Positions 1 to 64,000 of a stretch of 64,000 nucleotides of DNA are shown one piece after another. The DNA is from a virus, in the IMG/VR virus record IMGVR_UViG_3300037245_002163, positions 1-64,000 of that record. One strand, given 5' to 3'. Within the stretch, counting starts at the first letter, position 1. The number at the start of each line of letters is the position of its first letter. Made by a program: the position numbers and the translations under genes. The notes under the pieces were generated by a model, which saw nothing but the letters and a program-made list of their open reading frames with translations, was not told the DNA's origin and did no database searches.

Positions 1-641
1 ATGCCATCGACCTAACCGGCAACCACACGATCGACGACGGCACGCCCATTTTCAGCAACGTGAAGCAAAGCCACTACACCTATGACAGCGCCGACATGCT
101 TGAAGCATCGATCTCCGCGGGCACGGCACCGCGGGTGCTCGCTGATTCGCAAGCGCACCAAATCCCGCTCGCAAATCCCGTGACGTTCGGGTTCTTTATG
201 CGCCCGTCCCAATACAACGGGAGCCCGTACTTTATGTGCTCCGGCGCAGCGACCGCCACGGGCAACTACGGGATTCATCGAAGTACCGTAACCGGATGGC
301 ACCACACAGGCACCGGCTTTACCGCGCTCGGAGATCACGAGGAGATCACAGAGGCGCCCCGCACGTTCCACGTTGCGCTGGCGATCTCCGGCGGGCGCGG
401 CGCATCCCCGGCCGCAGAGTTCTACCTAAACGGCACGCCGGTATGGTCCGGTAACTTGGGCGCGTCGATTGCGCCGCTCACCACGCATAACCTTGGCCTC
501 ACAGCCGCCTCTACAGCCGACGACTCCAATTGGCAGGGGCATTTTTGCAACGCCTTCATTTCCGATACGGTGCTCGACCCGGCGACAATCAAAAACCTAT
601 CCGATGAGTCGTTTGGACACGCATCGCCCTTCATGATCTAA
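1..641 (+). CDS. Tail fibre/appendage protein with LamG (ConA-like) lectin fold, 5' truncated
   Basis: The frame is open from base 3 with no start codon, so the gene begins upstream of the window; the visible part is about 212 residues. Alternating beta-strand pattern, the segment VTFGFFMRP, a strand with FYLNGTPVWSG and a closing FCNAFISDTVL resemble concanavalin/LamG jelly-roll domains, which in phage virions bind glycans on the host surface. Downstream genes are also virion-type proteins, which supports a tail or appendage role. The assignment is by fold pattern only; no catalytic residues are seen. Confidence 0.6.
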   Translation, partial: AIDLTGNHTIDDGTPIFSNVKQSHYTYDSADMLEASISAGTAPRVLADSQAHQIPLANPVTFGFFMRPSQYNGSPYFMCSGAATATGNYGIHRSTVTGWHHTGTGFTALGDHEEITEAPRTFHVALAISGGRGASPAAEFYLNGTPVWSGNLGASIAPLTTHNLGLTAASTADDSNWQGHFCNAFISDTVLDPATIKNLSDESFGHASPFMI

Positions 642-689
642 GAGCTAACCCATGACTATCGACACGACTCAGAAAGCACGGTCTTACGA

Positions 690-1115
690 ATGAGCTTGCT
701 GATCTTATTTGACAGCGGCGCAGGCGACGCTGATCCCCTTTCGATCACGAGCGTGAGCGACCCCATCGTGCCCCGGCGCGGCGGCAAGGTAGTCAAGATC
801 CTTGGTACGGGCTTTGAAGCGGGGATCGTGGTCGATCTTTTGCAGGCTTCGGTTGTCCAGGGGACGGGATACATCTTCGACCCTGACTTCGACGTGACCG
901 CAACGTGCGTTTTCGTGGGGCTCCCGCCCCTTCCCGATGGGGTCTACGACCTACAAGTGACCGTGGGGATCGATATCGCCACCTTTGTCGCCGCATTCGA
1001 TTACCGGCTCTTCGCCGAAGAGACCAAAGCGCAGCGCGTGCGTGGGGGCTTCGCCACGCCGTGGCGGGTCGGGCCGCGCGTCCTAACCAGTAACACCGCG
1101 GGGCTACAGCTATGA
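690..1115 (+). CDS. Small virion protein with Ig-like (IPT/TIG-type) domain
   Basis: 141 residues. Residues about 17-110 read like an IPT/TIG Ig-like fold: a proline-rich entry strand, RRGGKVVKILGTGFEAG, then DGVYDLQVTV near the end. Such domains decorate tail and baseplate proteins. The ATG at 690 overlaps the stop of a possible 13-residue peptide starting at 652, and the stop overlaps the next gene (ATGA). Location between a lectin-like fibre and a baseplate-type protein supports a structural role; the exact position in the virion is unknown. Confidence 0.55.
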   Translation: MSLLILFDSGAGDADPLSITSVSDPIVPRRGGKVVKILGTGFEAGIVVDLLQASVVQGTGYIFDPDFDVTATCVFVGLPPLPDGVYDLQVTVGIDIATFVAAFDYRLFAEETKAQRVRGGFATPWRVGPRVLTSNTAGLQL

Positions 1116-2212
1116 GCTTAGACCAGGGCCTATTTTCCGCGGTTCTGGACGCGATCTTTGGCTCCGACGAGGATATCGCCGGCAAGCCCGTGACGCGGCT
1201 TGTGGCGACGCTCAGCGACACGGAGACCACCGCGATGGGGGTCGAAAGCACGCTCAGCATCGGCGAGTACACGGACGGCGCGGAAGACGCGCTCTTGCTT
1301 GTGGGCGGCGAGATTATTAGCGCGACGGCTCGGCTGAATGGCCCGTCGACTTTCGAGTTCCAAACGCTCACGCGGGGGCTCAGCGACACGGAGCCGAAGG
1401 TCCATCCGGTGGGGACGCTCGTGTTCGATCTGAGTGGCAACGCTAGTGGGCTCGACCACCTACGGCGCGGCTTTTTGGTGAATCACGCGGTCGGCGAAGA
1501 CCTAGATATCATCGGTCGCAATCTGGGGCTCGTTCGCTGCCCCGGTATCACAGAAGAGCAATGGCGGGCGATCATCAAAGCGGTGGCCTATCTCCCCAAG
1601 ACCACCATCCATGCCTTCGATGAGGCCCTTACGGCCCTTCTAGGGGCCAGTCAGTACACCCTTCGCGAGAACATTACCGCGGACCCTTGGAAGGTCTTCG
1701 TGGCGATTATCACGACGCTCGCCACGAGCCTACAAGGCCGGTTTTTCCTGAATGGCGGCGAGCCCCAACTCACCACGGGGCTCAACAGCGTGGAAGTGGA
1801 CTACGGAGCGGTCGACGGCGCGGAAGCGCCCTACCCCGGAGCCTTGACGGCGACTCTTGGGCTTCGCGAGATCGCGTATCCCGCCGACGTAGCTGCCGAC
1901 GCGATTGTCGGCGTTTACGACGATACGCCCCAAGTGCGGCGGGGATTCCGAGAGGGCCTTACCAACTACTTTTTGCCAGGGGGCACCGTTTCAGGGACCA
2001 CGATCACGCTCGGCACGAGCCCCGGAGCCGCAAGCACGCCTGTGATCGTTGATTACACGGCATTCGGCGCGCACTACTTGGCCTACAACGAGAACATACA
2101 GGACGATGGCGACTTCTATGCCTATCTCTCCGATCCGCTCCTAGCGGCGCGATGCCTACTAGAACAGATCCGGGCCGCCGGGGTACAAGTCGAAGTGACA
2201 ATAAAGGTGTAA
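1112..2212 (+). CDS. Putative baseplate/tail structural protein
   Basis: 366 residues, start coupled to the previous stop (ATGA). The centre has a pattern seen in phage baseplate and tail-tip proteins: LDIIGRNLGLVRCPGITEEQ followed by WRAIIKAVAYLPKTTIHAFDEAL. The C-terminal part is beta-rich and glycine-rich. No enzymatic motifs. The beta-helix spike gene follows after 3 nt, so this protein may be the attachment point for it. Function rests on context plus this motif. Confidence 0.5.
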   Translation: MSLDQGLFSAVLDAIFGSDEDIAGKPVTRLVATLSDTETTAMGVESTLSIGEYTDGAEDALLLVGGEIISATARLNGPSTFEFQTLTRGLSDTEPKVHPVGTLVFDLSGNASGLDHLRRGFLVNHAVGEDLDIIGRNLGLVRCPGITEEQWRAIIKAVAYLPKTTIHAFDEALTALLGASQYTLRENITADPWKVFVAIITTLATSLQGRFFLNGGEPQLTTGLNSVEVDYGAVDGAEAPYPGALTATLGLREIAYPADVAADAIVGVYDDTPQVRRGFREGLTNYFLPGGTVSGTTITLGTSPGAASTPVIVDYTAFGAHYLAYNENIQDDGDFYAYLSDPLLAARCLLEQIRAAGVQVEVTIKV

Positions 2213-2215
2213 CAA

Positions 2216-4708
2216 ATGCGAATCGTCAAATGGACTCCACAAGAGCGCGTCGATATCCCCGATATCACTGCGATGGGTTTTCTCGTGCTGGGCGAGTTTC
2301 GCCGCACGGTGCGCGGCACCCTAGGAGTCGACGGCAACTCGATCATCAACGGCTTCACAGTCGAGCCCGCTGGGGTGCCCGATACCACGATCACCGTGAA
2401 GCTCGATGACGGTGGTGTGCTGAGCTTTGCGTACGGCGCTGAGATTATTGGCGCGCGCACGGACTACGGCCAGCTCATCGGCGGCGACAACTCCGATGGG
2501 AACACCGAAGGCAACGCGCAGCAATCGATCGACTTCACCGGCCAGCCGGTCGCGACCTACACCGTCAAAATCCGTTTCCTGTACTCGGACGGCGCCAATG
2601 ACAACCGCGCCTTTTGGAACGAAACGGGCAACACGGAATTCATTTCCGCCATCGATACCCGCCACCTTCCGCAGTACGAAATTTCGATCACCGGGGCGGG
2701 GCCTGAGTGGATCGATTTGGCCGACGTGGTGTGGGACAACGTATCGATTGACGCCGGGGATATCACAGACCTTCGGGAAGGCACATTCGAAGGCCCCGCG
2801 CCCTACCAGCAAACTACCAAGCTCGGTTCCGGCGGCATGCCCGACTTTACGCGAAGCGCCGCCCGCACTGACACGGGCTTGAACGCGGTCTACCCGGCCA
2901 TACGAGGGCTCGCGCGCCAGATTCAGGATATCAAGGGACCGGACGACGCCGGCAACTGGAATTGGTGGAACGACCCCTACATGCCGCTCGACCCATCGAG
3001 CACGCTCACGCGCGAGCGCACTACGAGCCTTCGGTCGCTTCGCACCGTGCATTACACGATCGGGGACGGCCTTAGAACCTTCGGGGACTTCAACGGGTAC
3101 GGGGTTGGTGAGGGCCTAGACGCGTGCTTGACGCACATCGAAACCGAAGACGCGAATATCCAAGGCCGCGTCACCATTCAGATCCTTGTGAGCGGGGACG
3201 GCACGACCACGGGCACCCCCTTCCAAGTCACCAACTACTCGTTTAGCTATACCAGCGTCGAAATTTTGGGCGGGGGCGCGAATAACAGGGCATTCCATAG
3301 CTATATCCAGCCCGTGGGAACGCTCACCACCCCGGTGTTCTCGATCACTTCGGGGACACTCGACTTCAAACTGCAAGACCTACGCATTCAGGGGTCGGGC
3401 TTCGACCCGGTGAAGATGGTCTACATGGCTACCGCATCCACGTTCATCATGCGCGGCTGTTACGGCGGCCCCCGAGGTACGGTAGCGGCCCCCACATTCG
3501 AGCTTGGGCGCGGGGATAACATCATTGAAGACAACGAAATGCTTTACAGCACTTGGAAACTTGCGGGTGGGGGCAACACTTCCAACTCGATAATGCAGCG
3601 GTGCTTCATCGGCGGCGAAATAGAGATTGATGGCACCGACTCTTGGGTCTTCCGCGATTGCGTGATCTTTCAGGTAGATAACACGCTTTCGATGGTCACG
3701 ATCACGAACGCGAGCGGTCTGCTTTTCGACAACTGCTTTTTCTACGCCAATGAGCCAGACGAAGATAACGTCCACATCGATAACGCGGGTGGTGCTTGGA
3801 ATGATATCCGCTTTTCGCGGTGCAAGTTCCAACAGAGTTGGGTGAGCGGCGTACACGCGCCCGATGCGGGTGCCAACGGTGCGGAAGGAACGGGCTGGTC
3901 CATCTATGCGAACAACTCCGCCGACTCATCCAACGGACGCGGCTTTGTCGTAGAGCACTGTACCTTCGACGGCGCAGCGGGGCACTCCGATGCGGGCGGC
4001 ATCTACATGTACGATCTAGAGGAAGCGTCGATTATCGGGAACGAGTTCCGTGAGTTCGGCACCGTCGCAGGGGCCGATCGTGTCACGCTGATTCGCGCGG
4101 AGAGCAATAACATTGGCTACGGCCAATACTTGCTCATTGCGAATAACATGGCCGCCGAGTGGGCGTCGCCCGTGACTGAGGACGAGGCCGACCATACGTG
4201 CATCTACGTTGACAGTATCAAAGGCGTCGTGATCAACGGCAACAAACTAGGCGGCCCCGGCGTGCTGGGCAACGGCCGTGAGAATGGCATCCGGCTAATC
4301 GATGCGGACTACTCGGTAGTTTCGGGCAACGCGTTTCATAGTTTCAATAGCAATATCTCCGAAGGGATTTTGACTTCGTACTCTTCCCTCATCGTGATCA
4401 ACGGCAATATGTTCAACCATTGCCAAAATGGGATTTGGGTAACCGGAGTCGCGACGGCCGCCAATATCACGGGGAACGTCCTTTGGGGCGATGGAGAAGA
4501 CGCCACCACGGGCGCCATCTATTGCGCCATCGATTACAGCGTCGTTTCAAGCAACATCATTCGAGGCTGCGGCACGGCCTCGATGTACTGCTCCGGCGAT
4601 GACAGCCTAATTGTGGGCAACCAAGCCGATGGCCAGTTCTCAGACGGGATCGCTTCCGGCCAAAAGATGTTCAACAGCACGCATAACGTGGCCACGGCGT
4701 TCGTATGA
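2216..4708 (+). CDS. Tail spike with right-handed parallel beta-helix
   Basis: 830 residues. Residues about 1-200 form a beta-rich head-binding/attachment region. From about residue 280 on, short repeating coils with Asn/Gly turns (IIEDNEML, VVINGNKLGG, LIVINGNMFN, AANITGNVLWGD) are typical of pectate-lyase-like right-handed beta-helices used as phage tail spikes. Such spikes bind or cleave surface polysaccharide, but no catalytic Asp/Glu set can be assigned by eye. It is the last tail gene before the membrane-protein cassette; its stop overlaps the next start. Confidence 0.75.
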   Translation: MRIVKWTPQERVDIPDITAMGFLVLGEFRRTVRGTLGVDGNSIINGFTVEPAGVPDTTITVKLDDGGVLSFAYGAEIIGARTDYGQLIGGDNSDGNTEGNAQQSIDFTGQPVATYTVKIRFLYSDGANDNRAFWNETGNTEFISAIDTRHLPQYEISITGAGPEWIDLADVVWDNVSIDAGDITDLREGTFEGPAPYQQTTKLGSGGMPDFTRSAARTDTGLNAVYPAIRGLARQIQDIKGPDDAGNWNWWNDPYMPLDPSSTLTRERTTSLRSLRTVHYTIGDGLRTFGDFNGYGVGEGLDACLTHIETEDANIQGRVTIQILVSGDGTTTGTPFQVTNYSFSYTSVEILGGGANNRAFHSYIQPVGTLTTPVFSITSGTLDFKLQDLRIQGSGFDPVKMVYMATASTFIMRGCYGGPRGTVAAPTFELGRGDNIIEDNEMLYSTWKLAGGGNTSNSIMQRCFIGGEIEIDGTDSWVFRDCVIFQVDNTLSMVTITNASGLLFDNCFFYANEPDEDNVHIDNAGGAWNDIRFSRCKFQQSWVSGVHAPDAGANGAEGTGWSIYANNSADSSNGRGFVVEHCTFDGAAGHSDAGGIYMYDLEEASIIGNEFREFGTVAGADRVTLIRAESNNIGYGQYLLIANNMAAEWASPVTEDEADHTCIYVDSIKGVVINGNKLGGPGVLGNGRENGIRLIDADYSVVSGNAFHSFNSNISEGILTSYSSLIVINGNMFNHCQNGIWVTGVATAANITGNVLWGDGEDATTGAIYCAIDYSVVSSNIIRGCGTASMYCSGDDSLIVGNQADGQFSDGIASGQKMFNSTHNVATAFV

Positions 4709-5208
4709 TCGAATGGTTTCAGATCGCAATCGAGCCTCACTGGCCATTTCTCATGGCGATGGTGGCGTTCATGGTGATCGGCCAAGTCATGAAGGGCTCA
4801 GTGTTCACTCGCGAGCGCGCCTACGCGCAGTACGCCGATGAGCTTCCGCGACACGTGAGCCACTTGCCAGGGACGCCGCGTGTACTTCGAAAGTTCCGCA
4901 AGTTTTGGTGGTGGACCTACAAGAGCTTGCCGCTGCACCCGATGCTCGCGGGCATCGCGCTCGGCATGATCATCGTGGAGCCGGAGCCCGGTATCGTTGG
5001 CCCAGAGGCTTCACTTTACTTCGCGACGGCGGGTGCGTGTTCGGTCTTTCTTTACCAAGTCGTCAAAGGGCTTTTGAAGCGCAAGGATATCGAGCTGCCG
5101 GCGCTCCCCGGCCAAAGCAAGAGCCCGGCCTTTCAAGTGCCCAAGCCGCCGAAGGTGCCCGACGTGGCCACGGTGCTCCAAAATCTGGACGACAAGGACG
5201 TTGAATGA
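4705..5208 (+). CDS. Membrane protein, putative lysis-cassette (holin-like) member
   Basis: 167 residues. A hydrophobic segment at residues about 10-28 (HWPFLMAMVAFMVIGQVM) and two more around residues 80-120 (MLAGIALGMIIV, LYFATAGACSVFLYQVVKG) give three likely membrane spans, followed by a polar, proline-rich tail. It lies directly after the tail spike and before two further membrane proteins, a usual place for phage lysis genes. No endolysin is recognisable next to it, so holin function is inferred from topology and position only. Confidence 0.45.
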   Translation: MIEWFQIAIEPHWPFLMAMVAFMVIGQVMKGSVFTRERAYAQYADELPRHVSHLPGTPRVLRKFRKFWWWTYKSLPLHPMLAGIALGMIIVEPEPGIVGPEASLYFATAGACSVFLYQVVKGLLKRKDIELPALPGQSKSPAFQVPKPPKVPDVATVLQNLDDKDVE

Positions 5209-5558
5209 CCTGGCCTCTATGGCTCATCAAAGCCGGGCGGTGGATCAGCAAGAACACGCAAGCCGCGCTCGCCGCGCTTGTGCTCGTCTTCGGCGCGGGG
5301 CTCGCGTACACGTATCACAAACGACGCCTTGGTAGCGTGAAGGATCTCTTGGCGGTCGAGCAAGCCCAAAAAGAGATCGTGGCCCTGCAAACGGAGCGCA
5401 AGATGCTCGCGCAAATGGGCACCACGCTACAGGCCGACCTGGACGTGATCGACCTACGCATCGATGAACGCAAGCGGACCATCGTGGGCTTGCATGAGGG
5501 GGCCGCAGGGCTCGATGATAACCAAGTGGCCGATGCGTTCGCTCGGCTCGGATATTGA
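5205..5558 (+). CDS. Inner-membrane spanin-like protein (TM plus coiled coil)
   Basis: 117 residues. One N-terminal membrane helix (residues about 19-37, AALAALVLVFGAGLAYTY) is followed by a long charged heptad-rich region (VEQAQKEIVALQTERKML...) that should form a periplasmic coiled coil. This N-in, single-span plus coiled-coil design is that of i-spanins, which help disrupt the outer membrane in Gram-negative lysis. The start overlaps the previous stop. A matching lipoprotein partner is not obvious, so the role is tentative. Confidence 0.45.
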   Translation: MTWPLWLIKAGRWISKNTQAALAALVLVFGAGLAYTYHKRRLGSVKDLLAVEQAQKEIVALQTERKMLAQMGTTLQADLDVIDLRIDERKRTIVGLHEGAAGLDDNQVADAFARLGY

Positions 5559-5567
5559 GGGGGAACC

Positions 5568-5663
5568 ATGAGCAAGCTCGACAAAGTAAACACTAAGAAG
5601 GTCGCCGTACTCGCCGCTATCGGCGTCGCCGTGATCGTCGTTCTGTATCTCGTCTTCGCGTGA
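5568..5663 (+). CDS. 31-residue single-span membrane peptide
   Basis: Small gene with ribosome binding site GAGGGGGAA 4-5 nt before the ATG. It encodes a basic N-terminus (MSKLDKVNTKK) followed by one strongly hydrophobic helix (VAVLAAIGVAVIVVLYLVFA) that ends the protein. Its stop overlaps the GTG start of the next gene (GTGA). The position inside the membrane-protein cassette suggests a lysis-related or regulatory membrane peptide; no homology can be claimed. Confidence 0.6.
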   Translation: MSKLDKVNTKKVAVLAAIGVAVIVVLYLVFA

Positions 5664-6121
5664 AGTCAGCGATCCTGATCGCGATATGGCTCATGGCTTC
5701 GCCGGCCGCAGCGGCGGAGCCCGTGCAGCCTATCGAGCTTTGCGCGCCCGACGTGCGCGTGCGCCGGGTTCAAATGACCCACCAAGGCGAGCCGGGGATC
5801 TGGTTCGATGCCCGTGTGGCCAAGTGCATGCTGGTCCAGCTCCAGACCATCGATGCGCTCCGGGCTCAGGCCATGGACTACGAAGTGCGTGCCGGCATGC
5901 ACGGCCAACTCACGCTTTTGCTGGAGCGCCAAGTCGACCTAGCCGCCCTGGAGTCGGAAAAGGCCGTAGGCGCTCTCCAGAGGGCCGTGAAGGGGCAGCG
6001 GGAAGCCGAGGAAGCCTTGAACAAGCCAGGGCGCTCACGGGCCTTGTGGTTCGCCCTAGGCGTATTCTCAGGCGTGCTCGTGATCGGCGTGAGCGCCTAC
6101 GCGATCAACGCAACCCGCTGA
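5660..6121 (+). CDS. Exported protein with signal peptide, coiled coil and C-terminal membrane helix
   Basis: 153 residues from GTG overlapping the preceding stop. Residues 1-19 are a classical signal peptide (ILIAIWLMASPAAAA, cleavage after AAA). Two cysteines (C28, C56) follow, then a helical charged region (residues about 70-120) and a C-terminal membrane span (ALWFALGVFSGVLVIGVSAYAI). It could sit in the periplasm anchored at its C-terminus and pair with the spanin-like protein two genes upstream. Function unknown. Confidence 0.5.
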   Translation: MKSAILIAIWLMASPAAAAEPVQPIELCAPDVRVRRVQMTHQGEPGIWFDARVAKCMLVQLQTIDALRAQAMDYEVRAGMHGQLTLLLERQVDLAALESEKAVGALQRAVKGQREAEEALNKPGRSRALWFALGVFSGVLVIGVSAYAINATR

Positions 6122-6512
6122 TCAGAAGCCTAGGCGTTGCGGGTCGGGTTACACACGTGGCTCGCCAATTCGGGCTTGGGAACCCCCCATGATCGACTTT
6201 CGCTTTGCTTTTTGCAGGGTCGAGCCCGCAAACGACGGGAGCCTCACGCCATTATCCCCGGAGCCCTAACCGACTGACGACTTACGGCTTCGCACGGCAA
6301 GCGCAGTCTTTCCGGGCGCTTGACGGCTAGCCGGCGGATAAGCTCGTCACAGTTGCTACCCCTCACAGACGCTACTCAGGGGGATACGTGACACGGGCGT
6401 ACGGGAGCTAAGTGCTTGAAACGCCGCCGCAATAGGTGCCATACGCGACGGTTCATTGCACCACTACTTTCGAGGCTCACTCATGGGCCTCAAAGCGTAC
6501 ACGCCCGCGGAG
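6122..6512 (+). other. Intergenic region between convergent lysis and minus-strand genes
   Basis: About 390 bp without a convincing gene. It holds a possible 26-residue frame from ATG 6189 that lacks a ribosome binding site, a CCATTATCCCCGGAG segment near 6248 resembling one near 10290, and a GAGGC/GCCTC hairpin at 6472-6491 just past the end of the minus-strand gene. No T-run follows that hairpin, so a terminator is not assured. Confidence 0.5.
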
Positions 6513-6833
6513 TCACCCGCGCTCGATACGGTCGGCGAGTTCACGGAGCATTCGGGTCACGATGGCCCGTGTCGATAGCCCGCTCTTGCGGATGGTGCGC
6601 GGCGGTTGCTTCGGCTTGGGCACGCCATTGCTCAGCGAGGGATGGGGCTCGCGCCGCCGGATAACGCACTCTTCGGAATGGTAGCCATCGAGCCCATCGC
6701 ACTCCGGGCAGATCCGGCGCACGGCACGGACGGCAAGGGGGTCTTCGGGGAGCGCGTCTTGAAGCCGCGCCATCGCTTCATCGTCGGAGCCCGGTACGAA
6801 GCCAAGCAGGGAATGGTATCGGGGCTTGCTCAT
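6513..6833 (-). CDS. Small zinc-finger-like protein of unknown function
   Basis: 106 residues. A CPECDGLDGYHSEEC stretch (residues about 42-56) offers a CxxC...HxxxC zinc site. The rest is charged, with a basic C-terminus. It follows the 6842-7429 gene closely on the same strand and so is probably co-transcribed with it from the promoter at 7436. No family recognised. Confidence 0.6.
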   Translation of the reverse strand: MSKPRYHSLLGFVPGSDDEAMARLQDALPEDPLAVRAVRRICPECDGLDGYHSEECVIRRREPHPSLSNGVPKPKQPPRTIRKSGLSTRAIVTRMLRELADRIERG

Positions 6834-6841
6834 GGGGGCGC

Positions 6842-7429
6842 TTAGGACGCTTCACGGCTCAGGCGGAGCCGCACGGCCAACTGGTTATCGCTCAGGTTCT
6901 CAGTCGAATCCATCGCGCCTTCGAATGCCTTGGCCATGCGCGCGAGCTTTTGCCGCTTTTGCTTTAGGAGGGTCGTGCTCCGCTTGAGTTGCCGCTCCAA
7001 CTCTTTGACCCGCTTTTCGTTCTCTACCACGCTCTTGCGGAGTGCGTCGTACTTCTTATCGAGCGTGGGCTTGCTGCGCTTGCGCTTCGGCTTGTGCTCC
7101 ATGGGTTCATAGCCGACGTTGGGCACATCCGCATAGACCCGATGCAGACTCGCGCGAGTCACGTCGGGCTTGGCGCACTTGACCATCCCGTACGCGACGG
7201 CGCCGGCCGCTTGAACCATCGATGCGTCGTTCTGAGGCAGTTGGATGGTGATCGTGAGACCCGATGCCCAGATCCGAACCGCACGGGCTCGCGTCCTGGT
7301 AATGAACCGGACGGTGTAGCCGGCAGTGGAAAGAAGCGCGTGCTCTTGGGCGCACTTGTGGCCCAGCGTGATCGCGCGCCGCAGTACCCGACCTTGGTAC
7401 TTCGTTTCGTTGACGAGTTTATTGCGCAT
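6842..7429 (-). CDS. Unknown protein with central coiled coil and C-terminal LSDxxL motif
   Basis: 195 residues. N-terminal two thirds form a mixed alpha/beta domain; residues about 117-165 are a Lys/Arg-rich coiled coil (ENEKRVKELERQLKRSTTLL). The C-terminus ends ENLSDNQLAVRLRLSREAS, related to an LSDEELTxRLRxLRG motif in other proteins of this phage (30396, 40945, 41595, 42397). The ATG lies 6 nt after a TATACT box, with no ribosome binding site, so the mRNA is predicted to be leaderless. Confidence 0.65.
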   Translation of the reverse strand: MRNKLVNETKYQGRVLRRAITLGHKCAQEHALLSTAGYTVRFITRTRARAVRIWASGLTITIQLPQNDASMVQAAGAVAYGMVKCAKPDVTRASLHRVYADVPNVGYEPMEHKPKRKRSKPTLDKKYDALRKSVVENEKRVKELERQLKRSTTLLKQKRQKLARMAKAFEGAMDSTENLSDNQLAVRLRLSREAS

Positions 7430-7435
7430 GCACCA

Positions 7436-7464
7436 AGTATAGCATGCGCCGTATACGATGCAAA
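7436..7464 (-). promoter_or_regulatory. Promoter with -10 box 6 nt before the start codon (leaderless type)
   Basis: On the minus strand TATACT (7436-7441) is preceded by TTTGCA/TTGCAT at 16-17 bp spacing, and followed after 6 nt by the ATG at 7429. Transcription would begin at or next to the start codon. The spacer carries GTATACGGC, an ACGG half-site like the palindromes in the 49-52 kb promoters. Confidence 0.6.
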
Positions 7465-7501
7465 TGGACCGCAGCTCGCTTCGCCCGGAAAACGCGGGGG
7501 A

Positions 7502-7588
7502 TTAGGTCAATCGGAGCACAAGCAAGATGAGGATCGCGATGATGAGAATGCTGATCGCGGCTGACGCGAGCTGGTTCAAATGCTTCAT
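7502..7588 (-). CDS. 28-residue membrane peptide
   Basis: MKHLNQLASAAI is followed by a run of Ile/Leu/Val (SILIIAILILLVLRLT) that makes one membrane helix. The ATG is preceded by TACGCT with a 6-nt gap and no ribosome binding site, the same architecture as several other genes here, which supports it being real. Function unknown; could be a host-membrane modulator. Confidence 0.5.
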   Translation of the reverse strand: MKHLNQLASAAISILIIAILILLVLRLT

Positions 7589-7594
7589 GCCCGG

Positions 7595-7600
7595 AGCGTA
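7595..7600 (-). promoter_or_regulatory. Leaderless-type -10 box TACGCT
   Basis: Minus-strand TACGCT, 6 nt (CCGGGC) before the ATG of the 28-residue membrane peptide; a TG lies one base upstream of the box, as in extended -10 promoters. No good -35 is seen. Confidence 0.45.
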
Positions 7601-7603
7601 ACA

Positions 7604-7635
7604 AAGAGAAGCCCCCGGATCACTCCAGGGGCTTC
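7604..7635 (-). terminator. Intrinsic terminator-like hairpin, minus strand
   Basis: GAAGCCCC (7608-7615) pairs with GGGGCTTC (7628-7635). On the minus strand the stem is followed by TCTTTGTT. It would stop minus-strand transcription arriving from the 7.6-8.3 kb non-coding region just before the membrane peptide gene. Confidence 0.5.
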
Positions 7636-8321
7636 CCCGTCCTACAACTTTGTCCCGGCTCACACGGCGCAACTTACATGGCTTCACTGAAGGGAGAAGA
7701 CCGCGCCGCGCGAGTTGCCCGGAGCCTAGCACGCACCCCTCCCGGTCGCCGGTCCTGGCCCGGCGTCGCTCTACATCGTCGGGGGCTGCGCCCCGTGAGT
7801 CGGGGGCTTCGCTTCGCTTGCCCCCTCCGTGTCTCGACAAACTTTGCCATCGGATCGGAACGCTTAGTGAAAGCGGCGATTCGATCCTCTTGTCCCACGC
7901 ACAAGTGCGCACACACGCGAGGCACCCTCGCTGCAAAAATCCAACCCCATCCAACTATGACCCAGCTTGCGTCGTTACAACTTGGGGGGATACACAGCCG
8001 CCTACGACCCACCCCCGCTAATGCTCTGCGATGATCCGCTAGGAGTGCGCGATTATCCCTTGGTCTGTCATTGGCTCTAGGTGTTCAACCGATCGCGCTA
8101 TCACGGCACGTGTCATAGACCCGCGCCCCTCTTGCACCCCGACTCCGTTCACAGGCATTACGGCCGCTCTTCGGCTGCCCCGGATCGAGTTCACTAGCGA
8201 TGCTTCCGTGTCCGTTCGGATGACCACGAGGGCTTGTAGATCGATCCGTGCTTGACAGGCAAGCGCGAAGTTTGGTAGCGCCGGATCTCCCCCAACCCCC
8301 CACAAAGGATGTGCGAACATC
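7636..8321. other. Gene-poor region upstream of the ParB-like gene
   Basis: About 690 bp with no frame that looks like a protein. It contains strong GC hairpins (GGGGGC/GCCCCC at about 7802-7825; GGGGGCTGCGCCCC near 7780; GGTCGCCGGTCCTGGCCCGG near 7744), one ATTATCC word near 8051 and, at its right end, a TTGACA box. It may hold regulatory RNA, an operator region or a replication-linked site next to the ParB-like gene; nothing is proven. Confidence 0.4.
8252..8282 (+). promoter_or_regulatory. Possible promoter for the ParB-like gene
   Basis: TTGACA at 8252-8257 is followed after 18 bp by TAGCGC, a weak -10. An AAAGGA ribosome binding motif lies about 12 nt before the ATG at 8322. Confidence 0.35.
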
Positions 8322-9353
8322 ATGACTTCCAAACTTGTCCAGGTTCGGCTGGATCTCATCGATCCTAACCCTTACCGGCATCTAAAACGATACCCTTTCG
8401 TCCAGTCGAAACTCGATTCGTTGCAACGCTCGATCGAGGACGTGGGCTTTTGGGAAGGCGTGATCGCCCGCAAGGTCGGTCGCCGCCACCAACTCGCTTT
8501 CGGGCACCACCGATTCGAAGCTGCCCGTCGCAGCAAACTCAAAAGCATCCCCCTCGTGGTTCGTGATCTGAGCGATGAGCGCATGATCGAAATGATGGGC
8601 CGTGAAAATCTCGAAGACTACAACGCTGACTTTCCGTGCATGCTCGAATCGTGGCAAGCGGCGCGCGAGTTCCGAGCGCACGAGTTCGACGACCTTGATA
8701 ACATAATGATTGCGCGCACTTTGGGCTGGACCACTGTCAGTGGGAAGGGGCGTAACAAAGCGGAGCGCATGAATAACACGGCCAAGGCGTGCTCCGCGGC
8801 CGACTCGCTGATCGAAGGCGGCTACCTGAAACGCAAAGAGCTGGACGGCCTTGCGGTTCGATCGGCGCTCGACATTTGTACGCGCGCGCAGACTCGTGTG
8901 AAGCAGCTCGATGCGTTGGCGGCCAAGGGGCACCGTACGCGGAGCGACGTGGAGCGCGCTAAGAAGCGCGTCGGCAAGGCCGCGGAGACCACGGCCAAAG
9001 AAGTGCGCAAGGGTCACGTGACCCACACCGAAGTGGCGGGACGCGTGGATTACAACGTCGCCGGGGTTCGGCGCACCAAGCCGAGCCCGCTCTTCGCGAA
9101 GTTCGGCGATTCAACGGCGACGGCCATCGGGCGCATGCTCGATGAAGACGCCATCGCCAAACGGCTTGGCCAGATCATCGCGGTCAAAAAAGAGATCACG
9201 TTGGCCGACGATCGTCGCGCGGTGCGCAATATCGATCGCGAGTTGGAAAAGCTCGAAAAGAGAATCGCTAGGTGGCGCAAGCGGCTTCAACCCGCCGCTG
9301 CGAAATCGCTCAATGGTAACGGTGCGCGCGCGAGTGTGCGGGGGGTGGCCTAA
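8322..9353 (+). CDS. ParB-like nuclease/DNA-binding domain protein
   Basis: 343 residues. The N-terminal domain follows ParB/Spo0J order: LIDPNPYR, QRSIEDVGFWEGVIARKVG, LAFGHHRFEAARRS (the ParB GxRRxxA-like box), then MMGRENLEDYNADFPCMLES. Phage ParB-domain proteins act in DNA binding, nicking or anti-silencing. The middle and C-terminal half is basic and helical with a coiled coil (IDRELEKLEKRIARWRKRLQ). First gene of the long plus-strand replication region; next gene starts at its stop (TAATGG). The precise activity is unknown. Confidence 0.75.
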   Translation: MTSKLVQVRLDLIDPNPYRHLKRYPFVQSKLDSLQRSIEDVGFWEGVIARKVGRRHQLAFGHHRFEAARRSKLKSIPLVVRDLSDERMIEMMGRENLEDYNADFPCMLESWQAAREFRAHEFDDLDNIMIARTLGWTTVSGKGRNKAERMNNTAKACSAADSLIEGGYLKRKELDGLAVRSALDICTRAQTRVKQLDALAAKGHRTRSDVERAKKRVGKAAETTAKEVRKGHVTHTEVAGRVDYNVAGVRRTKPSPLFAKFGDSTATAIGRMLDEDAIAKRLGQIIAVKKEITLADDRRAVRNIDRELEKLEKRIARWRKRLQPAAAKSLNGNGARASVRGVA

Positions 9354-9868
9354 TGGAAAACTCGAAATACCTACGGCGCAAGAAAGCGGAAGCGTGCCCC
9401 ATTCACCAAGCGGTCTACCAACTTGCGAGCGAGGATATCGTAGACCGCGGTGTTTTCGAGAAGATTGATCTCTTGAAAAGACTCCACTTCGAAGCCGTCG
9501 CGGGCAGCATTCGCTGGGACTACATTTCGGGGTGGATCGAAGCCGAATTGAAGTGTGAGCTGGTTCCGTTGGTAAGCCGCTACTTCCGCCGGCACCGGCA
9601 AGCGGACGTGCAGGATAACCCGGCGGAGTACATCGCTTCGGGCCACGGCAAGAAAACGATGGGCTACGGCGCGGTCGGGTTCAACGAATTGCTCAACTCG
9701 ATCTACATTCACCGGGCCAAGCAACGTGCCGCGGTTACCAACGGCGTGGGCAAGGCGTTCCGTGCGTACATGAGCGAAGTGGAGAAGCGCGGCCTAGAGC
9801 TGCCCACGGACCTGAGCTTGCTGCCATCGGGCGACCCGCCAGAGGCCGGCGAGCAGCACGCTCAGTAG
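9353..9868 (+). CDS. Unknown protein downstream of ParB-like gene
   Basis: 171 residues, ATG overlapping the ParB-like stop, so translationally coupled. Contains FRRHRQADVQDNP and SGHGKKTMGYGAVGFNELL. Mixed alpha-helical, C-terminus proline-rich and acidic. Not recognised; operon position suggests a partner of the ParB-like protein. Confidence 0.55.
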   Translation: MENSKYLRRKKAEACPIHQAVYQLASEDIVDRGVFEKIDLLKRLHFEAVAGSIRWDYISGWIEAELKCELVPLVSRYFRRHRQADVQDNPAEYIASGHGKKTMGYGAVGFNELLNSIYIHRAKQRAAVTNGVGKAFRAYMSEVEKRGLELPTDLSLLPSGDPPEAGEQHAQ

Positions 9869-10079
9869 AACGCCCGGCGCCCCCTGGTAGGCCAGGGAGC
9901 GTAAGGTCCGCGCGCTCGATCATCGAACCCGCTCCCGGTGGTCTGGCAAGACCGCCGTGCTCTTGGTTCAGAAGATGTGGGTGGGAGCGAGCTGCAACAC
10001 CATTGCTGCCCCGATGATCGATGACCGGGGTTCTACAATTATCGCGGCCCGCGAAGCAAGCGCCTTGTGATAGAAAGGC

Positions 10080-10116
10080 AACCGCCCTGAGCCTATGCGC
10101 GGCGACTCAGGGCGGT
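10080..10116. terminator. Long hairpin, terminator-like
   Basis: ACCGCCCTGAG (10081-10091) pairs perfectly with CTCAGGGCGGT (10106-10116) around a 14-nt loop. On the minus strand it is followed by TGCCTTTCT; on the plus strand there is only TCATGTG. It could stop transcription from either side, better from the right. Confidence 0.5.
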
Positions 10117-10176
10117 TCATGTGCAAAAACAGGGGTTCGTTCTCGCGTGACGACATGACCCTACAGCCCACCCCAC

Positions 10177-10212
10177 AAAAAGCAACGGCCTAGGTTTGGG
10201 AGCCTAGGCCGC
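10177..10212 (-). terminator. Intrinsic terminator-like hairpin, minus orientation
   Basis: CGGCCTAGG (10186-10194) pairs with CCTAGGCCG (10203-10211). Read on the minus strand the stem is followed by TTGCTTTTTG (T5), a standard terminator layout. No minus-strand gene is known upstream, so it may block antisense transcription or act as a 5' stabilising hairpin for the helicase mRNA. Confidence 0.45.
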
Positions 10213-10328
10213 TACCGGCACAACGAATAACTTTCGACGACACATCCCCCAGGAGTTTGGGAAGCCCCCCATGGGATAACGGCATTGTGCCATTATCCCC
10301 TGAGTTGGGCAAGCACATCCAATTGCCC

Positions 10329-11699
10329 ATGATTCACCTAGTACGCGGCAACAGCTTCACGGATATTCACGGCGCCCCGCAGTGGTTTCTCGACTACATC
10401 GCGCGCCACCTGAGTATCCCCGTCGAAGTGCGCCACAAGAAAGGCGCCCGCTTCGGCAAGATATGGTGGCACGAGGGCGAGCCTTGGGGCTCCCTGGTCC
10501 ACGATAACCGTGTCGCCGCCGGCCTCACGCCGTACGTCGAAAAGCTCGCCGCGCACTACGGGCTCCAATCGCAGACGCGGGATATTCGCGTGGCGCCCGA
10601 AGAGCAAGTGCCGTGGTGGAGCGTGAGCGCGAAGTGGCGCCCGTACCAAGACGACATTCACCGCAAAGTCTGCGCGAGCCCGACCGGGATCATCAACGCG
10701 GTGCCACGGAGCGGCAAGACACTTATGGCAGCGCGCACCATTGACTCTCTTGCGTTGCCCGCGCTCTACATCGCGCCTTCCGTGGCCATCGTGCGCCAGA
10801 CCTACAACGTCTTTTGCGAGCACTTCGGCGAACACATGGTCGCCCGGCTCGATGGGTCGGCCAAGAAACATGAACGGGATATTGAGAAGCCCATCGTGAT
10901 CTCCACGACGCCTAGCGCCGTTCGCCTATCGCGGGATTGGTACGACACGCGCGACGTGCTGATCATCGACGAGTCTCACCATAGCGCGGCCGAGACCTAC
11001 CACCGGATCAACTCGCTCGCGCAGAATGTGCACTACCGCTACTTATTCACAGGCACGAATTTCCGTTCTGGCGACGATACGCTGGCGATGGAAGCGATCT
11101 GTTCACAGGTTATCCACCGGGTAACTGTTGGCGATCTCGTTCCGAAGTATCTCGCGAAACCGCGCGTTTTCTTTGCGCCCGTGAAGGGGCCGAAGGTGAG
11201 CGCGGAAGACTGGCGCGCGGCGTATGACAAGGGGATCGTAGACTACGAACCGCGTAACAATCTTATCGTCCACTTAGCGACGATGCTCTCTCAGGATAAT
11301 GCGTTGCCGACGATCGTGTTGGTACGCCGCCGCAAGCACGCGAACATGCTCGCCGAACGCATCCCGAACGCGGTCGCCGTGAAGGGTGGTGAGGCTATTC
11401 TCACGAATGATTCCATCAAAGATTTCCTTGCCGGCAAGGTGCAAGTGCTGGTAGGAACAACGGTCCTAGGGGAAGGTGTTGACGTGCCGTGCGCAGCGGC
11501 TTTGATATACGCTTCCGGTGGTGCTGAAGGGGTCTCGATGCTGCAATCGTATTTTCGTCCGTTGACCGCCCATGAGGGCAAGAAGACGGCGTACATTTAC
11601 GACTTCATCGATTCGCAGCACCGCACACTTCGACGGCACAGCAAACAACGGATCGATTTCGCGCGGTTACATTTGGGAGACTGCGTGAACGCTCCGTGA
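10329..11699 (+). CDS. UvsW-like superfamily 2 helicase
   Basis: 457 residues from ATG 10329 (in-frame GTG 10287 and TTG 10257 are possible longer starts; none has a good ribosome binding site). An N-terminal domain of about 115 residues precedes the helicase core: Walker A in PRSGKTLMAARTID (about 123-136), DEAD-type box IIDESHH (about 211), motif III FTGTNFRSGD, and C-terminal motifs VLVGTTVLGEGVDVP and QSYFRPLT. T4 UvsW remodels branched DNA and drives recombination-dependent replication. It opens the helicase/primase operon. Confidence 0.85.
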   Translation: MIHLVRGNSFTDIHGAPQWFLDYIARHLSIPVEVRHKKGARFGKIWWHEGEPWGSLVHDNRVAAGLTPYVEKLAAHYGLQSQTRDIRVAPEEQVPWWSVSAKWRPYQDDIHRKVCASPTGIINAVPRSGKTLMAARTIDSLALPALYIAPSVAIVRQTYNVFCEHFGEHMVARLDGSAKKHERDIEKPIVISTTPSAVRLSRDWYDTRDVLIIDESHHSAAETYHRINSLAQNVHYRYLFTGTNFRSGDDTLAMEAICSQVIHRVTVGDLVPKYLAKPRVFFAPVKGPKVSAEDWRAAYDKGIVDYEPRNNLIVHLATMLSQDNALPTIVLVRRRKHANMLAERIPNAVAVKGGEAILTNDSIKDFLAGKVQVLVGTTVLGEGVDVPCAAALIYASGGAEGVSMLQSYFRPLTAHEGKKTAYIYDFIDSQHRTLRRHSKQRIDFARLHLGDCVNAP

Positions 11700-11721
11700 C
11701 GAAAGGCATTGGGACGGCACA

Positions 11722-12324
11722 ATGGGGACAATGGTTTGGGAAACCTTAGAGCACTATCATCAACTCAGAACAAAGTACGGACGCAAGAGACCACGCAAGG
11801 TCGCTGCGGACAAAACGCGCGAAGACTCTGAGCACATCGCGCAGTTTCTTACGTGGTGCGGCGATCAACAGTTACCGCCGCGGCTGTTCATGGAAAAGCG
11901 TTTCGAAGCGATGTATCGAGCATCGCGTCGCAAAGCAGTTCCCCGTGCATCCCAGCTCGCAAGTGATCGTCTTGCCGAGTGCTGGCCACGAGTCGAGCAG
12001 AGCCACTACACCGATCAGCACGCTAAGCGGGTAACCCAAGGGCAAGACACGACGGTGCAGATCAACGTGCGCGCGTTGACCGCCGACCCGATGCCCTACC
12101 AGGAAGACGTGAAGCGTCAGAACGCCGGCATGCCCGAAGGGTGCCTCGCGATGCAGAAGTATTCAGGCGGCTACCATCCGAAGAGCGATTGGTGCAAGGG
12201 GTGCGCGTGCAAAGCCGCGTGTACCGACCAGCTCCGATCCGTGCATGGCTTTGACGTGGTGGCGCTCCGCACGGGACGCTACCAGCAAGTGCCAAATCAA
12301 ATCTTACGAGCGGCGTTTGGGTAG
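11722..12324 (+). CDS. Unknown cysteine-cluster protein in the replication operon
   Basis: 200 residues (ATG 11722; ATG 11731 also possible). N-terminal half is basic and helical. Near the C-terminus PEGC is followed by WCKGCACKAACTDQL: four or more closely spaced cysteines that could bind zinc or an Fe-S cluster. It sits between the UvsW-like and DnaB-like helicases, 4 nt from the latter, so it may be a helicase loader or primosome accessory factor. That role is inferred only from position. Confidence 0.55.
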   Translation: MGTMVWETLEHYHQLRTKYGRKRPRKVAADKTREDSEHIAQFLTWCGDQQLPPRLFMEKRFEAMYRASRRKAVPRASQLASDRLAECWPRVEQSHYTDQHAKRVTQGQDTTVQINVRALTADPMPYQEDVKRQNAGMPEGCLAMQKYSGGYHPKSDWCKGCACKAACTDQLRSVHGFDVVALRTGRYQQVPNQILRAAFG

Positions 12325-12327
12325 GCC

Positions 12328-13695
12328 GTGTCAGTGTTCTCGTTCGATGCGAGCTTTCAAAGGGCGGTGCTCCGCCTTTGCATGGTGGATGACGCGTTTT
12401 GCCTCCGGGCTCTTCAATGGCTAGAGCCGGCGCACTTCACGACCCCGGCCTTCGGGTGGGTATTCAAGCAATGCGACGCGCACTGGCAGCAATACCAGAC
12501 GCGGTGTACGGAGATCCCGCTACGCCAAGCCTTGCAACAGCTTCCCGACGATAAGCGGGCGCTCTACGCGGGCGAGCTAGAGGCGATCGTGGCCTTGGGC
12601 CTTGTGCCCGAAGCCGCCTACATCCGGCATGAGCTATCGGAGTTCTGTAAGCGGGCCATGTTCGCAGACACGCACGCGCAAGCGGCGGTCCACTTCAATC
12701 AGGGGCAGTTCGAAGACGCCTATGCGCTCACGGCCAAGGCGTCGGAAAAGATGGCGGAGATCGACTTCGGCACGGAAGACCGTCAGTGGTTTTTCGATGA
12801 GCTAGGCGACCGCCAAGTAGGCCGCTGGAAAAATCAGAGCGCGCTTCGCCCTGAGCCTTTCTTTACGGGCATCCATGATCTCGATGCGCGTACCAACGGG
12901 GGCGTGCATCTAGGCGAGCTATGGGTCGTCTTCGCGTACGCCAAGCGGTGTAAGTCGACGTGGCTCATCAATCAGGGGTTCAACGCCTTGAACGTCATGG
13001 CGCGGCCCGTGCTCCACATCGTGCTTGAAGGTTCGGGCGAACAGATCGCGGCCCGCTACGATGCGATCTTTAGCCAAGAGCTGTACACGAACGTCAAGCA
13101 CGGGAATATCAACGCCACGGCTTACCGGGCCATGCACGAGCGGTACGCGCGCCTCAAAAAGAAGCTAGTGATCCGCACGTTGAACGATTGGGATGTGAAC
13201 GTGCTGCACATTCAGGCTGAGATCGCCAAGCTCAAAGCGCAGAATTTCAAGCCTGAGCTGTTGCTCGTCGACTACATGGATCTGTTGCGCTCGCGTTCGA
13301 ACGTCGACAGCGAGACTCAGCACCAAGTCAACGCGGCTCGCGATCTGAAACGGCTTGTGAACCAAGAGAAAGTCGCGTGCTGGAGCGCGTGGCAGGCTCA
13401 GAGGCCCAAGCCGGGCTCCCAAGAGAAAGAACACGTGCTCACAAGCTCCAACGTCGCCGATGCCTACGCCAAGGTCCGCATCGTGGACGCCTATGGGAGC
13501 CTGAATGCCACGGATGCGGAGATGGCGGAAGGCCGGATGCGGGTGTACATGGAAGGCCACCGCGATGCCCCGATCGGCAAGCTCTACACGATCCGCAACG
13601 ATCTGAGCACCATGCGCATGATCACGGCCGTCGAAGGGACCGGCGAATCCCTGGTCCCGCCGCCACCATCCGACACCTACCGGGCGCCGTCGTGA
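12328..13695 (+). CDS. dnaB-like: DnaB-like replicative DNA helicase
   Basis: 455 residues from GTG. An N-terminal helical domain (to about 150) precedes a RecA-fold ATPase core: PFFTGIHDLDARTNGGVHLGE leads to the P-loop strand, Walker B is LLLVDYMDLL (about 310-320), and a QHQVNAARDLKRL segment matches DnaB motif 4. The P-loop reads AYAKRCKSTWL (about 201-212), keeping Lys-Ser-Thr but with Cys in place of the usual Gly before Lys. The primase gene starts inside its stop codon (GTGA), so the two are translationally coupled. Confidence 0.85.
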   Translation: MSVFSFDASFQRAVLRLCMVDDAFCLRALQWLEPAHFTTPAFGWVFKQCDAHWQQYQTRCTEIPLRQALQQLPDDKRALYAGELEAIVALGLVPEAAYIRHELSEFCKRAMFADTHAQAAVHFNQGQFEDAYALTAKASEKMAEIDFGTEDRQWFFDELGDRQVGRWKNQSALRPEPFFTGIHDLDARTNGGVHLGELWVVFAYAKRCKSTWLINQGFNALNVMARPVLHIVLEGSGEQIAARYDAIFSQELYTNVKHGNINATAYRAMHERYARLKKKLVIRTLNDWDVNVLHIQAEIAKLKAQNFKPELLLVDYMDLLRSRSNVDSETQHQVNAARDLKRLVNQEKVACWSAWQAQRPKPGSQEKEHVLTSSNVADAYAKVRIVDAYGSLNATDAEMAEGRMRVYMEGHRDAPIGKLYTIRNDLSTMRMITAVEGTGESLVPPPPSDTYRAPS

Positions 13696-14702
13696 TCGAC
13701 TTCGACCGCGCGCTCCGCCAGCTCGATGTGGGCGCCTTCATTCAGAAGGTAGGGGGCCAAAAAGAGTCACGGTCGGCCCAGAGCCACGAATACCTGTTGC
13801 CGTGCCCGAAGTGCGGCTCTTCGCGGCTTCGATGGAACCACCATAAAGACGCGTGGATCTGTTGGGGGTGCAACCGAACGGGGAACACGGCGATGCTTGT
13901 GCAGCTCGCCTTTGGCATCAACGCTGACGCGGCCCGCAAGTTCATCCTAGACGGGTACGACGGTGGGGATGGGAACCATGCGAGCCTAGATGTGCAGTGC
14001 ATCGCCCCCGTCGCCCCGAAGCGAGCCCAGCTCCGCCGGCTCCCGACTATCCCATGGCCTACGGACGTGGAACGGCTCGCGTACGTACACATGCACGCCC
14101 AAGCGTGGATCTACTTGCACAAGCGTGGTGTGACCCAAGAGCAAGCCGCCGCGTGGCACTTGGGCTTTTGCCGGCACGGGTGGCTCAAAGGCTATCTCTT
14201 CTTTCCCGTCTACATGGACGACGGGCTAGTGTACTGGCAAGCGCGCGCAGCTTTCGACCCACCGGGTGGGGAGCGCAAGGGATTCAAAAAGACCATGAAC
14301 CCGAAGAGCGTCGAAGGGAACGCGTTGGCCGGCGACGTGTTGCTCAACTACGATCGCGCACGTACCGAAGAGCACGTCGTGATTACCGAAGGGCCGTTCG
14401 ATGCGATCAAGGTGGGCATCAACGCGGTGTCGCTACTTGGGAAGGTCGCAACGCCGCACAAGGTGGCCCGGCTCTTACGCATGCGCGCGATGCGCTACAC
14501 GATCTATCTCGACCGCGGGCAAGAGGAACGGCAGTACGCCGAAGCACTCGCGCGACAACTCAGCGTGCAAGCGCCGACGTTCATCGCGACTCCCCCAGAA
14601 GGTTACGACCCCGGCGCTCTAACCCCCGAACAGAACGCATGGGTAATCAACAGAGCGGTGCGCTACAAAGCGCAGCTCAGCGAACGCCCGTTAGCCCACT
14701 AG
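13692..14702 (+). CDS. dnaG-like: DnaG-type primase
   Basis: 336 residues from GTG overlapping the helicase stop. Zinc-binding domain CPKCGSS...ICWGCNRTGN (Cys about 37, 40, 57, 60) as in DnaG/T7 primases, then a core with GLVYWQARAAF and a Toprim box VVITEGPFDAIK (about 228-239) followed by IYLDRGQEER in place of the usual DxD motif. It makes RNA primers for lagging-strand synthesis with the adjacent helicase. The 3' end overlaps the convergent HTH gene by a few bases. Confidence 0.88.
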   Translation: MIDFDRALRQLDVGAFIQKVGGQKESRSAQSHEYLLPCPKCGSSRLRWNHHKDAWICWGCNRTGNTAMLVQLAFGINADAARKFILDGYDGGDGNHASLDVQCIAPVAPKRAQLRRLPTIPWPTDVERLAYVHMHAQAWIYLHKRGVTQEQAAAWHLGFCRHGWLKGYLFFPVYMDDGLVYWQARAAFDPPGGERKGFKKTMNPKSVEGNALAGDVLLNYDRARTEEHVVITEGPFDAIKVGINAVSLLGKVATPHKVARLLRMRAMRYTIYLDRGQEERQYAEALARQLSVQAPTFIATPPEGYDPGALTPEQNAWVINRAVRYKAQLSERPLAH

Positions 14703-14891
14703 CGACTGCCACTTCACCCTTCCGCCCGTGGCGGTTTCAATCTTGCGTGCGGTTGCAACCGTAGCGACTCGCGTGCCTTTGAACAGGTCGTGAACAGTCT
14801 GGTAGCGAAGCCCTGTAAGCCTCGCCAAGTCGGCTCGCGCCCCGTGCCCGCGCTTATCGCACCAGCGTTGGAGATCGGATTTTTTGCTCAT
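14691..14891 (-). CDS. Small Cro/C1-like HTH DNA-binding protein, candidate repressor
   Basis: 66 residues. DLARLTGLRYQTVHDLFKG (about 22-40) is a helix-turn-helix of the Cro/C1 type, followed by VATVATARKIETATGG, matching the short phage repressor pattern. Its ATG is 6 nt after CATAAT (leaderless type), and its promoter is back to back with the 14969 promoter. It is the best candidate to bind the ACGG-N4-CCGT operators found in the 49-52 kb promoters; no direct evidence for that. Confidence 0.75.
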   Translation of the reverse strand: MSKKSDLQRWCDKRGHGARADLARLTGLRYQTVHDLFKGTRVATVATARKIETATGGRVKWQSLVG

Positions 14892-14897
14892 CCTCTG

Positions 14898-14926
14898 ATT
14901 ATGAGGGATGGCGGATGGACGGTCAA
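14898..14926 (-). promoter_or_regulatory. Promoter of the HTH gene (leaderless type)
   Basis: Minus-strand TTGACC (14921-14926), 17-bp spacer, CATAAT (14898-14903), then 6 nt to the ATG at 14891. Good match to a sigma-70 promoter and predicts a leaderless mRNA. Confidence 0.7.
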
Positions 14927-14968
14927 TCGGTTAGTTTTCCAGGGAAAAAGGTCCATTTGAAATTATCC

Positions 14969-15020
14969 TTGCATCGTCTACGGTCGGTCGGCTACTCTTA
15001 GTAGTGAAGGGACCAAGACC
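14969..15020 (+). promoter_or_regulatory. Shared-family promoter plus conserved leader
   Basis: TTGCAT (14969-14974), 18-bp spacer with TACGGTCGGTCGG, TACTCT (14993-14998), then GTGAAGGGACCAAGACC directly before the ATG. The leader matches those at 15957, 49035, 50596 and 51861. AAGGGA is the ribosome binding site. Confidence 0.7.
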
Positions 15021-15902
15021 ATGACCGAAACAAAGACCACCCGCATCACCATCAAGACCGCCGACGACGCCCGCGCGTACCTTACGACGCAGAGCTTCAA
15101 CTTCAGCCGCGTCCAGGTCGACGACAATGGCAACGAGTACGAAGAGCATCGCGAGACCTGCAAGCGTTGCGGCGGCGCGGGCTACTACCCCACGCAGTTT
15201 CACGGCGCGTGTTTCGAGTGCGGCGGCAGCCCCCCGAACCGCATCGTGCGCACGTCGCTCATCGCCATCGCGAAGCGGGCTCGCAAGGTCGAGCTTGCCG
15301 CCAACAAGCGGGCTCGCAAGGCCGCGGTCGAAATGGCCGAGCGCAACGAGCGCACCGCCCGCGAAGCCACTGAGTTCGATGCTGCCTTCCCGACCATGCG
15401 CGCCGAGCTTGCCGACTACCTCCCCTACTACTGCGAAGCCGAAGGCACCAACCTCGCGAACAAGGAACACCGCATCTTGAACGACATGGCGACGAAGCTC
15501 GCGCGCTACGGTTCAATCTCCGAGAAGGCCGTCACGTTCGCCCGCAAGATGCTCGCCGACGAAGCCGCCCCGAAGGCCGTGCTTACCGAAGGCCGCTACG
15601 AGATGGCCGGCACCATCATCAAAGCGGACATTCACGAGAACCAGTACGGCTCCACTTGGAAGATGACCGTCAAGCTCCCCGATGGCTCGTGCGTTTGGGG
15701 CACCATCCCGGCCGATATCATCAACGTGGCTGTTGAGGCCCGCGTCGACTACGACCAGTTCATCGGCGACATTCTCAGGGGCGCGACCGTGACCTTCACG
15801 GCGACCGTCACCCGCTCCGACAAGTCGACCGACTTCGGCTTTTTCAAGCGCCCCGCCAAGGGCGCGACCGTCACCATCGTGACCGCACGCACGGAGGCGT
15901 GA
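15021..15902 (+). CDS. Protein with DnaJ-type zinc finger and C-terminal OB-like domain, early promoter
   Basis: 293 residues. CKRCGGAGYYP and CFECGGSPP (residues about 47-77) form a four-Cys zinc site like half of a DnaJ central domain. Residues about 85-120 are basic and helical. The last 100 residues are beta-rich (GTIIKADIHENQYGSTWKM, GATVTFTATVTRSDK, DFGFFKRP), resembling an OB-type domain that could bind RNA or ssDNA. It has its own promoter of the shared family; the MoxR-type gene follows after another copy of that promoter. Confidence 0.55.
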   Translation: MTETKTTRITIKTADDARAYLTTQSFNFSRVQVDDNGNEYEEHRETCKRCGGAGYYPTQFHGACFECGGSPPNRIVRTSLIAIAKRARKVELAANKRARKAAVEMAERNERTAREATEFDAAFPTMRAELADYLPYYCEAEGTNLANKEHRILNDMATKLARYGSISEKAVTFARKMLADEAAPKAVLTEGRYEMAGTIIKADIHENQYGSTWKMTVKLPDGSCVWGTIPADIINVAVEARVDYDQFIGDILRGATVTFTATVTRSDKSTDFGFFKRPAKGATVTIVTARTEA

Positions 15903-15904
15903 GC

Positions 15905-15956
15905 TTGACGGCCGTACACGATTCATCGTATAGAGAGATTGAAGGGAACGAAGACC
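15905..15956 (+). promoter_or_regulatory. Shared-family promoter plus conserved leader
   Basis: TTGACG (15905-15910), 18-bp spacer starting GCCGTACACG, TATAGA (15929-15934), then TGAAGGGAACGAAGACC before the ATG at 15957. ACGGCCGT at 15908-15915 is a compact palindrome related to the ACGG-N4-CCGT sites. Confidence 0.75.
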
Positions 15957-16910
15957 ATGGCGAACCAGAGAAAACGAAAGAAGGGGGCTCCGCTGTTCGA
16001 CCACGCGGGCGTGCGGCCTCGCAAGAATGTGAAGATCGGCGATACGGGCGTTGTCATGCCCGGCCTCGCTGAGCGGCACTTCCTGAGCCCCAGCCCCCAG
16101 CCCTACCGCTTTCCCCAGCGCGAGGTTACCGACTTGGCTGCGGGCCTCACGTTGGGCACGAACGTCATGCTCACTGGACCCACGGGGTGCGGCAAGACTT
16201 CGCTCGTCGCGCGGATCGCTTCCGAGCTGGGTCGGCCGTTCGTTCGGTTCAACTGCGATGGTGAGACGCGGGTTTCGAATCTGCGCGGCATGATGCGCCC
16301 GACCAGCGATGGCGGCGTGCTGAGCTTGAAGTTCAATCCCGGCGACTTGGCCGTTGCGATGCGCGAGGGCTATTGGGTTCTCTTCGACGAGATCGACGCG
16401 GCGCTCCCGAGCGTGCTCTTCGTTTTGCAGCCGGTGCTCGAAGAGGGTAACCGCTCGCTGCACATCCCTGAGACCGGCGAGACCGTTATCCCGCATGAAG
16501 ACTTCGCGGTGTTCGCTACGGGCAACACGATCGGCTACCGCGCCATGGCGCGAGCACGCCACGCCGGCACGCATTCGTTGAACGCGGCTTTCCTTGACCG
16601 CTTCGGGATCGTGATCGACTGCGGCTACCCGGAGCGCAAAGAAGAGATCAAGCGGATTCAGTGTCACGTGTCGGATCTCAAAATCGACTTCATTGACTCC
16701 GCTTGCCGCGTGGCGAACAAGCTCCGCCAAGACAAAAACTTCGTGAGCGATTTTTCGACGCGCCGGCTGATTCAGTGGTGCAAGGTCATGGAGCTAATGG
16801 GCGACGGGATTCGCGCTGCGGAGCTGACGATTCTGCGCAAGCTCGAAAGCCCGACCGATGCAGAGGTCGCCAAGCAAGCCATCAACCGCCAGTTTGGGTA
16901 CGACAAATGA
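15957..16910 (+). CDS. MoxR/CobS-type AAA+ ATPase
   Basis: 317 residues from the ATG behind AAGGGAACGAAGACC; an in-frame TTG 18 nt upstream belongs to the shared leader and is not used. Walker A TGPTGCGKTSLV (about 71-82), Walker B WVLFDEIDAA (about 139-148), sensor 1 FAVFATGNTIGY and arginine-finger region LDRFGIVIDCGY follow the MoxR/CobS/NirQ order. Such ATPases work with VWA partners to remodel or load substrates. The partner gene follows with an ATGA overlap, so the two are made together. Confidence 0.85.
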   Translation: MANQRKRKKGAPLFDHAGVRPRKNVKIGDTGVVMPGLAERHFLSPSPQPYRFPQREVTDLAAGLTLGTNVMLTGPTGCGKTSLVARIASELGRPFVRFNCDGETRVSNLRGMMRPTSDGGVLSLKFNPGDLAVAMREGYWVLFDEIDAALPSVLFVLQPVLEEGNRSLHIPETGETVIPHEDFAVFATGNTIGYRAMARARHAGTHSLNAAFLDRFGIVIDCGYPERKEEIKRIQCHVSDLKIDFIDSACRVANKLRQDKNFVSDFSTRRLIQWCKVMELMGDGIRAAELTILRKLESPTDAEVAKQAINRQFGYDK

Positions 16911-18958
16911 TCGACCTGCAACACGTCATGGAGCGCGTTGGCCGCATCGTAGCGGCCGACCAGCTACTCAAAGTCGACGTGCGCGGCGTCAAGGCGTTCG
17001 CCGTCAAAGGCCGCGTCGTGCTCCCGGCGATCGAAAACTACGATTGGTTGGGCGAGCATGCGGGCCGGATGCTTCATGGCTTGCTCGACCATGAGTGTGG
17101 CCACGCGAGCTTCACTGACTTTGAAGTGATCAAACGGATCGTCGCCGAAGAGACCCCCGCGTTCAAGGCGCTTTGGAACGCGCTAGAAGACGGGATGGTT
17201 GAACGCTTGAAGGGCGCGGAGTACCGGGGCTGCGCGCAGAACATCGAACAGCTTCACGACTGGTATTGGGAGCACGGCGGCGATGGCAACAGCCCGATCT
17301 CTGAGGTCATTGCATCGCACCCCGATCTTTGGACGGCGTTTTGCTTGGGCGCGCACACGGTGGTGGCGCCTTACGGTGGGCACCCCATTGCGACCATCGA
17401 AGAGCTGCACACGGACGCGGGCCGGATGCTGCGCGAAGTCGAAGCCGAGCTTGCCAAGGTGGCCACGGCGACTACGACCGAAGAGATATTCGCCATTACT
17501 AAGACGATCTACGAATGGTTCACGGACGTGGCTGAGCCGCCCAAGCCCGAGCCCGAGCCCGAAGAGTCAGACGAGGATGAAGACGGGGGTGGCGATACGC
17601 GCGATGATGAAGCGGACGATGACTGCGATGCGGAAGATCCTTCTGACGACGTTGACGATGACGACGCTGACGATGCTGACGATGACGGCGATGACAGTCG
17701 GGCTCGTCAGCGCGATGCTGAGCCCGAGGAAGACGACACGGAGGAAGACACGGCCGGCGAGGGGGGCGGTTCCGAGGACCAGCCCGATGACGGCACGGAC
17801 GCGACCGCCAAGGTCGAGCGCAGCAAGAGCCCGATCGTGGATCGTGACTTGGAACGGTGGACTAGGGACGGCACACCGCTGAATCCCGAAGACGCGATCC
17901 AGGTGCGCGTGCGGAGCGTCTTCGAACAACCGCGTTACGTCCAGCCCTATACGGTCTTTAGCCATGAGTTCGATCTTGTGCGTGACTTTTCGGCTGAGAA
18001 CGTGGTCACGGGCAATCAGTTCGCCGCCGATATGAAGGCAGCGCGCGCGGCAAGTGAGCCGCTTGCGATTGCTTTCGAGTCGGCGCTTCGGGCCAAGCGC
18101 GATCTGCGCGCGGTCGGCGGCTTCGACGAGGGGCTGGTCGACCCGGACCTTCTAGGCGAGTTCGCGGTGGGCGCGTGCCCGGTGGATCAGCTCTACCAGC
18201 AATACGTTGCGGAAGACTCTGACGACGTGGCGGTTTCCATCTTGCTCGATTGCTCCGGCTCCATGGGCAACGGGCCGAAGTCGAAGAGCCACTTGGCCAA
18301 GGTCACGGCGCTCGCGCTGCATCAAGCCTTGGCCTCATGCCAGATCGAACATGAGATCACGGGCTTCACCACCTACGAAAGCCACTACGCCAATCGATGG
18401 GTCTCTAGCGACGACGCTTTCCGAAAGCACGCCGCTGAGAACATGGACGCGGCCCGTGCAGCACTCAAAGAAGCGGAAGAGCAGGGGACCGATATCAGCA
18501 AGTTTGCGCGCATCTATCGGATGATCGGGGAAAACACGCTCATCCAAGTGCCCGTCTATGGCGTGTTCAAGAGCTTTGGCGCCACGGACGCGCGGGGGCT
18601 GGAGAACGTCGCCGGCCTCAGTCACAACCTGGACGGCGAAGCGGTGCTTTGGCAAGCGAAGCGGCTGGCGAAGCGAGCGGAGAAGCGGCGGGTCATGTTC
18701 GTACTGAGTGACGGGCAGCCCGAAGGGAGCATCGATAACGCCCAAGGCGCGCTCTACCTGACAGAAGCGGTCCAGCGGGTGCTCGCGTCGGGCATCGAAA
18801 TCTACGGTATCGGGATGGATAGCGCGGCCGTCCGCACGTTCTATCCTGAGCATTGGGTGTGCTCTGACATGCAAGACCTAGGAAGGCTTGCCATGACGGC
18901 GATGACCGATGTATTGCTTCGGTCCCGCATGGAGCGTCAATGGGTACGGGTAGCCTGA
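16907..18958 (+). CDS. CobT-like VWA protein with HECGH metallopeptidase-like motif
   Basis: 683 residues from ATG 16907. DHECGHASF (H62, E63, H66) is a zincin-like HExxH motif in the N-terminal domain. Residues about 205-320 are extremely acidic (long Asp/Glu tracts). The C-terminal domain from about 440 is a von Willebrand A fold with MIDAS DCSGSMGNG and a second strand MFVLSDGQPEGS. This order (peptidase-like, acidic linker, VWA) is that of CobT-type partners of MoxR/CobS ATPases. In phage the substrate is unknown. Confidence 0.8.
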   Translation: MIDLQHVMERVGRIVAADQLLKVDVRGVKAFAVKGRVVLPAIENYDWLGEHAGRMLHGLLDHECGHASFTDFEVIKRIVAEETPAFKALWNALEDGMVERLKGAEYRGCAQNIEQLHDWYWEHGGDGNSPISEVIASHPDLWTAFCLGAHTVVAPYGGHPIATIEELHTDAGRMLREVEAELAKVATATTTEEIFAITKTIYEWFTDVAEPPKPEPEPEESDEDEDGGGDTRDDEADDDCDAEDPSDDVDDDDADDADDDGDDSRARQRDAEPEEDDTEEDTAGEGGGSEDQPDDGTDATAKVERSKSPIVDRDLERWTRDGTPLNPEDAIQVRVRSVFEQPRYVQPYTVFSHEFDLVRDFSAENVVTGNQFAADMKAARAASEPLAIAFESALRAKRDLRAVGGFDEGLVDPDLLGEFAVGACPVDQLYQQYVAEDSDDVAVSILLDCSGSMGNGPKSKSHLAKVTALALHQALASCQIEHEITGFTTYESHYANRWVSSDDAFRKHAAENMDAARAALKEAEEQGTDISKFARIYRMIGENTLIQVPVYGVFKSFGATDARGLENVAGLSHNLDGEAVLWQAKRLAKRAEKRRVMFVLSDGQPEGSIDNAQGALYLTEAVQRVLASGIEIYGIGMDSAAVRTFYPEHWVCSDMQDLGRLAMTAMTDVLLRSRMERQWVRVA

Positions 18959-20343
18959 CATGGGAGGACTGTTGGCCAGTGGTCGAAGCAGAAGCACGGC
19001 GATGGCGCCGCGCGGGGGAAGAGATCGGGCTCGACCCGGACGACCTAACCCAAGAGGCTTCGATCGCGGCTGTACAGTGCGTGGAGCGATGGCGCCCCGA
19101 TGGGGGTGGTCGTACGGCGTACGTGCGCACGGCCATTCGCAATCGTTTCGCGAACGTACGCAAGCAAGCCCTACGTCAACGGCGCGTGCCACACGACGCC
19201 GCTGGACGACCCCGGCCGGAATGGGTGGGCAGCTATGATGCGCTTTCCGCGGATAATGAGTTGCGCTCTTCGGCCGTCTTCGATAAGGGTCGAATCGAGT
19301 CACGACAAGCATTACAAGTTTTGCACGATCGACTACCAAGGCGGGATTGGGAGTTTTTGGTTAGATCGTTCGTGCAGGGGGCACATTTGGCGAGGGGGCT
19401 CGCGCCGGCACAACGGCAGCAACTACAAAGCCGGCTTCGGGAAATCCAGGGGCGGGCACGACGCATTCTCAGCGGGATTCTCACAACTCACGAGGAACAA
19501 CCGATGAATGCTGCCATTCCGCAACCGAACATAGAAGAGCTTCCCGAGTGCCACGCGAAAGGCCAACAGCCGCAAGGCTATGACCGGGAAGATCCGGTGT
19601 GCTGGAATTGCCGGGACAAGTTCACGTGCTTGCCGGCCGCGCTCGACAAGCATTTGATAGTGGGGACGCTCCGCGATGATACGGAGATCCACGCCGTTCA
19701 TGCCGAAGAGATGAGCTTCCGAACGGCGATCGAGCGGATGAAGGCCCGGCTTCGGGTGACTGAGGCCGGCGGCGAAGTGCCGACTGACTTAGACGTGAGA
19801 ACCCCCATCGCCGAAACCGGGGTACGCCCCGCCCCCGCCCCCGCGCCTGAGCCCGTTCCTGAGCCTGAGCCCGTTGTGGAAGAGCCCCCAGAAGCCCCTG
19901 AGCCGCCCCCTGAGCCCGCCGCCAAAGAGCCCGCGCCAACGCCGCCGCCCCCTAAGAAGCGGCCCCCAGCGCCCGTGCCAGGGCTTGTGAACGCCGAAGG
20001 GCTCCCCACGCTAAAGAACGGCAAGCCGCTCCCGCCCATCCGCCAGCTCAGCGTCAAGCAAATGAAGGCCGCGCTCGCTCGTATCAAGGTCGGGCAAGGC
20101 TTCGCGCTGGACGTGGGGATGCAGCTCGTCCGCAAGACCAAAGACGGCGACAATATCATCGTACAGCTCGTCCCGACCGGCTTCCGATTGGATGGGGTGG
20201 TCTACAGCTCGCTTTCGACGGCGATCATGTATCGACTGCGCAAGGTGACGAGCGGCAATGCCTATTTCAGCATCGCTACCCACCAATGCACTGAAATCTG
20301 GTCGAAGAAGGGCGAAGTGCTTGCCGGCTATTCCACGTCATGA
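18940..20343 (+). CDS. Sigma-70 region 2-like protein joined to a Cys-rich, proline-linked C-terminal domain
   Basis: 467 residues. Residues 5-85 resemble sigma region 2: EEIGLDPDDLTQEASIAAVQ, then GRTAYVRTAIRNRFANVRKQ; a weak region-4-like LPRRDWEFLVRSF follows. After residue 188 comes DPVCWNCRDKFTCLP, a proline/glutamate-rich linker (about 285-350) and a C-terminal domain VPTGFRLDGVVYSSLSTAIM resembling DUF2924-type modules. A strong internal start (GAGGAA before ATG 19504) suggests a second 279-residue product. It could steer host RNA polymerase; not proven. Confidence 0.6.
   Translation: MGTGSLTWEDCWPVVEAEARRWRRAGEEIGLDPDDLTQEASIAAVQCVERWRPDGGGRTAYVRTAIRNRFANVRKQALRQRRVPHDAAGRPRPEWVGSYDALSADNELRSSAVFDKGRIESRQALQVLHDRLPRRDWEFLVRSFVQGAHLARGLAPAQRQQLQSRLREIQGRARRILSGILTTHEEQPMNAAIPQPNIEELPECHAKGQQPQGYDREDPVCWNCRDKFTCLPAALDKHLIVGTLRDDTEIHAVHAEEMSFRTAIERMKARLRVTEAGGEVPTDLDVRTPIAETGVRPAPAPAPEPVPEPEPVVEEPPEAPEPPPEPAAKEPAPTPPPPKKRPPAPVPGLVNAEGLPTLKNGKPLPPIRQLSVKQMKAALARIKVGQGFALDVGMQLVRKTKDGDNIIVQLVPTGFRLDGVVYSSLSTAIMYRLRKVTSGNAYFSIATHQCTEIWSKKGEVLAGYSTS
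19492..19506 (+). promoter_or_regulatory. Internal ribosome binding site and in-frame start
   Basis: GAGGAA (19492-19497), 6-nt gap, ATG 19504, in the same frame as the sigma-like gene (codon 189). It would give a 279-residue C-terminal protein with the CxxC domain and DUF2924-like end. Confidence 0.5.
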
Positions 20344-20594
20344 ATGGCTGGATCATCAACCTTTGGGATAGCGCCGACTGCCGCGAAGAGACCCGGCAGC
20401 AACCCCCGATCTTCTACTTCACGGATGGGGCTCCGTGCTTTGAAGTCTGGTTCTGGCATTGCGACTTGTATCGATGGTTCGTCATGAGTTATCAAGCAGA
20501 CCCCCGGCTCGAAGCGCAAGGCGTGGTCTACTTCCATCCCGATGAAACCCCCGATCATCTACGTGCTCGATTCAAAGCCCTAGCGATCAATTGA
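20340..20594 (+). CDS. Small Trp-rich protein of unknown function
   Basis: 84 residues, ATG overlapping the previous stop (TCATGA). Aromatic-rich centre CFEVWFWHCDLYRWFVMSYQ with two cysteines, acidic C-terminal helix. Its stop overlaps the TTG start of the DNA polymerase. Not recognised; co-translation suggests a replication-linked role. Confidence 0.5.
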   Translation: MNGWIINLWDSADCREETRQQPPIFYFTDGAPCFEVWFWHCDLYRWFVMSYQADPRLEAQGVVYFHPDETPDHLRARFKALAIN

Positions 20595-22720
20595 ACGCCT
20601 CTGATCAACTCAGTCTCGTCGGCATAGAGCACCAATGGCCGAAGCCGGAAGTGATCAAGACACGTACGGGCAAAATCGAATTGGTGTATCGGCTTGTGCA
20701 GACGCCCGCGGAGCTAACGGCGATGCGCGATCAGCTCGTCAAGACCACGCATATCGTTTACGACTCCGAAACGAGCGGGCTCTTCGTACACCTAGGCGCG
20801 CGCATCATTGGCCATGCGCTCGCGTGTTACACCGGGCCGACTCAGATCACCGCGTGGTACATCCCGATCCGGCACATCGGCGTGGACAATGAAGAGGCCC
20901 CTCAACTCCCGGTCGAGCTAGTGAGCGAAGCCGTAGCGGCGATCCTTGCGGCGCCCGGATGGTGCGGGTTCTTCCACGCGAAGTTCGATTGGGCGCAGCT
21001 CCGCGCCGATGGCATTCCGTTCAAGCGCACGTTCGAAGACGTGGCCACGCTCGCCACGGCGGATAATGAGAACGAGCCGACGTTCGCGCTAAAGAACCTA
21101 GCCGCCAAGTATTGCGACAAGGAAGCGCGCGCTGAGCAAAAAGAGATGGACGAATGGATGCGTGCGGACGCGCGCAAGCTGGGGCTCCCGTACAAAAAGC
21201 GCCGCCGCGAAGTCGACGGTGTTCTAGGTGAAGCGTCCTACATGGACCGCTTTGGCTTCGCGCGTTCGCCGATCAATCTCTGCGGCAAGTACGCATGCAA
21301 AGACGTGTTCTACACGATCTACCTTGCGCTTGTGCGGTACAAGTCAGTGTCCACGCAATGGGCTGCGGTGGTCGCTCGCGAAAACAAAGTCTCGAAGATC
21401 CTACATGAGATGGAATGGAACGGGCTGCCCGCGAACGCGGCGCTCATTCGCGACACGCACGATCGCACGGAGGTCGAGTACAACTACTGGCTAGCCGAAG
21501 CTCGCCGGCTTACGGGCAACCCGGAGTTTGCAGGCACGGACGCGGAGCTGCGCACGCTGTTCTACGGCAAGCTGGCCATGCGGGTGCCGAAGGAAACCAA
21601 AAAGGGGAAGCAGGCTTCGGTCGACAAAGAAGCGCGCCTCTTGCTCGCGAAGCAGTACCCAGCGCACGGCGAGTTGCTGGACACGCTTGGCAATCTCGCT
21701 CGCGCGCACAAGCTGTTCACGACCTACACGGCCAACTTCTTACGGTACGTGAGCCCGACCACGGGGCGCATTCACGCGAGCTACAATCAGCTTGAACGTC
21801 GCGAGAAAGGCGGCCCCCCCGTGACGGGCCGGCTTAGCTCCGCCGATCCGAACATGCAGAACATCGATTCGCGCCCCATGGAGTTGCGCGACGGCAGCAC
21901 GGTCGAGATCCGGCGCTACTTCACGGTGCCCGAAGGCTACATCCGCTTCTATATCGATTTCAGCCAAATCGAGCTGCGCGTGCTCACTTGGTACTGCCAA
22001 GACCCGGTGCTTTTGGAGTGCTACCGGATGGGCCTAGACGTGCATCAAATCATTGCGGACCAGTTGGGGATTCTGCGCAAGATCGCGAAGCAGGTAAACT
22101 TCGGCAACAGCTACGGCATGACTGAGATTGGGCTCGCGCTCCGCATCCCCGGCTACTACGACGATCCAGTGGGCACGCGCGAGTACGCCAAGAAAGTGCT
22201 GGCGGCCTACTTCGAAAAGTACCGGAACATCCGACTGTTCAAGGTGGCGGCGGCGCAGCAAATGAGAGAGAACGGCAACCTATTCGTGTCGCCCTTTGGC
22301 CGTCCCCGGCGCATCGCGCTTCTGAGCGCCGAAGAGCAGTGGCTACGGGAGCGCGGCGAGCGGCAAATGATGAGCAGTATCGTCAGTGGTACAGCCGCCG
22401 ATCTCATGAAGGAATCGATGATTCGTTGCGACGGGATCTTGCAAGAGCATGAGTTGGGCTACGGAGTGCGCGGCGACGCGGGCGCCAAGCAAGTGCAGAC
22501 GATTCACGATGAGCTGGTTTTCGATGTGCCGAACGAGCCCGGATGGGCGGCGCTACTTGTGAAGCTCGCGCGCACGATGGAAGACTGGCCCATGTTCTCA
22601 GCCCCCGAAGGGCGCGAGGGCGTGCCGATCCAAGTGAGCGCGGATATCAGCACCACGACATGGGCCGACAAGCGTGCTGTAGAAATCCTTCCCGACGATA
22701 CGCTTCGTTGGGCCGCGTAA
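20591..22720 (+). CDS. polA-like: Family A DNA polymerase with 3'-5' exonuclease domain
   Basis: 709 residues from TTG overlapping the upstream stop (TTGA). Exonuclease motif I is VYDSETSGLF (about 56-65), with LKNLAAKY downstream. Polymerase motif A is YIDFSQIELRVLTW (about 454-467), motif B RKIAKQVNFGNSYGMTE (about 494-510), motif C TIHDELVFDVP (about 636-646). There is no 5'-3' exonuclease domain, as usual for phage replicative enzymes. The stretch between DVHQ and motif B is short compared with bacterial Pol I. Replicates the phage genome with the neighbouring helicase and primase. Confidence 0.93.
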   Translation: MNASDQLSLVGIEHQWPKPEVIKTRTGKIELVYRLVQTPAELTAMRDQLVKTTHIVYDSETSGLFVHLGARIIGHALACYTGPTQITAWYIPIRHIGVDNEEAPQLPVELVSEAVAAILAAPGWCGFFHAKFDWAQLRADGIPFKRTFEDVATLATADNENEPTFALKNLAAKYCDKEARAEQKEMDEWMRADARKLGLPYKKRRREVDGVLGEASYMDRFGFARSPINLCGKYACKDVFYTIYLALVRYKSVSTQWAAVVARENKVSKILHEMEWNGLPANAALIRDTHDRTEVEYNYWLAEARRLTGNPEFAGTDAELRTLFYGKLAMRVPKETKKGKQASVDKEARLLLAKQYPAHGELLDTLGNLARAHKLFTTYTANFLRYVSPTTGRIHASYNQLERREKGGPPVTGRLSSADPNMQNIDSRPMELRDGSTVEIRRYFTVPEGYIRFYIDFSQIELRVLTWYCQDPVLLECYRMGLDVHQIIADQLGILRKIAKQVNFGNSYGMTEIGLALRIPGYYDDPVGTREYAKKVLAAYFEKYRNIRLFKVAAAQQMRENGNLFVSPFGRPRRIALLSAEEQWLRERGERQMMSSIVSGTAADLMKESMIRCDGILQEHELGYGVRGDAGAKQVQTIHDELVFDVPNEPGWAALLVKLARTMEDWPMFSAPEGREGVPIQVSADISTTTWADKRAVEILPDDTLRWAA

Positions 22721-22741
22721 ATATCCTCTGATCAGACGTTG

Positions 22742-22747
22742 TATAGG
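22742..22747 (+). promoter_or_regulatory. Possible leaderless-type -10 box TATAGG
   Basis: TATAGG lies 6 nt (TAAGGC) before the ATG at 22754, like the other leaderless starts; no clear -35 is visible. The AAGG in the gap is too close to act as a ribosome binding site. Confidence 0.35.
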
Positions 22748-22753
22748 TAAGGC

Positions 22754-23374
22754 ATGCCCCCGAATCGTTTTGTGCCGGCGAGCGAGATCGTTCGCCGATT
22801 GAAGCTATCAATGCCCGTTCACTTGGATGGGCTGGTCGACCCTCTTGGGAATGAGTTTTCGATCCACCGCGAAAATCTCATGGAGCTGTTGACCACGGAT
22901 ATCGATGCGCTTCCCTTCGACAACCAAAGCGTGAGCCCGCTCTACATGGAGATGGCGCGAGCGCAGCGTGCGTGTGAATGGGGCGCCGATCAGCTCGACA
23001 CGCGGTACGTGCGTTGGAAGGCGCAGAAGGCCGCGGAGTTTCGCGACGCTGCGGAAAAGAAGCCCACGGTGGCGGAAGTCGAAGGCTTCTACCGGCAGCA
23101 CGATGAGTATGTGGAGATGGTCGACGCACCAAAGAGTCTTCGCGTGCTTTCTAACTTGTTTGCGGACGCGAAAAACGCGTTTCTTATGAAGGCCCGTGCC
23201 CAAGAGCATCAAAGCAAGCTCATGGCAGGGCATGAGTCTTCGATACGGTACGACGATCAACAGCAACGACTGACTGAGCTTGAAGAGCTGGACCAGGCAA
23301 CCGCCGAAGCAATCCAGCAAAGCGGCTCAGCGAAAGCAGCGGCCGACTACGTGCGGTCCCTGAAAGGCGAATGA
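22754..23374 (+). CDS. Helical protein upstream of SSB, possible UvsY-like recombination mediator
   Basis: 206 residues, mostly helical and charged: RWKAQKAAEFRDAAEKKPTV, then VEGFYRQHDEYVEMVDAPKS and SNLFADAKNAFLMKARAQEH. Its last codons overlap the SSB-like gene (ATGAC). Order (this gene, SSB, UvsX) and helical make-up fit a UvsY-type mediator that loads recombinase onto SSB-coated DNA, but no diagnostic motif is visible. Confidence 0.45.
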   Translation: MPPNRFVPASEIVRRLKLSMPVHLDGLVDPLGNEFSIHRENLMELLTTDIDALPFDNQSVSPLYMEMARAQRACEWGADQLDTRYVRWKAQKAAEFRDAAEKKPTVAEVEGFYRQHDEYVEMVDAPKSLRVLSNLFADAKNAFLMKARAQEHQSKLMAGHESSIRYDDQQQRLTELEELDQATAEAIQQSGSAKAAADYVRSLKGE

Positions 23375-24702
23375 CAATGCAGCTTCCCCCCGGATACCTA
23401 ATCCACCCTCAGAACCCCGCGTACATGTACAACCCGCAGAGCGGGGAAGTGCTTGAAGCGCAAGCCGCCGTTGCGCCCCCGGTGCCGCCGGCTCCAGCGC
23501 CCGCGCCCGTAGCGGTGCCCGTGCCCGCGCCCATGCCGATGGCAGCTCCCGCGCCTATGGTGCCCGCCGCGCAAGCGGAGCCAAGCTACGGAGCGGTCGA
23601 TATAGGCGCGATGGGCCAAGACAGTCAGAGCGTTTTCAGCTCCACGGGCAAGAAAATCTATCTCAACTTCCCAGCGACGCCGAGCACGATCGGCGATAGC
23701 GTGTCGCTCCCGGTGCGCTTGCTCCCCCCGTGGACTTCGGGCCGTAGCTTCGCGCATGTGAAGTACGCGGAGCATCGCTTGGATGCGGTGCTCGTCCCCG
23801 ATGCAGGTAAGCGCCAGTTCGTATATGCCACTTGCTACGATAGCGAGGGCGGCCCCGGACGGTGCCCGATCTGCGAAGCGCAAAAGCTCGACACGACCGG
23901 CGATCTGGCCAAGTACCGCCCGAAGGGGAAGTACATGTGGCAAGCCCTTGCGCTCGACAATATCAAGCAACACTTCCGCCAGCGGTTCGATGAGGCGACC
24001 CAACAGCCCATGCTCCAGGCCAACGGCGATCCCGTGTGGGACGTAGTTCCGGCCGTCATTCGAATGTCACCTACGCTGCACCGTGCGGTTACGAAGTTCT
24101 TTGAAAAGAAGGGCGACGCGACGCACCCCGTGACCGGCTACGGCATGGAGCTGATCAAGACCAAGACCGGCGCCGGCTCCATGGAGATCGAATACTCCGC
24201 CATGGACACGGCCCCGTCCCAGATCGACGCGACGCTCATGCCCGTGCTCGCGAACCTGATCGACCTACAGGCTCAGGTTCACTTTTACTCGCTCCCAGAG
24301 ATGCAGCTCATCGCGCAGAACATGCTGGCGACGGTTGCGGCTCCGGCAGAGGCCCCCGCGGCCTACCAGCCGCCCCCGCAAGCGCCCTTGGCCCCGGTGG
24401 CAACGCCCCCAGCGGCCCCAGCGATGCCCCCAGCGGCCCCGCAAGCGGCTCCCGCGGCGCCAGTCGTCCCCCAAGCTCCGCAGACCGCAGCGCCCCCGTT
24501 GCCCCCTGCTACGGCTCCGGGTGGCATCCCGGCGGCGCCCCCCGTGGGCTCGCCGAACGTCCCTCCGACCGCAGCACCCGCGCCGGGGCTCCCGGCTGGG
24601 ATGCAGCCGCCGCCCGCTGCGCCGCCCGGAGAGCCGGGCCGAACCCCGGAAGAATTTGAGCAAGGCTTGCTTGGCGAGAACCAGGGCGCAACGCCGTTCT
24701 AA
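23371..24702 (+). CDS. T4 gp32-like single-stranded DNA-binding protein
   Basis: 443 residues. After an Ala/Pro-rich N-terminus, the core (about 88-330) has KIYLNFPATPSTIGDSVSLP, a zinc-type CYDSEGGPGRCPICEAQK (about 152-170), KYMWQALALDNIKQHF and GMELIKTKTGAGSMEIEYSA, which fit the gp32 OB/zinc architecture. A long Ala/Pro/Gln-rich low-complexity tail leads to an acidic end (EEFEQGLLGENQ), similar in concept to the acidic tail of SSBs that recruits partners. UvsX follows with a one-base overlap (TAATGG). Confidence 0.78.
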   Translation: MTMQLPPGYLIHPQNPAYMYNPQSGEVLEAQAAVAPPVPPAPAPAPVAVPVPAPMPMAAPAPMVPAAQAEPSYGAVDIGAMGQDSQSVFSSTGKKIYLNFPATPSTIGDSVSLPVRLLPPWTSGRSFAHVKYAEHRLDAVLVPDAGKRQFVYATCYDSEGGPGRCPICEAQKLDTTGDLAKYRPKGKYMWQALALDNIKQHFRQRFDEATQQPMLQANGDPVWDVVPAVIRMSPTLHRAVTKFFEKKGDATHPVTGYGMELIKTKTGAGSMEIEYSAMDTAPSQIDATLMPVLANLIDLQAQVHFYSLPEMQLIAQNMLATVAAPAEAPAAYQPPPQAPLAPVATPPAAPAMPPAAPQAAPAAPVVPQAPQTAAPPLPPATAPGGIPAAPPVGSPNVPPTAAPAPGLPAGMQPPPAAPPGEPGRTPEEFEQGLLGENQGATPF

Positions 24703-25820
24703 TGGCAGTTGCAAAGCGGAAAAACGCACGCAAAGCACCATCGAAGAAAGCTCCCGCAAAGAAGACGCCAGCGAACAAGCGCAAGCGCAAGCCCACGGGG
24801 AAGCCGGCGAGCCCGAAAGAGTTCCTGAAAGGGCTCAAAGGGAGCGAGGATGACACGTCGTTTCGGTTCTTATCCGACTCGATATTCCTGAAAAGCCGTG
24901 AACGGCTCCCGACTGGCGTGCTCGCGCTCGACAAGCTGAGCGGTGGCGGCTGGCCCGTGGGCTCGCTTGTCGAAGTGGCGGCGTGGGAAGGGGTCGGCAA
25001 GAGCACCCTACTCGACCAGTCCGTGGCTCAGGTGCAGCGGGTCGGCGGTACAGCGGCGGTCATTGACACGGAGGGCGCGCGCGACTTGGGCTACATGGCG
25101 CTTCTAGGGGTCGACCCTGAGAAGGTGATCCACATGAGCGCCTACACCATCGAAGAGTGCTTCGCTCGCATCGATGAGATCCTAAATCGCCAGGAAGAGC
25201 TAGGCCGTGAGCGCGCGCTCGCGCCGCTGTTCATTGTGTGGGATTCGATCGGGGGGACACCGGCCAAGGCGGAGAGCGAGGGCGGAACCGACTCGAATCA
25301 CATGGCGGTCGGCGCCAAGCGAATCAAGCAAAACCTTCGACGCATCATGCTCCGGCTTCCCGAGCTTCGGACGTGTCTGGTCGTGACGAATCACTTCTAC
25401 AAAGAGCTGGGACCGTTTGGCGGCTTGCAAACGCCGGGCGGGAGCGGGCTGCGCTACTTCCCACACCTACGGGTGCGGCTTATGCGCAAAGGCCAAGTCA
25501 AATCGGGGCTCCGCTTGATCGGCCATGAAGTCGAGTGCCAGGTCAAAAAGACGCGGCTAGGGCCGATGCCCCCGCCCACCAAAGCAGGGCTGATCTACGG
25601 GAGCGGCTTTGATAACTCGTTCACGCTTTTCGATTGGGCGCTAGAGCACGGCGAGGGAGCTGGGCACAAGTGGGTAACTCAGCGGGGCGCGTGGTACTCC
25701 CTTGTCGAGCCCGGCCAAGAGCCCGTCACGTTTCAACATGGCTTCGTAGGGTTCGGGGCGCTCATGAACGAGCGACCGGAGCTTTACCAAAAACTGGTAG
25801 CGGGGTATCTGGGGGGATGA
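24702..25820 (+). CDS. uvsX-like: UvsX/RecA-like recombinase
   Basis: 372 residues. Residues 1-42 are a Lys/Ala/Pro-rich histone-like tail (KKAPAKKTPANKRKRK). RecA core: Walker A AAWEGVGKSTLLDQ (about 91-104), Walker B PLFIVWDSIGGTPAK (about 174-188), L2 region followed by RTCLVVTNHFYKEL and QTPGGSGLRYF. It catalyses strand exchange. The basic extension is unusual for RecA and recurs in other proteins here. The next gene starts in its stop codon. Confidence 0.9.
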   Translation: MAVAKRKNARKAPSKKAPAKKTPANKRKRKPTGKPASPKEFLKGLKGSEDDTSFRFLSDSIFLKSRERLPTGVLALDKLSGGGWPVGSLVEVAAWEGVGKSTLLDQSVAQVQRVGGTAAVIDTEGARDLGYMALLGVDPEKVIHMSAYTIEECFARIDEILNRQEELGRERALAPLFIVWDSIGGTPAKAESEGGTDSNHMAVGAKRIKQNLRRIMLRLPELRTCLVVTNHFYKELGPFGGLQTPGGSGLRYFPHLRVRLMRKGQVKSGLRLIGHEVECQVKKTRLGPMPPPTKAGLIYGSGFDNSFTLFDWALEHGEGAGHKWVTQRGAWYSLVEPGQEPVTFQHGFVGFGALMNERPELYQKLVAGYLGG

Positions 25821-26167
25821 GTAAGAAGCCTAAGAAGCCGATAGAGGGGCAGTGGTCATTGCCGTTTGTGAGGGGTTCGGAGACCAGCAGAGCGGCGGCG
25901 AAATCCATGGAGCCGGTCGCCGGAACGCAACGCGCTAGGGTGCGCGATCATGTGTCGGGTTGCGGCACTGTTGGCTCAATACGGGAGCAAACAGGTTTGG
26001 CACTTGGGATGAAGCACCAAAGTGTGACGGCGCGCTTCAAGGATCTGATCGACGCAGGGTATCTACGCGAAACGCAACGAAGGCGGAGAACGACAACGGG
26101 GCATTGGGCGGTCGTGTGCGTGACCCCTGAGTATTGGAATCGAGAAACGGACGATGGGGTACAATGA
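25817..26167 (+). CDS. Winged-helix DNA-binding protein
   Basis: 116 residues from ATG 25817 (ATGA overlap with the recombinase stop). RVRDHVSGCGTVGSIREQTG, then MKHQSVTARFKDLIDAGYLR and a basic wing QRRRRTTTGHWAVV read as a winged helix-turn-helix of the kind seen in phage and MarR-like regulators. Could be a transcription factor or a structural part of the recombination complex. Confidence 0.65.
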   Translation: MSKKPKKPIEGQWSLPFVRGSETSRAAAKSMEPVAGTQRARVRDHVSGCGTVGSIREQTGLALGMKHQSVTARFKDLIDAGYLRETQRRRRTTTGHWAVVCVTPEYWNRETDDGVQ

Positions 26168-26406
26168 GCGATCTACGTAAGGGGGGACCGTCCTGTAAGA
26201 AGTGGCGGTTCATAGCGCACACGGGGAACACGCCGGTTTCGGCAGTGGATTTGGGCGATCTCGATGAGGTCGTGATTGCTGATTGGCTGCACGTCGAACG
26301 TATGGATGGCGACGCGTGGTGGATTCAGATCGGTGACAAGGTGTTCGATGTGTTCTTGAAAAAGGACGGCACGGTAAAGACGATGGTGGAACGCAGTGAC
26401 GACTAA
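26164..26406 (+). CDS. Small unknown protein in recombination operon
   Basis: 80 residues from ATG 26164 overlapping the upstream stop. Beta-rich, with WLHVERMDGDAWWIQIGDKV and a C-terminal FLKKDGTVKTMVE. Overlaps the SbcDC gene start by 11 nt. Unrecognised. Confidence 0.55.
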   Translation: MSDLRKGGPSCKKWRFIAHTGNTPVSAVDLGDLDEVVIADWLHVERMDGDAWWIQIGDKVFDVFLKKDGTVKTMVERSDD

Positions 26407-29383
26407 AAAACGCAGCAAGAAAACCGCACGCCCGATCGATGACGTGGTGCTCGCTCCGTGGAAGGCGGTAGTCTTCGGCGACCTTCACGTGTCGCAAAAG
26501 ACGCTCGACCGTTGCCTAGACGTGCTCGCGCGTGTGCGCACGTTAGCGCAGACGCATGACGCGATGGTGATCTGTACGGGTGACTTCTGGCATCAACGGG
26601 GCGTCTTGAGTGTGCGGCAAATGGACGCGCTACTCGATGAGCTTGATCAGTGGAAGGGCATAGAGTTTGTGATCATTCCGGGCAATCACGATCAGGTGAG
26701 CCAAGATGGGACGATCCACGGCGTGCGCATGTTCGGCGCGTACCCCAATATCACCGTCGCGACTGAGCCGTTGCTTTGGCACCATAGCAAGGTCGCATTC
26801 TTACCGTGGCGCGAAGAGCCGGGCGAACAAGCGAAGCTCTTTGCGGAGCTTGAAGGCGGCACCCCCTGGACCGTCTTTGCGCATGCCGAAGTGCAAGGTG
26901 CGACTACCAACGGCGCGCATATCTCGCCCGGTCGTGTGAGCATCGCCGAAGTCGAAGCGGATACGCGTGCGTGCTATTGCGGGCACTATCACAAGCGTCA
27001 GAAGCTAGGGAAGCATACGTGGTACTTGGGCTCGCCCTTCGAACAGAATTTCGGAGAGCGCGACATGCCGCACGGCGTGGCGCTCATCGAAGAGGGGCAT
27101 GCCGAGCCTCACTTTATCGACTTCGACGATCTGCCCAAGCACCATCGGCTGGTCTACGGCAAGAGCTGGAAAGACGCGGCAACGATCGCGGCGCACGATA
27201 TCGTCGAAGTGCATGCGCCCGCCGATGTAATGGGCACGGATCGGCTCGCTCAGGTGATCGAAACGATCCCAGCGGCCGATGTGCGCACGCTCTTGGCGAC
27301 TGAGGAAGACGATGAGATCAGCGTCCCGTCGATCGCCATGGGGCTCGATGAGGCGATGCACCAATGGGTCGAAGACTGCGACGGCACCGATCTCGACAAG
27401 TTCCGGCTACGTCAGCTTGGCCAGACCATCCTGGCGGAGATCCCAGAGGCGCGAGCGGTACAACCGTTAGCGCCAGAAGTTGATATCAAGCGGGTGACCG
27501 TTACGGACTTCTGCGGGGTTCGGGGCACGCGATCCTTCGACTTCCCCGATGGGGTGACGCTGATCAAAGGCCCGATGGGCGCCGGCAAAACGTCCATGAT
27601 GGATGCGCTTACGTGGGTCTTCTTTGGGACGACTACGCCCCGCAAGGCCGGCAGCCATGGCGCGAGCCTTCGGGCCGATGAGGTGGTCCACGATGAAGCG
27701 GCGAGCTGCACCGTGGTCGCCGAAGTGGCGCTACAGGGCCGGAAACAGCCCGTGGTCGTCACGCGCACTAAGAAGCGCGGCGTTGGGAGCAAGGCCAAGC
27801 TCACGGGGATCAAGGCCCCCGATGGCATCGCCGACCAGCAAGAGCTGATCCATGCCACGCTGGGGATCAATCACGCCCTTTGGCGCACGTGCGTCTACTT
27901 GGGGCAAGGGTCCGTGGGCAACTTTGTCACGGACGCCGACAAGCGCCGTAAAGACCTTCTGAGCGCCGCGTTCGGCCTAGACGCATGCCCGACTGCCCAA
28001 ACGTACGTACGCGCCCGGCTCAAAGACGTAGAGGGCTCCGTGGAGCGGCTACGGATGCAAATGCACTCCGACGAGCGCGCGATCCAAGTGCTTCAAGAAA
28101 CGGACTACAAGGTGCAGATCGCGCAGTGGGAAGAGCACCGCAAGATTGCCCTAGAGGCCGCGCGAAAAGAGGGTGAGGGCGCCAAAGAGCTAATGGGGCA
28201 GTGCGACGGGCACTTGCAGAGCGAAGAGCAATGGCTGCAAAGCAAGGCCAGCCATACGGAGCACGTCGACACGCTTACCAAGTCGCTGATCCGATCGTCG
28301 CCGCAGAACAAGGCCGCGGAGCTACAGCAACAGTTCGGCGCGCTCAAAGCCGAAAAGGCCATGATCGAGCGCGATGAGGCCCTTGTGCGCCAAGAGCTAG
28401 ATCGGCATTTCGATGCGGTGAAAAACGGCACAAGCGTATGCCCGACTTGCGAGCGGCCCTTCGATGCGTCCCATCAAGAGCAACACGCCGCCGCCTTGGA
28501 CGCCAAGGTACGCGGCTTCGTGGCGACCATTCAGACGTTCGATGTGAAAATGAGCGATCTCAGCGTCAAGATGGGCGAGCTGGACACGGGGGCCGACCAG
28601 CAATCGGCGCACATCGAAGCCCAGATCCAAGAGAGCCGGGAAGCCCTCGAAAAGTGCGCCGAAGCTCTCAACACCTTGACCGTGATCAAGACTAACCGGG
28701 TGAACGCGGAGAAGCGGCTGCATGAGGCTCGCGCGGAGTACACGCGACGCGAGCGCGAAGTGAACCCCTTCGGGGCCAAGCAAGCCGAGTGCGAAGCCAA
28801 GATCGCTACGCTCACAAGCAAGCAAGCGGCGGATCGTGTCGAGATGGATTCGTACGATGAGAAGCGGAACGACTTTTCGTTCTGGGAACGGGGCTTCGGG
28901 GCCAAGGGGCTCCCGGTGCTTGTGCTCCGCGCGGCGCTCCATGAGCTGGAGACCTACGCCAACACGTTCATGAGCCAGCTTCTACAGGGCCGGATCTTCA
29001 CGAAACTACTCATGAAGGGCGAAGAGCTAAAGATCCACTTCTACGCCGTCGACCCGGTAAGCGGGAAGGTCCATGAGCGGCGCTACGAACAGCTCAGCGG
29101 CGGCGAGCGCCGATGCGTAGAGTTGTCGTTCAATCCATTCGCGCTAGGCGAGATGGTGTTCAATCGCTGCGGGGTGCGGGTCAACACGCTCATCGTGGAC
29201 GAGCTGACGACCCACCTAGGGCAAGACGAAAAGCCGATCGTGTGCGATATCCTTCGAGACCTAGACCGGAAATCCGTGGTTGTCATTGACCACGATCTAT
29301 CCGTACAAGGCGAGTTCGATCAGGTATGGGATCTAAGCGCGCCGCCAGAAGCGGTGCCGGAAGCCGAAGCGGGGGCCGCATGA
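26396..29383 (+). CDS. Single-chain SbcD-SbcC (Mre11-Rad50, gp47-gp46) nuclease/ATPase fusion
   Basis: 995 residues from GTG. N-terminal calcineurin-like phosphoesterase with all five metal motifs: VVFGDLHVS (about 27-35), GDFWHQR (about 62), PGNHDQ (about 95), FAHAEVQ (about 161), CGHYHKRQ (about 196). From about 370 a Rad50-type ATPase begins: Walker A GPMGAGKTSMMD (about 393), long coiled coil with zinc-hook CPTC (C682, C685), signature LSGGERRCVEL (about 900) and Walker B TLIVDEL. It processes DNA ends for recombination. In T4 and bacteria these are two separate proteins; here one frame with no stop carries both. Confidence 0.92.
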   Translation: MTTKKRSKKTARPIDDVVLAPWKAVVFGDLHVSQKTLDRCLDVLARVRTLAQTHDAMVICTGDFWHQRGVLSVRQMDALLDELDQWKGIEFVIIPGNHDQVSQDGTIHGVRMFGAYPNITVATEPLLWHHSKVAFLPWREEPGEQAKLFAELEGGTPWTVFAHAEVQGATTNGAHISPGRVSIAEVEADTRACYCGHYHKRQKLGKHTWYLGSPFEQNFGERDMPHGVALIEEGHAEPHFIDFDDLPKHHRLVYGKSWKDAATIAAHDIVEVHAPADVMGTDRLAQVIETIPAADVRTLLATEEDDEISVPSIAMGLDEAMHQWVEDCDGTDLDKFRLRQLGQTILAEIPEARAVQPLAPEVDIKRVTVTDFCGVRGTRSFDFPDGVTLIKGPMGAGKTSMMDALTWVFFGTTTPRKAGSHGASLRADEVVHDEAASCTVVAEVALQGRKQPVVVTRTKKRGVGSKAKLTGIKAPDGIADQQELIHATLGINHALWRTCVYLGQGSVGNFVTDADKRRKDLLSAAFGLDACPTAQTYVRARLKDVEGSVERLRMQMHSDERAIQVLQETDYKVQIAQWEEHRKIALEAARKEGEGAKELMGQCDGHLQSEEQWLQSKASHTEHVDTLTKSLIRSSPQNKAAELQQQFGALKAEKAMIERDEALVRQELDRHFDAVKNGTSVCPTCERPFDASHQEQHAAALDAKVRGFVATIQTFDVKMSDLSVKMGELDTGADQQSAHIEAQIQESREALEKCAEALNTLTVIKTNRVNAEKRLHEARAEYTRREREVNPFGAKQAECEAKIATLTSKQAADRVEMDSYDEKRNDFSFWERGFGAKGLPVLVLRAALHELETYANTFMSQLLQGRIFTKLLMKGEELKIHFYAVDPVSGKVHERRYEQLSGGERRCVELSFNPFALGEMVFNRCGVRVNTLIVDELTTHLGQDEKPIVCDILRDLDRKSVVVIDHDLSVQGEFDQVWDLSAPPEAVPEAEAGAA

Positions 29384-29856
29384 GAACGGAAGTGGGGAAG
29401 GATCGGGACCGATTGAAGCGTGAGAACGCGCGCTTGCGGGAGCGCATTCACAAGATGGAATCCCCCGATGAGGTTCGACGCGACACGGAGCATTGGTACG
29501 AAGTGGTCGAATACTTCGACGCGGATGCGATCCAGAAGCTCCCGGTCGACGGGGGTAGCGCGTTCATCATGGGCAAGCTCGATGAAGTGAACATCGTCGA
29601 AGTGGGCAAGGGCACGCCGATGGACGCGATCAAGCGGCTAGGGGAATGGCTCAAAGAGAATGGCATCGATGCTTTGCTGGTCTCCGAAGGCGTCAAGTTC
29701 ATGAAGCTCCGCCCCGCAACCGATACCCAATCCGAAAAGCTCGACCGTTACGAGCAAACGAGGCGCGACGCGGAATCCGAAGCCGACAAGCCCCCGCTGC
29801 CGGAGGGACCGCCGGAGCCCAAGCACATCCCCGAAGAGTTCGAAGGCCGCGCTTGA
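29380..29856 (+). CDS. Unknown protein after SbcDC
   Basis: 158 residues from ATG 29380 (ATGA overlap). N-terminal coiled coil (DRDRLKRENARLRERIHKME), then a compact domain with FIMGKLDEVNIVEVGKGTPM and an acidic, proline-rich tail (PPLPEGPPEPKHIPEEFEG). Stop overlaps the RuvC-like start (TTGA). Not recognised. Confidence 0.5.
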   Translation: MRTEVGKDRDRLKRENARLRERIHKMESPDEVRRDTEHWYEVVEYFDADAIQKLPVDGGSAFIMGKLDEVNIVEVGKGTPMDAIKRLGEWLKENGIDALLVSEGVKFMKLRPATDTQSEKLDRYEQTRRDAESEADKPPLPEGPPEPKHIPEEFEGRA

Positions 29857-30395
29857 AGGTTGTCTACATGGGCATAGACCCCGGCAAGACCGGGGCACTT
29901 GCCATGCGCTCGCTGGACGGCTTGTGGCGCGGTGTGGACTGCCCGCTTGTCGAAACCAGTACCAAGACGCGTAAGAGCAAGACGACGGGCAAGGTCACCA
30001 CGACCGTCAAAAAAGAGTCGAGCCCCGTGCTCATGGCAGAGCTGATTCGTGACGTTATGGAAGCCGCGGTTCATAAAGATGCGCGGTTCGTTGTCTACGT
30101 CGAAAAGGTCTCCGCCATGCCGGGCCAGGGCGTTACGAGCATGTTTAGCTTTGGGCGCAACTTCGGGCAGTGGGAAGGGGCCGTTGCCGCGCTTGGCTGC
30201 GAAATACACTACGTCACTCCGCAGCGTTGGAAAAAGGTCATGCTCGCCGATGCCCCGAAGGGGAAAGAAGCCTCACGCATGAAGGCGTTACAGCTCTTCC
30301 CCTACCTTGCCGCTGAGTTGAAACGCAAAAAGGATAATGGCCGCGCCGAAGCTCTGTTGATCGGGGAGTACGGCCGTCGCGCTGAAAGCACCTAG
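29853..30395 (+). CDS. RuvC/RNase H-like Holliday junction nuclease
   Basis: 180 residues from TTG overlapping the upstream stop. MGIDPGKTGALAM gives the first catalytic Asp; VYVEKVSAMPGQGVTSMFSF carries the conserved Glu; the C-terminal DNGRAEALLIGEYG supplies the last acidic residue. This matches phage RuvC-like resolvases that cut branched DNA before packaging. A Thr/Lys-rich insertion (STKTRKSKTTGKVTTTVKKE) separates the first two motifs. Confidence 0.82.
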   Translation: MKVVYMGIDPGKTGALAMRSLDGLWRGVDCPLVETSTKTRKSKTTGKVTTTVKKESSPVLMAELIRDVMEAAVHKDARFVVYVEKVSAMPGQGVTSMFSFGRNFGQWEGAVAALGCEIHYVTPQRWKKVMLADAPKGKEASRMKALQLFPYLAAELKRKKDNGRAEALLIGEYGRRAEST

Positions 30396-30677
30396 GTGAC
30401 ACGCCAAGAGATAGAAGAGTCGCTACAGCTCCGCGTGGGCTACTTGTTTGGGGTCGCGCCCGCGTCAGTGCGGGTGGTGTGGGACGCGCGCAAAGACAAG
30501 CCGCGTATTCGCGTCCCGAGCCGGCTGCACACGGTGCTGTTCACGGATGAACAGCGAGCGGAGATCATCGGCGACGCAATCGACACGGTGCTCCGTCAAG
30601 AGCTAAAGTCGCTTGGCGATACCACGGAGCTGAGCGACGAAGAGCTGACCGCGCGATTGCGAGCCCTACGTGACTGA
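30396..30677 (+). CDS. Small unknown protein ending in the SDEELT motif
   Basis: 93 residues from GTG. Core beta/alpha domain with PRIRVPSRLHTVLFTDEQRA; C-terminus TELSDEELTARLRALRD. The 17-nt word AGCGACGAAGAGCTGAC at 30633 is repeated exactly at 41359 and 42427 in other genes. Function unknown. Confidence 0.6.
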   Translation: MTRQEIEESLQLRVGYLFGVAPASVRVVWDARKDKPRIRVPSRLHTVLFTDEQRAEIIGDAIDTVLRQELKSLGDTTELSDEELTARLRALRD

Positions 30678-31473
30678 TCCCAAGCCCCCTAAGAAACGTC
30701 GACTGCGAAAGAGGCGCATCCCCAAGAAAGCGCCCGCAAAGAAAGCGCCCGCAAAGAAGGCCCGTAAGAAGCGGGTCATGAAGCCGAAAAAGGCCGCGCT
30801 CCAAAAGGATCTCCCGAAGACCCACGTGGTGCGCCAGCAAGCCCTTGCTGACTTTGTGAGCGACGTGGAGAGCCGCGATGAGGGCTACCACTACATACGC
30901 GAGGATCGCACGTACGAAAAGCACGTGACGATCCACATCTTTCGCAAGTGGAAGCACACGGACGAATGGGAGCTGCACCGGGCCGCGTATTGGGCCGAAG
31001 CGCAAAAGATGCTCCTAGAGAAGACGCGCGATCAGACCGTGCAAATGCTCGCCGACTCGATGAAGCAAATGAACGAGCTGCGCGGCTTTGCCATCGAATG
31101 GTGCGACCCCGTGCGGGACGAGGAAACGGGCGAAGTGCTCCGCTACCCCGCGGAAGACGATGAGGGCAAGCCCCATCGGTTCGCCGGCAAACCCATGCTA
31201 GTGGTGCGCCCGCGCAACTACGAGGGGGCCGTGGCTGCCGCGCTCGCGCTCGATGATGCGGTGCGTGAGCGGCGCGATGAAGTGCTGCGGCTCACGGGCC
31301 AAGGGGAGAGCACATCGAAGGTGTCCGTCGACCCGGTAGTGCAGCAAGTGAAGCTCTCCGCCGAAGACCTTCGTTCGATGGCGCAAGCACTTACCAAGCG
31401 CCGGCAACCGGAGTTGGTAACGCACGCGATTGACATTAGGCCGGAAGACCATAGGCCACACCATGAAGAATGA
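30670..31473 (+). CDS. Unknown protein with histone-like Lys/Ala/Pro N-terminus
   Basis: 267 residues from GTG. Residues 1-45 are highly basic (KKAPAKKAPAKKARKKR), as in histone-like or AlgP-type tails. The folded part has DEGYHYIREDRTYEKHVTIH and FRKWKHTDEWELHRAAYWAE followed by a helical region. A DNA-binding or packaging-related role is possible from the tail, but unproven. Confidence 0.5.
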   Translation: MTDPKPPKKRRLRKRRIPKKAPAKKAPAKKARKKRVMKPKKAALQKDLPKTHVVRQQALADFVSDVESRDEGYHYIREDRTYEKHVTIHIFRKWKHTDEWELHRAAYWAEAQKMLLEKTRDQTVQMLADSMKQMNELRGFAIEWCDPVRDEETGEVLRYPAEDDEGKPHRFAGKPMLVVRPRNYEGAVAAALALDDAVRERRDEVLRLTGQGESTSKVSVDPVVQQVKLSAEDLRSMAQALTKRRQPELVTHAIDIRPEDHRPHHEE

Positions 31474-31669
31474 AGGGCCGCGCATCGCGGGTGCCGTGCA
31501 TCCTGCTACCACTGAGGGATTCCGTAAGTTTTTGCAGGAAGCGAATCGCGTTGAACGTGACGGCTATGAGCTGATCGCGGTGGTTCCGTTGGGTCCGCAG
31601 ATCGGTGCCGTGTTCCGCCGTCGCAAAATGGGTACATCCGTTGACACGAATAACAGTTTTTTCGAATAG
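31463..31669 (+). CDS. Small unknown protein
   Basis: 68 residues from ATG 31463 overlapping the previous stop. Single alpha/beta unit FRKFLQEANRVERDGYELIA, then VVPLGPQIGAVFRRRKMG. Unrecognised; the last gene before a leaderless-type promoter. Confidence 0.5.
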   Translation: MKNEGPRIAGAVHPATTEGFRKFLQEANRVERDGYELIAVVPLGPQIGAVFRRRKMGTSVDTNNSFFE

Positions 31670-31679
31670 CTGGTCACGA

Positions 31680-31685
31680 TACGCT
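31680..31685 (+). promoter_or_regulatory. Leaderless-type -10 box TACGCT
   Basis: TACGCT, then 6 nt (TAGGGC) and GTG at 31692. A TTGACA (about 31641-31646) lies too far upstream for a standard spacing to this box. Confidence 0.4.
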
Positions 31686-31691
31686 TAGGGC

Positions 31692-31973
31692 GTGCGGAAG
31701 GCTACGCTTCGCAAAATAGAGCGCGCTAGGAAACGCTTGCTTACTTCGATATCCGCGTTGAACCATGCGGATGACTTAGATGCTCGCGCGTGTGGACTGT
31801 TGCAAGAGCTAACCGCGGAGACGTTGCGTCAGTTGCCGGTGTTGGTCGACGCGCGGACCATGAAAGCCGATGCGATCATTTTGACGCGGGCTCAACTTCA
31901 TGACTTATTAGCCCGCTTCGGGTTAGACTTACTAACCGTGCAGACCGGGGGGCTGTTGCACGGGGACGACTGA
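31692..31973 (+). CDS. Small helical protein of unknown function
   Basis: 93 residues from GTG. Basic N-terminal helix (LRKIERARKRLLTSI), then helical segments ending with LLARFGLDLLTVQTGG. No ribosome binding site; -10 box 6 nt upstream, so leaderless expression is predicted. Unrecognised. Confidence 0.55.
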   Translation: MRKATLRKIERARKRLLTSISALNHADDLDARACGLLQELTAETLRQLPVLVDARTMKADAIILTRAQLHDLLARFGLDLLTVQTGGLLHGDD

Positions 31974-32020
31974 GTGTTTGGCTTTGCGGTCGCAGTGGTG
32001 GACCGCGGCAGGGGGGAACA

Positions 32021-32239
32021 GTGTTCCAAATGATTCGCGCACTAGTGTGCGACGGGTGCTTTCGCTATGAGCGGGCGCCTGAGAAGGTAGAGATCAAGAA
32101 AGGGGAGCGCACGCCGCTGCCCGATGGGTGGGAACGGGTCAAGCTCAAAGGCTGGGTCGGTAGCTTCCACGTGTGCAGCGATTCGTGCGTGACTTTACTG
32201 ACGGATCGTATAAAACCGCCCAATGGCCATATGGACTGA
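32021..32239 (+). CDS. Small CxxC...C zinc-binding-type protein
   Basis: 72 residues from GTG with a GGGGGG ribosome binding site. CDGCFRYERAP and VCSDSCVTLL give two Cys pairs, a likely zinc ribbon. Overlaps the next gene by 17 nt. Unknown role. Confidence 0.6.
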   Translation: MFQMIRALVCDGCFRYERAPEKVEIKKGERTPLPDGWERVKLKGWVGSFHVCSDSCVTLLTDRIKPPNGHMD

Positions 32240-32516
32240 CAAAGACTTCACCCGCCGCCACTATGCCGTCGAAAGCCCCGCGCTAGATGAGGCCCGGCGT
32301 ATCGAGCTGCGGATCATCGTGGACGGCAAAACCATGGTGCAGACTACGGCGCGCGAGCCGGGGATCATGGCTTTCGTGAGCAAGCCGAACGACCAGGGCT
32401 TCGAAATTGAGATCATCGAAGCTACGGGCGCGAAGTACACGGATGTTCGTACGCCGGCCGGGGAGACCACGGAGCCCTTGGCTCGCTGGCAAAAAGAGGC
32501 CCTAGGGCTGGAATGA
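32223..32516 (+). CDS. Small unknown protein
   Basis: 97 residues. Beta-rich middle RIELRIIVDGKTMVQTTARE, then FEIEIIEATGAKYTDV. Stop overlaps the methyltransferase start (ATGA), so co-translated with it. No recognised family. Confidence 0.5.
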   Translation: MAIWTDKDFTRRHYAVESPALDEARRIELRIIVDGKTMVQTTAREPGIMAFVSKPNDQGFEIEIIEATGAKYTDVRTPAGETTEPLARWQKEALGLE

Positions 32517-32989
32517 GGGTCGAGCACCGCTCTCAGCGATCCGACCATGAGACCCCTGAGAGCATTCTCATACGGGTGCGCGCCATTGCGCCGATCGGGC
32601 TCGATCCGGCGAGCCGCAAGGGCAACCCCACCAAAGCGCGGGTTTACCTCACGCCCGATAAAGACGGGCTCGTGCGCCCCTGGACCCATAGCGGGCTCGT
32701 GTACGTGAATCCCCCCTACGGGCGCGCTCACAACCGCGTATGGGCGCGCAAGATAGCCATAGAGGGCAAAGCAGGGGCGGAGATCGTCGGCCTTGTAGCG
32801 TCCCGCACGGGCTCCAAATGGTTCGATGAGATGTGGACCGCCGACCGGATCTGTTTCGTGCGGGGGCGCATCCGTTTCGTGGGCGCTGACGCTGGGGCTC
32901 CGTTCGATTCTGCGATCTGCTATTGGGGGGAGCGCGCCAAGCGATTCGATGAGGCGTTCCGCAGCTTAGGGAAGCTGATCCGGCCGTAA
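32513..32989 (+). CDS. Phage-type DNA N6-adenine methyltransferase
   Basis: 158 residues. HETPESILIRVR near the N-terminus, GLDPAS, then catalytic motif IV in VYVNPPYGRAHNRVW (about 63-77), VGLVASRTGSKWFDEMW and GRIRFVG follow the phage Dam-like family (Dam/DNA_N-6-adenine-MTase). It would methylate adenines in phage DNA, protecting against restriction. The SAM-binding motif I is not clear by eye, as usual in this compact family. Confidence 0.78.
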   Translation: MRVEHRSQRSDHETPESILIRVRAIAPIGLDPASRKGNPTKARVYLTPDKDGLVRPWTHSGLVYVNPPYGRAHNRVWARKIAIEGKAGAEIVGLVASRTGSKWFDEMWTADRICFVRGRIRFVGADAGAPFDSAICYWGERAKRFDEAFRSLGKLIRP

Positions 32990-32997
32990 GATGGCGC

Positions 32998-33003
32998 TAC
33001 TCT
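32998..33003 (+). promoter_or_regulatory. Leaderless-type -10 box TACTCT
   Basis: TACTCT followed after 7 nt (ACGCTCC) by GTG at 33011. No -35 box is clear. Confidence 0.4.
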
Positions 33004-33010
33004 ACGCTCC

Positions 33011-33418
33011 GTGGCCAAGCCCCAAGATATCGCCCGGCTACCGTGGGATCAGCCCCGCAGCCACGCGTGGACGACGGCGCATCAACGCGCGCTCGTAATC
33101 GGGTATCTCGAAGGCTACGTGGCTAGCCGGAGCTGGGGCCAAGGCTGGGAAGTCGAAGAGCGGTTCATGGACAGCGGGGTGAACGTACACGTCGCCACGG
33201 GGCCGACTGGCCCTCCGAAAGAACGAACATTTCACCAACGGCCGGGAATGCCTATCCTTGTGCTGGCGGTTTTGCGCGCAAAGGATAATGAGCGATTCGA
33301 GTGCGGCTTGCATTTTCCGCGCGGCACAGACACGGACGTAGGGGAGATCGCGGTGAAATTGGGACTGGCGGCGCACTCATTTGACGCACTTCACCGTGAG
33401 GTTTCGTGGGTGTTCTGA
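33011..33418 (+). CDS. Unknown protein
   Basis: 135 residues from GTG. GYLEGYVASRSWGQGWEVEE and a C-terminal helix; contains the recurrent word GGATAATGAG at 33283 read as AKDNER. No recognised domain. The end overlaps the next gene by 13 nt. Confidence 0.5.
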   Translation: MAKPQDIARLPWDQPRSHAWTTAHQRALVIGYLEGYVASRSWGQGWEVEERFMDSGVNVHVATGPTGPPKERTFHQRPGMPILVLAVLRAKDNERFECGLHFPRGTDTDVGEIAVKLGLAAHSFDALHREVSWVF

Positions 33419-34149
33419 GGCGCGGAAGCCGGGGGCGGTTGCCGTTCGATATCTCCGGGGCGCTTCGCCCCGAAGGCTTTGGTCCGCTCCCTGAGATCGA
33501 CGATGACAGCGATATCGACGGCTTGCCGTGGCATCGGCGAACCGAAGACGCGTGGACCGATCTGCCCTTCCGCAACGTGATCCGCTCCCAGATCGCGCAT
33601 TACCTCAAGTGCCGGCCCGTCGTGAGCAAGTGGGAGCTTTGGGAGATTGCGACCACGGTCAAAAGCTCATGCACCCGACTACCCGCCGATGAAGCCTACC
33701 TTCGACTTCGGATCACCACGTGCGTGGGTGGGGATGGCTGTGGGTGCTCGCATGAGGGGTGCAAGCAATGTGAAGTCGCGTCGCCGTTTCCGGTCGAAGC
33801 GCGCAATCCGGTCGACTCGAATCAGATTTTCGCCCGCATGTTCAACTCTCTCGATATCCTCTGTGGGCTAGTCGTGAGTGGACCAGGCATAGGGATTCGG
33901 TTCTACAATGAGACGCCAAGTGGGGCGATCGATGGGATCAATACTGATTTCCTTGTGAGTCAGAAGTTCTTTGCAAACCGTGAGGCTGTTTATCTGAATG
34001 GAGTGAGGCAAAAGCCAGGCGCCACATGTGACTACACGCGGGCTGAATCCGGTGGGACCGGAACGGGTTTTGATACGATTCGGTTCATAAATTTTGCACC
34101 CATTCCAGGGGACAGTATTTTGATTGACTATGACCTACAAGGGGTCTGA
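33406..34149 (+). CDS. Putative virion protein with C-terminal appendage domain
   Basis: 247 residues from GTG. The N-terminal 130 residues include a Cys cluster (GCGCSHEGCKQC). The C-terminal 95 residues have FYNETPSGAIDGINTDF, EAVYLNGVRQKPGATCDYTR and PIPGDSILIDYDLQGV, a module found at the ends of phage tail and neck proteins. From about 33880 on, base composition drops toward AT compared with the first half, suggesting a domain acquired from another phage. Confidence 0.55.
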   Translation: MGVLRRGSRGRLPFDISGALRPEGFGPLPEIDDDSDIDGLPWHRRTEDAWTDLPFRNVIRSQIAHYLKCRPVVSKWELWEIATTVKSSCTRLPADEAYLRLRITTCVGGDGCGCSHEGCKQCEVASPFPVEARNPVDSNQIFARMFNSLDILCGLVVSGPGIGIRFYNETPSGAIDGINTDFLVSQKFFANREAVYLNGVRQKPGATCDYTRAESGGTGTGFDTIRFINFAPIPGDSILIDYDLQGV

Positions 34150-34171
34150 GGGGACTAAGGGGGAACACTAG

Positions 34172-36097
34172 ATGGCACGCACATGGATTCGACAAGATAT
34201 CCAAATCGGGAGTACGCAAGACACTCTCGCTGGATTCGTAGATAACACATCGCCGGCTTCCACAATGGAGTCGGCAGCCAGCACAATCACGGACGACCTG
34301 AATAATCTTCGGTCAATCGCTTCGCTGCACCTCGATGGGCAGTCGAACAATTGGTACGACGATCTCATCGCTCCGAGCACGCTGGAAACCGGCACCAAGC
34401 GAGGGATCAACACGCTGAATGACGGCCTTCACGCGGTTGAAAAGAAGCGCGTTCTGCGGGAGGTTCAAAATCTCGAAGACGTGACTGTTGCTGCGGGCGA
34501 TGCGGCGACGGGAACACTGACTTCCACGGGGCAGCCCGCGAACGACGACGACGTTACGATCGGAAGCCAGGTTTACACTTGGAAGACGATTCTGACTGGC
34601 GCTGCGGACGAAGTGTTCATCGGCGGCACTCAGGCGCTCTCCATGGAGAACCTACGCCGCGCCATCAATGACGATGGGACCGCGGGCACTAACTACGGCA
34701 CCGGCACTGTTGCCAACGCCGATGTGACGGCCACGGACACGGCGACCACGGTTATCGTGACGGCCATTCTTGCCGGCACAGTCGGTAACTCGATTGCCAC
34801 GACTGAGAACGGTGCGAACACGGACTGGACCAGCGGTGCAACGCTCGCTGGCGGTACGGATTCAAACTGGGTGATTCTTACGCTCTCCGAGGTTCCTTCG
34901 CAGGACACCGCAGCGGTTGGCGCAGTCACCACGTTGGGCACCGTAGTCGCGTTCCACGCGGGCAGCTTCGGCACGCACTCGCTCGATGAGGTTGCAGGGC
35001 CAACGGCTATTTCGCCGTTGAACCTTGTACACGTTATTGACGCGGCGACGCATGACCCGATCTTGTCGGGTGGCACGGTCGTTTACGGTCTCTTGCAGAC
35101 TGAGACCGCAACCGATGAGCACACGATGACGGGCACAACCGCGTTCCGTGTGCAGATTTCGTTTGTTCGGGTCAACACCGGAACCGATGATCTCGAAGCG
35201 GTTCCGACCAGCGACATTCAGGGCAAGACGATTCACTACCAGTCGCATGAGCGAGTTCGGCTCGAAGACTTGAACGAGTACGACTTCCTTGGCGGGGGCA
35301 TCATCGATATCCCGGCGGGTACGACTGTCACTCGTCAGGTTGGCTACGACAACCAGGGTGTCACCCCGGTTGACTTGGGCACGAATGCGATTCTCGACCT
35401 TGAAGGCGCGGGGCTCTCATGGTCGGTTCGCGATGACCTAGAGGCGACTCTCTTCGAGATCGTTGAAGGTTCGTCGGGCGGCACTTCGCAGGTAAACATT
35501 CACAGCGATGTGGACGAGTTCGATGTGGATGCGGTGGTCAATGACTTCACCGCGGGCGTCACGGTCGGCAGTGGCGGTGCTCGACCTATCGCGGTTGGCG
35601 TCACTAGCGGCGAGATCGCAACCACGGCGGGCAATCTTCGGATTATCGCAGCCGACGAAATGTACTTCGATGACGTGAACCAGACGGGTTCCACGTGGGC
35701 ACAAACGGACGGTATCAAGCTCTCCGAGACCACGGGGGAATGGGATGCCTTCGAAACGGCTTTCGGCGAAGTCTCATTGCTCAATGCGATTCAGCAAGCC
35801 TACAGTGGGCAGATCCGAACCAAGGTCCAGGCGACGCTCACGGCGAACGTCACGCTGAGCAACGATGTGAACGGTCCAGGCACCGCGCATAACAATACCG
35901 ATGTGGACTTGGCACCGTTCGATAACGTCACGTTCAACACGGACGTTGACGTGTTCCTGAATGGTGAGCTAATGCGCTACACGGACGACGTAGTTGCGGG
36001 TGGCACGCCGGCCGAAGGTGACTTGCAGTTTCTCTTCAATTTGAAGGGGACCGGCACGAAGCCCGACCAAATCACAGTGATCGTCAACGGACAGTAA
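34172..36097 (+). CDS. Large virion/appendage protein
   Basis: 641 residues with ribosome binding site AAGGGGGA. Residues about 105-220 contain a recurring phage structural module: GTLTSTGQPANDDDVTIGSQ, SMENLRRAINDDGTAG, IVTAILAGTVGNSIATTENG. The remainder is beta-rich, Thr/Gly/Asp-rich. Lower GC than neighbours. Could be a tail tube, sheath-like or fibre protein; the exact role is not determinable. Confidence 0.5.
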   Translation: MARTWIRQDIQIGSTQDTLAGFVDNTSPASTMESAASTITDDLNNLRSIASLHLDGQSNNWYDDLIAPSTLETGTKRGINTLNDGLHAVEKKRVLREVQNLEDVTVAAGDAATGTLTSTGQPANDDDVTIGSQVYTWKTILTGAADEVFIGGTQALSMENLRRAINDDGTAGTNYGTGTVANADVTATDTATTVIVTAILAGTVGNSIATTENGANTDWTSGATLAGGTDSNWVILTLSEVPSQDTAAVGAVTTLGTVVAFHAGSFGTHSLDEVAGPTAISPLNLVHVIDAATHDPILSGGTVVYGLLQTETATDEHTMTGTTAFRVQISFVRVNTGTDDLEAVPTSDIQGKTIHYQSHERVRLEDLNEYDFLGGGIIDIPAGTTVTRQVGYDNQGVTPVDLGTNAILDLEGAGLSWSVRDDLEATLFEIVEGSSGGTSQVNIHSDVDEFDVDAVVNDFTAGVTVGSGGARPIAVGVTSGEIATTAGNLRIIAADEMYFDDVNQTGSTWAQTDGIKLSETTGEWDAFETAFGEVSLLNAIQQAYSGQIRTKVQATLTANVTLSNDVNGPGTAHNNTDVDLAPFDNVTFNTDVDVFLNGELMRYTDDVVAGGTPAEGDLQFLFNLKGTGTKPDQITVIVNGQ

Positions 36098-36100
36098 TCA

Positions 36101-36712
36101 ATGCTTGAACACGTTCTCGGTAAGGTAGAAGTCTCTGGCCAAATCGGAGACAAGCTCGATGAGGCTCTAAAGGGGGCCGAGAACGAGGTTCAACAGCGCA
36201 AGGGGATGCAGGCCGGTTGCCAGCTATCCGCGAAAGCGGTAGCCGGCTTGCTTCCACACGTTGACAAAGCCTTTGATGAGGGGGAGCTAGATGGGCTCTC
36301 CGCGCTCGAAATGAAGGGGCTTCTAAAGAAGTGGCTCGTGCGCGGGATGGAAGCCACGGAGAACCTGTATAAGCGCGCTCAGGCCGAAGAGATGGTCGCC
36401 GCTGGCAAGGTCGCCGCGATGAATCTCGCCGTGACGATCACCAAGCGGTATCACGACTCCGCAGCGGCACGCGCCCGGCAACTTACCGCGCCCGATGAGT
36501 CTGAGACTGAGGCCGAAGCCGGCGAGCGTCGGAGGGGCCGTAAGCACGGCGAGCACCCGGCGGGAAGCCCGCTCGATGAGCGCCGTGAGGCCGCAGCCGA
36601 AGAGGCCGTCGACAAGGCGCTCGCGGACGCGAAAGAGACGCCCAAAAAGCCGACTAAGAAGACCGCGCCGAAGAAAAGGCGCACCGTACGGCCGCCAAAG
36701 AAAGCGAAGTAA
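36101..36712 (+). CDS. Helical protein with basic Lys/Pro tail
   Basis: 203 residues. Helical body (LDEALKGAENEVQQRKGM...) and a C-terminal tail of Lys/Pro/Thr/Arg repeats (TPKKPTKKTAPKKRRT), like the basic tails at 24702 and 30670. In a virion-gene setting it might bind DNA inside the capsid or act as scaffold. Unproven. Confidence 0.45.
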   Translation: MLEHVLGKVEVSGQIGDKLDEALKGAENEVQQRKGMQAGCQLSAKAVAGLLPHVDKAFDEGELDGLSALEMKGLLKKWLVRGMEATENLYKRAQAEEMVAAGKVAAMNLAVTITKRYHDSAAARARQLTAPDESETEAEAGERRRGRKHGEHPAGSPLDERREAAAEEAVDKALADAKETPKKPTKKTAPKKRRTVRPPKKAK

Positions 36713-36715
36713 GCA

Positions 36716-37165
36716 GTGGCGGGAGCGCGCGATGAGCGAGTTGCCGACCTATTCTTTGTCGACACCACCGCCGAAGGGAACCCCGCAGAAGAGGGGCTAG
36801 TCCGCTATGTGAGCGGCGATCTTGTCGCGTTCCTAGGGGGTGTGGTCAAGAGCCTCACGACGGGCTCAGGGCTCAGCGAGGGAGCGCACCGTGCGCTCGA
36901 TCAGCTCATCCATGGCATCGCGGAGAACAGCTTCGAGGAAATGACCTACGCCGGCAACAAGGTCACGGCGATCATTGTGTGGACCGATGCGGGCAAAACA
37001 ACGAAGATCCGCGAAGAGCTGTTCACGTACACGGGGAACCAGGCGACGACGATCGTCACCAAGCAATACGATGTGGCGGGGGCATTGATCGTGGGCGAAA
37101 CGATGACTGAGACACTGAGCTACACCGGCACCAAGATCGACGATATCACGCGGGTCATGAGCTAA
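36716..37165 (+). CDS. Putative virion protein
   Basis: 149 residues from GTG. N-terminal helical half, C-terminal beta-strands of the form YAGNKVTAIIVWTDAGKTTK and YTGNQATTIVTKQYDVAG, a repeated YTGNxxT strand unit typical of tail-fibre-associated proteins. One-base overlap with the next gene (TAATGG). Confidence 0.5.
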   Translation: MAGARDERVADLFFVDTTAEGNPAEEGLVRYVSGDLVAFLGGVVKSLTTGSGLSEGAHRALDQLIHGIAENSFEEMTYAGNKVTAIIVWTDAGKTTKIREELFTYTGNQATTIVTKQYDVAGALIVGETMTETLSYTGTKIDDITRVMS

Positions 37166-38022
37166 TGGCCGGCGTCGTAGTCGTCAATCAACCGCCGGTC
37201 ACGCTCTACGATTCGAGCGGCAATGAGATCGCGCCGTCCACCGAAGCCACGCTAGAGGCCGCGCGGGTGCTGTTGGTGGCGCTCGAAGGCAAAGACTACG
37301 CGACGCAAGCGACGCTCGCCACGCGCGCTAGCGAAGCCACGCTCGAAGCGGCGCGAGTGCTGTTGGTATCCCTGGACGGTAAAGACTTCGCCACGGAGAC
37401 GACCCAAGTGGCCTTGGGCGTCATTCTGAGCGCCATCGAAGTCAAGGTGGCCACGGAGACTACGCTTGCGACGCGGGCCAGCGAAACCACGCTGGCTCTG
37501 ACGAAGGGTGTGCTGGACACGATCTACACACGACAGAACGACCGCAACCAGAAGACCCAGCTCACCAACGGAACCCTCGACGTAACCGTTACGGCCGACG
37601 CGTCGATCAACCGCCTACAGATCGCTGGCAAGGTATCGGTCACTGGCGCAATCGCACCCCCGGCCACGACACAAGTGCTCATCCATGCCGACACTCCGCT
37701 GACAGTAGGTAGTCACGATTCGGTCTACGTGATTCCTGATGGGGAGGTGTTTCATATTCAAGAGATTCACCAAGGCAATGAAGATCCAACGAAGGGCGCA
37801 TCTGTTGAAATCATCTACTACAACGGGACAGAGCACTTGCTTGAACGGGTCTACTCCGCAGGCTCAACGGTGACGATTGGCTACCCGGAGATCAACGCGG
37901 CGAGGGATGGAACGTCGATGGTCGGCAACGCAGGCGGCACGAACACGATCATCACTCGCCGCCTAAAGTATTCAGGTTCCAACATTGCAATCGAAACAGA
38001 GGTCGTGGGGTACGTTGTATGA
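37165..38022 (+). CDS. Tail-fibre-type protein with 30-residue repeats
   Basis: 285 residues. Residues about 27-85 contain two close 30-residue repeats starting EATLEAARVLLV and including ATLATRASE, then a partial third. Such LATRASEATL units form trimeric coiled stalks in phage fibres. The C-terminal domain (SHDSVYVIPDGEVFHIQEIH...) is encoded by visibly more AT-rich DNA, suggesting a swapped receptor-facing domain. Stop overlaps the next gene. Confidence 0.6.
   Translation: MAGVVVVNQPPVTLYDSSGNEIAPSTEATLEAARVLLVALEGKDYATQATLATRASEATLEAARVLLVSLDGKDFATETTQVALGVILSAIEVKVATETTLATRASETTLALTKGVLDTIYTRQNDRNQKTQLTNGTLDVTVTADASINRLQIAGKVSVTGAIAPPATTQVLIHADTPLTVGSHDSVYVIPDGEVFHIQEIHQGNEDPTKGASVEIIYYNGTEHLLERVYSAGSTVTIGYPEINAARDGTSMVGNAGGTNTIITRRLKYSGSNIAIETEVVGYVV
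37243..37422 (+). repeat. Tandem 90-bp coding repeat
   Basis: GAAGCCACGCT begins one unit at 37243 and a second at 37333, exactly 90 bp apart; together they encode the EATLEAARVLLV... fibre repeats. Confidence 0.65.
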
Positions 38023-39266
38023 GGGTGCTCTACATCGAGTACGCGCTTTGGAAGCAGATCACGCAGACGCGGGGCTTCACCGCGTTCCATGAGGTCGTCA
38101 CAACGGATACCTTGCGGGTGTGGTCGGGAATGCCCGAAGTGGTCTACGCCGCCGACGTGGAGCCCGCCAACTTCGCGGACTGGCAGGCCGCCTTCCCCAG
38201 CTCGACCCTTGTGCTGGGCGAGGATACTGCGCTTGCGAATATCGCGGGCCTTGGCGCTACGCTGCAACCCCGAAGTGCGGATGGCACGCCGCAAACGGCG
38301 GGTCAAAATCTCACGCTGGGCCAGCTCGCTTTCACGCGAGCGGACGACGGCACTGAGCCCATGAACGTCAACGGCGAGGCTTCCGGCACTCCCGTGAACC
38401 TTTGGAACGGCACGGGTGGCGGTGATACCGGAGCTGACTGGCCCGCATCGGGCACCGGATCAGAGCAAGCCGCAGCGGACGCCGGGGCCGGCACAAACGG
38501 CTGGGATACCGGGGTCGCTGCGCAGAACGACGCTACCGATTTCGACAACGGCTCCCTAGTGGATGTGGATGCGCTCTACGGCGATTTGCAGTTTCAGATC
38601 AATCCGCAGGCGTGGCCCGCAACTTCACGGCTTCGGGTCGGGTTTCTCGATGCGTCGAACAATCTCGTGGGCAACTGGCGTCGGGCCGAAAACTACACGA
38701 CGAATATGGATCTCGGCATTTGGCAGCCCGTGTCGATTCCGATCGTGGACTTTGCGCTCACAGGGCAAGTGCAAAAGCTCCACTTTGAGTACCGGAGTAC
38801 CAGCGGGCAGCACCACTACTTCGACGATATCAAGCTCGTGCCATCGGGTGGGAACGGTCCCTACCGCTTTCGGGTGGCCGCGCCTAATGCGCTCACGCGC
38901 TACCACGTATCGATGATTGTGTTCATGGTGAGCGGCCCAACCGCGGGCTGGACTTCGACCAGCTTTGCGAACATTTCGGCGCTCTCGAAGGGGGTCATTT
39001 TGCGCCAGCGCCGGATCTCCGATGGGGCCGTGCTTTGGAGCTTCAACTCAAAGGATAATGTGGAGCTGTTCGGTCGCTACCATCCCCAAGACGATATTGA
39101 GTTCGCCGATGGCACTTTGCTTGTCGGGTTCATGGTCAAGCCCGGCAAGGCGAGCATCGTGGTGAGCGATGACGCGGTGTTGGAGTTCGTAGTGCGGGAT
39201 GACTTGAGCGCACTGGCCGCCGCCCGCGCATTCGCGCACTACGGGGTAGAGGTACTAGAGCCATGA
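38019..39266 (+). CDS. Putative virion adhesin with carbohydrate-binding-like domain
   Basis: 415 residues. After an N-terminal capsid/tail-attachment region, the centre (about 150-290) has a jelly-roll pattern: SLVDVDALYGDLQFQINPQA, RLRVGFLDASNNLVGNWR, LHFEYRSTSGQHHYFDDIKL, similar to carbohydrate-binding modules. The C-terminal third is another beta domain. Probably part of an adhesion device. No enzyme motifs. Confidence 0.5.
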   Translation: MRVLYIEYALWKQITQTRGFTAFHEVVTTDTLRVWSGMPEVVYAADVEPANFADWQAAFPSSTLVLGEDTALANIAGLGATLQPRSADGTPQTAGQNLTLGQLAFTRADDGTEPMNVNGEASGTPVNLWNGTGGGDTGADWPASGTGSEQAAADAGAGTNGWDTGVAAQNDATDFDNGSLVDVDALYGDLQFQINPQAWPATSRLRVGFLDASNNLVGNWRRAENYTTNMDLGIWQPVSIPIVDFALTGQVQKLHFEYRSTSGQHHYFDDIKLVPSGGNGPYRFRVAAPNALTRYHVSMIVFMVSGPTAGWTSTSFANISALSKGVILRQRRISDGAVLWSFNSKDNVELFGRYHPQDDIEFADGTLLVGFMVKPGKASIVVSDDAVLEFVVRDDLSALAAARAFAHYGVEVLEP

Positions 39267-39985
39267 GTATCAGCATGAAGCGGTCGCCCGTGACGAGCGA
39301 TGGTCGACCCATCTACCTCACGAGCCGATTTCGAGGCAACGTCGATCCGTTCTTCGCGGGCTCAGGGGATAATGAGAACGGGCGCGGGCAAGACGATCTG
39401 TTTTGCTTGCATTGGGCGACGGCGCCAACCGAGGCCGAAGACAAGACGCAAACCTTTGGGTTCTGCGACTGGATCTACATCGCCAAGGGCACGGTGCAGT
39501 GGTGCAACGCGGGGCCGGGGGATTACGTGAGCTTTCACGCGTTCGCGCCAGCGACCACGGTCACGCCGAACACGGATGCGGGCAACTGCAATCTCGTAGC
39601 CACGGGCTTGGGGTTCAACACCATTATCCCCGCAGCGGGCAACGGCTCACACGACTACGCCGACCCCGTTCCGGTCCCGGCCTTCAATGCAGCCGGCGAG
39701 CCCAACGGGCACTGGCTATGGAGCGAGCCCGACGCCGGCAAGGGCGACATGACGTTCAAGGGCGACGGCGCTCAAATGTATAACCTCTACGACGCTACGC
39801 TCCCGTTGGTCTATTGGATCAAAAAGCTCCCGTTGATCGGCAACCATAGTGCGTTGCTCCAACCCGAAACCAAGGCCCGTAAGGTGCTCCCCCATTGGAA
39901 GTTCAAAGTGACCGTCCACAACGAATCGCTAGGCGCGCTCCAAGCGACCTGGCATTTGGATTGCGCACGGAAGAGCACGTTATGA
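39263..39985 (+). CDS. Putative virion protein, last of the appendage set
   Basis: 240 residues. Beta- and Trp/Tyr-rich (FGFCDWIYIAKGTVQWCNAG, YVSFHAFAPATT, HWLWSEPDAG). Start overlaps the previous stop. Likely a partner of the adhesin upstream; no known domain. Confidence 0.45.
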   Translation: MSISMKRSPVTSDGRPIYLTSRFRGNVDPFFAGSGDNENGRGQDDLFCLHWATAPTEAEDKTQTFGFCDWIYIAKGTVQWCNAGPGDYVSFHAFAPATTVTPNTDAGNCNLVATGLGFNTIIPAAGNGSHDYADPVPVPAFNAAGEPNGHWLWSEPDAGKGDMTFKGDGAQMYNLYDATLPLVYWIKKLPLIGNHSALLQPETKARKVLPHWKFKVTVHNESLGALQATWHLDCARKSTL

Positions 39986-40006
39986 GTAGCACGCAAAGGG
40001 GGGTTT

Positions 40007-40912
40007 ATGCGCGCACTGGTTTTAGGGGGAGGGGGCAGTAAGGGTCCGTATCATTTAGGTGCGATCACTTCGCTGCTTTCGCAGGGATACCGATTTGACT
40101 TGTTCGCGGGGGTGAGCGTGGGGGCGCTCATGGCCGCATACCTAGCGCAGTTCGATGACCGCGATGTGCTCATAGGCCATCGCGCGTTGGTCGATATCAT
40201 GATGCGGCTCAACACGACTGACGTGTGGCGCAATTGGAAGTTCTGGCGTCGCGTCGCCGGCCTTTGGAAGACGAGCATCTACAACTCATCGGGGCTCCAT
40301 GCGCTCATCGAAAAGAGCGTGGACCCAAAGAAGATCCGTGAGAGCGGTAAGAAGCTGCGCATCGGCGCCGTGGATCTCTACAGTCGCGGGTACGAAGTGT
40401 TCGATGAGACCTATGTTCCGCTCAACAAAGCCATCGCCGCCAGTGCTTCACTGCCGTTCGCATTCTCGCCCGTGAGCATGGGCGGGAGCTTGTGGGTCGA
40501 CGGGGGTGTACGCGCCATGACGCCTTTGGCATCGGCTATCGAAGCGGGAGCAACCGACATAGTGGCGATCACGCTACAGCCCAAAGAGGCGAGCTTGAAG
40601 TTCAAAGACAAACCGAACGCGCTCGACATTGGGCTGCATTCGATTGATCTCATGAGCGACGAGATCGTGACGAAGGATATCAAGATCGCGCAGCTCTACA
40701 CGAAGATCAGGGGCCTAGAGCTACAGCTCGCCGGGGCGTGCGGCCATGCGCTCGACCACACCACGAACAAGCGGGCCGTGAAGGTGCTGCACATCCGGCC
40801 GCAGTTCGCCTTGAACGAGGATAGCGCCAAGTTCATGCCCGCCGAAGCCGTTCGCCTGTACCAACAGGGCCAGGAAGACGCTCAGCATGCGGTGTTTTTG
40901 GCCACGCCTTGA
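40007..40912 (+). CDS. Patatin-like phospholipase
   Basis: 301 residues with strong ribosome binding site AAAGGGGGG. GGGGSKG (about 7-13) forms the oxyanion hole, GVSVGA (Ser37) is the nucleophile elbow, and WVDGGVRAMTPL (Asp about 165) completes the Ser-Asp dyad. Patatin-fold enzymes hydrolyse acyl chains of membrane phospholipids. Phage copies are uncommon; possible roles are membrane attack at entry or lysis, or modulation of host membranes. No signal peptide, so it would start in the cytoplasm. A leaderless-type promoter overlaps its end. Confidence 0.9.
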   Translation: MRALVLGGGGSKGPYHLGAITSLLSQGYRFDLFAGVSVGALMAAYLAQFDDRDVLIGHRALVDIMMRLNTTDVWRNWKFWRRVAGLWKTSIYNSSGLHALIEKSVDPKKIRESGKKLRIGAVDLYSRGYEVFDETYVPLNKAIAASASLPFAFSPVSMGGSLWVDGGVRAMTPLASAIEAGATDIVAITLQPKEASLKFKDKPNALDIGLHSIDLMSDEIVTKDIKIAQLYTKIRGLELQLAGACGHALDHTTNKRAVKVLHIRPQFALNEDSAKFMPAEAVRLYQQGQEDAQHAVFLATP

Positions 40913-40938
40913 CTACCTAATCGACCGTCTATTATGCT
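40909..40938 (+). promoter_or_regulatory. Strong promoter, leaderless type
   Basis: TTGACT (40909-40914), 18-bp spacer, TATGCT (40933-40938), then 6 nt (GGGGAT) and ATG 40945. Best complete example of the leaderless architecture on the plus strand. Confidence 0.7.
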
Positions 40939-40944
40939 GGGGAT

Positions 40945-41601
40945 ATGGAGCCCCACTACCCATGGGACGATGAGCCCAACGTCGGCGCGACCGATGCGTA
41001 CGGGTATCGCTGCCGGCTGCGGCGCAATACGGACCTAGGAACGTGGTGCGGCTACGTGGTTATCCCCGCCGATCATCCGTGGTACGGGGTCTCGCTCTCC
41101 GACCTTGACGACGTGCGCGTGCATGGCGGCGTGACCTACTCCGGCGATAATCTGTACGAAGGGGAATGGGTCATAGGCTTCGACTGCGGCCATGCGTTCG
41201 ATCTGATCCCCAAGCTCATGACGGGCGAGCTGGGGAACGAGCCCCCGCTAGGCCCGCAAGGGATCTACCGGGACTACGACTACGCGATGGGCGAAGCCGC
41301 CGCGATAGCGCAGCAAGCGCAGCAAGCCGTGGCCAATCCCGATGACCCGCTCGACCGCAGCGACGAAGAGCTGACGCGTGCGCTCAAAAGGCTCCGCGGC
41401 GAAGTCGTGGCAAAGGCTCCCGAGCCCGGAGCGCCGCCAGAGTACGTGCGGCACCCGGACGAGACCGATGGGGAGTTCAAGCGGCGTATCATCGAAGACA
41501 ATGCCCGCGTCGCTGCCGGCATGGCGCCCCGTAGGCGCCCCAAGCTCTCCGCCGCCGCCGAAGCACGCATCGATGACCCGGAGCGCAAAGACCCATGGTA
41601 G
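40945..41601 (+). CDS. Unknown protein with internal SDEELT motif
   Basis: 218 residues. N-terminal beta domain (WCGYVVIPADHPWYGVSLSD...) includes GEWVIGFDCGHAFDLIPKLM. A linker holds DRSDEELTRALKRLRGE (about 139-155), the shared motif, and the C-terminus is basic and helical. Overlaps the next gene by 7 nt. The predicted mRNA is leaderless. No function known. Confidence 0.6.
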   Translation: MEPHYPWDDEPNVGATDAYGYRCRLRRNTDLGTWCGYVVIPADHPWYGVSLSDLDDVRVHGGVTYSGDNLYEGEWVIGFDCGHAFDLIPKLMTGELGNEPPLGPQGIYRDYDYAMGEAAAIAQQAQQAVANPDDPLDRSDEELTRALKRLRGEVVAKAPEPGAPPEYVRHPDETDGEFKRRIIEDNARVAAGMAPRRRPKLSAAAEARIDDPERKDPW

Positions 41602-42299
41602 GGGATAATGACGACACCACGGATCTGAGCGATGCGGCGCTCATGCGACGGCTCAAAAGGCTACGCGGCGAAGACGCACCAGAGCCCGAACCCAAGCCGA
41701 AGCGCGAGCGCAGCGCGTTCGATGGGATCGATCTGGGGATCGCGCCCCCGTATGAGCTGCCCGACTTGCATGAGCATGGGCTCATCGCGATGGATCATGA
41801 AATGAGCCGTTCGGAGCGGCACGATGCGATCGAGCATCGGCTCACGTGCAAGGTCATTCACGATGACATGGCCGAAGAGATTCAGAAGAGCATGCGCTTC
41901 GACCTACGGCTGCACCTTCCCGGCATGTTCCAACATACCAGCGCGGTTGTGTGCGAACGCTACGATGCTGGCACGCGCACGGCCGTGTTCCGGCCCATCG
42001 AAGAGCTGCCCCCGGTCCCGAAGCTCGTGCCCATGCCGGAGCCCACGGAGCCCGTGCTGTTGATCATCGGTCGAAGTGACCGCGCCGAAGAGTTTGCGCG
42101 GGTCCGCAATGTGGCTTGGAAGTCGGTTCGAACGAGCCGCGATTTGCGGGGCCATGCGCCCGGTACGAAGCTGATCGTGCTCGATGAGGGCTACCCGCAC
42201 AGCCCCGAAGAGCTGGAAAAGCTGTTGGCGTTGGCCGCCGACCGCGGCTACGAAGCGGAGATGGTGACCTTCGGCCGCACGTCCCCCTCCGAGTTCTGA
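41595..42299 (+). CDS. Unknown protein with N-terminal SDxxLxRRLKRLRG motif
   Basis: 234 residues. Residues 8-25 (TDLSDAALMRRLKRLRGE) are the shared motif, encoded partly by the same bases (GCTCAAAAGGCT) as in the upstream gene, which suggests duplication. Middle part is helical; the C-terminal 90 residues look like a Rossmann-like fold (LLIIGRSDRAEEFARVRNVA; KLIVLDEGYPHSPEE). Role unknown. Confidence 0.55.
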   Translation: MVGDNDDTTDLSDAALMRRLKRLRGEDAPEPEPKPKRERSAFDGIDLGIAPPYELPDLHEHGLIAMDHEMSRSERHDAIEHRLTCKVIHDDMAEEIQKSMRFDLRLHLPGMFQHTSAVVCERYDAGTRTAVFRPIEELPPVPKLVPMPEPTEPVLLIIGRSDRAEEFARVRNVAWKSVRTSRDLRGHAPGTKLIVLDEGYPHSPEELEKLLALAADRGYEAEMVTFGRTSPSEF

Positions 42300-42359
42300 T
42301 TATCCTTTGGTTGCGGTGGTGGCTTGGGAGCCTTGTCCGCTTCGTTTAGTTCCCCCCAT

Positions 42360-42389
42360 TTGCTCATACTTCATAGTCTGGCGTACGAT
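42360..42389 (+). promoter_or_regulatory. Promoter, leaderless type
   Basis: TTGCTC (42360-42365), 18-bp spacer, TACGAT (42384-42389), 7 nt, then ATG 42397. An earlier ATG at 42388 lies inside the -10 box and is unlikely to be used from this promoter. Confidence 0.55.
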
Positions 42390-42396
42390 GAGCCGT

Positions 42397-42786
42397 ATGG
42401 CCTCAGAAGAGAGCACTGTTGACCTGAGCGACGAAGAGCTGACGCAACGGCTTCGACTCGCGCGTGGGCAGAGTGCGGTGCGGGCTGCCACGGCCGACTC
42501 GATTGCCGATCAGCTTCGCAAGGGAGCCGACGCGATGAAGATCCGCGGCGTGAGCATTGACTCCGTGCTCATCGATGATCCGATCAGGGATATCGATCTC
42601 GTTCCGCTGCCGTCGATTACCGACCCTTACGACCCGAGCGTGTACGAACACAAGATCGAGCCCTATTGGGGAACGAGCACGGGGCGAATCACGACGCCGT
42701 ACGTTAGCCACACGGATATTGACGTGAAGGTGAGCGCCAACAGCACCGACCTACGCTTCGACAATTGCACCGGGGAAACGAAATGA
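42397..42786 (+). CDS. Unknown protein beginning with the SDEELT motif
   Basis: 129 residues from ATG 42397. STVDLSDEELTQRLRLARG (about 6-24) is the clearest copy of the shared motif; the rest is a compact alpha/beta domain with DAMKIRGVSIDSVLIDDPI. Stop overlaps the next start (ATGA). Function unknown. Confidence 0.55.
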   Translation: MASEESTVDLSDEELTQRLRLARGQSAVRAATADSIADQLRKGADAMKIRGVSIDSVLIDDPIRDIDLVPLPSITDPYDPSVYEHKIEPYWGTSTGRITTPYVSHTDIDVKVSANSTDLRFDNCTGETK

Positions 42787-43004
42787 GCGTCGAAGACCGC
42801 AGAGTACGCGACGCCGCTATCGAGTTAGCCGAAGCCACGCTCGACATGCTGAGCCGCCGCAACGCCCATCCGGTGTTGCACGTGAAACGTGCTTATCGCG
42901 CCGAAGTGACCGCGCTCAAAGAAGAGCAGTTCATGGTCAAGCTCATGACGTACCAACAGCGCAAGCGGCGACTGACGAGCGAAGCCTCAAAAGACCGTGT
43001 ATAA
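42783..43004 (+). CDS. Small helical protein
   Basis: 73 residues from ATG 42783. Amphipathic helices (RRVRDAAIELAEATLDMLSR, LMTYQQRKRRLTSEASK). Coupled to the upstream gene. Unrecognised. Confidence 0.5.
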   Translation: MSVEDRRVRDAAIELAEATLDMLSRRNAHPVLHVKRAYRAEVTALKEEQFMVKLMTYQQRKRRLTSEASKDRV

Positions 43005-43018
43005 AGCCCGCGGGGGCC

Positions 43019-43231
43019 ATGGATCTGGAGACGTTCGTAGAGCACGCGGCACGTTATGCCGCGTTGCAAAAGAAGCTCACTCGTAAAGCGTTGCTGCAAG
43101 CGATTGACGGGCGGGATAGTCTGCACCCGGAGGACGCGGATCACTTGGCTGACTTTCTCGATGAGATCAGTGCTGACTTGAGCGATGAGGGGGAGACCCT
43201 TCGACTCGCAGAAGCGGTGCGCGGAAGATAA
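43019..43231 (+). CDS. Small acidic helical protein, SDEGE variant of shared motif
   Basis: 70 residues. AALQKKLTRKALLQAIDGRD, then a C-terminal ADLSDEGETLRLAEAVRG that resembles the SDEELT motif of the preceding genes. A GTGTATAAAG segment upstream could be a -10 box. Unknown role. Confidence 0.5.
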   Translation: MDLETFVEHAARYAALQKKLTRKALLQAIDGRDSLHPEDADHLADFLDEISADLSDEGETLRLAEAVRGR

Positions 43232-43238
43232 CCCAGCC

Positions 43239-43421
43239 ATGGAACCGAACGACCTTCGATGCTTGGTGACAAACAACGCGTGCAGCGCGGATTGCACGTG
43301 CGTCAACTGCCAGCTTCACGCGCAGTTCAATCAGCATTTCAGCGGTACGGCGAGCGGACCCCATGAGGCGCCAAAGGATAATGAGCCTGAGTGGTGGGAG
43401 TTACCGGGGGGTAGCTTGTGA
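43239..43421 (+). CDS. Small Cys-rich protein
   Basis: 60 residues from ATG 43239. CLVTNNACSADCTCVNCQLH has five cysteines and a His, enough for a zinc site. The word GGATAATGAG occurs at 43376 (PKDNEPEWW). GTGA overlap with the next gene. Confidence 0.5.
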   Translation: MEPNDLRCLVTNNACSADCTCVNCQLHAQFNQHFSGTASGPHEAPKDNEPEWWELPGGSL

Positions 43422-43789
43422 GTGTGCAGAGCGCCTTCGACAAGTTGAACGCCCGCCGCATCGCCCTTGTCGTCCGTAAGCTGGACGGTGGGCTCGATGC
43501 GGAGCACACGGCGGAGCTAGAGGCCGTGACGGTGCGCTGCGATGCGGTGGTCAACGCGCTGTTCCCCGTGCCGAGTCTCGAAGAGATTGGGAAGCGTCTT
43601 GGCCTTGCCGGGCTCGAAGACCGGGAAGACCGCCAGCTCGAAATGCTCTTCGCATGTGCGCCACCCGATTGCTCATGGTGCGGAGCCCCGCATGAGGGAG
43701 GGCCGGAGTGTTGCGAGGATAATGAGCGGAGCGAGGGGCCAGCCGGGGGAGCCGCTGAGAGCCAGTGCAGCCGAACGGGACCGTCCTAA
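43418..43789 (+). CDS. Unknown protein with CxxC segment
   Basis: 123 residues from GTG. Helical N-terminal half; then CAPPDCSWCGAPHEGGPECC, a probable zinc site, and a low-complexity Gly/Ser end. Carries GGATAATGAG at 43717. Unrecognised. Confidence 0.45.
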   Translation: MSVQSAFDKLNARRIALVVRKLDGGLDAEHTAELEAVTVRCDAVVNALFPVPSLEEIGKRLGLAGLEDREDRQLEMLFACAPPDCSWCGAPHEGGPECCEDNERSEGPAGGAAESQCSRTGPS

Positions 43790-44203
43790 ATGGGCCGAAA
43801 GAAGATATCTACGACCGTTTATGTGGAACCTGAGCAAGACATTGCGCTCAAAAAGCTCCGTGATCGCACGGGTATTCCGATGGCCGTGCTCATCCGTGAC
43901 GCCATCGATACGATGCTCCGCCGCTGGGAGAACGAGCATGACGTGCTCGACCACGTGGATCAGCTTGTGGCTGAGAAGCGCAAAGAGGCCGACGATGCGC
44001 ACCGCCACGCCGATATCATGGTCGAAGAGCTGGACGTGCTGGCGGAGCACTGCCGGCAAGTCGAGTCAGAGCGCGATCAGTGCCGCAATCTGGTCCAGCA
44101 CTACCGTGGCGCGCTCAGAGGGGTCCAGGGCCGCCTGAGCGACCTTCTGACGGCTTCGCCGAGCTTCTACCTAGACCAAGACGATGAAAAAGAAGAGCCC
44201 TAA
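43790..44203 (+). CDS. Ribbon-helix-helix DNA-binding protein with coiled coil
   Basis: 137 residues. Residues 4-50 (KKISTTVYVEPEQDIALKKL, then RTGIPMAVLIRDAIDTMLRR) fit a CopG/MetJ-type ribbon-helix-helix: a short beta-strand TTVYVE, two helices, basic turn. The C-terminal 80 residues form a long coiled coil. Such proteins are usually dimeric repressors; it may regulate this accessory region. Starts immediately after the upstream stop. Confidence 0.7.
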   Translation: MGRKKISTTVYVEPEQDIALKKLRDRTGIPMAVLIRDAIDTMLRRWENEHDVLDHVDQLVAEKRKEADDAHRHADIMVEELDVLAEHCRQVESERDQCRNLVQHYRGALRGVQGRLSDLLTASPSFYLDQDDEKEEP

Positions 44204-44205
44204 GC

Positions 44206-44391
44206 GTGGCTGATAGGCCCCCGCGCGAAGATATCCTGTTGGAGCGTATCGAGCGGGCCAAAGAGGCCCTTGTGCGGCTACGCTCCAACTGCGCCCAACA
44301 AGTGGCTTTCGTCGAATCGCTCGAAGAGACCTACACGAAGTGGTTCGGCGACAAAGAGGATACCAAGCCTCAGAAGCTCCCCGAACGCTAG
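44206..44391 (+). CDS. Small coiled-coil protein
   Basis: 61 residues from GTG, 2 nt after the previous stop. Heptad-like ILLERIERAKEALVRLRSNC. Possibly an accessory subunit of the ribbon-helix-helix protein. The end touches the convergent zinc-ribbon gene. Confidence 0.5.
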   Translation: MADRPPREDILLERIERAKEALVRLRSNCAQQVAFVESLEETYTKWFGDKEDTKPQKLPER

Positions 44392-44552
44392 GCGTAGCGC
44401 CCCTTGAACCACGTGTGGCATCCGCAGTGCTCACAGACGGCGGGATTGGTGACGACGTGCACGGGCTTCTGGCACGAGGCGCAGCGAGGGATGGGACGGT
44501 AGCGAGGCCGGCGAACCTTGCGCACGAGCCAAAACAGCAACCGACCCCCCAT
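44388..44552 (-). CDS. 54-residue zinc-ribbon protein
   Basis: ATG 44552, basic N-terminus (MGGRLLFWLVRKVRRPRYRP), then CASCQKP...CEHCGCHTWF: two CxxC pairs about 16 residues apart, a classic zinc ribbon. No ribosome binding site is visible. It lies downstream of the candidate ncRNA on the same strand, so some transcription could read through. Confidence 0.6.
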   Translation of the reverse strand: MGGRLLFWLVRKVRRPRYRPIPRCASCQKPVHVVTNPAVCEHCGCHTWFKGRYA

Positions 44553-44577
44553 GAATCAAGGGTGTCATAAGCCGCTG

Positions 44578-44684
44578 AAAAAATCCTTGGCGTCGCCCGT
44601 GCGGTGAATCTGATCCCGTGTGAGGGGGTCACGCTGAACCCGACCCTGTTTTTGCGCTGCGGGCGATCACCAAGGAAGGGGAAT
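44578..44684 (-). ncRNA. Candidate structured small RNA with own promoter and U-run
   Basis: About 107 nt. The 5' part CCTTGG (44670-44675 region on the minus strand) pairs with 3' CCAAGG (44585-44590 region); inside this, CGCCCG (44660-44665) pairs with CGGGCG (44594-44599), and an inner hairpin pairs GGGTC with GACCC (44626-44646). The closing stem is followed directly by A and six U (44578-44583). A TTGACA-N17-TAGGTT promoter ends 7 nt before the 5' end. No open frame covers it. Known families were not recognised; it could be a regulatory RNA acting on host or phage messages. Confidence 0.5.
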
Positions 44685-44690
44685 GACCGT

Positions 44691-44719
44691 AACCTAAGCG
44701 CCGCCCAAGGTAGTGTCAA
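44691..44719 (-). promoter_or_regulatory. Promoter of the candidate ncRNA
   Basis: Minus-strand TTGACA (44714-44719), 17-bp spacer, TAGGTT (44691-44696). Perfect -35, moderate -10. Confidence 0.55.
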
Positions 44720-44725
44720 TATCCC

Positions 44726-44800
44726 TTAGCAGCTCGACACAAGCGTGGCGATGATGAAGCCGGCGGCCATGGTCAAGCCGAATGCGGTTTCGAGGTCCAC
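44726..44800 (-). CDS. 24-residue hydrophobic peptide
   Basis: From GTG 44800: FGLTMAAGFIIATLVSSC is a short membrane-like segment ending in Cys. No ribosome binding site is seen. Kept because it follows the similar 40-residue membrane peptide on the same strand; weak support. Confidence 0.3.
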   Translation of the reverse strand: MDLETAFGLTMAAGFIIATLVSSC

Positions 44801-44809
44801 ACTTGAAGG

Positions 44810-44932
44810 CTACGTGATCACGCACCCGACCGCAGCGGCGCCGAGCACTGCGCCCAAAAGACTTCCGCTCATGAGGTAGAGCGAGACGAGCGTAAAGCCC
44901 AAGCACGTCAATCCACGAAATGGTCGATTCAT
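44810..44932 (-). CDS. 40-residue membrane peptide
   Basis: ATG 44932 after GGGGATGATT. LTCLGFTLVSLYLM and SLLGAVLGAAAVGCVIT form two short membrane helices. One of several tiny membrane proteins in this region; function unknown. Confidence 0.5.
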   Translation of the reverse strand: MNRPFRGLTCLGFTLVSLYLMSGSLLGAVLGAAAVGCVIT

Positions 44933-45002
44933 AATCATCCCCAAGCCCCCTGCGGACACACGCTAGCATGCGGTACACTCACTCGCTGGGGGGACACAAC
45001 CT

Positions 45003-45092
45003 ATGCTTACCGATGAACGCAACGGGCTCGCATTGCTCATGATCTCAGGGATGGTCGCGCTCGCGTACCAAACCGTCGCAGTAGGGTGGTGA
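45003..45092 (+). CDS. 29-residue single-span membrane peptide
   Basis: ATG 45003 with GGGGGGA 8 nt upstream and a TACACT box at 44974. MLTDERNG is followed by a hydrophobic helix (LALLMISGMVALAYQTVAV). Divergent from the minus-strand membrane peptides. Confidence 0.5.
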   Translation: MLTDERNGLALLMISGMVALAYQTVAVGW

Positions 45093-45099
45093 CGCCGGC

Positions 45100-45339
45100 T
45101 TAGTGCGTGGTCCGTATATCCCCGGTCTCGATGAACGCGAGCGCCAGATCGTCGGAGCATCCTTCGGCGAAAAAGCGTTCTGCGCCATTGAGACCGGGGC
45201 GGAACAAGAGCCATCCATGAGTGGTGTAGCGGGCGAATCGGTCGCCCTTGATGGCGCTTACGTGACGAAAACCGACGTGTAAATGCGCATCCGCTTCGCC
45301 GAATGCGGTACGGAGTTGCGCGAGTCGATCAGGGGACAT
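45100..45339 (-). CDS. Small unknown protein
   Basis: 79 residues with AAAGGA 9 nt before ATG 45339. Mixed sequence with HVGFRHVSAIKGDRFARYTT; no motif. The ribosome binding site and same-strand neighbours support it. Confidence 0.45.
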   Translation of the reverse strand: MSPDRLAQLRTAFGEADAHLHVGFRHVSAIKGDRFARYTTHGWLLFRPGLNGAERFFAEGCSDDLALAFIETGDIRTTH

Positions 45340-45438
45340 GGGGGATCGTCCTTTCGATGTTCATGAGCGCATTGTTTGCGTGTGTCGTCCAGTACGTGCT
45401 GTAAGTTCGCGCGATCATTTGGCAACCCCCACACCCGA

Positions 45439-46017
45439 TTAGAACAGGTGGGCTTTTGCAGTGCGCACGCGAAACTTCGGCGCTCCGTTGCGGCGTAACA
45501 CGACTTCGGTCACGCCGGCAGCGATGGCGTCTTTATCACGGGCGACCGCCACATCCGTGGCCCATTCCCAGCGCGTGAGCGAGGGTGAGGGGTCACGGTA
45601 GTCGCACCAAAAGTGCAGCCCTTCGACCGCGAAGATGCACACGACGTGCCCCTTGCTCTTCTGGCCCTCGCGCCCGTACCAAACGGTGCCGAGCCATGCG
45701 GCGCTTGCGAGCCCGCTTTGCAAGAGCGCCGTACACCAATAGAGCGCGTGATCATCGCAGTCCCCAAACTCCGTGTCGCCGGCATTGATCTTTGCCTGAA
45801 ACTTGCCGGGGCACATGAGCACATCGAGCACGCCCTTGATCGGATCGGGGCGCCAGTGCTGTCCCCATTTCAAGGCTTCGACGATCTCCCGCGTGGTGTA
45901 GTAGTGGTCGAGGTCGGGCCATCGTCGCCAGCCAGTGAGCCATTGGGTGAGCCCGTACCAAAGCGGCACGAGCCAGTAGAGGCGCTTGTAGAAAAAGCGC
46001 ACGAGCTTGTCAGTCAT
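45439..46017 (-). CDS. Transglutaminase/papain-like cysteine protease-fold protein
   Basis: 192 residues, ribosome binding site AGGGGGA. FGDCDDHALYW (Cys87), SKGHVVCIF (His124) and FWCDYRDP (Asp139 or Asp142) are in the Cys-His-Asp order of transglutaminase-like proteins. Residues 8-24 are hydrophobic and aromatic (FFYKRLYWLVPLWYGL), perhaps a membrane anchor. It could cleave host proteins or peptidoglycan-linked peptides. Family membership is by motif; substrate unknown. Confidence 0.6.
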   Translation of the reverse strand: MTDKLVRFFYKRLYWLVPLWYGLTQWLTGWRRWPDLDHYYTTREIVEALKWGQHWRPDPIKGVLDVLMCPGKFQAKINAGDTEFGDCDDHALYWCTALLQSGLASAAWLGTVWYGREGQKSKGHVVCIFAVEGLHFWCDYRDPSPSLTRWEWATDVAVARDKDAIAAGVTEVVLRRNGAPKFRVRTAKAHLF

Positions 46018-46039
46018 TGTGAATCCCCCTGAGCGTAGG

Positions 46040-46300
46040 TTAGCTCTTGCGGGGCGTTGCCCGCCACGGGCTAGGCCCGATCGTGTCGACGTGCTCTTGT
46101 TGCGTGAAGGTGCACAGAGCGTCGGGATGGCGGTTGTACCAATCGAAGACTTCGCGGATGGGGTGGCCTACGAAGCGTTTCGTGGCCGGGATCGAACGGT
46201 ACACATGGCCAAGCACGACCACGAAATCGATGTTCAATTCGTGTGTTTGGAAGTTGGCGACTCCCGTGAAGCTAGACCAGCCAAGCAAAGGGGTACGCAT
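46040..46300 (-). CDS. Small unknown protein
   Basis: 86 residues. NIDFVVVLGHVYRSIPATKR, then HPIREVFDWYNRHPDALCTF suggest a folded alpha/beta protein. It lies between the transglutaminase-like gene and the 46331 gene on the same strand. Start not certain; no strong ribosome binding site. Confidence 0.45.
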   Translation of the reverse strand: MRTPLLGWSSFTGVANFQTHELNIDFVVVLGHVYRSIPATKRFVGHPIREVFDWYNRHPDALCTFTQQEHVDTIGPSPWRATPRKS

Positions 46301-46330
46301 GCTCCGATTACTAACCCAAGCGCCCCGTGC

Positions 46331-46666
46331 TCACCAGTTATTGTGGGGAAAGCGTAGCGCAAAACAAATGCGCAGAATGGGTTCGTGGGTGCGAAGCCAG
46401 GTGGAGCATTCCACATCGGTCCAGTCATTGGGCATGTACATGGAACACTTGCCCACGGGCAAGTGCAGAGCCCGCGCCCGTAGCGTGTAGCGCGTCGTCA
46501 TGGGGATATCGGGGAGCATGGCTTCTGCGATGAAGCGAGGCGACGGCTTGTCGGGCTCGATGTATTCGTACAGCTCCCCGTGCGGCTTTTCGAGCACTAG
46601 GATGCGCCGGTCATGGCGCACGGCGATGAAGCGGGGCTGTTGGTGCTCGATGAGGGAAGGGACCAT
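46331..46666 (-). CDS. Unknown protein in minus-strand early-type operon
   Basis: 111 residues from ATG 46666. The start sits in TAAGGATAATGG: the upstream stop TAA, an AAGGA element and the ATG are packed together. FIAVRHDRRILVLEKPHGEL and YIEPDKPSPRFIAEAMLPDI; no recognised domain. Confidence 0.5.
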   Translation of the reverse strand: MVPSLIEHQQPRFIAVRHDRRILVLEKPHGELYEYIEPDKPSPRFIAEAMLPDIPMTTRYTLRARALHLPVGKCSMYMPNDWTDVECSTWLRTHEPILRICFALRFPHNNW

Positions 46667-46671
46667 TATCC

Positions 46672-46866
46672 TTAGTTGTCTTGGGCAGCTCTTTCCGCGT
46701 CCAGATCGTCGGCCCATCGGATGAGCCTGAGCCCGAGCGCGCGAGCCTTGCGTGTCGTCATGTGGAACGTGTGCGGCGTCCCGTCTTTGGTTTTCAGTTC
46801 CAAGCCCACGATGGGCTGGTCCGCGGGAACAATATCGTTGGGGTCTGCGGGGATCTTGTCAGCCAT
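46672..46866 (-). CDS. Small unknown protein
   Basis: 64 residues. Start in AAAGGATAATGG, sharing one base with the previous stop. GLELKTKDGTPHTFHMTTRK, then basic helix and acidic end. Unrecognised. Confidence 0.5.
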   Translation of the reverse strand: MADKIPADPNDIVPADQPIVGLELKTKDGTPHTFHMTTRKARALGLRLIRWADDLDAERAAQDN

Positions 46867-47096
46867 TATCCTTTGCTTTCGGTTTCGGGGTTCACGTCGT
46901 GCGCATCGCTAGCTTCGGGGTTCAAGCACGGCTGCCCTTCGGAGATGCACACGCCGTCAAGGATCTGTTCGATATCGATGCCCACGCCGCGCCAGCTTCG
47001 GTACGCACTGGTATACGCCGTGCCGTGTTCGTTGCGCACGCGTGCTCGCCAGCGCCCGGTGCGTGTCCGGTACAGCAATATCTCCGCGTTGCTCAT
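46866..47096 (-). CDS. Small unknown protein
   Basis: 76 residues from ATG 47096 behind AAGGGATAATC (ribosome binding site plus upstream stop). RWRARVRNEHGTAYTSAYRS, then GVCISEGQPCLN with two cysteines. Unrecognised. Confidence 0.5.
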   Translation of the reverse strand: MSNAEILLYRTRTGRWRARVRNEHGTAYTSAYRSWRGVGIDIEQILDGVCISEGQPCLNPEASDAHDVNPETESKG

Positions 47097-47098
47097 GA

Positions 47099-47344
47099 TT
47101 ATCCCTTGCTTGCTTTGCATCGCACGATCGCCACGATCTCATCGCCGGGATACCATGTACGGGTCTCTTGGAAGTACGCGCCGTCGTCCGCTTCGAAGCG
47201 CATCGTCACGAGCACGTAGAGCCCGGCGAGCTGAGTCACGCCGTCTTCGCCGTGGTAGTCGCCGACCTTGATCACTTCGGTCACACGGTGAACGCCTTCG
47301 ATGGCGTCGCCTTTGCACAGCTTACTCGCTCTGACGTTGCGCAT
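47099..47344 (-). CDS. Small beta-rich unknown protein
   Basis: 81 residues. GLYVLVTMRFEADDGAYFQE, then TWYPGDEIVAIVRCK: an SH3-like or OB-like small beta protein. It ends KASKG with the GGATAA stop junction shared by its neighbours. Overlaps the small exported protein gene. Confidence 0.5.
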   Translation of the reverse strand: MRNVRASKLCKGDAIEGVHRVTEVIKVGDYHGEDGVTQLAGLYVLVTMRFEADDGAYFQETRTWYPGDEIVAIVRCKASKG

Positions 47345-47453
47345 GGTTGTCGACTGTGAACGCGGGGGCTTCGAGGATAACCGAATCGCCGGGTGTCGAG
47401 CACCACGCTACGGCGAGCAATAGCCAAAGGAACACGTGAAGGTCAAGCGCCAT
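47322..47453 (-). CDS. 43-residue protein with N-terminal signal/membrane segment
   Basis: ATG 47453, inside the end of the upstream gene (11-nt overlap). LHVFLWLLLAVAWCSTPGDS is a hydrophobic leader ending at a Cys; the residue before Cys is Trp, so a lipoprotein signal is atypical. The remaining 23 residues would be exported. Its 3' end overlaps the next gene by 23 nt. Confidence 0.45.
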   Translation of the reverse strand: MALDLHVFLWLLLAVAWCSTPGDSVILEAPAFTVDNHAQRQSE

Positions 47454-47808
47454 TGCGCTCTGCGGCGATCTCTTCGGCGCGTAGCTTCACCTTCACGGCG
47501 CACGGATCGCACAAGCATGGCGACTCCCATTTGCCGTCCATTTCCATGCGCATGCACACGGTGGCGCCGCCTATGCCGCACACTTCGCAGTCTTCGGCCT
47601 CACGCAACCGTACGAAGCTCCGGCGCAGATCGTTGGCGTGTTGCTCCGTGCCGAGTGTGAAGCCCACGATCAACGGGATGGCGAACAAGGTCGCATCCTC
47701 TTTCATTATCCCCCGCGCTTCGGCTTCGGGGCTTTCGTAGCGGATAACCCAGCCGCGCGCTTTCACCATCGCGAGCACGTGCTCTGCGATCTCATAGATA
47801 TCACCCAC
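47443..47808 (-). CDS. Unknown zinc-binding-type protein
   Basis: 121 residues from GTG 47808 after AGGATAATAGCG. CEVCGIGGATVC and CLCDPC suggest a zinc site. An internal ATG in GGGGGATAATG (near 47704) could start a shorter form. Unrecognised. Confidence 0.5.
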   Translation of the reverse strand: MGDIYEIAEHVLAMVKARGWVIRYESPEAEARGIMKEDATLFAIPLIVGFTLGTEQHANDLRRSFVRLREAEDCEVCGIGGATVCMRMEMDGKWESPCLCDPCAVKVKLRAEEIAAERNGA

Positions 47809-47813
47809 CGCTA

Positions 47814-48017
47814 TTATCCTCGCTGCACCGCTACGAGCGTCGCCGGGTCCATGAGGGTGCGCTCGCCGGTCTCCGTGGTGATCAGGATCTTGCCGCCGCG
47901 AAAGCTCACGTCCGTGATTCGCGAGTATCCTCCGGTAGCAACCATGATACGCACGGCGCGCGTTAGCTCGCGCGCTTCGATGCGATCGGTGGTGGGCTTC
48001 TTATCGAGTAGGTGCAT
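47814..48017 (-). CDS. Small unknown protein
   Basis: 67 residues. Start ATG 48017 after GAGGATAATC. ITDVSFRGGKILITTETGER makes a small beta sheet; ends in QRG at a GGATAA stop. No family known. Confidence 0.5.
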   Translation of the reverse strand: MHLLDKKPTTDRIEARELTRAVRIMVATGGYSRITDVSFRGGKILITTETGERTLMDPATLVAVQRG

Positions 48018-48019
48018 GA

Positions 48020-48577
48020 TTATCCTCTAGGGGCGGTAGGTGGTAGCTCATGGGCTTTTTGGGCTTCGCGCAGCTCCCGCACAAGCGCGGGAACGACGTA
48101 CTTGCGGAGCACCATACGAGCTTTGGCATCGGATGGCGTCAGCTTGCGAAGCGTGAATCGGATGACCCGGTGAACGCGCTTCACGTGTAGCAGGGCGATG
48201 GCAGTTTGGCCGAAGTAGGCCGGGGGGAAGGCGCCGCTTTCGCGCAGCTCAAAGTCGAGCCACTGGCCCCATTGCGACTGAGTGTCGACGCACTTGCTGC
48301 GGATGGTGCCGGCCGTCCATCGGGGATCGTCCGCGAAGCCGATGCTGTAGGTGGCCACGCATGCCGTGTACGCCAGCTCTGAGCGCAGCGCCCGCTCACG
48401 GTAGAGCACGGGGATGCGATCGTAGTTGGGGCCGGCAGCGTCGGCGCTGTCTTGGTACTGGCGCTTGGCATCGGCGAACGCCCACACCGGAGCTTGCGCG
48501 AGCACCGGAACCGCGGGGGCTCCGATGGCCAGCCAAAGGATAATGGTGGTGGCCAGCTCGATGCGTTGGCGGGTCAT
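48020..48577 (-). CDS. Exported protein of unknown function
   Basis: 185 residues. N-terminal signal peptide (IELATTIILWLAIGAPAVPV, cut near LAQA). Mature part is helical with two Cys (CVATYSIGFADDPR; SKCVDTQSQWGQW) and a basic C-terminus. Probably periplasmic; might alter the envelope or block superinfection. Start overlaps the upstream stop (ATGA). Confidence 0.55.
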   Translation of the reverse strand: MTRQRIELATTIILWLAIGAPAVPVLAQAPVWAFADAKRQYQDSADAAGPNYDRIPVLYRERALRSELAYTACVATYSIGFADDPRWTAGTIRSKCVDTQSQWGQWLDFELRESGAFPPAYFGQTAIALLHVKRVHRVIRFTLRKLTPSDAKARMVLRKYVVPALVRELREAQKAHELPPTAPRG

Positions 48578-49035
48578 GACGCGGCTTTGGTTTCAGCGTC
48601 GCGTAGTAGCGCCTGGAGCACTTCGATCGGGCCGGTCGCGTCTTGTAGCGTTTGCGCACGGCCTTGGCTGTAGCCGCGATCGTAGCGATCGGTCTCTTCG
48701 CGTGCGTCGCGTTCGGAAGCGATGCGCTCCGTGGCCATGCCGTCCAGAACGTCGGCAAGGGTCTCGCGCATGCGCACAAGGTCGTCGACTGCGATCGTGG
48801 CGGTCGTCACGGGGATCATCCATCCGTAGCCGACTTGCTCTTGGTAGTCGTCTTCCCCGATGGCGTTGCACATGCCGGAGCCGTAGCGCCCGCACTGGTA
48901 GTCAGCGCGATCCGCTTCGATGCGCACCTTGCGCACGGCCTTGCCGTTTTTGTCGCGGGCCACGATGCCCAAGTGGGTCGTGTAGTTGTAGTCGTAATCG
49001 ATGTGCGCGGTGGTGTAGCGGATAATGGTTTCCAT
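48574..49035 (-). CDS. Unknown protein under shared-family promoter
   Basis: 153 residues from ATG 49035 behind AAGGGAACGAAGACC. N-terminal beta domain (HIDYDYNYTTHLGIVARDKN, ADYQCGRYGSGMCNA), C-terminal helical coiled region (RMRETLADVLDG...). First gene of the small-gene operon; likely early. Function unknown. Confidence 0.55.
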   Translation of the reverse strand: METIIRYTTAHIDYDYNYTTHLGIVARDKNGKAVRKVRIEADRADYQCGRYGSGMCNAIGEDDYQEQVGYGWMIPVTTATIAVDDLVRMRETLADVLDGMATERIASERDAREETDRYDRGYSQGRAQTLQDATGPIEVLQALLRDAETKAAS

Positions 49036-49087
49036 GGTCTTCGTTCCCTTCACCTAGAGTGTACGGCACGCCGTATACGGCCGTCAA
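49036..49087 (-). promoter_or_regulatory. Shared-family promoter, leader and palindromic operator
   Basis: Minus-strand TTGACG (49082-49087), 18-bp spacer, TACACT (49058-49063), leader TGAAGGGAACGAAGACC, ATG 49035. ACGGCACGCCGT (49063-49074, ACGG-N4-CCGT) touches the -10 box. Confidence 0.75.
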
Positions 49088-49305
49088 GCCTCATTCCGTT
49101 GGCGCTCTACAGCGTCCGCGATGGCGGCGGCAAGCGCATTCCAGCCGCGCTCTTCGGCCATCGCAGCCGTGGTGAGCTGTTCGAAGTTGGCCGTGGTCCC
49201 GCAATAGCCGGGAATGCGGCTGCCTAGGTCGAGGAGCTGAGCGACCCTTGCGAGGCTCACGCGGAGCTTCACAAGGGGGCTCAGGGGGCTTAGGGGTGCT
49301 GCCAT
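49084..49305 (-). CDS. Small helical protein
   Basis: 73 residues, ribosome binding site GGGAGA 7 nt before ATG 49305. Two helices (LRVSLARVAQLLDLG; MAEERGWNALAAAIADAVE). Unrecognised. Confidence 0.5.
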   Translation of the reverse strand: MAAPLSPLSPLVKLRVSLARVAQLLDLGSRIPGYCGTTANFEQLTTAAMAEERGWNALAAAIADAVERQRNEA

Positions 49306-49307
49306 GG

Positions 49308-49865
49308 TTATATCTCCCGTGGTTGGTTGAAGTCGCGTCCGAAGCCGAGCACGGGGCTCGTGTGGCCCTTGGCCCGGTACTCGCCGTCTTGGCGGCGGGT
49401 GAAGCAGCGCCATTCGCTCTCCGGCATTTCGACGGGCTCGTAGAGCAAGGCGCGCGGGCCGTGGCTCGCATCCCATTCGCTCTTGGCGACGCGATCCGAG
49501 CTAACCCAGATCATGTGCCCGCTCTTGCTCACCTTGCGGACGGTCGCCGGGTACACGTCGCTGGGGTGGCTGTAGTGAACGCCGTCGCCGACCTGGAAAT
49601 GCGTGATCAGGTGCCGGCAGAAGTCGCGCTCTTGGAGCACGCCGAACGACACCTTTTTGTCGCCTTCGAAGCCGAAGATGCGGATGATGAATCGCTCGTG
49701 CACGTCCCGGTCGTGCTGGACTACGAAGACGCGGCCCACGGCCCGATCAGTGAGCACGCGAGCGGTACGCGCCGCCGCATTCCAGTTGGTGAACACGGCG
49801 GGCTCGTGCTTTTCGGTCGGAGCGTCGAAGTCGATTGGTTGGGTCGTATCGTTGTCGGTAGTCAT
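49308..49865 (-). CDS. Unknown protein
   Basis: 185 residues. Alpha/beta N-terminal domain (GRVFVVQHDRDVHERFIIRI, FCRHLITHFQVGDGVHY), then SDVYPATVRKVSKSGHMIWV, which resembles a small SH3-like barrel. No recognised family. Confidence 0.5.
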   Translation of the reverse strand: MTTDNDTTQPIDFDAPTEKHEPAVFTNWNAAARTARVLTDRAVGRVFVVQHDRDVHERFIIRIFGFEGDKKVSFGVLQERDFCRHLITHFQVGDGVHYSHPSDVYPATVRKVSKSGHMIWVSSDRVAKSEWDASHGPRALLYEPVEMPESEWRCFTRRQDGEYRAKGHTSPVLGFGRDFNQPREI

Positions 49866-49868
49866 GGC

Positions 49869-50369
49869 CTAAATCTCCCAAAGCTCTTCGTTGGCGGTTG
49901 CGATGATGCCCTTCTCAATATCCTCTAGCTCGATGCGCACGGCGTGGGCGTTGTGCTCAAGGTCTTCGATGTGCTCGCAGAGCGCGTCAAGGCGCTTGTA
50001 GAGGCGACGGCGCCGGGTGATCTCTTCGTCGTCGTACTCCGCGCAGATTGCGTCGATATCCTCTTCGCTCAGGCGCTCATGGTTCGCTTGGGCGACCGTG
50101 AAGCTCTCCGCGGGAAAGAGGGTGCAGTAGCCGCCGCTGGTCCCGCCGTGGAAGTCGAGCGCGACGGTCCAGCCGCACTCCGGCTCCCCGAAGAAAGCGC
50201 AGCGGGTGGTCGTGGTTGCCGCGTGACCGTGCCCAAGGGCTTCGTCGATCACGCCTTGGAACGCCTTGGCCTCTTCGCGCGTGTCATACACGTGGGCCGC
50301 GCCGTTATCCTTGGTCCATTTGACGTTTTCGGGGAGTTGGTAGTGCTTGATGATCTCGATGGTGTTCAC
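49869..50369 (-). CDS. Unknown protein with C-terminal coiled coil
   Basis: 166 residues from GTG 50369 (GTGA overlap). Residues 60-95 include CAFFGEPECGWTVALDFHGG; the C-terminus is a long charged coiled coil (ITRRRRLYKRLDALCEHIED). Unrecognised. Confidence 0.5.
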   Translation of the reverse strand: MNTIEIIKHYQLPENVKWTKDNGAAHVYDTREEAKAFQGVIDEALGHGHAATTTTRCAFFGEPECGWTVALDFHGGTSGGYCTLFPAESFTVAQANHERLSEEDIDAICAEYDDEEITRRRRLYKRLDALCEHIEDLEHNAHAVRIELEDIEKGIIATANEELWEI

Positions 50370-50596
50370 GACGCACCGCCGTTCCGCTTGTGGTCTTGGT
50401 AGCCGGCCCATTCGTCGATCGTCGGGTGACCGCCGAGCTTGGCGACAACCGCGGTGTACTGCGCGCGAAGCGCATTGTGCTGGCGGCGAAGCTCTTTGCT
50501 TTCCGCGGGGGCGTGCTCTTCGCAGTGGGTCATTTCGAGCCCTTCGATGCGCACGATGAGATGGCGCAACGCGCCCATTAGCTTGAATCGGTCCAT
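50366..50596 (-). CDS. Small helical protein under shared-family promoter
   Basis: 76 residues from ATG 50596 behind AAGGGAACGAAGACC. Helical (LMGALRHLIVRIEGLEM, then ELRRQHNALRAQYTAVVAKL) with a His/Cys pair. First gene of a short operon with the 49869 gene. Function unknown. Confidence 0.55.
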   Translation of the reverse strand: MDRFKLMGALRHLIVRIEGLEMTHCEEHAPAESKELRRQHNALRAQYTAVVAKLGGHPTIDEWAGYQDHKRNGGAS

Positions 50597-50650
50597 GGTC
50601 TTCGTTCCCTTCATGGCTTTCATCGTAGACGGTGGGCCGTACAACGCCAA
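50597..50650 (-). promoter_or_regulatory. Shared-family promoter, leader and palindromic operator
   Basis: Minus-strand TTGGCG (50645-50650), 17-bp spacer, TACGAT (50622-50627), then leader ATGAAGGGAACGAAGACC. ACGGTGGGCCGT (50629-50640) is ACGG-N4-CCGT, 1 bp upstream of the -10. Confidence 0.7.
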
Positions 50651-50704
50651 GTGAGGTAGCTCACCAAAGCAACGATTATCCTCTGAGGGGCGTCAGAAGC
50701 GCAT

Positions 50705-50733
50705 GGGGCTCCGCGTCACCTAGGCATGAGCCC
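50705..50733 (-). terminator. Hairpin at the end of the PTH2 gene
   Basis: GGGCTC (50706-50711) pairs with GAGCCC (50728-50733) just after the PTH2 stop codon. No T-run follows, so termination strength is doubtful. Confidence 0.35.
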
Positions 50734-51068
50734 TAACGGAGCGCGAGCGGGAGCGATGAGAGTAGCCGGGCACCACTTGGCGCAACCGCAACCGCCGTGA
50801 GTTCCCCACCTAGGTCGGGTTCGTGGAAGCAGAGCATTGGCACGCTCGCGCCGGCAAGGCGCTCCACGAGCCCGCTTAGGGCCTCTTTGTCGGGAACGGC
50901 CAGGCACACGAGGTTATTGCTCCGCGTGTGCCAGCGGGCCGCCTGAGCGGGCTGAGCGAGCACGTAGCCCACGAGCGCATGCCCAAGCTGGGCCGCTTGG
51001 AGCCCCGCGGGCAGATCATCGCGTGTGACCGCGTACAGCTTAGAGGCGTCGGCGGGAATCGAACCCAC
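50733..51068 (-). CDS. PTH2-type peptidyl-tRNA hydrolase
   Basis: About 101-111 residues. KLYAVTRDDLPAGLQAAQLG, then HALVGYVL, NLVCLAVPDKEALSGLVERL, FHEPDLGGELTAVAVAP and a final LSSLPLALR match the bacterial/archaeal Pth2 family, which frees tRNA from stalled peptidyl-tRNA. The conserved part begins only a few nt after tRNA-Ile. The sole usual in-frame starts lie inside the tRNA (GTG 51068) or further up; CTG 51038 is an alternative. Gene and tRNA are thus physically joined on one transcript. Confidence 0.8.
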   Translation of the reverse strand: MGSIPADASKLYAVTRDDLPAGLQAAQLGHALVGYVLAQPAQAARWHTRSNNLVCLAVPDKEALSGLVERLAGASVPMLCFHEPDLGGELTAVAVAPSGARLLSSLPLALR

Positions 51069-51117
51069 ATTTCGGACCTCATCAGGGTCCGCATCTTGGC
51101 CGTTAGAACACGACGCC
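51045..51117 (-). tRNA. tRNA-Ile(GAU)
   Basis: 73 nt. Acceptor GGCGTCG pairs with CGACGCC; anticodon stem GGACC/GGTCC with loop CTGATGA (anticodon GAT); T-arm GTGGG-TTCGATT-CCCGC. D-stem is short (TCT/AGA). No encoded CCA. Position 37 is G, unusual for an Ile tRNA, which usually has A there. Confidence 0.75.
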
Positions 51118-51122
51118 GGGGT

Positions 51123-51202
51123 ACGTGGGGGTGGAATCGAACCACCTACCTCCGAGGCAGCACTACGTGCATCCCGGTGCTCTTCCAATGAGCTACCCAC
51201 GC
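51123..51202 (-). tRNA. tRNA-like gene with enlarged anticodon loop
   Basis: 80 nt. Acceptor GCGTGGG/CCCACGT, D-arm GCTC-ATTGGAA-GAGC and T-arm GGTGG-TTCGATT-CCACC are all good. The anticodon stem CCGGG/CTCGG encloses 16 nt (ATGCACGTAGTGCTGC) instead of 7; inside it GCAC-GTA-GTGC forms an extra helix. No standard anticodon can be assigned. It may be a degenerate, intron-like or decoy tRNA. Confidence 0.55.
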
Positions 51203-51237
51203 AAAAAGCCCCAAGCCGCGGTGAAGCGAGTTGGGGC
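51203..51237 (-). terminator. Intrinsic terminator directly upstream of the tRNAs
   Basis: GCCCCAA/TTGGGGC stem (51208-51214 with 51231-51237), followed on the minus strand by TTTTT; the tRNA-like gene starts 1 nt later. It would end the 51301-51504 transcript; tRNA expression then needs read-through or a hidden promoter. Confidence 0.65.
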
Positions 51238-51300
51238 GAAGTGTTCTCTTGCTGCGCGTCAATCGCGCGACCGTCAATGGTGGAAAGGCATGCCCGGAAA

Positions 51301-51504
51301 CTAACGCCGGCTTGTGGGCGTGTCAACGTGTGCGTGCACGGCACACGCTTGGCCGCACTTGCCGCACGTGACCACGTAGGCGCCGTAGCTCCGCTCTAGG
51401 GCGATCGTCGCGACGCATCCGTGTACGGGGCAGAAGGCGTCCACGTTTTCGGGCGGTACGATGTTCTTGGAGTCGGGATCTTCGAACGGCGGTGGGTCGA
51501 CCAT
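51301..51504 (-). CDS. Small zinc-ribbon protein
   Basis: 67 residues from ATG 51504. CPVHGC...VVTCGKCGQAC gives a four-ligand zinc ribbon. TACGCT lies exactly 6 nt before the ATG and there is no ribosome binding site, so leaderless translation is predicted. Role unknown. Confidence 0.6.
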   Translation of the reverse strand: MVDPPPFEDPDSKNIVPPENVDAFCPVHGCVATIALERSYGAYVVTCGKCGQACAVHAHVDTPTSRR

Positions 51505-51510
51505 GGGCGG

Positions 51511-51516
51511 AGCGTA
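51511..51516 (-). promoter_or_regulatory. Leaderless-type -10 box TACGCT
   Basis: Minus-strand TACGCT-CCGCCC-ATG. Nearly identical to TACGCT-CCGGGC-ATG at 7588. It overlaps the end of the T-run of the upstream terminator. Confidence 0.5.
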
Positions 51517-51517
51517 C

Positions 51518-51556
51518 AAAAAAGTGACCCCCCAGAACAGCGTGCTCTGAGGGGTC
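51518..51556 (-). terminator. Intrinsic terminator, minus strand
   Basis: GACCCC (51526-51531) pairs with GGGGTC (51551-51556) with further pairs inside (CAGA/TCTG); on the minus strand it is followed by ACTTTTTTG. It ends the transcript of the 51646-51861 gene. Confidence 0.75.
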
Positions 51557-51645
51557 GAGTGGGAACCCGTAGAAGTCTTGAAGGGATACTACGGAGTGCC
51601 CCTGGGGGCGTGCGTGCGCAGACCAACGCGCTCGCTCGCCCGAAG

Positions 51646-51861
51646 TTAGATGACGTGCTTTACGTAGTCGCATCCCCGCACATCGAAGTCGCGCTCGTAG
51701 GCGACTTCGCGCGCCGCGTCTTCGCTTTGGTACGTCACGTCGTGACCCCACTTGTCGAGTTCGATGCCCTTGCCCGTGCGGGGGTCGACGAATCGTGCGG
51801 GGTGCTGATTGGTGTAGCTCCGGCAAACGGTGCTGACTTCGATTACGACTGCTTTGCTCAT
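51646..51861 (-). CDS. Small unknown protein under shared-family promoter
   Basis: 71 residues from ATG 51861 behind AAGGGAAGAGAGACC. VVIEVSTVCRSYTNQHPARF, then YQSEDAAREVAYERDFDVRG: an alpha/beta small protein. Single-gene transcript bounded by the promoter and a strong terminator. Function unknown. Confidence 0.6.
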   Translation of the reverse strand: MSKAVVIEVSTVCRSYTNQHPARFVDPRTGKGIELDKWGHDVTYQSEDAAREVAYERDFDVRGCDYVKHVI

Positions 51862-51913
51862 GGTCTCTCTTCCCTTCACTCCAAACACTACGGCACACCG
51901 TCTAGCGTGTCAA
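51862..51913 (-). promoter_or_regulatory. Shared-family promoter, leader and palindromic operator
   Basis: Minus-strand TTGACA (51908-51913), 17-bp spacer, TAGTGT (51885-51890), leader TGAAGGGAAGAGAGACC. ACGGCACACCGT (51890-51901) is ACGG-N4-CCGT abutting the -10. Confidence 0.75.
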
Positions 51914-51992
51914 ATGCGCCGTCTAGTTTCCCGCGGGGGTATGGAGAATCCAGCACTTTGCGGGCACTCTGGGAAGCGGAATGGGGGTAACC

Positions 51993-52664
51993 ATGGCCAA
52001 AGAGGAAGTGCTCGCGATTGTGCCGATGCACGATACGAAGGGGAAGCGGGATGCGACGCGTGCGTTCATCCCAGAAGCACATCGGTTCGCCAACTATTGG
52101 GAAAGCCAAGGCTTGGCGACTCACATCGTGGGCGTCGACAACCGGGCCACGAATCACATCCGTCGTCGCGAGTTGATCCACGCGCTGGGGGGCGTGGATC
52201 AGCTTCGGCACTTGGCGATCTTTGCGCACGGTTGGCGCACGGGGATTCAGTTTGGTTTCCGGGTGAACCACGTGGCGGCTCTCGCGCGGCATATCACTGC
52301 GGTGTCGATAGACGACTCGCCGATCGTCACGCTCTACTGTTGCAGCACGGCTCAGGGGGATGCTGGCGGCGACGGGGGCTTTGCCGATGAGCTACGCGAT
52401 GCGCTTTGCGAGCAAGGGTTCACGGGGTGCCGGGTCGATGCGCATTCGACGCGTGGGCATACGACGCGCAATCCGCACGTGCGGCGTTTCGAAGGGGAGG
52501 GGAGCCACTACGGGGGCCAAGGTGGGCATCCCATCGTGCGGCCCCGCGGCAAGCATTGGGCGCGGTGGAAGCGTGCGCTCCGTGACCGTGACGACGTGCT
52601 CCGTTACCGCTTCCCCCAAATGGGCACGGCCGAAGTGCATGACTGGCTTTGGAGCGTCGCGTAG
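51993..52664 (+). CDS. Caspase-like (clan CD-type) protein, putative
   Basis: 223 residues from ATG 51993 with GGGGG upstream (ATG 51981 is also possible). LRHLAIFAHGWRTGIQFG (His79) and SPIVTLYCCSTAQG (Cys116/117) form the His...Cys pair, each after a hydrophobic strand, that marks caspase/gingipain-type folds. GGDGGFADELRDALCEQG follows the Cys. The basic, His-rich C-terminus is atypical. It could be a protease aimed at host or rival proteins; activity is unproven. Confidence 0.5.
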   Translation: MAKEEVLAIVPMHDTKGKRDATRAFIPEAHRFANYWESQGLATHIVGVDNRATNHIRRRELIHALGGVDQLRHLAIFAHGWRTGIQFGFRVNHVAALARHITAVSIDDSPIVTLYCCSTAQGDAGGDGGFADELRDALCEQGFTGCRVDAHSTRGHTTRNPHVRRFEGEGSHYGGQGGHPIVRPRGKHWARWKRALRDRDDVLRYRFPQMGTAEVHDWLWSVA

Positions 52665-52668
52665 CCTC

Positions 52669-52697
52669 TTGACCGGAGCTTGCGCGTTGGGATAGGG
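52669..52697 (+). promoter_or_regulatory. Possible promoter for the 52736 gene
   Basis: TTGACC (52669-52674) with GATAGG/ATAGGG at 16-17 bp spacing. Confidence 0.45.
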
Positions 52698-52735
52698 TCA
52701 GCGCCCCCCAGAGGACGCCGGAAAGTGACTCCCCC

Positions 52736-53008
52736 ATGTTCAAGACTCAAATACCCAACGGCATTGACTACTACGCTGAGAAAGACCGGACACCCCCCGA
52801 ATACGTGGTGATCTGGCAAGACGCTACCGGGCGCTGGCATCCCGACCGATGGACTAGCCTTCGGGCGGAAGCGCGACGGCGCGTTCGGGCGGTACGTGCG
52901 AACCGAGGGTGCATTGCCGCGCTCAGTCTTTCGCATATCGAAGAGTGCCCACGTCCTGCCAATCTCGTGAAGCACGGGTCGCATTACCGTACGTACGTCT
53001 TGGGCTAG
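52736..53008 (+). CDS. Small unknown protein
   Basis: 90 residues. EYVVIWQDATGRWHPDRWTS, then basic helix LRAEARRRVRAVRANRG. Possibly nucleic-acid binding by charge; not recognised. Confidence 0.45.
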   Translation: MFKTQIPNGIDYYAEKDRTPPEYVVIWQDATGRWHPDRWTSLRAEARRRVRAVRANRGCIAALSLSHIEECPRPANLVKHGSHYRTYVLG

Positions 53009-53141
53009 CGCCGCTTTAGTCGCCAGCGAGCAAAGAAGTGCTCCCACCACGCATGGGGTCGAGTGAACCGCATGCTTTCAGCCTAAGCAAGATTCTGGCG
53101 CATTGGTAATGTGCCTTACTGGCCGTAGTCGATCGATCGTC

Positions 53142-53169
53142 TATCTTGAAGGGGAAGGGACGAACGACC
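53142..53169 (+). promoter_or_regulatory. Leader and -10 box related to the shared family
   Basis: TATCTT (53142-53147) followed by GAAGGGGAAGGGACGAACGACC and ATG 53170. The leader is a variant of AAGGGAACGAAGACC; the -35 is poor and only a CCGT half-site is seen. Confidence 0.4.
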
Positions 53170-53712
53170 ATGACCAGCAAAACATTCCTACGGACCCGGA
53201 CTTTCAAGAGCGAGCGCGACGCGATTCGCTCGATTCCGGCGCTCCGCAAAGACAACCCGCGTGACCGTTACGGCGCCACGCCCACGAATCCCAGCAAGGC
53301 GGAGTGGATCGTCACGCGCTACGTGGGCGAGTCGAGCTTTTCGATGCCCGTGCAAGAGACCGTGAAGTTCGGCGTGCTCTTCGGCAAGCCCGAAGGCGAT
53401 GGCATCATGGACGGCTGCACCACGCAAGACATTGAACGCGATGGCGTTCACGTCGGCACCATCGAATGTGAATGGGTCGTGGACTACGAAAGCCCGTGCA
53501 GCCGCACTCAGGTCCGCAAGGGCACGGAATGCTACATCCTGACATTCCAGAACGGGCACCCCTTCGACACCTGTGAGTTCCGCTTCGAGATCGTGACCGG
53601 CTATCACAAGAGCAACGAAGGCGACGACGCGTCGCAGACCTACGTCACCGTGTACCCGAACGCCCGCAAGGCCCTTGCCGCCGCCAAACGATTCAGCAAG
53701 GCGGTGCTCTAA
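53170..53712 (+). CDS. Unknown protein
   Basis: 180 residues from ATG 53170. Beta-rich centre (ETVKFGVLFGKPEGDGIMDG, GTIECEWVVDYESPCSRTQV) with several Cys, C-terminal basic helix. Unrecognised; first gene of a plus-strand group of four. Confidence 0.5.
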   Translation: MTSKTFLRTRTFKSERDAIRSIPALRKDNPRDRYGATPTNPSKAEWIVTRYVGESSFSMPVQETVKFGVLFGKPEGDGIMDGCTTQDIERDGVHVGTIECEWVVDYESPCSRTQVRKGTECYILTFQNGHPFDTCEFRFEIVTGYHKSNEGDDASQTYVTVYPNARKALAAAKRFSKAVL

Positions 53713-53975
53713 TGATGCAGGCCGCGCAGCGAGCACGCCTAGAGGCGCTAGAGAACGGGCACGCCGTGCATCGGCACGGGTGCTTCGGCAAGGCCACGCC
53801 GCAGCCGGGGCTTGGCTACTTTTGTGAGGCGTGCGAACGCACCGTGTCAGTTGCCGATGTGGAGTCGGTTTACACGAGCACGGACGTTCACGCGCATGAT
53901 CTCCGCGTCTTGATCAAGGCGCTGGACGACGCGGAAGACCGCATTGCAGAGCTAGAGGATAGGAGCGTACGATGA
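53712..53975 (+). CDS. Small zinc-binding-type protein
   Basis: 87 residues. HRHGCFGKATPQ and YFCEACERTVSV give a C/H...CxxC zinc site; the C-terminal helix is acidic. Overlaps both neighbours, so co-translated. Confidence 0.55.
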   Translation: MMQAAQRARLEALENGHAVHRHGCFGKATPQPGLGYFCEACERTVSVADVESVYTSTDVHAHDLRVLIKALDDAEDRIAELEDRSVR

Positions 53976-54319
53976 CCGATACTCCCAAGCTGAGCACCAT
54001 CGCGAAGCTAAACGATCACGCGCGCAAGCACGGCTCTTGTCGGCTTGTGGCGACCGCATGCGTGTCTGCGCTGGCCCCGGCCAAGCTCAGCGCGCTCATG
54101 AAGCTCGTGAAGGGCTACGACGCCTTCGATGAGGCCGGCATGCTCGATGGGAACGACCCCCACGGGGAGCACGACTTCGGTGCGCTCGACTTCGAGAAGG
54201 TGACCTACTTTTGGAAGTTCGATTACTACGCCGACGCGAGCTACAGCCTAGGCGCGCAGAACGCCGCGGACCCCAGCACGGCGCGCGTGCTCACGGTCAT
54301 GCTCGCGTCGGAGTATTGA
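53972..54319 (+). CDS. DUF3768 family protein
   Basis: 115 residues. TIAKLNDHARKHG, NDPHGEHDFGALDF, FWKFDYY and the C-terminal STARVLTVMLASEY match the DUF3768 pattern, found mainly in proteobacteria, plasmids and phages. Biochemical role unknown. It is the clearest host-range hint in the window. Confidence 0.8.
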   Translation: MTDTPKLSTIAKLNDHARKHGSCRLVATACVSALAPAKLSALMKLVKGYDAFDEAGMLDGNDPHGEHDFGALDFEKVTYFWKFDYYADASYSLGAQNAADPSTARVLTVMLASEY

Positions 54320-54325
54320 TCGCGA

Positions 54326-54331
54326 TAGGCT
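54326..54331 (+). promoter_or_regulatory. Leaderless-type -10 box TAGGCT
   Basis: TAGGCT, 6 nt (CCGCGG), GTG 54338; same spacer style as the 7588 and 51504 genes. Confidence 0.4.
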
Positions 54332-54337
54332 CCGCGG

Positions 54338-54562
54338 GTGGTGAAGACCCCCGCCATCGAAATCGATATCGACAAGGTGCTCTCCAAGAGTGAGAGCGCC
54401 TTTCGCGTTATGACGCAAGGCAAGGTGGTGTGGCTCCCGAAGAGCCAGCTCGAAGCGTTGAACATCGAAGCGTTGAACGAGGCGCACGGCAACCGCACGA
54501 CGCTTTGCTGTTTGCAGATCCCGAAGTGGCTTGCTGACAAGATGCAGCTCAAAGGGATCTAG
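54338..54562 (+). CDS. Small unknown protein
   Basis: 74 residues from GTG. KVVWLPKSQLEALNIEALNE and KWLADKMQLKGI at the end. Convergent with the terminase gene, overlapping by 4 nt. Unrecognised. Confidence 0.5.
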   Translation: MVKTPAIEIDIDKVLSKSESAFRVMTQGKVVWLPKSQLEALNIEALNEAHGNRTTLCCLQIPKWLADKMQLKGI

Positions 54563-56148
54563 GTGCCGAATGCGGCGTCTTCTTCGTCTTCGCCAAGCAT
54601 GACGCTTTCCCAATCGCCTTCACCCTCTTGATCGTCTTCGTCGCCATCGTCTTCGTCGCCGAACGCAAACGAAAAGCCACCGGCCTTGGCCGCTTCGTTC
54701 GCAAACCACCACGCCATTACGAGATCGTCGTGCGCCCCGATGCCTTGTAGCTTGCCTTCGATGTAGCCGAACATGCTCATTTCTTCGATCCAGAGATCCG
54801 TTTGCTGCCGGCTGTACGCGTCGCCGCGGGGGATGATGACCTTCTGGTTCTCTAGTAGGATGCGGAGCCCCGGAACGCCGCGGTCGAGCGGGTACTTGTT
54901 CGTCGCGAGCGTGACAAACTCTTTGACGGGGAGATCGGTCAAGCGCCGCATTTCGTCCGTGTAAATCTGTTGCATCGCATTCGACTCGATGAAGATCAGA
55001 CCAGGGTCGTACGCCAGTGCGTCGCGCGTGATTTGCTCTAGCTGTTGGTTGAACGGCAAGCCTTTGGTGCGGTTGATCTCGACGGGGATCACATTGCCTT
55101 GGCGATCCTTGGCGATGGTGTAGACAACGAAGTAGTCGGCGCCGACGTTGGCACTGCGCGCGATATCGACGCCCATGTACGTTTGCCAGCCGCGTTGCTT
55201 GATCTCCGCAAGCGAGGGGCGCAACTTGAGCACGGGGTCGAAGAGCGGTGGGAACAAGTGTGTTGGAAAGATGCTCAGCTCATCGCTGATCGGTTCGCAT
55301 AGAATCTCGCGTGTGAAGCTGACGGTGCCGATCTCTTCGCGCTTGTCATAGAGCCGTTTCAGCGTCCATCGCCAAGGGAACAGCGCGCGCTCGTCGCCGG
55401 TATCCTTGTCGCGGATAATGCCGGGGTACTTTTTGAACACGTATTGCGTATTGTGCCGAAGGAACCCCCATAGGTCGGCGGCGTGGTACGGCGTCCCGAC
55501 GCACACGAGCTGGCCTTCGGGCGTGAGCATGTTTGTGATCGCGCTCTTGAAGTATTCGATGTTCTTTTTGCGGACGGTTTCGCTCCACATATCCTCATCG
55601 TTTAGAACGTCGTCAGCGATGATGTACTTGGGGTGACGACCGCGCACCTTTTTGCCGTAGCCGATGGCCCGGATGCGCGAGCCGTTGGTAAGCCGCGCGT
55701 CGCTTCTGTTGAGCCGTGTGCGCGTGCCCTTGCCTTCGTTCTGCGGAACCAAGTGTTGCAGCTCAGGGATATCGATCATCCCCCGCAAGTTGTCGCGTCC
55801 ATAGATGATGATATCGAGGAATTCCATCGCACCATCGAGCGTCGCGCTAAACATGTAGACTTCGCATCCGGGCTCCGACCATGCGCGCCAGATCGGGTAC
55901 GCGTACGAAAAGAACGTGCTCTTCGAATGGTCACGTGCGGCGTTGATTGCGATGCGCCGGTTGTCGTGAACCAAGTCGCCCCAATCCATGAGATGCGGCC
56001 CGATCTCTAGCCCCAGAATATCCTTTGCGAACAAGCAAAGATCATTCTTTAGAAGCTCTTGATACAGGGCTTGCCAGTAAGGGTCGTCTTCGGCCCCCTG
56101 CATTTCGAGGATCAGCTCATCGACTTCGGCGGTGCTCAGGCTCGACAC
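54559..56148 (-). CDS. terL: Terminase large subunit
   Basis: 529 residues from GTG. ATPase: Walker A NAARDHSKST (about 69-78), Walker B KYIIADDVLND (about 173-183) and C-motif VCVGTPYH. RNase H-like nuclease: MGVDIARS (first Asp), LIFIESNAM (Glu/Asn) and GAHDDLVMAWWF (last Asp pair). It cuts and pumps DNA into heads. The C-terminus is very acidic (DEDDGDEDDQEGEGD). It lies on the strand opposite to the head-region genes at 57.3 kb on. Confidence 0.95.
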   Translation of the reverse strand: MSSLSTAEVDELILEMQGAEDDPYWQALYQELLKNDLCLFAKDILGLEIGPHLMDWGDLVHDNRRIAINAARDHSKSTFFSYAYPIWRAWSEPGCEVYMFSATLDGAMEFLDIIIYGRDNLRGMIDIPELQHLVPQNEGKGTRTRLNRSDARLTNGSRIRAIGYGKKVRGRHPKYIIADDVLNDEDMWSETVRKKNIEYFKSAITNMLTPEGQLVCVGTPYHAADLWGFLRHNTQYVFKKYPGIIRDKDTGDERALFPWRWTLKRLYDKREEIGTVSFTREILCEPISDELSIFPTHLFPPLFDPVLKLRPSLAEIKQRGWQTYMGVDIARSANVGADYFVVYTIAKDRQGNVIPVEINRTKGLPFNQQLEQITRDALAYDPGLIFIESNAMQQIYTDEMRRLTDLPVKEFVTLATNKYPLDRGVPGLRILLENQKVIIPRGDAYSRQQTDLWIEEMSMFGYIEGKLQGIGAHDDLVMAWWFANEAAKAGGFSFAFGDEDDGDEDDQEGEGDWESVMLGEDEEDAAFGT

Positions 56149-56311
56149 GATCCGTAGTCTTACACGCTTTGTACCGTTCGATCACAGCACGCGGCGGCTC
56201 CGCGGCGCGCAGCGGTAAGTGATCCTTGCCGTACCACCGTTCCATTGGACCGATGCGCAGAAGTGCCGTCCCACTAGGCACGTCTTTGAATACAATCGTG
56301 GCTTTTGCCAT
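56117..56311 (-). CDS. Small unknown protein upstream of terminase
   Basis: 64 residues, ribosome binding site AGGGGGA 8 nt before ATG 56311. TIVFKDVPSGTALLRIGPME, then a basic tail. Overlaps the terminase start by 32 nt. Its place would suit a small terminase subunit, but the length and lack of HTH argue against that. Confidence 0.55.
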   Translation of the reverse strand: MAKATIVFKDVPSGTALLRIGPMERWYGKDHLPLRAAEPPRAVIERYKACKTTDRVEPEHRRSR

Positions 56312-56349
56312 GAGTATCGTCCCCCTAAGTTGTCAGTTGTTTGCCGGTC

Positions 56350-56556
56350 TCAGACGCGGGGCTGCTTTTGCCCTACGTGTAACGGACGGGGGCGTTTCGG
56401 TGGTTTCTTTTCGTAGGCGTCACACGGGAACCGCGCACCTACGAAGATATTGGACCGCTCCATCCAACAGAGTTTGCAACGTACACGACCGCCATGAGCT
56501 TCCCACCAATGCGATGCGTGATAAGGCTTGTCACTCCAATGAATCCCCACGGCCAT
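56350..56556 (-). CDS. Small zinc-binding-type protein
   Basis: 68 residues from ATG 56556. YHASHWWEAHGGRVRCKLCW, then FPCDAYEKK; CxxC plus a third Cys and several His. Basic C-terminus. Unknown. Confidence 0.5.
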   Translation of the reverse strand: MAVGIHWSDKPYHASHWWEAHGGRVRCKLCWMERSNIFVGARFPCDAYEKKPPKRPRPLHVGQKQPRV

Positions 56557-56606
56557 CTGTTTAGCCAAACGAAGTGGCCACGTCCAGGGATGACGGCATT
56601 TTCCTG

Positions 56607-56975
56607 TTATGGGCGCTCGCCGCTCGACCCGCCTGTAGGCGTGTAGCGACTGAGCCAACGCTCTTCGACGGGGCGCTGGTGCCGGCGTGCGTGCTTGATC
56701 CCCTCTTGCATGCCGTCCGTGAGCCCGCGGTCCATGTAGACCGCCGTGAGGTCGGAGCGCAGCATGATCTCGCGCGCAGCGAGCATGCCCAGCACGCGGT
56801 GCTCAGGGATCGTGTCGTCCAGCACCCGCGTGTACAGCAAATGACTGGCGAACGGGCTCTCTCCGCGCAGAAGCGAATCGAACAAGCACGCTTCGGCATA
56901 CGCCTCATTATCCTCTACTTCGCCGGAGTACGGCGATTCGATGATCACGATCTTCAAGCGTGGCTCGTCAGACAT
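56607..56975 (-). CDS. DUF7768 / nucleoside deoxyribosyltransferase-like protein
   Basis: 122 residues from ATG 56975. KIVIIESPYSGEVEDNEAYA, FDSLLRGESPFASHLLYT, then AVYMDRGLTDGMQEGIKHA fit the DUF7768 family, related in fold to nucleoside 2-deoxyribosyltransferases (phosphate-binding SPYSG and YxDxG motif). It may act on nucleotides or base modification. GGATAATGAG occurs here (EDNEAYA), on the minus strand. Confidence 0.7.
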   Translation of the reverse strand: MSDEPRLKIVIIESPYSGEVEDNEAYAEACLFDSLLRGESPFASHLLYTRVLDDTIPEHRVLGMLAAREIMLRSDLTAVYMDRGLTDGMQEGIKHARRHQRPVEERWLSRYTPTGGSSGERP

Positions 56976-57193
56976 TCCACACGCCGTTCCATGATGTGAT
57001 CTTCGGGGTAGGACTGGACGAGCGCGTAGCTTGTGACTCGCCGGCACGATGGCGAGCACGCGTACAGCTCATACTTCGGATTGCTCTCCGCCCAAAGCGC
57101 GCGCCAGTGCGATGGGATATCTGGTGTACCGTCGTTGTCGGTCGCGGGCTCTTCGGTTTTGCACGCGGCGCACTGCACATAGATCAGGGGCAC
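56954..57193 (-). CDS. Small zinc-ribbon protein
   Basis: 79 residues from GTG 57193. YVQCAACKTEEPATDNDGTP and ELYACSPSCRRV make a two-pair Cys site. Overlaps the DUF7768 gene by 22 nt. CACGAT stands 6 nt before the GTG, a weak example of the leaderless layout. Confidence 0.5.
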   Translation of the reverse strand: MPLIYVQCAACKTEEPATDNDGTPDIPSHWRALWAESNPKYELYACSPSCRRVTSYALVQSYPEDHIMERRVECLTSHA

Positions 57194-57242
57194 TCCGCTA
57201 TCGTGCCTCAGCTCAGGGGCGCGGGTCCAGTTTGGCGCCAGA

Positions 57243-57252
57243 GGATAATGAG
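57243..57252 (+). repeat. Intergenic copy of the dispersed word GGATAATGAG
   Basis: One of nine exact copies; the others are at 19251, 21061, 33283, 39367, 43376, 43717, 60937 (+) and 56904-56913 (-). This is the only copy outside a gene. See the findings. Confidence 0.6.
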
Positions 57253-57340
57253 CCTTCACCGTTGCGTTGGCGTACCCTTGCGGGCAGCATTGTGACGCGC
57301 GCACAACCCAACGGGCGCTAAAAGAGGGAAGGTCTATCCG

Positions 57341-57751
57341 ATGGCAAGAGACAATTACGCACAATCGCAAATTCCGACTTCGCAGGATTCAGTTCCGTAC
57401 GCGGATCACCGGGAGATCGCGCAAGGGCTTGGCCGGCACATGACGGATTCGTTTGTGGGCGAAGTTGTCGGCGCTGGCGGCGCAGGCGGGAGCCTCACGG
57501 GCATCCCATTCGATCCGGCTGTTATCTATCTGAGCGAGGCCACTGGTCCCGCATTGCAGCTCCAGCTTCCGGGCTCGGCTGCAAAGGTGGATCTCAACAT
57601 GATCACGGGTGCCGCGGCAGGAACCGCGATCCCCGATGCAACCCAAGAGGTAGATGGCACCTGGACCATCGCTCTTCCGACCGCGCTCGCGCCCGATGGC
57701 GATACCGTGTCGGCGTGGTGCTTGGGCTTTAGCTCAAACAACAGTCTCTAA
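57341..57751 (+). CDS. Small putative virion protein
   Basis: 136 residues, ribosome binding site GGGAAGG 8 nt before ATG. Gly/Ala-rich with GEVVGAGGAGGSLTGIPFDP, then a small beta domain (LQLQLPGSAAKVDLNMITGA). First gene of the plus-strand head-region group facing away from the terminase. Perhaps a decoration protein. Confidence 0.5.
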   Translation: MARDNYAQSQIPTSQDSVPYADHREIAQGLGRHMTDSFVGEVVGAGGAGGSLTGIPFDPAVIYLSEATGPALQLQLPGSAAKVDLNMITGAAAGTAIPDATQEVDGTWTIALPTALAPDGDTVSAWCLGFSSNNSL

Positions 57752-57841
57752 TCGGGGGATCGTCCGTACGCGTGCTTCGCAAATCAGATTCGGGGGAATC
57801 CGAGGCGCATGAATGAAGCCGCGTACGGGCGGTGATTTTTC

Positions 57842-60800
57842 GTGGCCTTTCGCAAAGCAGAACGCTCGCGTTGGCACACCAACGCTTCGTCGGGCTTCCC
57901 GACGATGGCCCCCACGAACAAGATTCGTGCGCGCCTTGCTGCGGGCAAGGGGGGACTTTTAGACCCCCAACTTGTCGCGAACCGCATCTTTCGGCAGAAC
58001 ATGACCACGGAGGATGCTCCGCTGCCCCGGCATATCGTCACCCTAGAAGACGTGACCGCCGGCTTGGGGCTCGACTCCGCCGATGAGCAAGCGGTCCAGC
58101 GGCTCATCGTTGATACCAACGCGCACTTCGACCAGACCCAGCAAACGCAACGCATCGCGCTCGCTCGCGAACGCTTTGTGACCACGCTGCGGGCCATGCC
58201 GTATATCAGTTCCGACATTCGCATGGAGCTAACCAAGCGCGTGATCGCGTACTGGCGCCGAACCGTGCAAACCGACTACGGCAAGGTGCCCACGATCCGG
58301 TCGATCGCGGTCAAGAGCGAGCCCACGCTAGTGATCGGCGCGGAATTGCGCAAAGCAGGGGCCTACGTCGGGCCTAGGGGCGGCAAATGGGCCGATGCGA
58401 AGCACACTATACCTTGGAAAGACCCCGTTTTAGAGCGCAAACGGAGCCTGTTGACGCAAGTCGAGGGCGGTCTCACGGCTGCCACCCGCTCAGCGAGCCG
58501 ATCGCTCGACTCACGGGACGATGATGCCATGCGCGCGGCCGGTCACGACGTGCGCATGGTCCGTGAACGCTTGGCGCGGGTCGCTGGGGAGCATGAGATC
58601 CACGCCAAGAGCCCCGGCACGCTCGGAAAGCAGTACCGGACGCTCGACAAGCGGCTCAAAGGGCTTGAAGCGGAGCTGCGGGGCACGCCATCGAAGGAAA
58701 TGGAAGCCGCGGCAACGAAGACGATCCGTTCGGAGCTGACGGCCGACTCACGGGACGAGCAATACCGCACGCAAGACACTGATTTCATTCGCGGCGATGG
58801 GTCCGTGGACGAAGCGGCGCTCTTCCAAGAGGCCGGCATGGCACTTCGGGGCCTTCGGTTGCTCCCAGAGCGCGCGAACCTTACGTGGCTCCGCAAGCTC
58901 GTCAAAAAAGAAGCCGCGTTGCATGAGCGCAAGGTTACCAAGCCGCTCCACCGGCAGCCCAAAAAGAAAAGCTCTGCAAAGCGCGGCTCCGTAGAATGGC
59001 TACTCGCGCAATCGCCTGTAAGCCCCGATCAAGCCAAAGCGCAGCTTGCTAAGTTCGCGCAAGGACAAGAGGCCGATGCGTGGGTCACGCAAAACGGCTT
59101 TCATGTTCGCGTAGGGAGTAAAACCAGTCGTTCGGAAGCGAGCTTTGAACGCGCTATCGGGCAACTCCAAAGTCGCTTGCGCAAGGCCGACAAGATCCCA
59201 GGCGGTCTCGCCGACAAAAAGAAGCCTTCCGACTTCGATTCTAAGAAGCTCGCCGCGGGCGTCAAAGTTGAGATGGAACACACGAGCGATCGTGCCATCG
59301 CGACTGAGATCGCCATGGATCACTTGACCGAAGACCTGGACTACTACGAAAAGCTCGCGACCATCGAGAAGGCGGAGCAGTTCGGGCTCGACTTCACGGG
59401 CGACACGACTCCCAAAGAGGGGCCGCCGGCCGGCTACGCGGCGATTCCCAGCGGCAAGCACGGGGGATACCGCAAACGCGTCGGCGGGAAGTGGCAGTAT
59501 TGGTATCCCGATGGCGCCAAGCCGAAGAGCAAGGGGCGCAAAAAGAAGCGTGCGAAGCGTGAGAACGTGTGGGGACCGTTGTCGCATGAGGCGGTCAATC
59601 AGTGGCGCAAAGACTTCCGCCAAGCCAGCAAGATCCAGAAGCAGATCATGGATGAGGCCGAAACGATCTTCCGGCCGCAGTGGGATGCGTACAACGCGGT
59701 TGAACCATCGAAGCGCGGCTTCTTTGAAGCCGAAGTGCCCGAAGAGTTTGCGGAGCGTTTCTACGAAGCCAAGACCGTCGTGGAAAACATAGGGATGCAG
59801 TTGCGCGGGTGGGCGGCGAGCCACGTGCTTGGGCTAGAGGGCAGAGCCCTACTGACGAAGCCGGAGGATATTCCTGAGATCGGCCGGCGCGACATAGCTA
59901 CCAAGCTGAAAGACTTGCACTTTTCAGGGGGCTTCCCCGAAGCGATGAGCCACAAAGAGAGCGTGACGTACGCGCCCGGTATCGAGATGGGGGAGTACGC
60001 CGCGACAAGTTGGAAGCAGACTCAGCGGCGCGTGCGGGGCTTGCTGAATGCGGTCGACACGTTCATTTCAGATACCCACGCGGGGCAGACAAGTCGCACC
60101 CCGGTCGGGACGTTCAATAAGCAGGGCATTCAGTTCGCCGTACACGGGGAAGGCTTCGAAGGCACGGCCGCGGGGGATGCGGAGATCGCGGGCGTGGTCG
60201 AGACGGCACTCCGGGTCAAAACGAAGCTCGACAAGATGGGGCTCGGCAAGACCATGGACGGGCTGCGCGTGCACGTGCACAACGAAACGCGGCGCTCCGC
60301 CGAAGGGCATGAGCACCAAGGGCGCGAAAACTTCACGACGGCCGGCTATTACAACGTGCAGGACGACCATGTGCGGCTGTTCAACAGCGGGCACACGCAA
60401 CGCGTGGTCACGCATGAGCTAGGGCACCGCGTGTACTACCAGCTCATGGGCAGCAAGGCGCGTGCGGAATGGGCCAACTTCTACGAAAGCCGGCGTGAGA
60501 AGATCACGAATGACGACGTAGAAGAGCTGGCCGACTTGCTCGAAGAAAACTCCGTAGGGCGCCCCAGAGTCAACGTACTCCAGAACCTCAAAGAGCTTGA
60601 AAAGCGGGGCACGCCCGAAGCGAAGCGTCAGAAGTTCCTACTCCAACAGCTAAAGCTCGGCAGCGACAAGCTCGATAAGTGGGGGAACGTGCCGCACTAC
60701 GGGCAGACCGCGGAGCAAATGGGGGAGTCGTTTCGGCAAGCGGTCAAGGCCGGGACCGTCAACGCATCGATCCCCGATGAGTTCGTGACGCAGTATGCGG

Positions 60801-63628
60801 AGACCGACAACGGCGAGTTGTTCGCCGAAGCCTTTGACCACTACGTGCGCAAGGGGCCAAGCTCGTTGAAACCCCGCGTCCGTGATCAGCTTGAACGCGC
60901 GCTGCGGTCGACGGGTATGAAGCTCCAGAAGTCAGAGGATAATGAGCCCATCCTTGTGACCACGCTGAGCAAAGCGGAGCAAGCCGCGCGCGGGGGCAAG
61001 TACATCAAGCGAGTGCCGTACTACGTGAACGGCAAGCGCAAGTTTCGCTACTACTACCGGGAGAGCGCAGCGGCCCGTGACGTGACCGTGGGCGAGACCG
61101 TGAAGCTCGGCAAGCGTGTCGCCGAAGTGCTCGGGATCGACAAAGACGGGAAGATCACGATCCGTGAGGGCAAGCGCAAGCGCACCGTGACCGCCGACCA
61201 GTGGTCGAAGCTCATGGCCAAGCACTACGGGGATCGGTACTTCGAATGGGCGGAGAAGCGGGCTTCGCAGACCGTGAACGCCGTGCTCCGCCACGTGCCC
61301 CGTGAGATGCTGGCTGACTTGAAGGGCTCCGATGCGGAGCGCATGGCGCAGCTCGAAAAGCGGGTGCCCGAAGTCTACGCCAAGCTCCGCGCGAGCTTTC
61401 AGCGTTCCGGGGTGAGCCCGTTCGAAGCGAAGCGCGTGCTTGGCACCGTCCTAGAGCGCAAGGGCTGGGAGCCCGAAGCTCGCGCGGCGGTCATTGGGAA
61501 CGTCATAGAGCACCGGAACATGGCCTACCGCCAGACCATTCAGGGGGCGGAGAACCTAGCCGGCGGCGGCAAGGTCAAGGCGGGTCACGTCCAGGCGATG
61601 GCCGATATCCTCGCTCCGCCCGACAAGTCGCTCAAAGCCGAAGTTGACGACTTGGCAAGTAAGGCTGAAACGGAGCTGGCGGCGCTCAGCGCGGCACTGG
61701 CCAAAGCGCGGGACGGCAGCCCCGAAGATGCGGCAAAAGCCCTAGAGGAAGCTCTCAATAGCCCCGCGATGGCGCGGCTCGCGCTCGTCGCTCAGGCGAT
61801 GCCAGGGCTCAAAGACAAGGCCATCGAGCCGACCCGCGATGCGCTGGCCCAAGTGCAAGCGGTCATTCCGCGCTCTCAGCCGACGCGTGAGGGCGCTTCG
61901 GCCGTGGTGTACGTAGCGGGTGAGAACGGCGCTCCGCGGGCTCTCAAAGCCCGCTACAAGCTCGTAGAAGCCTCTGAGGCCATCGCGTCGCACGACCCCA
62001 ACTCGTTCAAGCAACGGGAGGGGTATCCCGAAGGGGTGCAAGAGCGCGCCTACCATCGGGATCGGGACGAGCAAGCCAAGGTCATGCGGAATGCGAACAA
62101 GCTAAATCCCGCGTTCCTGGTCAATACGAACCCCGATGCGGTCAACGGGCCGCCCATTCTGGACCAGAACGGCGTGGTGCTGGGGGGCAACTCGCGCACC
62201 ATGAGCATGCAACTCGCCTACGAGAAGCATCCCGATCGGGCCAAAGAGCTTCGGGCCTACATGGCAGCCCACGCCCATGAGACCGGGTTCACCCCCGAAG
62301 ACGTGAAGGCGCTGAAAAACCCCGTGCTTGTGCGCGTGGTCGAGACCACGGGCACGGATGACCAGAAGCTCCTAGTGCGGCAAATGAACGAGTCGTTCAC
62401 TCAGGGGATGGACCCGCGAACGATGCAGGTGGCCATGGGCCGCAAGCTGGACGATGCAGCGGTCAAGCAACTTGGCGATTCGATGGAAGCCGACGAGACC
62501 TTGAACGCGTTTCTTGATTCGAAGCGGGCCGAAGGGTTCATCAACGCGCTCACCCGCGTTGGCGTGATCGACCAGCGCAACTCGAATCAGTACATGGTCA
62601 AGGGCACCAAACGGTTGAACGAAGACGGCAAGCAACTGGTCGAGCGCGTGCTTGTCGGGCGCACGGTCGGCGACGCTGACTTGCTCAGCAATACGACCGC
62701 CAAGATCGTCGGGAATATCGCCCGCAGCGTGCCGTTCATGGCGCAAGCCAAGGCGCACGGTGCCACGTATGACCTAGGGGATGATCTCAAAGTCGCACTC
62801 GATCAGTTCAACGATCTGAGCTTCCGGGCTCGGCAAGGGCACCGGGCAGCTCTGAATGCCGACATGAGCGACAAAGAGTTCAAGGGGCTCTTCGCGCAGA
62901 CTGAGATGTTCGGGGAGCGAAACCCCATTCTCGACAACCCCCGCGCCATGACCTTGCTTGAAGTGCTCATCCGCAAGAATGGCCCCCAAAAGATGAGCGC
63001 CGTCTTCCGTGACTACGCTGCGCTCGCTGCCCAGCACCCCGAAGATCAAGACAGCATGTTCGGCGACAAGCCATCGCCCGAAGCGTTGCTAGAGCGGGCC
63101 ATGAAGGGCGACGCTAAGAAGAGCATGGAGCCGACCCTGATCGTCAAGCGCGAGCCCACACTGATCGTCAAGGCCCGTTCGATCCTCACACCGAACATTC
63201 AGGTGGGCGAAGCACGGGGCGCGCCGCGCTTCGACACGCCCCCGATGCCCGACTACCAAGGCATCTATTATCCCCCGGAAGACGAAGACGCCCACAAGCG
63301 CGAGCGGGACCATGCGCAGAACCGCCGCCAAGCCGATGCGGAACGCGCGCGGGGCAAATGGGGCTTCCATGGCAAGGTGCTCAGCGCCAAGCCGGCCATC
63401 AAATGGGAGCTGGACCGGGAGGAAAGCGAGCCCGCGTTCAAGCAACCGAAAGACCGGGAAACAGGCAAGCCGCTCCGCGTGAGCCCCAAGCTGAATGCAC
63501 GCACCCGCGAAGAGAAGGGGAAGCCGACCTACGCGGATGCAGACGTAGAGCTAGAGGGTGAGGGCAAGCCGAAATCAAAGCGGAAAAAGAAGAAGAAGCG
63601 AGTTAGGCTCACAGCGAGGAAACGGTAA
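57842..63628 (+). CDS. Giant polyvalent protein: zincin (HELGH) and DdrB-like ParB domains
   Basis: 1928 residues from GTG (start uncertain). A module AYVGPRGGKWADAKHTIPW lies near 175; GKHGGYRKRVGGKWQYWYP near 540; GGKYIKRVPYYVNGKRKFRY near 1052. VVTHELGHRVYYQ (H858, E859, H862) is a zinc metallopeptidase site. Residues about 1350-1660 hold the DdrB-like ParB fold (DQNGVVLGGNSRTMSMQLAY; VRQMNESFTQGMDPRTMQVA). The C-terminus is Lys/Arg-rich. Such multi-domain polyvalent proteins are thought to be packaged and injected with the DNA to act on the new host. Confidence 0.8.
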   Translation: MAFRKAERSRWHTNASSGFPTMAPTNKIRARLAAGKGGLLDPQLVANRIFRQNMTTEDAPLPRHIVTLEDVTAGLGLDSADEQAVQRLIVDTNAHFDQTQQTQRIALARERFVTTLRAMPYISSDIRMELTKRVIAYWRRTVQTDYGKVPTIRSIAVKSEPTLVIGAELRKAGAYVGPRGGKWADAKHTIPWKDPVLERKRSLLTQVEGGLTAATRSASRSLDSRDDDAMRAAGHDVRMVRERLARVAGEHEIHAKSPGTLGKQYRTLDKRLKGLEAELRGTPSKEMEAAATKTIRSELTADSRDEQYRTQDTDFIRGDGSVDEAALFQEAGMALRGLRLLPERANLTWLRKLVKKEAALHERKVTKPLHRQPKKKSSAKRGSVEWLLAQSPVSPDQAKAQLAKFAQGQEADAWVTQNGFHVRVGSKTSRSEASFERAIGQLQSRLRKADKIPGGLADKKKPSDFDSKKLAAGVKVEMEHTSDRAIATEIAMDHLTEDLDYYEKLATIEKAEQFGLDFTGDTTPKEGPPAGYAAIPSGKHGGYRKRVGGKWQYWYPDGAKPKSKGRKKKRAKRENVWGPLSHEAVNQWRKDFRQASKIQKQIMDEAETIFRPQWDAYNAVEPSKRGFFEAEVPEEFAERFYEAKTVVENIGMQLRGWAASHVLGLEGRALLTKPEDIPEIGRRDIATKLKDLHFSGGFPEAMSHKESVTYAPGIEMGEYAATSWKQTQRRVRGLLNAVDTFISDTHAGQTSRTPVGTFNKQGIQFAVHGEGFEGTAAGDAEIAGVVETALRVKTKLDKMGLGKTMDGLRVHVHNETRRSAEGHEHQGRENFTTAGYYNVQDDHVRLFNSGHTQRVVTHELGHRVYYQLMGSKARAEWANFYESRREKITNDDVEELADLLEENSVGRPRVNVLQNLKELEKRGTPEAKRQKFLLQQLKLGSDKLDKWGNVPHYGQTAEQMGESFRQAVKAGTVNASIPDEFVTQYAETDNGELFAEAFDHYVRKGPSSLKPRVRDQLERALRSTGMKLQKSEDNEPILVTTLSKAEQAARGGKYIKRVPYYVNGKRKFRYYYRESAAARDVTVGETVKLGKRVAEVLGIDKDGKITIREGKRKRTVTADQWSKLMAKHYGDRYFEWAEKRASQTVNAVLRHVPREMLADLKGSDAERMAQLEKRVPEVYAKLRASFQRSGVSPFEAKRVLGTVLERKGWEPEARAAVIGNVIEHRNMAYRQTIQGAENLAGGGKVKAGHVQAMADILAPPDKSLKAEVDDLASKAETELAALSAALAKARDGSPEDAAKALEEALNSPAMARLALVAQAMPGLKDKAIEPTRDALAQVQAVIPRSQPTREGASAVVYVAGENGAPRALKARYKLVEASEAIASHDPNSFKQREGYPEGVQERAYHRDRDEQAKVMRNANKLNPAFLVNTNPDAVNGPPILDQNGVVLGGNSRTMSMQLAYEKHPDRAKELRAYMAAHAHETGFTPEDVKALKNPVLVRVVETTGTDDQKLLVRQMNESFTQGMDPRTMQVAMGRKLDDAAVKQLGDSMEADETLNAFLDSKRAEGFINALTRVGVIDQRNSNQYMVKGTKRLNEDGKQLVERVLVGRTVGDADLLSNTTAKIVGNIARSVPFMAQAKAHGATYDLGDDLKVALDQFNDLSFRARQGHRAALNADMSDKEFKGLFAQTEMFGERNPILDNPRAMTLLEVLIRKNGPQKMSAVFRDYAALAAQHPEDQDSMFGDKPSPEALLERAMKGDAKKSMEPTLIVKREPTLIVKARSILTPNIQVGEARGAPRFDTPPMPDYQGIYYPPEDEDAHKRERDHAQNRRQADAERARGKWGFHGKVLSAKPAIKWELDREESEPAFKQPKDRETGKPLRVSPKLNARTREEKGKPTYADADVELEGEGKPKSKRKKKKKRVRLTARKR

Positions 63629-64000
63629 ATGGCGGGGAGACTACCGATCGGGGACGCGGCTTCGTTGCGTTCCATCATGGAGCGCGGGCTCCAAAAGGGT
63701 AAGGGCGGATGGCAGTCCGTGCCGAAGGGCAAGCACGGCGGGCAGCGCCGTCGCAAGGGCAATTCCTACGAGTACCGCTACCCCGATGGGCAAGGCGGAT
63801 GGCGCAGTAGCCCCGGCCGACGCCAAGCCACTTCCGGCGCCCCGAAGCAGGGCCTAAAGACCCGGCTCGCAAGGCACAAAGAGCAGAAGATCGCCGACAT
63901 GCGCCGCCGTGACAAAGAGGCGGCTGGGAAGCGTTTGGACGCGTCTATCGAAGAGAGCCGTAGGCAGAACGCCGCCCGCGGCCCGGTCACCCGCCGGTCG
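63629..64000 (+). CDS. Basic protein with GKHGG module, 3' truncated by window end
   Basis: ATG 63629 overlaps the stop of the giant gene region (TAAATG); 124 codons are visible with no stop. VPKGKHGGQRRRKGNSYEY, then RYPDGQGGWRS repeats the GKHGG...YPDG module of the upstream protein. Very Arg/Lys-rich; DNA-binding or virion-internal role possible. C-terminus unknown. Confidence 0.6.
   Translation, partial: MAGRLPIGDAASLRSIMERGLQKGKGGWQSVPKGKHGGQRRRKGNSYEYRYPDGQGGWRSSPGRRQATSGAPKQGLKTRLARHKEQKIADMRRRDKEAAGKRLDASIEESRRQNAARGPVTRRS

Follow-up and report, generated by a model that had tools for sequence, protein, structure and literature searches.

Few small RNAs of phages are known, and most of these come from phages of model bacteria. 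RNA anti-CRISPRs are small phage non-coding RNAs, and small RNAs of the RsaE type, with their C-rich loops, occur in Firmicutes. Phage-encoded small RNAs that act in trans include PreS of lambda and VpdS of VP882 (PMC12197685). P22 sar, lambda OOP and PAK_P4as15 are cis-encoded antisense regulators of translation start, and they act with near-perfect complementarity (PMC12197685). The pseudo-ToxI RNA of phage PhiTE is a further small phage non-coding RNA (PMC3475682).

Here we describe, from sequence alone, an RNA gene of an uncultured phage that belongs to no described family. In this phage and in two relatives whose records span the site, the locus very probably (a probability of about 0.9) holds a non-coding RNA gene of about 105 nt, which has its own promoter and is under strong selection. 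Like PreS and VpdS, it would be a small RNA from a phage genome that base-pairs with mRNA; however, no relation in sequence or family to either was found, and the gene proposed as target is a tail gene of the phage itself rather than one of the host. The block of a ribosome-binding site, which is proposed here, would be shared with P22 sar, lambda OOP and PAK_P4as15, whereas 47 kb separate the RNA from its candidate target and the complementarity is partial. The likeness to RsaE-type RNAs, i.e., unpaired C-rich segments suited to G-rich ribosome-binding sites, is one of description, and the replicon is a different one and the host probably so. A decoy mode, as for pseudo-ToxI and the RNA anti-CRISPRs, would also be possible for such a small phage RNA, but this one has no repeat unit and its core is found in no host genome searched.

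The RNA gene and its promoter

The phage record is 101.3 kb long, and the window, i.e., the whole stretch of DNA that was analysed, is its first 64 kb. Genes for a terminase, a DNA polymerase, a DnaB-like helicase and a protein with sigma70 region 2 were found, and a tail sheath gene further along the record identifies a contractile-tailed phage. The minus strand carries TTGACA-N17-TAGGTT (44719-44691) and, after it, the RNA body (44684-44578), which ends in six U (Table 1). The initial annotation had read this layout as an independent structured non-coding RNA with its own promoter. Its -35 box (44719-44714), 17-nt spacing and -10 box (44696-44691) are present, as are the pairing arms CCTTGG/CCAAGG, CGCCCG/CGGGCG and GGGTC/GACCC on the same strand, and the reading is supported by the same promoter and RNA in the two relatives. 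The U-run end that it had also described exists in this phage (six T at 44583-44578), but it is conserved in neither relative, where the 3′ end may be made by processing or by Rho.

Stock scans for promoters and terminators do not list the element, because TAGGTT fits TATAAT at three of six positions and the terminator-like loop is about 60 nt long; the pattern in a single genome is therefore just suggestive. That promoter and RNA stand beyond chance is confirmed, at the level of sequence, by comparison, i.e., by the two syntenic relatives and by the same promoter class at genes and tRNAs. A scan of the three genomes showed that strong TTGACA-N16-18-TAnnnT sites are few and that most of them precede genes or tRNAs. 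The RNA promoter, conserved as TTGACA-N17-TAGnnT, belongs to this class of the phage's own. In gene promoters, a palindrome, TACGGTnnACCGTA, sits between the -35 and -10 boxes; it is absent from the RNA promoter and from the promoter of a tRNA leader; thus, the RNA is probably not under the repressor or activator of the mRNAs.

Table 1. Coordinates of the RNA locus, of adjacent reading frames and of the palindrome-bearing promoters
Feature	Position	Strand	Remark
-35 box TTGACA	44714..44719	minus	invariant in all three phages
Conserved block TTGACACTA at -35 box			5′ border of the module in all three phages
Promoter spacer, 17 nt	44697..44713	minus	length invariant in three, letters drifted, without TACGGTnnACCGTA palindrome
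-10 box TAGGTT	44691..44696	minus	TAGTGT in both relatives
Small RNA body	44578..44684	minus	predicted start A44684, the 7th base past the -10 box; end at U-run; z of fold − 3.3 to − 3.9
C-rich 5′ tail AUUCCCCU(U), unpaired	44677..44684	minus	one extra C in both relatives
Closing stem, 5′ arm UCCUUGGUG-(bulged A)-UCGCCCG	44660..44676	minus	16 pairs with 44584-44599
Closing stem, 3′ arm CGGGCGACGCCAAGGA	44584..44599	minus	conservation ends here in all three phages
Inner stem GGGUC	44642..44646	minus	pairs with GACCC 44630-44626; one G short in L003
Apical C-rich segment GUGACCCCCUCAC	44620..44632	minus	invariant; alternative hairpins in folds S1/S2
U-run, six U	44578..44583	minus	this phage only
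24-codon membrane-type ORF (MDLETAFGLTMAAGFIIATLVSSC)	44726..44800	minus	in both relatives (tblastn E ~6e-7); directly upstream of RNA promoter, outside RNA
54-aa CxxC...CxxC protein	44388..44552	minus	this phage only; outside RNA
TACGGTnnACCGTA/TTAGGTGAAGGGA promoters	G000 51913-, 85136-; G001 15447+, 46277+, 50525+, 55767+
TACGGTnnACCGTA/TTAGGTGAAGGGA promoters	G002 2251-, 79305-, 75373-, 68354-

Relatives, selection and borders

Relatives were sought with a 192-aa gene (45439-46017) as bait, which lies upstream of the RNA promoter at a distance of about 0.75 kb. The bait led to L002 and L003, two records in which the genes follow the same order. Both carry the RNA at the syntenic site and on the same strand (11813-11915 and 11730-11830, respectively), so it is present in 3 of 3 records spanning the site. 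Model R1 found a single copy in each of these three phage records and none in 22 others. This absence is uninformative, because the two closest contigs among the 22 (96% in terminase; 83% in polymerase) stop short of the site and the others are too distant. Terminase, DNA polymerase, 192-aa and ribbon-helix-helix baits, together with RNA-core patterns run against viral and genome collections, returned L002 and L003 as the only further carriers. Matches of the RNA-core patterns elsewhere were coding sequence or chance; one genome match (L076), a TPP-riboswitch fragment by eye, was drawn by the query string itself and has no Rfam support at this site.

The family, which the initial annotation did not recognise, is not recognised by Rfam either: nothing reached gathering score at the RNA site or in the relatives, and the matches seen there were at chance level, with E up to 10. 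Phage and plasmid records gave no RNA match except short chance words. Identities as a tRNA-like, Y-RNA-like, 6S-like or CRISPR-repeat-mimic RNA were rejected, because Rfam gave them no support and no host sequence matched. Judged on its sequence, the RNA is a new family of phage small RNAs, real and conserved, whose mechanism is tentative.

Any two of the three phages share 91-92% identity over the RNA body (103 aligned columns), whereas at four-fold degenerate sites, taken from the terminase and neighbouring genes, identity is about 61% (317/515 against the record of L002 and 293/487 against that of L003). Under neutral drift with p = 0.61, such identity has P ~4e-12, a figure that treats sites as independent and serves as a guide only. 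Selection on the RNA thus keeps its conservation well above that of the silent sites of neighbouring genes. Within the promoter, neither the -35 box nor the length of the 17-nt spacer varies, whereas the spacer letters have changed at the neutral rate (9/17 identical to L002). Loops are conserved as much as stems, and about 30 bases across the apical region form an invariant block. The covariation check returned zero compensatory changes, as three sequences so nearly identical cannot show any; a comparison of promoters and module borders can reveal small RNA genes where covariation cannot.

A mechanical frame of 182 codons does run through the element, yet three single-base indels between the relatives in the RNA break every frame, in keeping with the earlier claim that no gene frame fits; the RNA is thus incompatible with any reading frame. 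These indels argue against a protein-coding relic, which, together with a DNA site for replication origin, packaging or recombination, we regard as improbable. The extended inverted repeat and the high sequence conservation would suit such a site, but there is no GC-skew turn near 44 kb, the element is single copy, and its -35 box, -10 box and spacing are conserved as in a promoter.

Conservation spans from TTGACACTA at the -35 box to CCAAGG of the closing stem in all three phages, and in L003 about 45 unrelated bases separate TTGACACTA from the upstream 24-codon ORF. Beyond the RNA, this phage has the 54-aa gene on the same strand, whereas in the relatives the next gene is convergent and is a different one in each (62 aa in L002, 116 aa in L003), so that no conserved association with a same-strand downstream gene was found. 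These borders and the differing downstream genes mark the element as a unit with its own promoter and not as part of a neighbour, be it leader or 3′ end. That it serves the 54-aa gene (44552-44388) as a 5′ leader, whether attenuator or riboswitch, is highly improbable, although in this phage that gene lies on the same strand with its start codon 26 nt downstream: the relatives keep the RNA without that gene, of which L002 and L003 have no ortholog and which has no Pfam match, and their next gene is convergent and differs between them. This synteny comes near to refutation, and no Rfam riboswitch was matched.

A cis element between convergent operons, i.e., a terminator or 3′ stabilising structure of the minus-strand operon with no function as a free RNA, is quite unlikely. 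A plus-strand operon ends at 44391 on one side, minus-strand genes lie on the other, and this phage has a long stem with a U-run, all of which would fit. However, the U-run is absent in the relatives, a terminator does not need an invariant loop of 60 nt, and a conserved promoter stands directly ahead of the RNA.

Fold, mode of action and candidate target

In this phage, the minus strand folds with an energy of − 44.8 kcal/mol (z = − 3.3; 0/200 shuffles as low), whereas the plus-strand fold is weaker (z = − 1.5); z ranges from − 2.6 to − 4.3 across the three phages. The predicted fold has a closing stem of 16 bp, with nearly all pairs invariant and one bulged base (A in two phages, G in one), and hairpins in the inner region. 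For the latter, fold S1 (GGGUC/GACCC and CCC/GGG hairpins) and fold S2 (a rod with a GUGA-[CCCCC]-UCAC hairpin) differ by no more than about 2 kcal/mol, S1 being favoured in two phages and S2 in one, a choice beyond an alignment of three sequences. The 5′ tail has a computed mean unpaired probability of 0.78-0.90, and in the folds predicted for two of the phages most of the apical C run is paired.

The RNA is most likely a phage regulatory small RNA. Transcription would start near 44684 from its own sigma70-type promoter and yield an RNA of about 105 nt whose ends pair in the 16-bp stem, leaving the C-rich 5′ tail and the conserved, metastable C-rich apical region exposed. Such free C-rich segments, AUUCCCC(C)UU in the tail and GUGACCCCCUCAC at the apex, suggest antisense pairing in trans with G-rich ribosome-binding sites, which would lower the translation of phage mRNAs. 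We hold this antisense mode tentatively, at slightly under even odds.

The conserved RNA might instead bind a protein or mimic a host RNA, as a decoy, sponge or anti-defence RNA, a possibility to be taken seriously though a doubtful one. Unpaired segments conserved as much as stems are expected of such an RNA; it also lies among small accessory genes, and its promoter, like the tRNA promoter, has no mRNA-promoter palindrome. However, a search of 84,980 bacterial and archaeal genomes for an exact 20-base core of the RNA gave no match, and so there is no searched host sequence for it to mimic; the lack of an Rfam match and of a repeat unit also speaks against this reading.

For the antisense mode, the RNA core was compared with the start regions of 57 genes common to the three genomes, the starts being assigned by a simple script. 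The scan was limited to the core because a duplex scan of the whole RNA, including the closing stem, gave many G+C-rich matches. The best predicted target would be the start of a tail-assembly-chaperone-like gene at G000:91282, which has the best mean score over the three genomes among the 57 shared gene starts; 7/1200 dinucleotide shuffles of the core do as well. For the apical segment, which was picked after the full-RNA scan, 0/200 shuffles are as good at this gene. Genome-wide and on both strands, only the RNA's own locus ranks above this site in two genomes, and in the third the site comes eighth of eight listed. The gene encodes 183 aa, adjoins that of a tail tube-like protein, has more tail-region genes after it, and matches tail assembly chaperones weakly (E = 0.005). 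We treat this gene as a tentative target of low probability, a lead and not a result.

The 5′ tail pairs perfectly with GAAGGGGGA of the target in both relatives. In this phage, the target differs (GAAGGGGGACATG to AGAGGGGGTCATG, an order that implies no direction) and the RNA has no compensating change; pairing of the apex is stronger here, and pairing of the tail is stronger in the relatives. The 5′ tail alone, used as a seed, does no better than shuffles (275/1500 and 139/1500). It is a speculative proposal that the ribosome-binding site of the chaperone gene is recognised by the 5′ tail as well as by the apical loop, by which the phage would set the dose of a virion assembly factor. If the predicted target is true, tail assembly would be under the control of an RNA dedicated to it; even without that target, a defined gene of about 105 nt stands.

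Further features of the neighbourhood

The 24-codon ORF (44726-44800) is too short for the usual gene callers. On the complement of the RNA, all three phages have a Shine-Dalgarno-like GGAAGGGG(G)AATG with an ORF of four codons after it; this overlaps the conserved -10 region, and a by-product is its simplest explanation. In the 192-aa protein (45439-46017, minus strand), EFGDCDDHA is invariant and H and D residues are conserved, and relatives of the protein occur at 12 viral loci; it has no Pfam match, and by eye its sequence suggests a transglutaminase-like pattern.

The mRNA promoters with the TACGGTnnACCGTA palindrome also share a leader, TTAGGTGAAGGGA...GACCATG, and they are a candidate regulon with its operator inside the promoter. 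A ribbon-helix-helix (Arc/CopG-like) protein (window 43790-44203, plus strand), conserved beside the RNA, is a candidate reader of the palindrome.

The region at window 51326-51203 (minus strand) carries, ahead of a tRNA-Ala/tRNA-Ile pair, a conserved promoter, TTGACA-N17-TAGTTT. Between this promoter and the tRNAs lies a conserved noncoding leader of about 110 nt with an intrinsic terminator, CCCCAA...TTGGGG plus a T-run, which is kept in both relatives; the leader is a candidate second small RNA or attenuator. Elsewhere in the window, a CobT-like protein with a VWA domain (16703-18955, plus strand) adjoins the sigma70 region 2 protein (18940-20343), and the phage encodes a patatin-like phospholipase (40007-40912, plus strand; Pfam E 5e-32).
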